Origin: a virus
Strand: one strand, 5' to 3'
IMG/VR virus record: IMGVR_UViG_3300020204_000209
Span: 1 to 33,139 of that record
DNA length: 33,139 bases
Shown here: piece after piece, positions 1-33,139 of the stretch
How positions within the stretch are numbered: position 1 is the first letter of the stretch
Layout of the letters: each line of letters starts with the position of its first letter
Notes under the pieces: model-generated
Databases searched by the model: none
What the model saw: only the letters and a program-made list of their open reading frames with translations
Told to the model about the DNA's origin: nothing
Program-made: the position numbers and the translations under genes

Positions 1-618
1 TATTTGATCTAATGTTATTTCTTCTGACTTGGTTCCCCAGTTGTCTGCACCAACTTTACGACACTTCACAAGTGCTCCAGATGCATATGCACTTGGCCAT
101 ACGCTGTAGCGTGACTTTACCTTATGATAGCAAGCATCTTTAGTGCCACTACCTTTACCTGGTTTGTCTTTTACTTCTTGGAGATCCATTTCTTCTTTCA
201 TTTTTTTGGGTTTATCTGTTGGAACATAAGTTGGTTTTGCAGCACCTGATTTTTGTTGCTGACCAGGATCTGCTGCTTTTTTTCTTCTTGCTGCAGAAAG
301 TCGTTCTGCCTGTGTCATACTTGCTCTTTTTTCAGAAGAAACACATTTAGGCACACCTTCACCTGGTTCATCACTTGCACAAGTTCCACCAGTAACTACA
401 TTAACCCAACCACGTATACCCTCTTTTGATTTACTTCTAAACCAATCAGTTAGGCCTTCTTCAGTCACATCTTTAAACTTCTTATGTTCTTTTTTAGCAG
501 ATGCTTCCATTTTCTTTAAGCGAGTATAATAGTCTGGGATTTCGTCCAGGTGTTGAAGTGCAATATCTCTAGCGAGTTCATGATCTTTTGTGTGTTCATG
601 TTCAATAGGCTCGCCCAT
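1..618 (-). CDS. Unknown conserved phage protein, C-terminus cut by window edge
   Basis: The reading frame is open to base 1 with no stop, so the C-terminus lies outside the window; 206 codons are visible from the ATG at 616-618. The first part (HEHTKDHELARDIALQHLDE, then PDYYTRL) resembles the small phage domain I remember as DUF5661. The middle is Lys/Arg, Ser and Gly rich with RGWVNVVTGG and SMTQAERLSAARRKKAADPG. The end has a Cys/Tyr/Trp pattern (ACYHKVKSRYSVWPSAYASG, then ALVKCRKVG) seen in marine phage proteins of unknown function. The DUF number is from memory. The frame stays open upstream to about 705 and still looks homologous (VEQIARKHRLDVSFIQKQL) but has no ATG, GTG or TTG there, so the true start may be an unusual codon such as ATT at 667-669. 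The gene sits where T4 has gp17, directly after gp16. No function can be assigned. Confidence 0.75.
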   Translation of the reverse strand, partial: MGEPIEHEHTKDHELARDIALQHLDEIPDYYTRLKKMEASAKKEHKKFKDVTEEGLTDWFRSKSKEGIRGWVNVVTGGTCASDEPGEGVPKCVSSEKRASMTQAERLSAARRKKAADPGQQQKSGAAKPTYVPTDKPKKMKEEMDLQEVKDKPGKGSGTKDACYHKVKSRYSVWPSAYASGALVKCRKVGADNWGTKSEEITLDQI

Positions 619-685
619 ATCAAGTTGTTTTTGAATGAAAGATACATCAAGGCGATGTTTTCTTGCAATTTGCTCAACTCTTTTA

Positions 686-692
686 TATTTAT
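686..692 (-). promoter_or_regulatory. Candidate T4-type late promoter ATAAATA
   Basis: ATAAATA reads on the minus strand, overlapping the stop codon of gp16 (692-694). By the spacing known for T4 late promoters the transcript would start near 680, which leaves a leader of about 11 bases to an ATT codon at 669 or about 62 bases to the first ATG at 618. It points at the leftmost ORF. The motif is short and the region is AT-rich, so chance cannot be excluded. Confidence 0.5.
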
Positions 693-1117
693 TATTCTGC
701 TTTTGTCTGTTTTAATAACTTAGATAACTCTGCTGTTGATCCAACAAACAATGCATTGGTGACATTTGTAGTTGATTTTCCATCTTTAGTTTCTTCAATA
801 TCTTTTAATTTCTTTTGAAGGTCTAATAATTTGTCTGTAGCATCAGCAACACTTTTTATTAATTGTCCAGCAACTTCATAAGCTCTTGGTTGATCTGTTT
901 CTTGAGCTAATTCAAGAATACCATTAATTGCCTCTTGTCCTTTTTCTATAAGAGAATACAAATTACCTCTTGTGTACTCATAGTCCTTTCTAATATCTTT
1001 ATTAGAATCATCTACAACCGGCAATTCCATTTTTGCAAGTTCACTTGAAGACTCAACAATTTGAGATTCAATGTCCAATGCTTTGTCTAGGTCTTCAAAA
1101 TTTTTTGTCATAGTCAT
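692..1117 (-). CDS. gp16: Terminase small subunit, gp16-like
   Basis: This 141-aa protein matches the cyanophage gp16 pattern: a central KDYEYTRGNLYSLIEKGQEA segment followed by NGILELAQETDQPRAYEVAG, a helical DKLLDLQKKLKDIE stretch and a C-terminal TNVTNALFVGSTAEL motif. In T4-like phages gp16 forms a ring that recognises concatemeric DNA and regulates the gp17 ATPase and nuclease during headful packaging. The protein is acidic and helical. The start ATG at 1115-1117 lies one base after the gp15 stop; a second Met two codons later is an alternative. The next gene to the left does not look like gp17 in the part visible, so the usual 16-17 pairing seems to be interrupted here. Confidence 0.9.
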   Translation of the reverse strand: MTMTKNFEDLDKALDIESQIVESSSELAKMELPVVDDSNKDIRKDYEYTRGNLYSLIEKGQEAINGILELAQETDQPRAYEVAGQLIKSVADATDKLLDLQKKLKDIEETKDGKSTTNVTNALFVGSTAELSKLLKQTKAE

Positions 1118-1118
1118 T

Positions 1119-2186
1119 TTATGTTAAAGTTGAGGGATCAACATCAGTATCAGTTACCGAATTATAAATTAACCCATCATTAAAGAAATCAGTTTCCCCA
1201 CTAAATCCAAAATCATCACCATCTTCTATTAAGTTATCATCAGATTGTGTAAGTAAGTAAATGTCTGATCCATTCAGATGTTCAGTAATTGATGTTCCAG
1301 ATGTTCCTCTAGATACTTTTACATTATTCCCTGTTATTGAAATTGCTTCCATTACCTCACCATTTACAAATAATCTAGATCCAACAGAAATAGATGCAAT
1401 AGTATCTACTGCTATTGTTGTTGAATTTTCTTCCAGATCATGAGTTAATTTTGCGATCATATTATTTGCATAAGGTTCAACTGCTGTTGCTGTGGCAGTA
1501 TAACGAACTGATCTTGGATAATTTCTTTCAGTGTCGGTGTGATAATCGACTTGAACTTTTTTGATAATTCCTGGAGTTGAAGTTGGAATTGGCCCATAAA
1601 GATATGTTTTAGCTGTAAAATTTAAAGTATAAATTAATGTTCTTCTTGAATTAAAATTACCTTCGTAATCATCTCTCATAGAGATATTTTCCAAAACAAT
1701 AGGAATATCCTTTTTCTCACCAATTTGTTGTATCAAAAATACTGTAATATTGTATGATGGTTGAAAATAAGGAAGTATTTGTTCTACTATTTGAAGAGCA
1801 TCCTCATTTGTTTTGCTCATAATACTAAGTTCAAATCCAATATTATAAGGGACTGGCATGAAGACTTTATTCAGTTCTTTCCCAGAACTTTTATCTAAAG
1901 CCTTAAATTCTTTGGTTACGGAAAGTTTTCTTGAAGAATCGTACTGAAGAGAGGTCATTTCAAATGCCATTCGTGGCAAAGTTATACCCTTTTTACTTTC
2001 AATATCTGGTTGTTGCTGAATCTTTGCTAAAAATTTATCAATTGATCCATAAGCAAGAGGCACTTTAATCGAACTAACTACATTTGTTGAGTTATCTTTT
2101 CTCTTGATATCAATATCATTAAAAATTGTTCCGAAAGCAACAATTGTTTTTCTAATAATTTCGTTATAAAAATAAGTTCCTAACAT
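1119..2186 (-). CDS. gp15: Tail completion / sheath stabiliser protein, gp15-like, with C-terminal extra module
   Basis: The N-terminal part (MLGTYFYNEIIRKTIVAFGT, IKVPLAYGSIDKFLAK, LPRMAFEMTSLQYD, PVPYNIGFELSIM) is typical of gp15, which caps the upper end of the contractile tail and fixes the sheath so that the head-neck can join. T4 gp15 is 272 aa as I recall; this one is 355 aa. The extra length is at the C-terminus: about residues 245-313 form a beta-type module (TTIAVDTIASISVGSRLFV, then EAISITGNNVKVSRGTSGTS) that I also see in the two giant virion proteins, followed by an acidic Asp/Asn-rich tail. The gene is four bases downstream of gp14 and almost touches gp16, consistent with one late transcript. 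Confidence 0.9.
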   Translation of the reverse strand: MLGTYFYNEIIRKTIVAFGTIFNDIDIKRKDNSTNVVSSIKVPLAYGSIDKFLAKIQQQPDIESKKGITLPRMAFEMTSLQYDSSRKLSVTKEFKALDKSSGKELNKVFMPVPYNIGFELSIMSKTNEDALQIVEQILPYFQPSYNITVFLIQQIGEKKDIPIVLENISMRDDYEGNFNSRRTLIYTLNFTAKTYLYGPIPTSTPGIIKKVQVDYHTDTERNYPRSVRYTATATAVEPYANNMIAKLTHDLEENSTTIAVDTIASISVGSRLFVNGEVMEAISITGNNVKVSRGTSGTSITEHLNGSDIYLLTQSDDNLIEDGDDFGFSGETDFFNDGLIYNSVTDTDVDPSTLT

Positions 2187-2190
2187 TTAA

Positions 2191-3582
2191 CTATACCTCA
2201 CCAAATGGGTTTTTTTCTGAAAAATCTATAATCAAATCTGCCTCTGATTCAATAGTTTTATTATCTGCAAATGGATTTGATTCATCAAATTGTGTTATAT
2301 TATCTAGTATAAAAATACTTCCATTACTTCCGGTTATTTTTTCTCCTTCAATAAATCTTCCAGATATATTAGATATTTTAAGTTCTTTTGTTACTGCATT
2401 CCAAGTCTTGACCTTTGCAGTTGCTCCAGATGTATATCCGGTCACAACTTCATTTAATACAAATCCATTATCAACTAATGTAGTTGCACTTTCTGGTGCC
2501 GAAAATGATATTGTTGGAGCATATGGAAATCCTTCTCCAGTATTTTTGAATCTAACTCCAACAACATTGCCATTGGCATTTAATACGGATTCTGCCAATG
2601 GGTTTCCATATATTGAAGAATTTGGATTTGCAGAAAAACTAACAGTCGGTGGGTTTACATAAGATCCACCACTATTTGCGATACTGATGTTCGTTATCGC
2701 ACCAAAAGTGGATATTCCTACAGTTGCTATAGCTCCTGAACCTATATTACTAACTATTGATATTGATGGGGCCTTTAAATAACCACTACCAGGGTTTGTT
2801 ATTAAAATTCTATCAATATAGTAGTAATTAATTGAATTACTTGTACTTGTTATTGCGACTGCTGTTGCTGTAGTCCCACCAGAAACTTGTGGTGGGGATA
2901 TTCTTATTGTTGGTGGGGTTCTGTAATCAGAACCTCTTGCTAACACATTTATAAATCTTACTGAACCAGTATTTGTAGTAATTCCGAGAGTTGCTGTAGC
3001 AGTTGTTCCGATTCCAATTAAAGACATTGTTGCAATAAATCCAACATCCTCAACTTCATCATTAATTTCTGATACATTAGTTTGAATAACTTCGTCTTCA
3101 TAACGGAAGAGTTCGCAAGTTAATTCATATGTGTAATTTTTTTGAAGTTGATAAAAAGGATCATCTCTTTTTACATACTTAATTTCAAATAACCTATCAC
3201 CAAGAGGAAAATAAATTAAATCACCCTCTTTTGGTCTTGATATCAACTTTAGGTTGGTCTTTCCGGACAATAAAGGTTGAACATAAGTCTCATATCTTTC
3301 TTGGGAGATTGATAAAATCAATTCATCCTTTGTTTCTATACCAAATTTTGACAAAGTATCACCTTGTCCTTCCCATCCATCATAACTTACGACATAAGCT
3401 TCTAAAGGAATTGCCTGCTCAAATCTAGATGCAACTATTTCTCTAATTATACTTTTTTCACCAATAAAAGATTGGGGCAAATAGTGTACTTCTACGCCAT
3501 GCATTCTTATAGATTCATTTACCAAATCTTGCAAAAGATTTTGTTCAGATTTTGAACCGTTAAGAAAAAAGGGATTTAACAT
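2191..3582 (-). CDS. gp14: Neck protein, gp14-like, with inserted GxGY repeats
   Basis: The N-terminus (MLNPFFLNGSKSEQNLLQDL, IRMHGVEVHYLPQ) and the region to about residue 175 (RPKEGDLIYFPLGDRLFEIK, YTYELTCELFRYEDE) are characteristic of gp14, which with gp13 forms the neck ring joining head and tail. T4 gp14 is 256 aa as I recall; this protein has 463 aa because about residues 180-415 are filled by repeated units of the type GSGY-x-x-PP-x-I/V-S-F/I (for example NPGSGYLKAPSISI and NTGEGFPYAPTISF) alternating with Ala/Thr-rich strands. The same kind of repeat occurs in the 4074-aa baseplate protein. The canonical ending (ESNPFADNKTIESEADLIID, FSEKNPFGE) resumes after the insert. The gene lies four bases downstream of gp13. 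Confidence 0.9.
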   Translation of the reverse strand: MLNPFFLNGSKSEQNLLQDLVNESIRMHGVEVHYLPQSFIGEKSIIREIVASRFEQAIPLEAYVVSYDGWEGQGDTLSKFGIETKDELILSISQERYETYVQPLLSGKTNLKLISRPKEGDLIYFPLGDRLFEIKYVKRDDPFYQLQKNYTYELTCELFRYEDEVIQTNVSEINDEVEDVGFIATMSLIGIGTTATATLGITTNTGSVRFINVLARGSDYRTPPTIRISPPQVSGGTTATAVAITSTSNSINYYYIDRILITNPGSGYLKAPSISIVSNIGSGAIATVGISTFGAITNISIANSGGSYVNPPTVSFSANPNSSIYGNPLAESVLNANGNVVGVRFKNTGEGFPYAPTISFSAPESATTLVDNGFVLNEVVTGYTSGATAKVKTWNAVTKELKISNISGRFIEGEKITGSNGSIFILDNITQFDESNPFADNKTIESEADLIIDFSEKNPFGEV

Positions 3583-3586
3583 GCGA

Positions 3587-4417
3587 TTATCCGATCATAT
3601 CAAACGGTGGTAATTCATATGTGCTCATCATTTTCTCCATAATTTGATCTATCTCTCTTTGAGCATCTTCATATATTTCTCTTCCATTAAACTCAACTCC
3701 ACCTGGAAGTTTCATTCCTCTAAATTTCAATAAATTTTGCCCCCATTGCCTTTTTATCAAAGATGTCAAGTAGGGTTTTAAGAACGAATCATTCCAAACT
3801 CTAGAGTAATCATTCGGATCTAAAGTCGAATAGCAATCAATGACAAGATATTGGTCTGCTCTAATTGCAGACCAATCCACATCCATGTACAATCTATCTT
3901 GCCTCTTATTAAATCTTATTTGTTTTTGAGGGTTTAACAGAAAATCAATATCTTCAAGGTATCTCTTAGTCATGCTATAAGTTAGTAATTCAAGTGATCC
4001 CCAATAATAAAGATCATTTAGAAATAATTGATATTTAATACTAAACATTCCGCTCGAAACACTATTTGTTCCATCATATTGGAATATTTTATTTACTCCG
4101 ATAATATTGGGTGGAATTTGAATATAATTTTGATTTTCTTCAAATCCAAAATTCGTCGGAGATCCTGAAATATTTGATGTGGCAGATGTAGTTCCTACTC
4201 CAACCTTTCCTCTTGCTCTGTTAATATCTTGTTGAGTTACTTTGTATTTGTAATAAGTTTGAATAACACCATCAAAATGTCTTTCTTGAAAAAGTTGAAT
4301 TGCATCATCAACTAAATCTTCAATTTGTTCATCAGCTACATTAATTTCTAAAACTGGCGCACCCAGTTTTCTTTTACAATAATCTATTAACTCTTGTCTA
4401 GTTGTTGGTTGCGCCAT
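3587..4417 (-). CDS. gp13: Neck protein, gp13-like
   Basis: This 276-aa protein is close in length to T4 gp13 (309 aa as I recall) and has the cyanophage gp13 pattern: TTRQELIDYCKRKLGAPVLE and INVADEQIEDLVDDAIQLF at the N-terminus, a KYQLFLNDLYYWGS region, RLYMDVDW, and LKPYLTSLIKRQWGQNL then KFRGMKLPGGVEFNG near the C-terminus. It should form the neck together with gp14 and connect the portal vertex to the tail. A late-promoter-like ATAAATA (4441-4447) and an AAAGG sequence precede the ATG, with a predicted leader of about 18 bases, which suggests that gp13, gp14, gp15 and gp16 can be transcribed as their own late unit. Confidence 0.92.
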   Translation of the reverse strand: MAQPTTRQELIDYCKRKLGAPVLEINVADEQIEDLVDDAIQLFQERHFDGVIQTYYKYKVTQQDINRARGKVGVGTTSATSNISGSPTNFGFEENQNYIQIPPNIIGVNKIFQYDGTNSVSSGMFSIKYQLFLNDLYYWGSLELLTYSMTKRYLEDIDFLLNPQKQIRFNKRQDRLYMDVDWSAIRADQYLVIDCYSTLDPNDYSRVWNDSFLKPYLTSLIKRQWGQNLLKFRGMKLPGGVEFNGREIYEDAQREIDQIMEKMMSTYELPPFDMIG

Positions 4418-4440
4418 TTATTTGCATAAACCTTTCAAAA

Positions 4441-4447
4441 TATTTAT
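4441..4447 (-). promoter_or_regulatory. Candidate T4-type late promoter for gp13
   Basis: ATAAATA on the minus strand, 24 bases upstream of the gp13 ATG and overlapping the stop codon of the 56-aa gene. A start about six bases after the motif would give a leader of about 18 bases that begins close to an AAAGG ribosome-binding sequence. Confidence 0.6.
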
Positions 4448-4614
4448 GTTACAAGATTAGCGAGAACTTCTTGCTGTTTATAGTAAAGTTTTGCATAACA
4501 TTTTGCAAAATCTCTTAATACTTCAATATCTTCAATTTTATCGAGATCTCTAGAAATTTTTTCATATTCAAATGATTTAGATATACTTTCTAAAGAAACT
4601 TTGTCAGGATCCAT
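4444..4614 (-). CDS. Small conserved cyanophage protein, 56 aa, function unknown
   Basis: This short frame (56 aa) begins MDPDKVSLESISKSFEYEK and continues ISRDLDKIEDIEVLRDFAKC, with YAKLYYKQQEVLANL near the end. I recognise it as a small helical protein commonly found between the giant virion gene and gp13 in T4-like cyanophages; its role is not known to me. The predicted protein is almost entirely alpha-helical and charged, with one Cys. Its start overlaps the end of the 79-aa gene by 11 bases (4604-4614), which suggests translational coupling. Its stop codon lies within the candidate late promoter of gp13. Confidence 0.85.
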   Translation of the reverse strand: MDPDKVSLESISKSFEYEKISRDLDKIEDIEVLRDFAKCYAKLYYKQQEVLANLVT

Positions 4615-4843
4615 GCTGCTTATTTTCTATAATAGTTTTTAATAAAGTTTTGATTTCACTCAAATCATCTTTTATAGTATTAACTTCTTCTTTTAGGGTA
4701 TTGATTTCATTTTGTTCTTTTAATTTTTGATTTTTCATCTGCATATACGCATTATATGCAGATGAATCTGTATTAACTATACTATTTGAAGAGGAATCTC
4801 TATAAAGATTCCTCTTTCCTTCGACGGGAATATAATTATTCAT
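4604..4843 (-). CDS. Small conserved cyanophage coiled-coil protein, 79 aa
   Basis: The N-terminal third (NNYIPVEGKRNLYRDSSSN, then SIVNTDSSAYNAYM) matches a conserved small cyanophage protein of unknown function. The rest (KNQKLKEQNEINTLKEEVNT, IKDDLSEIKTLLKTIIE) shows heptad spacing of Leu/Ile and is very likely a coiled coil, so the protein probably oligomerises or binds a virion partner. The ATG is one base after the stop of the 2602-aa gene, so it is part of the same transcript. A perfect 14-bp inverted repeat lies inside codons 26-37. Confidence 0.85.
   Translation of the reverse strand: MNNYIPVEGKRNLYRDSSSNSIVNTDSSAYNAYMQMKNQKLKEQNEINTLKEEVNTIKDDLSEIKTLLKTIIENKQHGS
4734..4766. repeat. 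Perfect 14-bp inverted repeat, 5-base loop, inside the 79-aa gene
   Basis: Bases 4734-4747 and 4753-4766 are exact reverse complements, separated by five bases. The arms are mixed sequence (TTCATCTGCATATA), not a simple repeat. It codes for part of the region before the coiled coil (around SSAYNAYMQMK). In mRNA it would form a long uninterrupted stem. There is no T-run after it, so it is not an ordinary terminator. Confidence 0.9.
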
Positions 4844-4844
4844 T

Positions 4845-7800
4845 CTATGCTAATGCTATCACTCTAAAGTCACGAATTCTTGGAACATTTGCCTGATTAG
4901 TTGATGTGAATATCAACTTAATAGCATATGCTTTGAATTCAGGTAAATTATTTATTGTAAATTCATGATCCACGAATTGATTATCTAAGGTTGTAGTTGC
5001 AATAAATTTGTCACTTGAACCATTATTTTTACTGGGATCAATAATTTCCATGCTGCTATTTAAATTCGAATATCCTGGGAATAATTCATAATCTGGATTC
5101 GCTGGGCCATCATTTCTATAAATCTTATAAAGTGCTCTGATATCACAACCAGTTGGTTTATTTGCAGCAAACATCACTTTTAAAGAAGTTGCTGGATTTT
5201 CTACGGAAATTGGTTTAGTTATATAGATTGCAGCATGTGGATCGTCAAATGGAGACATTATATCGCCATTTGTGGCAAAATCATTCACAGGATTATTGAT
5301 CCTATTTGATGTCAGTATCGCACTTACTCTATTCAAGTCAACTACTGGAGATATATCTTCCTGCGTTGTATTTAAGTTCAATTCCAATGTCATAGATCTA
5401 TTTCCAGGCAAATTATCCAAATATTCTAGTTCATTTGCTCTAGAAGCTATTAATCTGGGTGAATTAAACTTATTATTTTCGTTTAAAACAATCGGTTCAA
5501 ATCCAGTATCTCTAAAAGATTCTTCTTCAGAAACATTTTCATTCTGGACAGATCCAATACTTGTTGCAGTAATAGTTCTCAATGCTGCTCTTATGAAAGT
5601 ATCTGCTGGTGTAAATGTTTGCACATTTGGATGCACAGATTCAAACTGAATATTTTTAGATGCTTTGACATTAGTTCCACCATCATTCTTAGTTTCTCGG
5701 AAATACAAAGCTGGCAATGAACCAGTCCCTGTTCTGTCTGTAAGGATTACAGTTGATCCTGAAGTTTGACTCTGAGTATTAACTCTTACATAGAAGCTAT
5801 CGAGATCTCTGGCGTCTTTATTTGGTATAGTAACTTCATTAAAATTAAATGTTGTGTTCAATCTAGCCAAAGATACGCCATTTAGTTCATATTTTAAAAC
5901 TTTATCGTTGATATTATGTGCTGTCGGTATTGTATTGAATTGACCCCTCACAACACCATTTAATCCTGTTCCACTATTATTAATTCCAGTATATTTAATA
6001 ATTTCAGAACCAATTTGGACATATCCTGGAGTTGTTGAACCAACTGATATGTTTTCGTATGTGGAGAAATTTTCAAGTATAGAAGTATTGCCAATAGATG
6101 TTACAATTATATCTGTTGATGCGTTGGATAGTGGTTGTAGAAGAGTTAAAACTGGAGTTGCGTCTGGTTTTAAATTGGATATTTCAACAATGTTATTCGC
6201 AGAATGCATAGCGTGTCCATAATATTTTACATTCATATGCAGTCCATCCTTAGAATTATCTGGGAAAATACTGAAAGTATTGGGTGTTTGATTTACAAAT
6301 GTCACTGCAACGCCAGAACTGTTTACATATTGTATTACTGATGTTTGATTAAATGATCCCTGAACATTATCAACAAACATAACATTTCTACCATTTTCTA
6401 ACATTCCAACAGATAATATTGGAGTTTCATTACCTATTTGCGCAAAAGATGTTGATGCTATTGAAAGTCTTTGCCCTATTTGATATCCATTTCCACCAGA
6501 AGTAACAGTAACACCAGTTGAAACTATTTTGCCATCTTGAACGGTAATTTGGCATCTTGCATTTAATCCAGTTTCTGAAGTGACATATACATTATTGTAA
6601 GTAAAAGACCCAGAAAGTGGAGTAATTCCAATTCCAACATCATTAACAATAATTCCCTGATCGCTTTGCTTTATAGTTCCACCTAAACCAACCAATCTTC
6701 CACTAAATCCAGATTGAGTTATTGCTATTCCAATTGGTATGTTTGCCAAATCGTCATTTGATATTATGGTAGAAATGCCAATTTTTAATTGTTTTGAATT
6801 CATTATTACTGGATTATTGCGCAATCTTCTAATTAAATTATTAGATTCGCTCAAAATAGGGCTATAGAATCTAACTGTTCCAGTATCAGTTACAAATTTT
6901 GCTTTATTGATGATATATTTTAAATCTTCATATTGATTCGCTGTCCAAGTTGATCCATTTTGTGACTTAAACAGAACTCCAGCAGATGGCTGCTGCGATA
7001 CGATTATTTGTCCACTTTCATCATTGTTTACTGTTCTAACATCGATTTCGCCCATTCTTGCAATAAAAACATTATACTCATCAGAATTTGATAATAATGT
7101 CAATCCATATTCTTGATTTGCTGGCAAGTAAACTGGAGATGGGAAAGTGAATTTTGTGGAAATGGAACCATCTTCAGAAACAAAAACATCTTTTGGATCT
7201 AAAGTCACTTCTCCAAATTCTGGAATCTTTTGCGTTGGATTACCTGCAACTAGACTTCTTATTTGGCAAGTAATTGGAATTGATGAAGATTTTGTTCTAA
7301 AAAATACTTCCATACTTGTCACAAATATTCCACTTCCATTTCCAGTAACAAATGACTGGCAAAGAGGATCAACCCATTTTACTTCATCTTCTTTTACAGT
7401 ATTTTCAGTAACTCTAAATTCTTGCCTTCTTTCAGTTTCAACTTTTTTATCATTATGGTCTTTTTTCTCAACCCTAGCATTTCTAATGCTAACAACATCT
7501 TCTTGAAGATTATCCAATTGTCCAGAAGCAAACCATGCTACTTCAGCTGAAGAATTCGTTTGGCCACCAATTAAAGAATTGGTAACGCTATCGGTCAATT
7601 TAAATGTTTTAGTACCTGTTGCAAATTTGGGATTAGTTGGAGTTGTTGAGTCTGGAATAAAGAGACAACCTTTTAATGATCCAGATTGATCCGTTACTAG
7701 TCGAACAGAAGTAATTCTAGCTTGCGCTTTACTGGTTAAACCAACCAAAATTTGATTTGGTGCAATCCACCCTAGACTATTTGATGTAATATCAGACAAG

Positions 7801-10800
7801 GAATAAGTGTCAACATTAAGAAGAGTTGATGATACGGAATAAGTTGTTTCTACTTGGGTTGTTCCGTCATATGGGTTTGTTGTGTAAGTTTCAGTTGGGT
7901 CATTATATGGGCCATACTTATGATTTGCGTTTGCAAGTCTAAATAAAATCCTTGGATTTACCCCATCACCCACTAATGAAGTATTATCACCAGGCATAAA
8001 TCCAACAACTCTTTCGCCAGGTTGGAAAATTCCATCAACCATTTGTATTTCAATTAATTTTGGAATAACATAACCATTTACATTAACACCATCAAAAAAT
8101 GCATACATTGTCGAACTTGGTTTCAACCTTCTTGCAGTAAATTCAATATTGCGAATTCTCAAATTAGGAATAACTTCTCTACTTACAACCTTAGAACCTA
8201 AACTTTGTGTGTCAATACTTTCAGAAACTTTAAATGAAACACCACTCCTCGTAAATGGTCTATTGACAGTAACTTCTGTTGCTTGACCACTTTGTGTTGT
8301 TTTTGTTGTTGTTCTCTTTAGTTGTTGCCAACCAGCTCCTGACTCTTCAGTTCCAAAAAATCCTGGAGTTACTGCACCTGGTTTTATGAAGTTTTCGCTG
8401 CTAGTGAGATTTGATGTAGTTCCCTGCGCATTAAGACTATTAATAATAGTATTAGCCGCAGTAATATCTCCAGCTTTTATAGCAGCGGCTGCGCCATTAG
8501 AACTAATGTGAATTCTAGTGTCATCAAATCTACCTAATTCCCAATTGCTAGTTGCGGATGTTTCATTCAGTACAACTGCTCCACCTAAAGGTCTAGTGTC
8601 TTCAGTTCTTCCGGCAAAGTTTTCCTCCCAAGCATTCCATTGAATAGCACTCCATCCATCCGCTTCCGGTGGATAAAGATCCATAAATGCTTGATATGAA
8701 CCTTCAAAGGATACATTATTAACTGTCGGTGCGCTTGTTTCGATCCAAACATCCGATGCTGGTTGCATTTCAATGCTTCCAGACCAATTAACAATATTAA
8801 ATGGGTTTACATTTTCCGTTCTGGTTGCAAATAGTTGAGATTGAAATTCAACTTCTGTATAATTTAGAGTTAACAAATCACCGGTCTTTCTTACATTTGG
8901 ATTTCCTAAATCAGTGACGAAAGCTAAATCTTGATTTTCATCTACAGATGAAGTTACCCCAGGTATCGCACTTGATCCTAATTGCAAATCAATTGCCGGC
9001 GTATGGTGAAGAGGCCTTGCCTCACCAGCAACCGTATCAATAGAGCATCCCCAATTTGGTTCAAGAGTATTGACCAAAGATAGTGATTTAAAATTATCAA
9101 CAAAAAATCCAGATTTAAATCTATCTAATCCTGTTGCCGGATCTTTAATTACCAATGAATTTGTATCGCTCTCCAAAAGAGAAAGAGATGTGTAAAATTC
9201 AACATTAGAAATTCTACTCTCAAGTTTAGAGATATCTTTCATCGTATAACGCTTACTGTCAGTTCTTACAAACTTAACTTCTCTAGCATTATAAACATAT
9301 GGCGGCAAATAAACTGTACCAATTTCTAAAGCAGAATCTTCATTTGCTGGTAATTTGGGTTCAATTGCTGGTGTTCCTTCAGAAACAAAGAATTTTCCAT
9401 CCCTATTTAAATAAATTTTATCTATCCTACCAACATAAAAATTATAAGCAATTTCTACAGAAGTATTTGGTGTTAGAACAAATTCTGAATTTTCTTTAGT
9501 TTCTGCAAAATTCTTACCGTCAAATTCAAATGGAGACCTAGTACTAGATAAAGAATAATCTTTAACTCTAGGTCTAATGTCAATACCATCGCTGTTTCTC
9601 TTGTATCCATTTCTATATGGAATTAATGATATCGATTGATAATTGTCTGCTGGGTAACTATTAACAGTAAAAAAGTCTCCAGTATCTCCAGTCGGAATAC
9701 TGTACTTTTGGCAAATGACTCTTAGTTTTCTTTTCGGTTCAATAGTCTTTGTGGACTTTATTAGTCTAGAATAATCATAATATTCTGGTCTAATTCCATT
9801 ATCAAAATAATAATCCGAAATTACATTTTTATCTCCCAAAATAACTCCAGTGCATCTTGCAGTAATTCCTGAAGTAAACGAAACTAATTGTTCTGATGGA
9901 GAAAATTCGGTTTCATTTAAATATTGAATTTCAAGTTTGTCATTACCAATTTTACTTACTACTAAAGCCTTTGCAGATGTTGTAAAAGATCTTAGAGTTT
10001 CTCCAACTACAAATTCGGAATTGGTTGTAGACGGACTGGTAATTTCTGCAATAGTAATAGTAGGTAAAACGGGATTATCAGTATTTGAGGATTCATATAC
10101 ACCATAAACCCTAAAAACATCAGTTGTATTCAAACAAATTTCATCATCTTCTACTCTAGTACCGTAAACTGCAGAATATTCGAGACCATTATTAAGTGTA
10201 GTTGTTCCAATTCCAGATTGAATATATTTTGACCTTGATATTACTAAATCTTGTATTGAATTGAATAATTTTGTTTTTGATTTGATTGACTTTTTGTCAA
10301 GAATACAAGTAAAAACTGAATTAGATGTTCCTGTACCAATAAGGTTTATATCCCTGACATATAAAACTCTACCTATAATCTGTATATTTCCAGATCTTAA
10401 TGGGATAATTGTTCCATTAGAATTAACTAATCTGTAATTATTTACAGAAAAAGATTTCCAGAATACGCTTGGTTTATCTTGAAAATCTGCTACAGAATCT
10501 AAGTCGATACTAAATGCTCCTGTGGAGGCATTAATACCAGTAAATTGATATGTAATTTCAATGTCACCGAGTGAAACATCAACAGAAGATATATTTGGGT
10601 ACTTGAGGGGGTTAAAGAAAGACCCGAAGTTTTTGAGTTCGAGGGAAGGTCTCAATACAAAAACATTTGAAGTATCAACTGTTGATGTAGAAACGGCACC
10701 ATCACAAATACTTGAAATAGTTGTGATTCCAGCAATAGATATTTTTCTAGCAGCAGAATCTATAGAAGTTACTCTATTGAATGTAAGTATGTTCTGTGAT

Positions 10801-12653
10801 GGTTTTGCATATGCAATAATGTCATCAATTCTTACTAAGTTATTGAAACTTGCGTTTGATGCTGTAATGACACCAACGGTTGAAGAACCACTTGTTTCGC
10901 CAGTAATTACAAAATCAGAACCGGTTACAGTTAAATTTAGAGCGGAATCAAGAATTGCATCAGCATTAAATGAAGTCTGCAATCCAACAGATGCCGCATT
11001 CTGAAAAACTGATTTAATATCAGAAATCCCATAATCATAAACTGATGTTGTTAAGAAATTTTGTTTTACGCCATTTACAATTAAATTTTCATTCTTTATA
11101 AATTTTCCAGTCGTATTTGTTAATGTTAATACCGTATTTCCCGCAGCAGCGTTGTATTTTAAATGACCACTCGCACCACTAGAAGATCCCTGAATATACG
11201 CAGGAATACTCAATCCGGTTGACCCTAAAGTATTAATCCCAATAGTTGTAAATGTTTGTATATCATATAAATATAGATTAAACTCTGTGGTTGCATTTGA
11301 ATATTGATCCTCAGATATGAAATCGTAAACCCTAGCTGTACCAACAGTGGTAACACCTGATTGGTTAAATCCAGAGGTCAAATTTCTTCTAACATTTCTC
11401 AAATCAACAGTAGTTGAATTTTCATACCCAACTTTTGGCCATCCAAATACATTATTGACTTTAAGTACTGTTCCATTATCAATATAAACTGAATTTGTTG
11501 GTATACCTACTGTTGTTCTTGGTTTTTTAACATCAATAAATTCTGGTGAAATAGTTTCTATATCATATCCTCTAACATATGCCTTACCTGGCATCACTTG
11601 ATATGTTAAGAGATTATCCGATGGTATATTTCCGCTAGGAGTCCTTTGGCTTGGCAAAAATAATCCTTCATTACCAGTTAAGTTATTAAGAGTTTCTTTG
11701 GGAAATACTTCAAATGGTTTAATTGAATAATCGCCAGATTCATCGTAAGTTCTTCTGGCAAGTTCATTTCTTATTAGATTATATTGGGAACGATCTACAA
11801 ATTTTTCAATTGAACCATTTTTTAATCTAACCAATTCAATAAAATTTTGATCGTTAAAATCATCAATTTTCTTTTTAAATAAAACTAAAGATATTTTAAG
11901 TCTATCAGCACCTGGTGCTGTATAGTTTGAAAATCCTTGAGCATTGTCATTTAAAGAATCATCATCAAATGAAGTAATAATGTTTTCATCAACTATTAAT
12001 CCAACTCTTGCGGATGGTTGATTGCTATACTGATCTAAAATTATTGTTTGTTTCCTTACATTGACAAAATAACCCCTTGTATAATAGACCCCATCATTAA
12101 TTGTCGCAGCAGAAGCCTTGAATGCTGCATCTGATGCTACTGTGTTTGCAAATGTAGTACCTGATTTAATTAAAGTGGAACCATATATTATATTTGAAGA
12201 TGTTATCAATGGTTCCCCATTAATAAAAAATTGCTCTCCTGTTGAAGGATTTGATTTAAGATATTTTACATATAAAGTGTTGACACTTTGTTCAGATCTT
12301 GTAAAGTCTAAAACCTTAACAACTTTCGCAACAACACCAGAAGTTGCTCCTGTTATTTCAACATCAATTAATTTTTCCAAGTAAGATGTTACAGGAACGC
12401 CAAAAAAAGTAGAATCAATTTTTACGCCATAATATTCAAAGTCAACTCCAATGGATCCAGGTATGACCATAGATCCTTCTTTGAAAAAGTGAGAACCAAA
12501 TTTTTCTACTTGATTCTGTAAAATTGATTGAAGAGTTGTTAATTCTCTTGCTTGAACAGGTTGCCCTGGTTTGAAAAGAACTTTATGAAAGTCTTTAGAC
12601 TCATCATAATCATCAAAATAAGGGGAAACATTAAGATTAGTTTGTTGAGGCAT
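4845..12653 (-). CDS. Giant virion structural protein, DUF4815-type, 2602 aa
   Basis: The N-terminus (NLNVSPYFDDYDESKDFHKV, then LFKPGQPVQARELTTLQSIL, QNQVEKFGSHFFKEGSMVIP) is the start of the T4-like cyanophage structural family that I remember as DUF4815. A second conserved stretch is at about residues 1040-1220 (ALEIGTVYLPPYVYNAREVK, then SKLESRISNVEFYTSLSLLE). About residues 1750-1930 (ITCQIRSLVAGNPTQ, TFPSPVYLPANQEYGL) resemble a tail/baseplate beta domain. At about 2171-2255 there is a beta module ending VVRGQFNTIPTAHN that recurs in gp15 and the 4074-aa protein. Family members are virion parts, probably baseplate periphery or fibre attachment; the exact position is an inference. No late promoter is seen before it; it follows gp8 by four bases. 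It is unusually long, built mostly of Thr/Ser/Gly/Asn-rich beta sequence. Confidence 0.85.
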   Translation of the reverse strand: MPQQTNLNVSPYFDDYDESKDFHKVLFKPGQPVQARELTTLQSILQNQVEKFGSHFFKEGSMVIPGSIGVDFEYYGVKIDSTFFGVPVTSYLEKLIDVEITGATSGVVAKVVKVLDFTRSEQSVNTLYVKYLKSNPSTGEQFFINGEPLITSSNIIYGSTLIKSGTTFANTVASDAAFKASAATINDGVYYTRGYFVNVRKQTIILDQYSNQPSARVGLIVDENIITSFDDDSLNDNAQGFSNYTAPGADRLKISLVLFKKKIDDFNDQNFIELVRLKNGSIEKFVDRSQYNLIRNELARRTYDESGDYSIKPFEVFPKETLNNLTGNEGLFLPSQRTPSGNIPSDNLLTYQVMPGKAYVRGYDIETISPEFIDVKKPRTTVGIPTNSVYIDNGTVLKVNNVFGWPKVGYENSTTVDLRNVRRNLTSGFNQSGVTTVGTARVYDFISEDQYSNATTEFNLYLYDIQTFTTIGINTLGSTGLSIPAYIQGSSSGASGHLKYNAAAGNTVLTLTNTTGKFIKNENLIVNGVKQNFLTTSVYDYGISDIKSVFQNAASVGLQTSFNADAILDSALNLTVTGSDFVITGETSGSSTVGVITASNASFNNLVRIDDIIAYAKPSQNILTFNRVTSIDSAARKISIAGITTISSICDGAVSTSTVDTSNVFVLRPSLELKNFGSFFNPLKYPNISSVDVSLGDIEITYQFTGINASTGAFSIDLDSVADFQDKPSVFWKSFSVNNYRLVNSNGTIIPLRSGNIQIIGRVLYVRDINLIGTGTSNSVFTCILDKKSIKSKTKLFNSIQDLVISRSKYIQSGIGTTTLNNGLEYSAVYGTRVEDDEICLNTTDVFRVYGVYESSNTDNPVLPTITIAEITSPSTTNSEFVVGETLRSFTTSAKALVVSKIGNDKLEIQYLNETEFSPSEQLVSFTSGITARCTGVILGDKNVISDYYFDNGIRPEYYDYSRLIKSTKTIEPKRKLRVICQKYSIPTGDTGDFFTVNSYPADNYQSISLIPYRNGYKRNSDGIDIRPRVKDYSLSSTRSPFEFDGKNFAETKENSEFVLTPNTSVEIAYNFYVGRIDKIYLNRDGKFFVSEGTPAIEPKLPANEDSALEIGTVYLPPYVYNAREVKFVRTDSKRYTMKDISKLESRISNVEFYTSLSLLESDTNSLVIKDPATGLDRFKSGFFVDNFKSLSLVNTLEPNWGCSIDTVAGEARPLHHTPAIDLQLGSSAIPGVTSSVDENQDLAFVTDLGNPNVRKTGDLLTLNYTEVEFQSQLFATRTENVNPFNIVNWSGSIEMQPASDVWIETSAPTVNNVSFEGSYQAFMDLYPPEADGWSAIQWNAWEENFAGRTEDTRPLGGAVVLNETSATSNWELGRFDDTRIHISSNGAAAAIKAGDITAANTIINSLNAQGTTSNLTSSENFIKPGAVTPGFFGTEESGAGWQQLKRTTTKTTQSGQATEVTVNRPFTRSGVSFKVSESIDTQSLGSKVVSREVIPNLRIRNIEFTARRLKPSSTMYAFFDGVNVNGYVIPKLIEIQMVDGIFQPGERVVGFMPGDNTSLVGDGVNPRILFRLANANHKYGPYNDPTETYTTNPYDGTTQVETTYSVSSTLLNVDTYSLSDITSNSLGWIAPNQILVGLTSKAQARITSVRLVTDQSGSLKGCLFIPDSTTPTNPKFATGTKTFKLTDSVTNSLIGGQTNSSAEVAWFASGQLDNLQEDVVSIRNARVEKKDHNDKKVETERRQEFRVTENTVKEDEVKWVDPLCQSFVTGNGSGIFVTSMEVFFRTKSSSIPITCQIRSLVAGNPTQKIPEFGEVTLDPKDVFVSEDGSISTKFTFPSPVYLPANQEYGLTLLSNSDEYNVFIARMGEIDVRTVNNDESGQIIVSQQPSAGVLFKSQNGSTWTANQYEDLKYIINKAKFVTDTGTVRFYSPILSESNNLIRRLRNNPVIMNSKQLKIGISTIISNDDLANIPIGIAITQSGFSGRLVGLGGTIKQSDQGIIVNDVGIGITPLSGSFTYNNVYVTSETGLNARCQITVQDGKIVSTGVTVTSGGNGYQIGQRLSIASTSFAQIGNETPILSVGMLENGRNVMFVDNVQGSFNQTSVIQYVNSSGVAVTFVNQTPNTFSIFPDNSKDGLHMNVKYYGHAMHSANNIVEISNLKPDATPVLTLLQPLSNASTDIIVTSIGNTSILENFSTYENISVGSTTPGYVQIGSEIIKYTGINNSGTGLNGVVRGQFNTIPTAHNINDKVLKYELNGVSLARLNTTFNFNEVTIPNKDARDLDSFYVRVNTQSQTSGSTVILTDRTGTGSLPALYFRETKNDGGTNVKASKNIQFESVHPNVQTFTPADTFIRAALRTITATSIGSVQNENVSEEESFRDTGFEPIVLNENNKFNSPRLIASRANELEYLDNLPGNRSMTLELNLNTTQEDISPVVDLNRVSAILTSNRINNPVNDFATNGDIMSPFDDPHAAIYITKPISVENPATSLKVMFAANKPTGCDIRALYKIYRNDGPANPDYELFPGYSNLNSSMEIIDPSKNNGSSDKFIATTTLDNQFVDHEFTINNLPEFKAYAIKLIFTSTNQANVPRIRDFRVIALA

Positions 12654-12657
12654 ATCT

Positions 12658-14244
12658 TTAGAACTCTAAGATGATTTTAACGTCTTCTTTTTGACTTTGA
12701 GACCTTGGTATTGTATCCCTATTGTCAATATACACAATATCTCCAGAATTTGGTTCGATTTCTGGAGTAGCCACACCATTAACAAAGTTTTGACCAAGTT
12801 TATATGTCCTACTATTTATTACTGTTGTATTGCCATTAAATGCAGTATCAATAGACAAACCTAAAGGCGATGGATTGTCGGGTTGAGAAATTAAAGCACT
12901 CGCACCCACTCCAATGTTTCCACTAAAAATTTGTTTTTTGTATCCATATCTTGGAGATATTCCATATGCTGGAGAAAGGGGTCCTCCTTTAGGTTGAGAA
13001 AGATTTAGGTTTTTATCTTGCCAAATTTTTAAAACTTGAGTTGTGTTATCATAACTGGCGACCCTTCCTACTGCTGTAGAACCTATCCCAATAGTTTGAA
13101 ACACTATCTCATCATCAACAAATGATGCAGTTGAAGCTCCAACTCCGGTTAATTTAATAGCATACAAAGCAGATCCAGTTTTTTCAGTGAAGTTTGAACT
13201 ACTTCCATAAACTTTTGGTTCTCTAACAATTCCAAGTCTAGCAAAACTATTTGATGCTATTAAATCGGGATTTTCTGCGAGAACATTTTCAAATCTAGTA
13301 TAAAGAAGTACTCGCGTTGCTCCCAACTCCCTGTAAATATTTTTTCCATGGCCACCTTTTGGCGGAATAATAACATCAAACTGCGCCAAAGTCGTAGTTC
13401 CAATTCCCGTATGTGGAATGTATTCGGAAATATCTATAGTTCCAAATGTATAATTGGATCCCCTATTAGTCACAACAATATTAGATATTTTTCCATCGGC
13501 AGCAACTGAAATTGACACCCTACCATTGTCACCATCACCAAGAATTGGAATATTATTATATGTGTTTGCAGACCCATAACCAAATCCAGCATTTTTAATT
13601 GTAACAATTTCAATTGAACCATTAGAAGAAAATTCTCTAACTTCCCTAACATCGGGATTATTTTGCCAGTCTAGTGGTACTGGAATAAAATCAGTAGAAT
13701 CAAATTTTATAATATCTTGAGGATTAATTCTGTAAAGAAATTTCCAAATATATCTGTCACTTCCATCACCAGCAATTTGTGGAGTTGGTGTTGTATGCGT
13801 TGGCTCATTAATTGATGGTCTTCCGTTAGGATTTTCTGGATCTGTTCCATTCTGAAAACATATGTAAACATTATAATCTTTGTTTACAACATAAAATCTA
13901 GAATCGTACAATCTTGTTGACCTAGTAAAAGGTGATAGATTGTTTCTACTATAATCATGTCTGTACATTTCATAACTTTGTCCTGATATCCACTGATATT
14001 TTGGAATAATTTGCCTAACATCAAATGGGTTAATTTTGGATAATGATATCATATTTCCGGAATAAGAATATTCCTGCTCAAAACTATCTACAGGATCTGG
14101 AATATTTAAAGACCAGTCTAATTGATACTCATCAGTATAGGGCATTCCCAAAAATGCATAATAAGTATTTGCAGTAGATCCAATAGAAGCAACAAAATCT
14201 GAAGCTCTAATTACTCTAAATTGATCAGTTAAAATGGCAGACAT
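12658..14244 (-). CDS. gp8: Baseplate wedge protein, gp8-like
   Basis: The N-terminal half (LTDQFRVIRASDFVASI, YYAFLGMPYTDE, SRLYDSRFYVVNKDYNVYIC type segments, then RYIWKFLYRINPQDIIKFDS) is characteristic of gp8, a dimeric baseplate wedge component in T4. The C-terminal end (VYIDNRDTIPRSQSQKEDVK, IILEF) is also typical. T4 gp8 is 334 aa as I recall, whereas this protein has 528 aa; the growth is in the middle, where FGYGSANTYNNIPILGDG and Gly/Thr-rich strands occur (about residues 210-460). An ATAAATA late-promoter motif lies 20 bases before the ATG, so the leader would be only about 14 bases and A-rich, with no Shine-Dalgarno sequence. Confidence 0.92.
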   Translation of the reverse strand: MSAILTDQFRVIRASDFVASIGSTANTYYAFLGMPYTDEYQLDWSLNIPDPVDSFEQEYSYSGNMISLSKINPFDVRQIIPKYQWISGQSYEMYRHDYSRNNLSPFTRSTRLYDSRFYVVNKDYNVYICFQNGTDPENPNGRPSINEPTHTTPTPQIAGDGSDRYIWKFLYRINPQDIIKFDSTDFIPVPLDWQNNPDVREVREFSSNGSIEIVTIKNAGFGYGSANTYNNIPILGDGDNGRVSISVAADGKISNIVVTNRGSNYTFGTIDISEYIPHTGIGTTTLAQFDVIIPPKGGHGKNIYRELGATRVLLYTRFENVLAENPDLIASNSFARLGIVREPKVYGSSSNFTEKTGSALYAIKLTGVGASTASFVDDEIVFQTIGIGSTAVGRVASYDNTTQVLKIWQDKNLNLSQPKGGPLSPAYGISPRYGYKKQIFSGNIGVGASALISQPDNPSPLGLSIDTAFNGNTTVINSRTYKLGQNFVNGVATPEIEPNSGDIVYIDNRDTIPRSQSQKEDVKIILEF

Positions 14245-14263
14245 TTTTTAAAACTTTTTTTTT

Positions 14264-14270
14264 TATTTAT
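14264..14270 (-). promoter_or_regulatory. Candidate T4-type late promoter for gp8
   Basis: ATAAATA on the minus strand in the only gap between the 4074-aa gene and gp8, overlapping the stop region of the former. The predicted transcript would begin near 14258 and have a leader of about 14 bases made mostly of A residues. Confidence 0.6.
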
Positions 14271-14272
14271 CT

Positions 14273-17200
14273 TTAAACATCAACCTTAAATGGCAATACT
14301 CTAGTTACAACAGGAGAAGAAGATATTCCGACTATCCCCTCATTTGCATAAGATGCAAATGCCTTTGGAGTGAATGATCTAGAACCCTGTATTCTTCCCC
14401 AACTATAGTTGCCAAAATATTGACCATTCGTGGCCAGTCCGTTTATTGGATAAGATGATATGCCGGAAATACTTAAAACATTACAATAAACTTTAACTTG
14501 TGTTCCAGTATCAACTAAGTTATCAACTTTATATATATTATCCATAAATGTTGTCCCAATGCCAATAATCTTTTGAGATCCATCTTCAATTTCTATTGAA
14601 GTTAATCCAGTTCCAACATTTGAATTTGATACTGTAAAATAAACACCAGATTCTATACCTGAAGAAATCGTACCAATTTCTTCAGTTTTAATTAAAGTAA
14701 ACTCAACCATTGGAGTAGTTGTATTAATTCCGGTAGAACTAGTTCCCACACCAACTATTACGCCATATCCACCGGAAACGGAAATATTATTAATATAATC
14801 AACTTCAAAATCATTATCTTGCGAAATTATTTTTACTCCGTTTGATGGTCTTAAATCATAATTAAAATTTTCTGATATTGAATCCAAATACAATACTGCA
14901 TCTGATGCAGTTATTGATCTTATTAAATTAGAAGTTGGTCTTATGTTCGGTTCAGATATCAATCTCTTTTTAGATTCATATTCTCCTAAATTATAGATAT
15001 CTTTTTTCTGTCGTATTAGATGAACAGGCCTCAATGTAGATTCATCTTTCGATTGACCCAATCCACAATAAACACTTGTTTTGGCGGAATTTGACGAATT
15101 AATACCAACAACTGTTCTCTTATCTTCCTTTTCTTGGAATAGTTGTGTTCCTGCTTTATACAATTGCAATTCATCACCAACTTCAATTGGTGGGTCAATA
15201 TCTTGGAAAACTGTATCTCCAGGTTCTCCCCTATAGAAGAAAATTAAGCATGAATATGTTTTTCTTGGTGGTTCTGTAAATGTTATAACAGTTCCTCCAT
15301 TAAAATTATAGTCTTTTCTGGGTTGTTGTAAAACACCATCTAAAAGAACAAGTAAATTAGATGCCAAATCAATAGCGCCATAGTCACCTTTTTCAATACT
15401 GAGTGGTTCAACGCCAACATCTCCCTGTCTTTCGAGTGCAAAAGATCTTCGTATGCCATCAAATTTAGGAGAAATATCCACCAATAACTCAAGATTACCA
15501 ACATTCCAAGAAGAAAACTTATCATACCAAACATTAGTGACAATAATTTCAAATGGTTCAAATGAAGGTAAATTTTGATTTGTTGGTATTCCAACAGGAG
15601 TCAAGACATCACCAATTTTATAATTATATCCATTATTCACAATATTAAAATCAATAACACTAGAACCCTGACCAACAACGACAGAAACAGATGCTCCAAT
15701 GCCAGTTGAACTTCCTGTTAGGGGAAGATTAATATATCCAATTGGCGAGTCGAAAGTAACTTTTGGTGGATTTGTTGTTGTATATCCAATCCCACCAGAA
15801 GTGATAATAACATTAGTAACTATACCAGAATTAATCACACCATATCCAGAAGCTCCATTTCCATTATTTTCTGGATCATCGAATTGTATTGCAACTATTT
15901 GTTGAGTGTAACCAGAACCTGGGAATGTGTAGTTAGTATACCCGGCTCCAGGGGAATAGTAAGATGTGCCAATATTAACCCCCAAAATAGTCCCAGCAAC
16001 ACTTACTGTTGCAATACCAGAAGCTTTTATAAGTGGTTGATAACCATAACCTTGAGAAGAACCTACGGAAATAATAATTCCTCCTCTAGGTATATCATTT
16101 TTATTAACATCAAGTTGACTTATAATTCTATTTCCAGTTAAAACATCAGTTCTACCATTAAAAATAATATTGGTAGAAACGCCAACAATCTCATCAACCT
16201 CATAATCGACACTCGGTTTTTGGAAAATATTATTGAGTAAAACAACACTATTAGATTCTGACAATGCAATTCCAGAAATGGGTTTACCCTCAACAGACAA
16301 TACAAATGTTCTACCTATCCCTGTAAATTGCGTTGAAATATCATCAAATATTACATTATTATCATAAGAAGATTTTTGGAAGAATCTTCCTTGGAAAGAT
16401 GAATTTGCTCTTATGTTAGATTTGGATAAGAAATCGGATCCTACTGTATTTGAACCATACGGAGCGTCTTTAAAGTAAATAATATCTTTAACTATGTTAT
16501 AGTCTCCTTTGTACAATCTAACTGTGGAACCAATTCCATGGAATGAGTCAAAGTTTAGATTTGTACCCATCCATCCGCGTCTTACGATAATATCATTGAC
16601 TCTTGGGAAATTAGTTCCTTCAACATACATATATTCATCATCAATTTTAACAATATCTCCATTTATTATAGAAGTAATACCACTTAAACTAAAGGTTGTA
16701 GTTCCTCCACCTATAGTTTCATTCAATGAGTATGAAATGTTCGTCCAAGTTAATGGTTGTTGGATAATATTATCAATTTGAATTATTGTTCTCTTATTTG
16801 GTTCTATTGCATCTAAAGATTGCCTTTCTTCTATAGGATCATTCGACAAATAAACATCAGTTATAGTCAAAGCTATTCCGGATAAAGCATCACTCTTAGA
16901 TTTTGCCAATCTTATAGTATTTTCAGTATCTTTTATTGCAAACACAGTATCTGGCAGTTTATCAGTATTTCCTATTCCAGCAACAGAAATTGGTGTTATA
17001 CTAATTCTTTCGGTTGATATACCAGCATAACTATATTTTAATTCCTCCCCGGTCACAAAGAAATGATCATCAGCTTCACCACTTTCTTTAAAGAATGTTA
17101 TGTTTGAAGATGTAGTAGCCACACCTACTGGTTCTATTTTTTTTGAAAAAATGCTATCCGTGTTATGCTTTAGTGCAAACGAGTATCTATATCTATTAAT

Positions 17201-20200
17201 TCTATCTTCATATACATAATCTCCAACTAAAATGTCGGTACTACCAAATGTCGTATATCCAATACCATTTCCAATTTCAAATTCTTCGGAGTATACTTTG
17301 ACTTTTGTCTGAATATTATATGGAGGAATATGAATCAATCTTAATTCATCGTTGAATATTTTAACATCAAACTCTCCAAGAACATCCTCATCAAAATAAG
17401 TATAACCATATCTGCCAACATAAGCGTTTGTTCCGTCATGAATACAATTCAAAGTTAATGTTCCAATATCATTGTTTTCATTTTTTACTTCGATAAAATA
17501 CTTAACTGATCTATATTCTCTTTTATCATTTGATACTATCAAAACTTCTGGAGATGGTATCTGAGTAAATGCGGAATTTTCTATATATGAAGATCTAACC
17601 TTAACAGAACCGTTTCCATCATCCGGATTTGGAGTTATATAAGTTGTAAATCCAGATATAGTTTCTGTAGTTACACCAACAGCATATAAACGCACAGATG
17701 CTGTAGTGGTAGCTATACCAACATTTAAAGAGAAATTAATATCTACTTTACCTGTTATTGGATTTAATATGCTATTAAATTCGCCCAAATCTCTAAATGT
17801 ATGAACAGAACCATAATCACTATAAATGATATCTTTATCATGTTCTACTAAAATATTACCTTCGACCGAAAGATAATCTTTGCTACCAACAGGTATTAAA
17901 TAATTTGAAGTTGCAGTTCCAACTTGTGCTATAAAATTGAATGAAGTATATTTGTTTGAATCGAAACCAACTATTTGAACCGGAACACTTGGTTCTAAAA
18001 CAATATTTTGTGATATTGAGATTCTATCAATAAATCCAACTTCTACAGTATCACTTGTCGTTAAATCATCTCTTAAACCAATTCTATACACCTTTATGTA
18101 AATATTTGTGTTTTGATCGAATGGAGTAAACCGAACCTCAATAAACCCTCTTTCAACAAAAGCATTTAAAGTTCCAAAAGGAAGATTATTAAATGTTCCT
18201 GTGTAATCATTAATGTAAACATCAAAATTATTATGAACTAGCAAAAATTCAGCTAATTCGTACTGTTTTTTTCTTGGATCGTAAAATTGTATGATATATT
18301 TACAACTTCTAACAGTGTTTCCATAGAAAGAATCTATAATAGTGTAAACGAAATTATCTGCATTACTTCTAAATTCACCACTCACATCATCTATAACAAT
18401 CACTCTGTTCTTTTCGGATCTGAAGAAATCTGTTAATTGTTTGCCATTAAAGAATATATTCTGAGAACAAGATCCAATATAATCCTCCGTTACTAAATCA
18501 TAATCTGGTATTCTTTCGACATCTTGAATACTACTTAAATCGATGATACTCACTATAGTTGAAGCAGATCCTGCAACATTTGGCAGAGAAGATGAAAGAA
18601 CATTCAAATCACTGAACTTTTTATAACCAGCAGTATGAATTAAACTATCTACTTGCTCGTCCCACCCTGCAATGTTAACTTCTGATTTAATCGAATATGA
18701 GAATTTTTGATAGTAATTGTTGTCATGCAGTCTCTGGAAAGAATTTCCTGTTTTTCCAGTCTCCTTCAAACTACCTCTAGCATTGGTAGACATTTCAGAA
18801 ACTTGATAAAAACCTTCAGAACTATCAACATTTTTAATCTTGGCTATAGCACCTGTGGATTTACTTTTAATTAAATCATTTACATTCAATTTTCCATCCA
18901 ACTTATTAACTCTAAGAGTTAATGTATTTCCATCCCATCCAAAATTTTCCAGGACAGAGGCTGAACCTTGTGGGAAAGTAATAATTTCATTTTTAAGAAA
19001 AACTTCAGATTCATTTCCTTCAATATAGTTCAATTCAAATTGAGGTAGTAAGGATTCTTTTACAACTCTTCCAAAACTAGTGTCAAATAATCCACATGTC
19101 GTGATACCAGCAATTTTATAAGAAATAGTTGCTTGATCAGCAACACCCACATTTGGATTTATTGTCTCGATAGTAAAATAAGAATATTTGTAATTATTTG
19201 AGTTATATCCTGACCCAGTTCCATCTACAATTTTTACACCCTCAACGAAAACAACATCACCAACCTCAAATGGGAAATTATTCGCAGTAAATCCCTCAGA
19301 TGGTGTTTGTAATGTAAGAGTTGCTATTTCTGATGTAGTATTATAAGAAGCATTTATAACATTAATGCCATTATCGTTATTTAAACATATTGGCGTAATA
19401 TTGGTTTTGGATAATCCAAAACCACCATTTATAAGAGTGACAGAACTAACAGAAGATCCGTCCAGATTCGCAAATGCAATTATTTCTGAATTAATAGCAT
19501 CAGTTTCTCTATTATAGAAAATGATATCCGGTGCTCTCAAATAATTTTGTCCTCCATATTTTACATTTATTGATTGTAGTTTATAGAATTCATCTAATTG
19601 AAGAACTGTTGGGATATCTGCAACTGGTTTTAGTGTTTTATCTGAATTAAATTCAAATCCAATTGTACCAATATTTACTTTCTTAATTTTTCCAATATTT
19701 TTGCCTGAGATTAATAGATCAGCATTTGACCCATTTTTGCTCTTTATGGAAATAAATTTTGGTGTTGCCTTTAAATTTTTTCCATATTGTAAAATATTAA
19801 TATTTTGAATCGGGCCTTCATATGTTTGTGAAGACAGAACATAATAATTATTACTCGACAATTGATCAAAATTATAATAATTTTTTTCTGGTATCTGAGT
19901 TAAGTTAACAGAAAATTCTTTATCCGTTAATTTTTTTATATTAAAAATTTTATTATAAGAACTTTCTATTATTTCTACTTTATTTGTGTTTGGATTTTTT
20001 ACATATCTATTTGGTAAAATATTTAATTTGTCAAATTCTTTGTTTATTTTTATTAATTCAACATTTGAAGGAACTAATTGATAATAAAATATGGTTGGAT
20101 AATTTTTATTTAATTTTAAAGTGACCAAAGCATTGGAATCAAATCCAGGTCTTCCAACTCTCAATATTTCACTCTCGCTTGTAGTTTCAGTAGAATCAAA

Positions 20201-23200
20201 CGATGTAGAAAAATCGGAATCCTTAAAGAACTTCAAATCCAAATTAGTTAAACTTTGATGAGAAACGCCAAAACCTACAGATTCATACTTATAAACATCT
20301 AATTTTGGATTAACTAAACTTAACCTATGAGTAGTTGCATTTCCACCATTACTAGTAAAACTAATATTTTGTGGATTAAACAGTTGAGTATCATAATAAT
20401 GCTCCAATAGTTTTATAAAATTATCTGAAATTCTAACAACATAATAAATCTCATTATTTCTTAGAGGATTTGCTACACTAGAAGATTCGTAAACTACTTC
20501 ATCACCAGTTTTAAATTGATGATTTGGTATATTAATAGTATTATTTTCCAAATCAATATCCAATCCAGTAAACTGTTTGGGATTTATAATTAACTTTCTT
20601 ATGTGATTATTATACTCAACTTCATAATGTTTTTGTTCTATTTTTGACTTAATATCAATTTGTAGTCTATCATCGTCTTCCAATAAATGAGAATCTAAGC
20701 AATTAAAGACTGCATCATGCTTTATGACATTGCATTTTGAAATTGTTTTAATAGTTTCTAGAGAATGATTATCGCCAGATCCAAAATTTTTAAAATAAAG
20801 CGGATATGGAGTTTGTGATGTATTAATGCCTATGAAACTTCCTTCTGATCCGATGCCAATTGGAGAAGTTGATAATCCAACGAAATCTTTGCCAAAGTTT
20901 ATAGCATAAACTATAGAATTATTTTGTAAATTAAATAATACATTATTCTCTACATTAGTTGATACTCCTATTGAAGAACCTTCATCGCATGAATATAATA
21001 ATTTTTCTCCAGTTTTTAGGCTATGATTTGGTACATAAATTGACTGTAGTTTAACTTCTCTATCAACAACATTCCCCAAAGAAATATAGGTTAAAAATGT
21101 AGAAATCCCCACAGTACCAACACCGACTGTTTGTTTGGGTATAAAGTTAAATTTTTTGATTTTATCATCTAAAAATGTAGAAGATAATGCTTTTTCAGTA
21201 TAGCATTTAAATAATCTACTTTTAAGAATAACATTTTCCCCAGAAGTGTGAGATGATCCCACTGTATTTCTATATAATCTTTTGACATACAGAGAATTTT
21301 CTTTTTCATTAATATCCAATACTTCAAATTCTTCAGATCCAATACCAACCACATTATCACTTACATTATTAAAAGGCAATACTGAAGAATTAAGATATAT
21401 TGATGTAGTTATTCCCGTAACTGAAGTATTTGCCAGAGAAACACGTAACTGAGATGAGACTGTTGGAACTGAAATTTTATTAAATCCCTCAAAAGTTTTG
21501 TATTCTAACGAAGTGTTATATATTTCAATAATGTCGTTCGTTTTTAGTTCATGAGGTTGAGTGCATACTCCAGTCAAAACATTACTAGAATAAGATATGT
21601 TAACATCATTAAAATTAGTTTGTTTGTAACTAACTGAAGAAATTCCAACGCCCATTAAAGAGCCAACATCTAATGATACTGGAATTGAGGATCCAGTATT
21701 TGCCATATCGACCACAACAGAATCACCTATTTTATATCCAGTTCCTTTATTGAGAACAGTTACTGCATCTATTGATCCAACAGATGTTTTTGAAATTTTA
21801 CATTCTATTTCGGTTTTGTTCTGCGGTTGTATACAATACTCATAAACACTATTTGACTTGCCAAATTTGTATGGATATGTATTTCTCACAATATTCAATT
21901 TGTTTAATTCTGGTGATTGTTGATTTAGATCATACTTCAAATTCTCTCTAACTGGTTCTGAGTAGTATGTGTTTCCTATCACATATGGAAAAACTGGTTC
22001 TTTAAATCCAGAAAATCTTGTATTAGATCCTTTTATGTCGGGACTAAAGGTGCAAAAATATGCATAAGTTCCATTTGGAAATTCTGGAGTTACACAAAAT
22101 CTCCCGTTATGCTCATCAAGATCACCAGTTCCTTGATACTCAAAATCCTCAACTAATAGACCAGGTGGAAAAAGATCAGTATCTGGACCATCTTTTCTAT
22201 TAGTTCCTATGGTTACTATCTGTTTATAACCACTCGTCATCAATTTAGTACCACCACCAATGTTTGTAACATAACCATACGGACCATAAATTGGGTTTCC
22301 ATCATACGCCCACCCAATTATGGGGGAATGTTCATTATCACCACTTCTATCAGTTTCTACCTTTTTATTTGGGTCTATTTCAAGATCTGAATTTTTTCCA
22401 AATCCTCCATTTGTCTTTAAAATCTTTCTTAATTTTCGGGGTGCATATAGTGATCCATATTTTAATCCAAGATCTACATCAGTGCTTTGAATTATGAATC
22501 CATCATCATCGGAGAATCTATTTTTATTTCTTTCAAACAGATTGATTGTCCAAGTTTGTATGGACGGTTTTAAAACGCAGTCAGATCCAATTGGATTAAC
22601 AACAATAGTTGTACTTTCGCTGTATCCTAAACCTCCAAATACAACCACTATCGAATCCAATTTTCCATCTTTTACGACAGATACTAAATTGGCGCCAATA
22701 CCTTCCCCATAATTGTTTAAAATTAAATCTGGAGGAGATGTATATCCACTGCCAGGATCTTTTATGATTACATATTTTATTTCTCCATTTTGAATTACGG
22801 GTTCAACAACAGCTCTTGATCCACTATCTACATTAATTTTTGGGAAAGGAACAAAAGATGTGTCTAAATCAATTACATTTTCTTCTGATCCATAATTTTT
22901 ACCCCCATTCAATATAGAAATCGTTGTTATTTCTCCTCTAACTATAGGGTCTCCATACGCAGATCCGCCATAGTTTAATGGGATATTTGATTCAACATCT
23001 ATTTTTAATTCTATAGGTGGATAATTAAAAGTATGCTTACCAGAACCAATACCTAAAAATTTTATATACTTTTTCTCATCGTAATACTTATAATATGATT
23101 CTGTGTTTATTCCTATTTTTGAAAGTCTAAAATTATTCTTATCATAGACTGTCACAAGATATTTTTCTTCAGAAACTAAACCATTAATTGGTGTTGCATT

Positions 23201-26200
23201 GGATTTATATGTTAAAACATCTTTATCCTCATAATCATGATTAGAAATATTAATTAGGTGGTCTATGGTATTAATACCAACAACAGCGCCAGATATTATA
23301 TGATCCGTATCAACAATTCTTTCTTTACTTCTATAATTTTTTCCAGGATTTACTACGACTATTTCGGATATTATTTGCTTTGCTGATGTAGACTTAAATG
23401 ATTGACGGCCTGTTCCGAAACCAACAATGTCAATTGAGTTTATATTATTGAGTGCATCATCTCTTTTCCCGTGCAATTTAAATTCAGTTGCGGAAACTAC
23501 GGAGACATAGTAAAAAGCGTTATTTATTAACTGAGTTGATATCCCAGAGGAAATTCTTATTGGAGTATTTCCGAAAGAATTATAAACTACTTCATCTCCA
23601 TTTCTAAATTTATGGAAAGATGGAATTCTAAATTTATCATTTACTGTGTCAATTATACTAATTGTAGAACCAACCGAAACATATCCAGTAACACCGGCAT
23701 CAAAGAAAATTTCATGAGATATTTTACTCAATTTTGCATTTAACACACAACCTGATCCATTTCCACCAGTTAATGATATTTTTGGTTCGCCAATAATATC
23801 AAAACCAACATCAGTTAAAGCTATACCAACCACTTTTCCATTTATTGATGGTCTAGCTATAGCTCCAAATCCATTATTATCTACAATAGAAATGTTTGGT
23901 ATGTTTACCGCATCATAATTTTTCCCACCATTCAATACTTCTATATTATCAATTTTCCCATAGTGAATTCTTTGCGGCGATTTGTAATTTAATATCTCAA
24001 CACCATTAACAAACATTCCCAAAGCACCATGTTCCGTAATTTTGGGATCTAGAGAAAACTCTTTTTTTAACGGAAATGCTTTAAATAATTTTTGACCTTT
24101 AATGGACTTTCCTGCCAAATTGCCGGGAATTAATTGATGAAAATCAGTTGCACTTCTATTACCAGTTATATTTACAAAAGAATTTGATCTTACGCCATTT
24201 CTTGTTAATGATAATCCCAATGTATTGCTATCATATCTTATGACATAATAAAATCCCGTGTTTATTCCAGCAAGTGGTGGATATGTAACATCAAACTCTC
24301 CAAAACCTATAACTAATGGTTCTGTTCTATCTTTGGGAGTATAAAAAACAAAGTCCCCACTAAAGAATCCATGATCTGGTATTTCAATTCTAGAATCATT
24401 AACATTGTTAGGTACAAATTCTCTTATATTTTTTCCCGTTGTTATTTGATAAGAAGGTATAGACTCTGAAGAAACATAAACAAAATTATTATTATCTGAA
24501 TATGTATTTTGAACATTAGATATTAATGTATCCAAATCAGAAAATATGTGATCTCTATTATTTGTAGATCCAAATAATATTTTTCTTCTAATATCCCATT
24601 CTTTTGAATTGTCTATACCATCGGAAGGCATATCAAATGTAATTGTTTTTTCATTGTTTATAAATGTGACAGTACCTTCAGCATATACTTTGTTTGTTAA
24701 AACATCAATTAATTCAGCCTTATCTTCCAAAATCATTTGATGATCATCAAATGATGTCAATTTGACTGAATTTTGATTCGCGGCATCTATAGTTTTAACT
24801 CTACTTCTATTAGATACATTGTATACCCATGAAGAAAAATGATAATTTTTTGGATCTTCTATTTTTCCTATTGATTTTATTCTAATAGGATCATTATCTG
24901 CTAAATTAATTGGAACTGATGAAGATTCCAAAAATTCACCAACGAATTCTGCACCATCCAAAATACCAATTCCAGTATTTGATATAAGACCTTTAATTTT
25001 TCTGTCTTCTATTGTACCGATAATTTTTCCGTTTACTTTAGTTCCATCTAAAGATGTATTTGTTCCACTAATAACGCCAGTTCCAAAAATACTATTTGAA
25101 CCAATAACATAACCACTACCATTAACAAATCCAGTTACATTTAAACCAGAAGATTTTACTGCTCCGATTAACTTTGTAATTCCACCGGATTCATAATTTC
25201 CCAAAACGCCAGTTATTACAAATTCAACTTTTTTAGAGGTATCATTATTTTCATAAGAAAAAACAGAATGAATACCTCTAACAATGCTACCATCGGTAAA
25301 GTTTGATGGTAAAATTTCTCTACCAGGTTCAGGAGAATAGCACTCTAAAAATTGATTTATGTTTTTTGTTCTATATCCAACTCTTATCGATTGTACCCCG
25401 TCTTCAATAAAAAAGAATCCAGACTCTGGAAATGATATTGTAGAATCAACACTTATAGTTCTAACATCTCCTCTAGAGTATGATTGTGTTGTCAAAGTTT
25501 TTGGTGTGATAGTGAAATTACCTTCAATAGTACCATTTGTATTAATATCTCTATTATAACCAGACGATAAACTTATCAAATAGTATGGAACATTCGTTTC
25601 ATCTTTTCCAGCTTTAATAATATCCTTTCCAGAAAGATTTACATTATATGATAGAGATTCTACATCAGTAATAGAACCAGATGCATACTTAATATCAACA
25701 TTTGTGCTTTCTTCTTCCTGTATTAAAACTCCTCCTTTTATTTTTGTTGGATCGCCACTTAAACAACGACACACCAATCTTTCAACAATGTCATATTCAG
25801 AATCTGATGAAGAAAAAAGATACTCCTGTGGCTTAATAACATCTGCTTCTTGACTAAAAAGAATTCTGAATAGAATCTTTACGGATTCGTTTGTTCCCTT
25901 TGATTGATAAAAGTTTCTAATTTGTTTTAGTAAATTATTTTTATCTACACCATCAGCAATGGTTCTATCTCCTATTCCTGGAGCAAAAAGATACTTATAT
26001 TTTTTAAATAACTCTTGCGCAATTAATGCATTTAAATTTGTTACCGTAGAACCATTTTTATGATCAGTTGCAGTTGTGGTCTTAAAATTAACTTTTTCAC
26101 TATTGCCAGTAGATTTAAGCGCATCAATGCCACTAAATCCTCTAACACATCCAGTAAATGTGTTCGTTGTAATACCAGAATAATAAATGATTTCGTTATC

Positions 26201-26497
26201 AATTTTTATTAATCCATATTCTTCTGGCCAACCAAAAGTAGATTCAACTGCAATTTCTTTAGTTTGTGTAGTTATATCTGCGGTTAAAGTAGTTTTACCA
26301 TCAATAACTTCATTTGTATAGATATCGGGTCTTTTATATGAATCAATTGTGCGAGAAATATCTACAACTCCACCCTGGAATTCTTGGGATATGTAGTATT
26401 GCTTTAAAAAACCAACAAAGTTGCTATAATTTTCCGAAATGTGTTCCGGAAGAATTGATTTAATTGTCTGGTAAATTCTTGACTTATTATCCGTCAT
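14273..26497 (-). CDS. Giant baseplate-position protein (gp7 position) with YHYH-like domain, 4074 aa
   Basis: This ORF fills over a third of the window. It lies between gp6 and gp8, where T4 has gp7 (1032 aa as I recall), and its ATG overlaps the gp6 stop in ATGA. The N-terminus looks like cyanophage gp7-position proteins: ILPEHISENYSNFVGFLKQY, then LFAPGIGDRTIADGVDKNN, then IRNFYQSKGTNESVKILFRI. A beta module (VESTFGWPEEYGLIKIDNE, then TGCVRGFSG) is at about residues 75-125, and a second copy at about 3250-3330. Many GxxY-x-PP repeats follow (NGGKNYDAVNIPNISI, DPGSGYTSPPDLIL, SGGIGYTTTNPPKVTF). At about 1380-1480 is a YHYH-type domain (IGWAYDGNPIYGPYGYV, LDEHNGRFCVTPEFPNGTYA). Role as a wedge initiator/scaffold is inferred from position; the extra domains suggest a large baseplate decoration. 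The reading frame is uninterrupted. Confidence 0.85.
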   Translation of the reverse strand: MTDNKSRIYQTIKSILPEHISENYSNFVGFLKQYYISQEFQGGVVDISRTIDSYKRPDIYTNEVIDGKTTLTADITTQTKEIAVESTFGWPEEYGLIKIDNEIIYYSGITTNTFTGCVRGFSGIDALKSTGNSEKVNFKTTTATDHKNGSTVTNLNALIAQELFKKYKYLFAPGIGDRTIADGVDKNNLLKQIRNFYQSKGTNESVKILFRILFSQEADVIKPQEYLFSSSDSEYDIVERLVCRCLSGDPTKIKGGVLIQEEESTNVDIKYASGSITDVESLSYNVNLSGKDIIKAGKDETNVPYYLISLSSGYNRDINTNGTIEGNFTITPKTLTTQSYSRGDVRTISVDSTISFPESGFFFIEDGVQSIRVGYRTKNINQFLECYSPEPGREILPSNFTDGSIVRGIHSVFSYENNDTSKKVEFVITGVLGNYESGGITKLIGAVKSSGLNVTGFVNGSGYVIGSNSIFGTGVISGTNTSLDGTKVNGKIIGTIEDRKIKGLISNTGIGILDGAEFVGEFLESSSVPINLADNDPIRIKSIGKIEDPKNYHFSSWVYNVSNRSRVKTIDAANQNSVKLTSFDDHQMILEDKAELIDVLTNKVYAEGTVTFINNEKTITFDMPSDGIDNSKEWDIRRKILFGSTNNRDHIFSDLDTLISNVQNTYSDNNNFVYVSSESIPSYQITTGKNIREFVPNNVNDSRIEIPDHGFFSGDFVFYTPKDRTEPLVIGFGEFDVTYPPLAGINTGFYYVIRYDSNTLGLSLTRNGVRSNSFVNITGNRSATDFHQLIPGNLAGKSIKGQKLFKAFPLKKEFSLDPKITEHGALGMFVNGVEILNYKSPQRIHYGKIDNIEVLNGGKNYDAVNIPNISIVDNNGFGAIARPSINGKVVGIALTDVGFDIIGEPKISLTGGNGSGCVLNAKLSKISHEIFFDAGVTGYVSVGSTISIIDTVNDKFRIPSFHKFRNGDEVVYNSFGNTPIRISSGISTQLINNAFYYVSVVSATEFKLHGKRDDALNNINSIDIVGFGTGRQSFKSTSAKQIISEIVVVNPGKNYRSKERIVDTDHIISGAVVGINTIDHLINISNHDYEDKDVLTYKSNATPINGLVSEEKYLVTVYDKNNFRLSKIGINTESYYKYYDEKKYIKFLGIGSGKHTFNYPPIELKIDVESNIPLNYGGSAYGDPIVRGEITTISILNGGKNYGSEENVIDLDTSFVPFPKINVDSGSRAVVEPVIQNGEIKYVIIKDPGSGYTSPPDLILNNYGEGIGANLVSVVKDGKLDSIVVVFGGLGYSESTTIVVNPIGSDCVLKPSIQTWTINLFERNKNRFSDDDGFIIQSTDVDLGLKYGSLYAPRKLRKILKTNGGFGKNSDLEIDPNKKVETDRSGDNEHSPIIGWAYDGNPIYGPYGYVTNIGGGTKLMTSGYKQIVTIGTNRKDGPDTDLFPPGLLVEDFEYQGTGDLDEHNGRFCVTPEFPNGTYAYFCTFSPDIKGSNTRFSGFKEPVFPYVIGNTYYSEPVRENLKYDLNQQSPELNKLNIVRNTYPYKFGKSNSVYEYCIQPQNKTEIECKISKTSVGSIDAVTVLNKGTGYKIGDSVVVDMANTGSSIPVSLDVGSLMGVGISSVSYKQTNFNDVNISYSSNVLTGVCTQPHELKTNDIIEIYNTSLEYKTFEGFNKISVPTVSSQLRVSLANTSVTGITTSIYLNSSVLPFNNVSDNVVGIGSEEFEVLDINEKENSLYVKRLYRNTVGSSHTSGENVILKSRLFKCYTEKALSSTFLDDKIKKFNFIPKQTVGVGTVGISTFLTYISLGNVVDREVKLQSIYVPNHSLKTGEKLLYSCDEGSSIGVSTNVENNVLFNLQNNSIVYAINFGKDFVGLSTSPIGIGSEGSFIGINTSQTPYPLYFKNFGSGDNHSLETIKTISKCNVIKHDAVFNCLDSHLLEDDDRLQIDIKSKIEQKHYEVEYNNHIRKLIINPKQFTGLDIDLENNTINIPNHQFKTGDEVVYESSSVANPLRNNEIYYVVRISDNFIKLLEHYYDTQLFNPQNISFTSNGGNATTHRLSLVNPKLDVYKYESVGFGVSHQSLTNLDLKFFKDSDFSTSFDSTETTSESEILRVGRPGFDSNALVTLKLNKNYPTIFYYQLVPSNVELIKINKEFDKLNILPNRYVKNPNTNKVEIIESSYNKIFNIKKLTDKEFSVNLTQIPEKNYYNFDQLSSNNYYVLSSQTYEGPIQNINILQYGKNLKATPKFISIKSKNGSNADLLISGKNIGKIKKVNIGTIGFEFNSDKTLKPVADIPTVLQLDEFYKLQSINVKYGGQNYLRAPDIIFYNRETDAINSEIIAFANLDGSSVSSVTLINGGFGLSKTNITPICLNNDNGINVINASYNTTSEIATLTLQTPSEGFTANNFPFEVGDVVFVEGVKIVDGTGSGYNSNNYKYSYFTIETINPNVGVADQATISYKIAGITTCGLFDTSFGRVVKESLLPQFELNYIEGNESEVFLKNEIITFPQGSASVLENFGWDGNTLTLRVNKLDGKLNVNDLIKSKSTGAIAKIKNVDSSEGFYQVSEMSTNARGSLKETGKTGNSFQRLHDNNYYQKFSYSIKSEVNIAGWDEQVDSLIHTAGYKKFSDLNVLSSSLPNVAGSASTIVSIIDLSSIQDVERIPDYDLVTEDYIGSCSQNIFFNGKQLTDFFRSEKNRVIVIDDVSGEFRSNADNFVYTIIDSFYGNTVRSCKYIIQFYDPRKKQYELAEFLLVHNNFDVYINDYTGTFNNLPFGTLNAFVERGFIEVRFTPFDQNTNIYIKVYRIGLRDDLTTSDTVEVGFIDRISISQNIVLEPSVPVQIVGFDSNKYTSFNFIAQVGTATSNYLIPVGSKDYLSVEGNILVEHDKDIIYSDYGSVHTFRDLGEFNSILNPITGKVDINFSLNVGIATTTASVRLYAVGVTTETISGFTTYITPNPDDGNGSVKVRSSYIENSAFTQIPSPEVLIVSNDKREYRSVKYFIEVKNENNDIGTLTLNCIHDGTNAYVGRYGYTYFDEDVLGEFDVKIFNDELRLIHIPPYNIQTKVKVYSEEFEIGNGIGYTTFGSTDILVGDYVYEDRINRYRYSFALKHNTDSIFSKKIEPVGVATTSSNITFFKESGEADDHFFVTGEELKYSYAGISTERISITPISVAGIGNTDKLPDTVFAIKDTENTIRLAKSKSDALSGIALTITDVYLSNDPIEERQSLDAIEPNKRTIIQIDNIIQQPLTWTNISYSLNETIGGGTTTFSLSGITSIINGDIVKIDDEYMYVEGTNFPRVNDIIVRRGWMGTNLNFDSFHGIGSTVRLYKGDYNIVKDIIYFKDAPYGSNTVGSDFLSKSNIRANSSFQGRFFQKSSYDNNVIFDDISTQFTGIGRTFVLSVEGKPISGIALSESNSVVLLNNIFQKPSVDYEVDEIVGVSTNIIFNGRTDVLTGNRIISQLDVNKNDIPRGGIIISVGSSQGYGYQPLIKASGIATVSVAGTILGVNIGTSYYSPGAGYTNYTFPGSGYTQQIVAIQFDDPENNGNGASGYGVINSGIVTNVIITSGGIGYTTTNPPKVTFDSPIGYINLPLTGSSTGIGASVSVVVGQGSSVIDFNIVNNGYNYKIGDVLTPVGIPTNQNLPSFEPFEIIVTNVWYDKFSSWNVGNLELLVDISPKFDGIRRSFALERQGDVGVEPLSIEKGDYGAIDLASNLLVLLDGVLQQPRKDYNFNGGTVITFTEPPRKTYSCLIFFYRGEPGDTVFQDIDPPIEVGDELQLYKAGTQLFQEKEDKRTVVGINSSNSAKTSVYCGLGQSKDESTLRPVHLIRQKKDIYNLGEYESKKRLISEPNIRPTSNLIRSITASDAVLYLDSISENFNYDLRPSNGVKIISQDNDFEVDYINNISVSGGYGVIVGVGTSSTGINTTTPMVEFTLIKTEEIGTISSGIESGVYFTVSNSNVGTGLTSIEIEDGSQKIIGIGTTFMDNIYKVDNLVDTGTQVKVYCNVLSISGISSYPINGLATNGQYFGNYSWGRIQGSRSFTPKAFASYANEGIVGISSSPVVTRVLPFKVDV
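24732..24755. repeat. 24-bp perfect palindrome inside the giant baseplate gene
   Basis: Bases 24732-24755 read identically on both strands, centred on the GATC at 24742-24745 with arms ATCATTTGATGA. It encodes about residues 581-589 (SFDDHQMI). A perfect 24-bp palindrome is not expected by chance in 33 kb, although coding for Asp-Asp-His-Gln favours part of it. Confidence 0.9.
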
Positions 26498-28389
26498 ACT
26501 ATTCTAATATATTGATTGGAGTTTGGATAAGATGAAGTTGAAATGTAATTCGTTGCTGATGTCGAACCACTTGCAATAGTATCTAAAACCATATTGAAAA
26601 CACTTTTATCTGGTTTGTATTGAACAAATAAATCATTTTTCCCAACTACATCATTGGAATCGGGAGAAACTTCAACCTCAATAATATCTTCAGGCCTTTC
26701 AGTTGATGAAACTGCTATAGTATCTATATTAATTTCCCCACGAACATAATCAACAGTGCCGGCATTTCTTTTTACAATAAGAATGTTGTTATTATCAAGA
26801 ACTTTAAAAATAACTAACCTACCCTTTCTTGTGGTTTCTGGTATATCAGTAAAATATAATGTCCCTGAAATGCCAGATATTGTAAACCCTGTTGATTTGA
26901 TATTATACCCTTTAAAATTCATATTGAATTGATTACCATAACAAAGTTCGTATTGTGTATATACATTCTTATTTACTCTAAGATTTCTAACCATTTTCAC
27001 TGTGGTTATGTTTGAAACAATAGAGGAATCGGTTTGGTCAATTAAAGTAGTGAGGTTACTATACTTAAATCTTCCTCCAAATTTATTGATATCGATAGAT
27101 TTGGAATAGAGAGTTACTGCATCTATAATTCTTGTCTTTAATGAATCTATATTTCCAATAAAGTTTGAAGAATAATAGATGGAAGATCTCGTTTCCACAA
27201 AAAGATATTTCAAATCAACAAATTCGGCAATTATTCCAGCTACTGTATAACTTTTTAATTTGCTCAATATTTCTCTTTTATCAAATGATGAAAGATAATT
27301 TGAATTTTTTGGTTTTACTGCAATGAACACTTTTCCATATTGTGGAGGATTTAATTCTTCTCCACCATATGCAGAAACAGATTCGGCATTGTCATAAATG
27401 TATGGAATTACTGTTTCAAAATCTTTTGCAGATACTGCTCTATATTGAGACTGGTATAGTCTTGGCGCATAATATTTGATAGAGGAAACAGACTCTATTT
27501 CAGCACCACCATTTGATGCTAATGTAGTAGTTATCGCAGATACTGTAGTTGTAATTGCATTTGTTTCTGAACTATCGCCAAAAAGAATTCCACTAAAAAG
27601 AAAATTTGATGCACCATTTCCAGCTTCGCCAGAAGTAACAATATAAGAGGCATTAATCACATTATTATTTTCTACCTTCTTTCCAATTATCCCATCACCA
27701 AACAATAACTGATATCTCTCATCTTCTATTTCCTGAATCAAATACACCCTAGAGTTTGAATCAACTCCAACAATATTATCTACTAAAGAATAAGTTTCTT
27801 CCCTATTCGATTCTGCAGAATCAATAATCTTAACTCTTAAAGTAGATGTATCTACAAATGGATTTTCTAAAATAAATCTTTGATTATATTCTGCCGAATT
27901 AACTGTCCACGACTTAGTTACATAATTCCCTTCATATACAACAATATTTGAAAATGTTGCAACATTTTCAATAACTGGAACTGTAATATTTTCGGGAACC
28001 ACAAACTTATAATTTCTTTCCCCAGAAGCACCAATACAAACTAATCCAGCTTTAAGTGTCACACTTTTATAAACTAAAGAAGAATCTAAAGTCACAGTAA
28101 AATTAATTGTTGCCCTTGATGCTCTTCTAGAACGAGGAACATAACCAATATTTCTTGCGAGTGCTACTACATTTTCTCTTAAAGTTGCACTATCGAGAAA
28201 ACTTTCATTGGCAACCATATTTGAGTTGTATGCTGTCAAATATGTATTGTATGCCAATGCATTAATGAGCATTGATAGATTAGATCCTTCAAAATCATAA
28301 TCCGTAAAAGTACTATTTGCTCGCAAATAATCCTTAATAGATTGTTTAATATCGTCAAAATCTAAACTTGTAAACTGTGTTAGAGCCAT
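26494..28389 (-). CDS. gp6: Baseplate wedge protein, gp6-like
   Basis: The 631-aa length is close to T4 gp6 (660 aa as I recall). The pattern is that of gp6/J-type baseplate proteins: LDFDDIKQSIKDYLRANSTF, TDYDFEGSNLSMLINALAYN, ANESFLDSATLRENVVALAR, NIGYVPRSRRASRATINF at the N-terminus; YQLLFGDGIIGK in the middle; and RLYQSQYRAVSAKDFETVIP, then AYGGEELNPPQYGKVFIAVK towards the C-terminal half. In T4 it forms the inner ring that joins the wedges around the hub and changes shape when the sheath contracts. It follows gp25, its known structural partner, by 14 bases and overlaps the following giant gene by four bases. Confidence 0.95.
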   Translation of the reverse strand: MALTQFTSLDFDDIKQSIKDYLRANSTFTDYDFEGSNLSMLINALAYNTYLTAYNSNMVANESFLDSATLRENVVALARNIGYVPRSRRASRATINFTVTLDSSLVYKSVTLKAGLVCIGASGERNYKFVVPENITVPVIENVATFSNIVVYEGNYVTKSWTVNSAEYNQRFILENPFVDTSTLRVKIIDSAESNREETYSLVDNIVGVDSNSRVYLIQEIEDERYQLLFGDGIIGKKVENNNVINASYIVTSGEAGNGASNFLFSGILFGDSSETNAITTTVSAITTTLASNGGAEIESVSSIKYYAPRLYQSQYRAVSAKDFETVIPYIYDNAESVSAYGGEELNPPQYGKVFIAVKPKNSNYLSSFDKREILSKLKSYTVAGIIAEFVDLKYLFVETRSSIYYSSNFIGNIDSLKTRIIDAVTLYSKSIDINKFGGRFKYSNLTTLIDQTDSSIVSNITTVKMVRNLRVNKNVYTQYELCYGNQFNMNFKGYNIKSTGFTISGISGTLYFTDIPETTRKGRLVIFKVLDNNNILIVKRNAGTVDYVRGEINIDTIAVSSTERPEDIIEVEVSPDSNDVVGKNDLFVQYKPDKSVFNMVLDTIASGSTSATNYISTSSYPNSNQYIRIV

Positions 28390-28403
28390 GTTTATTGTGT
28401 ATT

Positions 28404-28808
28404 TTACGGAGTTCTTGCAATAACAAATACTTGATTAAATGTTTGAGGTCCAGCATCAATTGCGCCTATAACATTAAACTGTATAACGACTTCAACTTCA
28501 TTTTCATCAGGTCTAGCTACTGGATCAACTTTTGTTAATTGGACTCTAGGTTCCCATAATGTAATAGCTTCAATTACACTAGATGCGAGAGCATCTAGTG
28601 TAATAAAATCAACTTGCTCAAATAAAGAATCATAAACTCTACTACCAAATCTCGGTTCAAATGGCCTTTCACCCAAACGAGTAAGTAAAATATTACGAAG
28701 AGAGGTTTTAATAGCATCAAGATCCTTTACTGTCCCAATATCTTTTGTTGTCGGATTGTTTACCAACGATAAAGAAAGATCTATAAATTTAGATGCTGGT
28801 ACTGGCAC
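28404..28808 (-). CDS. gp25: Baseplate wedge protein, gp25-like
   Basis: At 134 aa this matches gp25 (132 aa in T4 as I recall), a lysozyme-fold baseplate wedge component at the sheath-initiation point. Conserved segments are KDIGTVKDLDAIKTSLRNIL, LTRLGERPFEPRFGSRVYDS and LFEQVDFITLDALASSVIEA. The start is GTG at 28806-28808 (VPVPASKFIDLS); no ATG fits. No clear Shine-Dalgarno sequence precedes it, but a late-promoter motif lies 32 bases upstream. Codons 69-79 contain a perfect 14-bp hairpin. Confidence 0.95.
   Translation of the reverse strand: MPVPASKFIDLSLSLVNNPTTKDIGTVKDLDAIKTSLRNILLTRLGERPFEPRFGSRVYDSLFEQVDFITLDALASSVIEAITLWEPRVQLTKVDPVARPDENEVEVVIQFNVIGAIDAGPQTFNQVFVIARTP
28573..28604. 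repeat. Perfect 14-bp hairpin with tetraloop inside gp25
   Basis: Bases 28573-28586 and 28591-28604 are exact reverse complements (arm ATTACACTAGATGC) around a four-base loop. It lies in codons for ITLDALASSVI. No T-run follows on either strand, so it does not look like a terminator. Confidence 0.92.
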
Positions 28809-28839
28809 AATAAAAACGGTTTATTATTGTTTTACAAAT

Positions 28840-28846
28840 TATTTAT
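28840..28846 (-). promoter_or_regulatory. Candidate T4-type late promoter for gp25
   Basis: ATAAATA on the minus strand lies in the 47-base gap between the 83-aa gene and gp25. The predicted leader is about 26 bases. It heads the run of baseplate genes gp25, gp6 and the giant protein. Confidence 0.6.
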
Positions 28847-28855
28847 TAAGCATTT

Positions 28856-29107
28856 TTACCACTTTTTTCCGTAAGTTGGTTCAGTTCCATAAGACCAATC
28901 ATCATAATCTTCATCATTTCGAATTTTTTGATGAATTTCTTCTTGTTGTTTAAAATCATGTGGTTTTTCATGCGAATTCATGATCTCTTGAAGAAATTTT
29001 TTCTTCTCTTCTTTAATATCAATAGTCTCAATTGACCCATAATCGGTCACTAAGCGATCTGTGCCCCACATTTTCATCATATATTCTGTGTTCCTGTCGG
29101 ATTCCAT
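28856..29107 (-). CDS. Hypothetical phage protein, 83 aa
   Basis: I do not recognise this protein beyond a general likeness to small cyanophage proteins. It is hydrophilic and highly charged, with a Lys/Glu-rich helix (DIKEEKKKFLQEIMNSHEK, then QQEEIHQKIRNDEDYDDW) and an aromatic C-terminus. There is no signal peptide or membrane segment. The ATG at 29105-29107 has a good AGGAG ribosome-binding site 9 bases upstream, and it overlaps the end of the 177-aa gene by 31 bases, so the two are probably translated from one message. It ends just before the gp25 late promoter. Confidence 0.7.
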   Translation of the reverse strand: MESDRNTEYMMKMWGTDRLVTDYGSIETIDIKEEKKKFLQEIMNSHEKPHDFKQQEEIHQKIRNDEDYDDWSYGTEPTYGKKW

Positions 29108-29610
29108 GGATTTTCTCCTGATTTTTGTAAATCAGAACTTTTTACGGGGTTGCTATCCCGTGTTTTGATGATATCAACATCATCCTCAAGTATTTCCTTC
29201 AGATATTTTTCATCCCAGAGATCGTAGTAAGAGGTTTTTGCCAATTTTTCTCTGAAATGCCTCAATTTTTGTGTTGGTTGAGCTAAAATTAAGTTATATT
29301 TTTGATTATTTGTCTGTATTCCATTGATGAATGTATCATATGACTTGCAATCTTCAAAAAATTTCCAATTTTTATGCTTTAAATTATAATGTTCAACCCA
29401 ATATTGAACAGTTTCTAAATCAAACTCATCTTCTACAATGTATATTATAACTTGATATCCATCAATTGGCACGATTTCTTTTGCAGAGCACTCTACAATC
29501 TTAAAAATTGCCTTTGATGCATATGGACACACTGCAAATCCACCTAACTCTGGTCTTACCTTAGATACTTCATGTATCCAATCTAAAATATGCCTTTCTT
29601 TTTCGGACAT
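29077..29610 (-). CDS. Hypothetical phage protein, 177 aa
   Basis: The core (MSEKERHILDWIHEVSKVRP, then ELGGFAVCPYASKAIFKIVE) contains a CPYA motif after a helical start; similar CP[FY]A motifs occur in some proteins of unknown function, and I assign no role. A second part (DLWDEKYLKEILEDDVDIIK) is helical and the C-terminus is Asn/Pro/Gly-rich. The frame extends 13 codons further to an ATG at 29647-29649, but that extension is encoded by an intrinsic terminator (29611-29644), so I prefer the ATG at 29608-29610, directly after the terminator T-run. No Shine-Dalgarno sequence precedes either ATG, so the way the gene is expressed is unclear (read-through or an unseen promoter). Confidence 0.7.
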   Translation of the reverse strand: MSEKERHILDWIHEVSKVRPELGGFAVCPYASKAIFKIVECSAKEIVPIDGYQVIIYIVEDEFDLETVQYWVEHYNLKHKNWKFFEDCKSYDTFINGIQTNNQKYNLILAQPTQKLRHFREKLAKTSYYDLWDEKYLKEILEDDVDIIKTRDSNPVKSSDLQKSGENPWNPTGTQNI

Positions 29611-29644
29611 AAAAAAAGAGTGCCTAATGTTATTTAAGCACTCT
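29611..29644 (-). terminator. Intrinsic terminator closing the glycosyltransferase unit
   Basis: On the minus strand a 7-bp stem AGAGTGC / GCACTCT (29638-29644 with 29617-29623) and a 14-base loop are followed at once by seven T residues (29611-29617). It lies 16 bases after the stop of the 47-aa gene. Confidence 0.85.
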
Positions 29645-29659
29645 GACATTTCTATTCAA

Positions 29660-29803
29660 TTATTTACCTTGTCCACGGTATTTCTTTTTCCTTCCATTAC
29701 GAGAAGTTGCCGAAAGTAGTGTACGAGAAGAGCGGCCCTGACGAGTTTTCTTCGGAGCGCCTGGTTCAAATAAAGTTTTGTTTAATCCGCCTTTTGCTGC
29801 CAT
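29660..29803 (-). CDS. Small basic conserved cyanophage protein, 47 aa
   Basis: This short frame (MAAKGGLNKTLFEPGAPKKT, then RQGRSSRTLLSATSRNG and KKKYRGQGK) has 14 Lys/Arg in 47 residues and no acidic residue except one Glu. I recognise it as a conserved tiny basic protein of T4-like cyanophages; its function is unknown, though the charge and low complexity suggest binding to nucleic acid or to an acidic surface. A strong GGAGG ribosome-binding site precedes the ATG. The start lies one base after the stop of the 53-aa gene, and an intrinsic terminator follows, so this is the last gene of a three-gene unit. Confidence 0.88.
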   Translation of the reverse strand: MAAKGGLNKTLFEPGAPKKTRQGRSSRTLLSATSRNGRKKKYRGQGK

Positions 29804-29804
29804 T

Positions 29805-29966
29805 TCAAATTTCCTCCATTTCTAATAAATTTGGGTCAAAACTTTGATCACCTTGAAAAAATTTTTCAGCATAATCTTGAAGAATATTTGCTGATTCTTC
29901 AAAGGTTTGGTCTTTGTGTATAACTCTACCACCGTAGATTACATTATACTTTTTAACTTCTGTCAT
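29805..29966 (-). CDS. Small conserved phage protein, 53 aa, function unknown
   Basis: The 53-aa product begins MTEVKKYNVIYGGRVIHKD and continues QTFEESANILQDYAEKFFQ; the pattern of two beta strands followed by a helix is plausible for a small alpha/beta fold. I recall similar short proteins in cyanophages but know no function. It starts five bases after the glycosyltransferase stop, and its last codons contain the ribosome-binding site of the 47-aa gene, so the three genes are tightly coupled. Confidence 0.82.
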   Translation of the reverse strand: MTEVKKYNVIYGGRVIHKDQTFEESANILQDYAEKFFQGDQSFDPNLLEMEEI

Positions 29967-29971
29967 TGTTA

Positions 29972-30751
29972 TCAAATAACGCGAGTTTTTTCATGCCCGA
30001 CTCTAATACGAGGATCGCACCAGATTTCAAAACCTTCTTCCTTTGCATCAAGACAGAAGGACACATCCTCTCCACACATATCCTGAACGGCACCTGATTC
30101 AAATACCTGCATCTTTGGAGCGAACCAAGGATACTCAAGATTCTCAAAGACACCTTTCTTAATCAGAACCCAACCAAACCCAGTGTAGTCTACAGTAAAG
30201 GGCTTGCGACGCTTTGCCATGGTGTCACCAGTTTCGTGATTCATGACTCCACCATTACTACGGAAGTCATCTTCCTCTAACCAATGTGCCACTGAGGTTG
30301 TGCGCCCATCTTCGGTCATGTACCAACCAGCAGCGATTTCTTTTTCTGGCACATCATTCTCCGGATCTCCGAGAGCCAACGCAGCAAGTTGCCAGAACTT
30401 TTCTGTGTTGAAGACAATATCCGAGTCAATCCAAAGTTGATAGTCGTAGGCGAGTTTACCATCCCAGGGTACTTGCTTTGGGCCACGAAGAACATTCGCA
30501 CCAAGGCACTTGCATCGGGCAAAGTTAACCATTGACGAATAGTCTTGTGAGATTTGAATACTCACACCATTTTGCACAAGATCAAAGCAGAGTTGTACAA
30601 AGTTCTTCAGAAAAGTAAAAGAGCATCCTCGACCAGGAAGACAGAATACTAAACTTTTACCTCTGAACTGTTCTTTAATTTTTTCATAGTCCCATTCTTC
30701 AGCCTTTGCTGGAATAGGATTTTTTGCTTTTACAGTGAATCCTTTTGCCAT
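29972..30751 (-). CDS. Glycosyltransferase-like protein (GT-A type), 259 aa
   Basis: The protein has a GT-A-type pattern: an N-terminal strand KSLVFCLPGRGCSFTFLKNF at about 32-51, a metal- and sugar-nucleotide-binding DSD within WIDSDIVF (residues 107-114, DSD at 109-111), a VDYTGFGWVLIKKGVFENL segment at about 187-205, a GEDVSFCLDAKEEGFEI segment at 227-243 with the acidic pair EDV, and a late VGH (251-253) that is a usual metal ligand position. It should transfer a sugar from a nucleotide sugar; the acceptor (phage DNA, virion or host envelope) cannot be read from sequence. Similar proteins are frequent in cyanophages. It is the first gene of a unit with a host-type promoter and a terminator, and has clearly higher G+C than the baseplate genes. 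Confidence 0.85.
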   Translation of the reverse strand: MAKGFTVKAKNPIPAKAEEWDYEKIKEQFRGKSLVFCLPGRGCSFTFLKNFVQLCFDLVQNGVSIQISQDYSSMVNFARCKCLGANVLRGPKQVPWDGKLAYDYQLWIDSDIVFNTEKFWQLAALALGDPENDVPEKEIAAGWYMTEDGRTTSVAHWLEEDDFRSNGGVMNHETGDTMAKRRKPFTVDYTGFGWVLIKKGVFENLEYPWFAPKMQVFESGAVQDMCGEDVSFCLDAKEEGFEIWCDPRIRVGHEKTRVI

Positions 30752-30775
30752 AAGTTGAATAAACCTTCAATGTCA

Positions 30776-30805
30776 ATTCTATCAGTCTATATATGCATTT
30801 GTCAA
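30776..30805 (-). promoter_or_regulatory. Sigma70-like promoter for the glycosyltransferase unit
   Basis: On the minus strand TTGACA (30800-30805) and TAGAAT (30776-30781) are separated by 18 bases, and TGA in front of TAGAAT gives a TGn extended -10. The start would be near 30769, about 18 bases before the ATG. It overlaps the stop codon of the 70-aa gene. Confidence 0.75.
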
Positions 30806-31014
30806 TGAGAAGATTCCAAGATTGCTGACTTGTTTATTGTCAATTCTTCATATGAAAGATCTTCAATATTATAGTCAGTATGCACAAGTCCTACTAAATT
30901 TTTGAGAGTTGTCCATGCCGTCTCGAATTCCTCCTCCTTTACGGAGTGCATGAGGCAGTGATTCTTTGCGTAGATGTGGTATATTCTCTCAATCCCTGTA
31001 GAAGTTTCTCTCAT
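30802..31014 (-). CDS. Small conserved cyanophage protein, 70 aa, function unknown
   Basis: The region IERIYHIYAKNHCLMHSVKE followed by EEFETAWTTLKNLVGLVHTD and YNIEDLSYEELTINK is a pattern I remember from several T4-like cyanophages, where the role is unknown. The predicted fold is strand, strand, helix, then a short strand. The start at 31012-31014 lies 10 bases after the stop of the 54-aa membrane protein. The length agrees with its relatives as I remember them. It is soluble, with no signal or membrane segment. It is probably an early gene because it lies among sigma70-like promoters. Confidence 0.82.
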   Translation of the reverse strand: MRETSTGIERIYHIYAKNHCLMHSVKEEEFETAWTTLKNLVGLVHTDYNIEDLSYEELTINKSAILESSH

Positions 31015-31024
31015 AAACCATATG

Positions 31025-31189
31025 TTACCTACTCATCACATTATATAGGTACACAATCAGCATTCCCAGAGGCACTCCGAATATCGTGAAAACCTGTCTT
31101 GGATACCGTATTAACCACCCTGCGAAAACGACCTTCCAGAAGTGCCAGTACGGTTTGCGACGATAATTCTTAGAGTTTCTACGAGACAT
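31025..31189 (-). CDS. Small single-pass membrane protein, 54 aa
   Basis: The protein starts with a strongly basic segment (MSRRNSKNYRRKPYWHFWK) and has one clear hydrophobic helix at about residues 33-52 (VFTIFGVPLGMLIVYLYNV), with an aromatic, amphipathic stretch (FWKVVFAGWLIRYP) between them. The positive-inside rule places the N-terminus in the cytoplasm. I do not recognise the family. It precedes the 70-aa gene by 10 bases. The most likely promoter is in the duplicated 43-bp repeat upstream (31262-31359). Small membrane proteins in phage early regions often act on the host envelope or exclude other phages, but that is only a suggestion here. Confidence 0.72.
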   Translation of the reverse strand: MSRRNSKNYRRKPYWHFWKVVFAGWLIRYPRQVFTIFGVPLGMLIVYLYNVMSR

Positions 31190-31261
31190 ATCCAGATATA
31201 TGTGATCTCTTCATAAAAGGTTGTGTGAGTGGAAATTTTTGGGAAAATTTTTTTGTTTGTC

Positions 31262-31359
31262 ATTTTTTATGAATCCATTCTAACACTTGAAATACCTCCG
31301 GGAAATTTTTTATGAGTCCATTCTAACACTTGAAATACCTCCGGGAAATTTTTTATGAG
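31262..31359. repeat. Tandem direct repeat, 43-bp unit, 2.3 copies
   Basis: Units 31262-31304 and 31305-31347 differ at one base that I can see (GAATCCA versus GAGTCCA), and the first 12 bases of a third unit follow at 31348-31359. Read on the minus strand each unit has GGAGG, then GTGTTAGAATGG, which is both a ribosome site followed by GTG and an extended -10 element TGTTAGAAT. The unit length is not a multiple of three, so it cannot be a simple in-frame peptide repeat. Confidence 0.93.
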
Positions 31360-31465
31360 ATTGATATTTAGAGGTCGATTTGTCACCTCTGTAGGTTAGG
31401 GTAGTTAGCTATTTTAATATAGGGCGCCCAAAATATAACAAACCCCACCAAACTTAGACTGCTCT

Positions 31466-31501
31466 TCACGAATGCTGCCAATACGAATCAACCATTCGTG
31501 A
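31466..31501. repeat. 9-bp inverted repeat after the HicA-like gene
   Basis: TCACGAATG (31466-31474) and CATTCGTGA (31493-31501) are exact reverse complements with an 18-base loop. It begins seven bases after the stop codon of the HicA-like gene on the minus strand. No T-run follows, so it may protect the 3' end of the message rather than terminate it. Confidence 0.75.
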
Positions 31502-31507
31502 TATACC

Positions 31508-31693
31508 TCAAGCCACAGCCATTCTTTTAAGTTGACGCTCAATCTGTCGCAGAGCATTGACATCAGAAGGAGAGCTACTAGTGGTAACAATGCGACCATC
31601 CAAATCTTTCCAGATCATGTGTGATGATTTGCGATGAAGAGTGTAACCATAGCTCTTCATCAGTTGCTCCCTTTGACGATCAAGCTTCTTCAT
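31508..31693 (-). CDS. HicA-like small protein without HicB partner, 61 aa
   Basis: The sequence GYTLHRKSSHMIWKDLDGRI followed by VTTSSSPSDVNALRQIERQL resembles the HicA toxin layout: a basic N-terminal helix, a strand with an SSH (catalytic-type His at residue 25), a short W/F-K segment, a Gly turn, a T/S-S-P-S-D loop and a C-terminal helix. HicA proteins are small double-stranded-RNA-binding-fold mRNA interferases of about 60 aa. No HicB antitoxin gene is beside it: the next genes are 55 aa and 62 aa and look unrelated. It may therefore be a phage enzyme against host mRNA or simply an RNA-binding protein. The fold assignment is by pattern only. No clear ribosome-binding site precedes the ATG. 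Confidence 0.7.
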   Translation of the reverse strand: MKKLDRQREQLMKSYGYTLHRKSSHMIWKDLDGRIVTTSSSPSDVNALRQIERQLKRMAVA

Positions 31694-31730
31694 GGTGTGA
31701 ATAGCAAAATGAAAGAGGAAAGTGAGAATC

Positions 31731-31752
31731 AGAGGGGCTCAATGGCCCCTCT
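31731..31752. repeat. Strong GC-rich hairpin between two tiny genes
   Basis: AGAGGGGC (31731-31738) pairs with GCCCCTCT (31745-31752) around six bases. It lies 11 bases after the stop of the 55-aa gene on the minus strand. There is no T-run on either side, so an mRNA-stabilising or processing role is more likely than intrinsic termination. Confidence 0.8.
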
Positions 31753-31762
31753 GCATCATACA

Positions 31763-31930
31763 TCAGAAGTCGATAGCCTCCAGAGTACCAGTAGAGATCG
31801 CAGCATAATGTGCAGCGGCATCGTTGATATTCTCTTGAGTCATATCCTCAACCAGAGTATCAAGGATCTGCAGAATCTCGTTGCCGTTGTTACCTTGAGC
31901 CAGGAGAGAGGTGAGAACTTGCTTGGTCAT
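31763..31930 (-). CDS. Small conserved cyanophage protein, 55 aa, function unknown
   Basis: The product MTKQVLTSLLAQGNNGNEIL continuing QILDTLVEDMTQENINDAAA, then HYAAISTGTLEAIDF, matches a short cyanophage family I remember only as hypothetical (GNxGxEILQIL, AAxYAAIS). It is acidic and probably two helices joined by a turn. The open frame extends 21 codons further upstream to 31993, but that stretch (MRCAPIKTLTQHTVSYSFLY) is not part of the family and includes the promoter-like TATAAA, so I use the ATG at 31928-31930. A GC-rich hairpin follows the stop. Confidence 0.8.
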   Translation of the reverse strand: MTKQVLTSLLAQGNNGNEILQILDTLVEDMTQENINDAAAHYAAISTGTLEAIDF

Positions 31931-32022
31931 GATGTAAAGAAAAGAGTAAGAAACTGTGTGTTGTGTGAGTGTCTTTATAGGGGCGCATCTCATTCCCCTT
32001 TGTTGTTACTTAAGAGACGAAA

Positions 32023-32211
32023 TCAGAACGCAAGGAGTGTAGAATTGTGCTCTGCCACACTGATAGTTCCCTGATGAAGTTCAGTGTTCAGGGTATACAT
32101 CAGGTCACAGAACTCGCTATAACGCTTGGGGGCAAAGTGGTACAGGAAGAAGATTTTGCGGGGAATTGGATTCTTCATCGTGTAACCGAAATTGCGAATC
32201 TGGTTGAGCAT
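32023..32211 (-). CDS. Small conserved cyanophage protein, 62 aa, function unknown
   Basis: The sequence MLNQIRNFGYTMKNPIPRKI and FFLYHFAPKRYSEFCDLMYT looks like a real folded protein, with a conserved-looking YHFAPKRYSEFCD core and a helix after it. I believe related short proteins occur in cyanophages, with unknown function. The frame extends upstream to an ATG at 32259, but that overlaps a TATAGT -10-like element (32260-32265) and a GGGGC hairpin, so the ATG at 32209-32211 is preferred. The last residues (SVAEHNSTLLAF) are hydrophobic. No strong ribosome-binding site is visible. Confidence 0.72.
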   Translation of the reverse strand: MLNQIRNFGYTMKNPIPRKIFFLYHFAPKRYSEFCDLMYTLNTELHQGTISVAEHNSTLLAF

Positions 32212-32304
32212 TAGTGGTAAGTCTTGAGTGTTAGCGGGGCGGTGATGTGTGCCCCTCATACTATAGGTACAGTTTAGACGATCCTAACTTTAATACCGTG
32301 AAGA

Positions 32305-32478
32305 TTACCAGCGGTCAGGTGTACTTAGGTCTTCAACGTAAGCATCACACTTCTCTGCAGGTTCCAACTTGAATAACTTCTCCCAATCAATCTGATGTGG
32401 GTCGAAGTCACCGAACACTGATAGATCCAGAGTGATTCTATAACGCTGCTTCTGTGCTTGAGTGTAGGCAACTGACAT
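32305..32478 (-). CDS. Small conserved cyanophage protein, 57 aa, function unknown
   Basis: MSVAYTQAQKQRYRITLDLS, VFGDFDPHQIDWEKLFKLEP and CDAYVEDLSTPDRW form a pattern I recognise from T4-like cyanophages (RYRITLDL, DFxPHQIxWEKxF, YVEDLSxPDRW). The function is unknown to me. A strand-helix-strand fold is likely. A good AGGAG ribosome-binding site lies eight bases before the ATG and a near-consensus sigma70 promoter lies just upstream (32506-32534), so it is the first gene of an early leftward transcript. A longer frame on the same strand at 32325-32534 overlaps it out of phase and is a shadow. Confidence 0.9.
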   Translation of the reverse strand: MSVAYTQAQKQRYRITLDLSVFGDFDPHQIDWEKLFKLEPAEKCDAYVEDLSTPDRW

Positions 32479-32505
32479 AAGTGCGCTCCTTGGTGTTCTT
32501 GAGGT

Positions 32506-32534
32506 ACTATAAGTCTTCTGGGCAAGAATGTCAA
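32506..32534 (-). promoter_or_regulatory. Sigma70-like early promoter driving the tiny-gene cluster
   Basis: TTGACA (32529-32534, minus) and TATAGT (32506-32511) are separated by exactly 17 bases. The start would be near 32499, about 20 bases before the 57-aa gene ATG with its AGGAG site. This is the expected form of a promoter read by host RNA polymerase. Confidence 0.82.
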
Positions 32535-32546
32535 TGAGTCTGGGGA

Positions 32547-32553
32547 TATTTAT
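32547..32553 (-). promoter_or_regulatory. Possible late promoter ATAAATA before the 57-aa gene
   Basis: ATAAATA on the minus strand, 13 bases upstream of the -35 of the sigma70-like promoter. It could give late transcription of the same genes. Only a short motif match supports it. Confidence 0.35.
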
Positions 32554-32607
32554 GTGCTGGGTGTGGATTTATGTGGGGCATGTGTGGGGATTTTGTGACG
32601 GGGGCGC

Positions 32608-32636
32608 TTGACATTTTCGCGGAGTTGTGATACAAT
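32608..32636 (+). promoter_or_regulatory. Near-consensus sigma70 promoter on the plus strand
   Basis: TTGACA (32608-32613) and TACAAT (32631-32636) with a 17-base spacer. It is the only strong promoter I see on the plus strand, and no plus-strand gene follows. Transcription would begin near 32643, meet a weak hairpin with a T-run (GGTCT / AGACC, 32654-32676, then CTTTTT) and pass through the TTTTCCACA boxes and the AT-rich stretch. Confidence 0.8.
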
Positions 32637-32665
32637 GCACGCAAAGATCACAAGGTCTCAGCACA

Positions 32666-32694
32666 TTTATAAGACCCTTTTTCCACAGTTTCAA
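32666..32694 (-). promoter_or_regulatory. Sigma70-like promoter facing the plus-strand promoter
   Basis: On the minus strand TTGAAA (32689-32694) and TATAAA (32666-32671) are separated by 17 bases. The spacer contains the first TTTTCCACA box. Its start (near 32659) and that of the plus-strand promoter (near 32643) face each other about 16 bases apart, so the two should interfere. Confidence 0.65.
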
Positions 32695-32708
32695 CATACT
32701 TTTCCACA
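32679..32708 (+). promoter_or_regulatory. Two DnaA-box-like 9-mers, 21 bp apart
   Basis: TTTTCCACA occurs exactly at 32679-32687 and 32700-32708 in the same orientation, two helical turns apart. As I recall, this is the DnaA-box consensus reported for cyanobacteria (E. coli: TTATNCACA). TTTCAACAT (32689-32697) and ATGTTGAAA (32712-32720) form a perfect inverted repeat that encloses the second box. Confidence 0.6.
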
Positions 32709-32793
32709 AACATGTTGAAAACGTATATACATTTAAAAACACATTTAATTGATAAAAAAACACTTTTTTACCTTATTTTAACATAAAAAGCAT

Positions 32794-32818
32794 AAAAAAA
32801 GACCCCATAAGTGGGGTC
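32794..32818 (-). terminator. Strong intrinsic terminator after the rightmost gene
   Basis: On the minus strand GACCCCA / TGGGGTC form a 7-bp stem (32812-32818 with 32801-32807) with a four-base loop, followed by seven T residues (32794-32800). It lies 12 bases after the stop codon of the 95-aa gene. Confidence 0.92.
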
Positions 32819-32829
32819 ATTGCGTGTAT

Positions 32830-33117
32830 TCAATCAAGTGCTAATCTGTACCGAGCATAATCCTCTGCGTCCTTTCTTTTCTTGAATCGTGCTTCTTCTC
32901 CCTCAAATCGTAGAGGCAGATACCTATACTTTTTACCTTCCTTAGTCATTACAATTCGGGAGAATAGATGCAGTGAGTAACTACCTTCCTCTGATCTTTC
33001 CTTCTGTTTAGAAACAATGAACGGAAGAACTTTTGAATCGTTGAATGACTGTTTAGAGAGTAACATTTCAGTTAGAGTGAAGAATGGTGATTTGATGAGG
33101 TTTATGAAGAATTGCAT
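32830..33117 (-). CDS. Hypothetical phage protein, about 95 aa, start near window edge
   Basis: The C-terminal half (SEEGSYSLHLFSRIVMTKEG, YLPLRFEGEEARFKKRKDAE, DYARYRLALD) looks like a compact, charged domain with beta strands followed by a helix; I think related small proteins occur in cyanophages but know no function. The N-terminus (MQFFINLIKSPFFTLTEML) is hydrophobic and amphipathic and could touch a membrane. I use the ATG at 33115-33117, but the frame is open back to a TTG at 33136-33138 next to the window edge, so a longer product is possible. A strong terminator follows the stop at once, which isolates this gene from the control region to its left. Confidence 0.7.
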   Translation of the reverse strand: MQFFINLIKSPFFTLTEMLLSKQSFNDSKVLPFIVSKQKERSEEGSYSLHLFSRIVMTKEGKKYRYLPLRFEGEEARFKKRKDAEDYARYRLALD

Positions 33118-33139
33118 AATCTTCGATTGAAAGATCAAA

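Follow-up and report, generated by a model that had tools for sequence, protein, structure and literature searches.

The closest described systems are the replication origins of phage T4, where oriF and oriG span ~100 bp and comprise a promoter and an AT-rich element, and where oriE combines iterons with an early promoter (PMC3016281). On the side of the cyanobacterial host, S. elongatus, Anabaena and Cyanothece use TTTTCCACA as their DnaA box, and domain IV of Cyanothece DnaA binds cooperatively to pairs of it (PMC4674748). T4-like cyanophages are among the most abundant viruses of the sea, and where their replication starts is not described in the literature searched: we found no account of a T4-like cyanophage origin there (subscription papers lay largely outside the search, and an earlier mention is possible), and a literature query for phage origins that contain DnaA boxes gave no result. 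Here we describe a short conserved non-coding element that is probably the replication-origin core of T4-like cyanophages (Kyanoviridae), with host DnaA helping at its boxes. On our best reading it would resemble T4 oriE/oriF, with host-DnaA boxes added in ~60% of its members.

The window analyzed is the whole 33,139-bp IMG/VR record IMGVR_UViG_3300020204_000209, itself a phage fragment, close to Synechococcus phage S-SM2. It encodes a terminase small subunit, a sheath stabiliser, a head closure protein, baseplate wedge proteins (gp53-, gp6- and gp25-type) and giant structural proteins, and the baseplate genes bear out the earlier note's attribution of this DNA to a T4-like cyanophage. At the right end all genes lie on the minus strand, and the element sits within a 350-bp gap between two of them. 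The right-hand protein, P0001, was considered as a homologue of the conserved GC637 gene and rejected (20-27% identity, heavy gaps). A dispersed motif, CTCATACTATAGGNACNCTTTAGA, recurs where small minus-strand genes begin, TATAGT lying directly beside the ATG (window 32254-32284; L003 at 6118 and 7150; L004 at 3893, 5095, 5314, 6580 and 7037), which we read as a repeated promoter or leaderless start signal. The features of the element and its borders are as follows.

32506-32534, minus strand: divergent sigma-70 promoter, TTGACA-17-TATAGT, serving the left-hand minus-strand genes.
32608-32636, plus strand: sigma-70 promoter, TTGACA-17-TACAAT (11/12 consensus, TG before the second hexamer), reading into the element; aligned in 32 relatives.
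32637-32669, plus strand: conserved leader GCACGCAAAGATCACAAGGTCTCAGCACATTTA, the second part of which is an iteron-like unit of 21-30 bp, single in this contig and tandem in some relatives.
32679-32687, plus strand: DnaA box 1, TTTTCCACA, at the same position in S-SM2.
32688-32696, plus strand: putative degenerate box GTTTCAACA, flanked by the two exact boxes and roughly one helical turn away from box 1.
32700-32708, plus strand: DnaA box 2, TTTTCCACA, left arm of a conserved terminal inverted pair.
32713-32721, minus strand: degenerate box TGTTGAAAA in inverted orientation, forming the right arm of this pair.
32721-32800, no strand assigned: AT-rich block, 84% AT, candidate DNA unwinding element.
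32801-32818, minus strand: intrinsic terminator of the right-hand minus-strand gene, marking the element boundary.

The element in the contig thus holds two exact and two degenerate boxes. As the earlier note had it, the exact copies lie on one strand with starts 21 bp apart, no further exact copy occurs within the 33,139-bp contig, the 80-bp block contains just 13 G+C, and a plus-strand promoter, the sigma-70 promoter listed above, reads into both boxes and block. The perfect inverted repeat it reported at 32689-32697 / 32712-32720 is indeed exact, but is not the part that is conserved: relatives retain the pair formed by box 2 and the degenerate inverted box at 32713-32721, with TGTGGAGAA or TGTGGAAAA as the right arm. 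The S-SM2 counterpart of GTTTCAACA is TTATCAACA. Taken alone, the observation is only moderately unusual. At least two exact TTTTCCACA copies occur in 25 of 100 dinucleotide shuffles of the contig, so that two copies in themselves are not out of the ordinary, while two on one strand 21 bp apart are estimated to arise by chance on the order of 1 in 1000; other 84% AT stretches start at 11816 and 19868. It is because the element is conserved that it stands far above chance, with 115 TTNTCCACA boxes in 75 non-redundant relatives against ~1.1 expected.

The element, made up of sigma-70 promoter, leader, DnaA boxes (in ~60% of members) and AT-rich block, is found in 109 IMG/VR stretches, defined as matches to a pattern for the -10 region plus leader, and in at least 12 phage isolates. 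Its usual setting is between the baseplate cluster (gp25/gp6) and small early-type genes, on the strand opposite to its neighbours. Of 20 cyanomyovirus genomes, 11 gave a single strong copy with a sequence-only model of promoter plus leader; Syn19 gave a weak copy, S-CAM9 two extra weak matches (one being a neighbouring iteron) and T4 none. The layout predicted for related cyanophages was recovered at the same place, for instance in S-SM2, whose alignment in a 2.6-kb search runs across the element and shows both boxes, again 21 bp apart. Nor are the boxes spread over the genome: two of the three exact boxes in the 190 kb of S-SM2 fall in the element, as does the only exact box in the 229 kb of S-SCSM1, where a TTCTCCACA box precedes it by 12 bp. 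The element also occurs in phages S-8S53, S-8S55, S-8S56 and S-PRM1, where it has TTACTCCACA-like sites together with TTTTTCCACA.

Genome-wide box scans that made no use of the leader gave the element as top box cluster in S-SM2, Syn19, S-BM3, Syn9 and S-SM1. In Syn9, where the element lies at about 52.5 kb, and in S-SM1 the leader model had given nothing, yet the box scan still pointed to the element, and inspection revealed a diverged leader (GTGCTAAGA..., then ...ACATTTA) in the same synteny: the element is flanked by the conserved T4-GC 637 gene and, at its other end, by gp25/gp6, and lies on the strand opposite to these genes. A diverged promoter, leader and AT block precede, on the 5' side, the sole close box pair of S-PM2, and many TTTTCCACA pairs found blindly in IMG/VR proved to be further variants of the element. 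It was not found in complete P-HM1 or S-RSM4, nor in the examined parts of P-SSM2 and ACG-2014f. Two annotated tRNA genes of S-PM2, tRNA-Asn and tRNA-Leu (AJ630128, 19177-19333), overlap or abut its copy of the element, which lies at about 19.24-19.42 kb, and this annotation looks doubtful. Dense TTTTCCACA arrays lacking the cyanophage promoter and leader were also seen in other large phage contigs, namely L080 and L028 (identical sequence, on 284-kb and 50-kb contigs) and L026.

Box enrichment was assessed in the 235 nt downstream of the leader in the 75 non-redundant elements, with expectations taken from flanking DNA of the same contigs. Forward TTNTCCACA boxes number 81 against ~0.64 expected and reverse boxes 34 against ~0.44, counts whose statistical independence is overstated in that the elements share descent; at least one box is present in 45 of the 75 and at least two in 40. 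With no prior choice of motif, TTTTCCACA emerges as the most enriched 9-mer, occurring in 41 of 75 elements compared to five occurrences in 520 kb of flanks, and its 65 occurrences compare with a mean of 0.2 and a maximum of 6 for permuted 9-mers. Variants are almost confined to positions 1-3, mostly to A, with TCCACA nearly invariant, a substitution profile which, as judged from the sequences, is that of a DnaA box, known to tolerate changes at these positions. Neighbouring same-strand boxes are spaced by 11-12, 20-22, 31-32 or 42 bp, with a single exception of 98, and thus lie in helical phase, as one would expect if proteins were arrayed along a single face of the DNA. Two features of DnaA-dependent origins, at least two clustered host-type boxes and helical phase beside an AT-rich region, are therefore found here.

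One alternative is that the locus is a plain intergenic regulatory region, made up of a terminator with late and early promoters, the boxes being bound by some other phage or host protein. The minus-strand terminator and late-promoter motifs fit this: a minus-strand TATAAAT late-promoter motif lies within the AT block in 33 of 75 elements (3% of background), and TATTTATA, which is a minus-strand TATAAATA late promoter, lies between the divergent promoters in 32 of 72. The base composition of the AT block, on average 75% AT in 40 relatives versus 64% background, speaks for an origin, but the TATAAAT motif could account for part of the block's conservation. Such a region leaves the exact DnaA-box specificity profile with its helical phasing unexplained, and we consider this alternative most unlikely.

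Could DnaA instead act here as a transcription factor that times early transcription rather than replication, the boxes serving as its operator, either downstream from the plus-strand promoter or in the interval separating this promoter from the divergent operon? DnaA is known to regulate promoters in bacteria. A divergent minus-strand sigma-70 promoter is present upstream in 65 of 72 relatives (5% of background stretches) at a nearly constant distance from the plus-strand promoter, by our own measure mostly 73-76 nt, and such a near-fixed pair is what an operator might serve. Against this, the plus-strand promoter drives no gene in most relatives, a plus-strand ATG frame of at least 60 codons lying nearby in only 7 of 52, and the boxes are found at least 40 nt downstream of the start, adjoining the AT-rich block. 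We thus regard transcriptional control as an unlikely role, and an origin as the preferred one.

The strongest objection to the origin reading comes from the family itself. DnaA boxes do not occur in every member: 30 of the 75 elements (40%) have no TTNTCCACA box, yet keep promoter, leader and AT block, and carry other repeats (e.g., AGTAACTC with GAAGACCC) or shorter inserts instead. A different initiator may act at these replacement repeats. Both the boxed and the box-less class, the latter exemplified by Bellamy, include phages that infect strains WH7803, WH8109 and WH8102, so the boxes are not essential to the element as such. The AGTAACTC/GAAGACCC repeat or a GGTATTATTGGGTAGTATCC segment was noted 40-150 nt after the leader in L141, L146, L151, L155, L189, L221, L224, L230 and others. 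At one end of contig IMGVR_UViG_3300037961_004308 both element types, the one with boxes and the other with AGTAACTC repeats, lie near each other (L173 and L186), which is either a real tandem origin or an assembly join. The leader varies as well: in S-CAM9 (L237, about 4090-4200) four to five tandem iterons of 21-22 bp, CACAAGACCCTGAGCACTTTA, are built from the leader unit, and L083 holds several tandem copies that are longer than those of S-CAM9, tandem iterons overall measuring 21-30 bp.

The host side qualifies what may be expected of DnaA. The DnaA proteins of WH7803 and RCC307 carry the box-reading motif GGKDHTTV, and beside dnaN in these strains there is no exact box cluster, only degenerate boxes such as TTTTCCACG. 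The earlier note's description of the boxes as host-type therefore stands on other cyanobacteria: it holds for S. elongatus, Anabaena and Cyanothece (PMC4674748), but not for marine Synechococcus WH7803 and RCC307, whose boxes near dnaN are degenerate. In the presumed marine Synechococcus oriC (L453/L454 for WH7803 and L455/L456 for RCC307, joined ends) TTTTCCACG and TTTTCCCCA precede a conserved TATTACGGCTGTTTA stretch. Since the boxes there are only degenerate, the phage arrays are better DnaA-box arrays than the presumed oriC of WH7803 and RCC307, which would either fit a phage that competes well for DnaA or serve as a warning that DnaA is not the ligand. Synechocystis replicates without DnaA.

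A dense cluster of many perfect boxes, occurring once per genome and set against degenerate boxes in the host oriC, would also suit a datA-like decoy that titrates host DnaA and so halts initiation on the host chromosome. Two to four boxes are few for this purpose, though replicated phage copies would add up, and titration accounts for neither promoter, leader, iterons and AT block nor the box-less members; it is in our view quite unlikely.

The conserved promoter and leader might instead belong to a gene for a small regulatory RNA, which would be read from the plus strand and run antisense to the operon. The promoter is strong and conserved, as is the leader, and the contig transcript folds somewhat better than its shuffles (z -2.7). 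RNAalifold, however, returned no consensus base pair across 30 aligned elements, an Rfam scan gave only sub-threshold chance matches with none above gathering score, plus-strand terminators are present in only 5 of 62 relatives, and from one relative to the next the middle of the element is exchanged entirely. The left arm of the terminal inverted pair never departs from an exact box, and the right arm drifts without compensation; together with the lack of RNAalifold pairs, this places the constraint on DNA rather than on an RNA hairpin. An RNA gene is accordingly very unlikely.

Returning to the origin reading, DnaA binding, melting, priming and origin activity are what we infer from an anatomy of early-type promoter, repeats, phased DnaA boxes and AT-rich block, present in single copy and in synteny. 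In the mechanism proposed, host RNA polymerase would start at the plus-strand sigma-70 promoter (32608-32636) soon after infection, and its transcript would run across the leader and the boxes into AT-rich DNA. Host DnaA would bind the helically phased TTTTCCACA array, including the inverted pair in the contig, and may help to open, or hold open, the AT-rich DNA or help in helicase loading. As at T4 oriF, the transcript may persist in an R-loop from which the first leading strand is primed, after which the phage replisome (gp41, gp59, gp43) would take over. The leader, iterated in some relatives as 21-30 bp units, may bind a second, phage-encoded protein. GC and TA skew show no step at the element in nine genomes; in most of these the detrended GC skew peaks some 8-18 kb downstream, probably reflecting gene content.

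More tentatively, with the balance just short of even, a large group of T4-like cyanophages may initiate at one conserved single-copy origin that recruits host DnaA via helically phased boxes, a hybrid of T4 origin and bacterial oriC whose box module may disappear or be exchanged for other repeats. With a short conserved element and one sharp molecular prediction, binding by host DnaA, the idea can be put to direct test in established systems such as Synechococcus WH7803 and WH8109 with S-PM2 or Syn9. If true, it would tie a T4-type phage to host replication licensing, give read-depth studies of uncultured cyanophages an origin marker to centre on, and make the modular swapping of DnaA boxes for other repeats a natural experiment on initiator choice.

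Compared to known systems, the element shares with T4 oriF/oriG a length of about 100-200 bp, a promoter reading into an AT-rich block and its residence in a T4-type phage. It differs in that the T4 promoters are middle-mode MotA promoters, whereas the cyanophage promoter has a -35 TTGACA (early type; TTGACA-17-TACAAT), and in the added DnaA-box array; T4 itself contains no match to the element. With oriE it has in common an early-type promoter (as judged by its sigma-70 consensus) and synteny in related phages, and some relatives also show direct repeats of an iteron-like kind, but the iterons of oriE are 12 nt, while the cyanophage repeats are unrelated to these, 21-30 bp long, a single unit in the contig, and accompanied by DnaA boxes. 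Bacterial and cyanobacterial oriC offer the identical box TTTTCCACA, helical spacing, an inverted pair and adjoining AT-rich DNA; unlike these, the element belongs to a lytic phage that brings its own replisome, does not lie beside dnaA or dnaN, has fewer boxes and a predicted active promoter reading through, and is box-less in 40% of members. Iteron plasmid origins (pSC101, RK2, R6K gamma) likewise combine direct repeats, DnaA boxes and an AT-rich block, although the element resides on a phage genome and no Rep protein gene was identified. Finally, the phage lambda origin resembles it in transcription through repeats adjoining AT-rich DNA, but the lambda repeats lie within gene O, bind the phage O protein and come without DnaA boxes.
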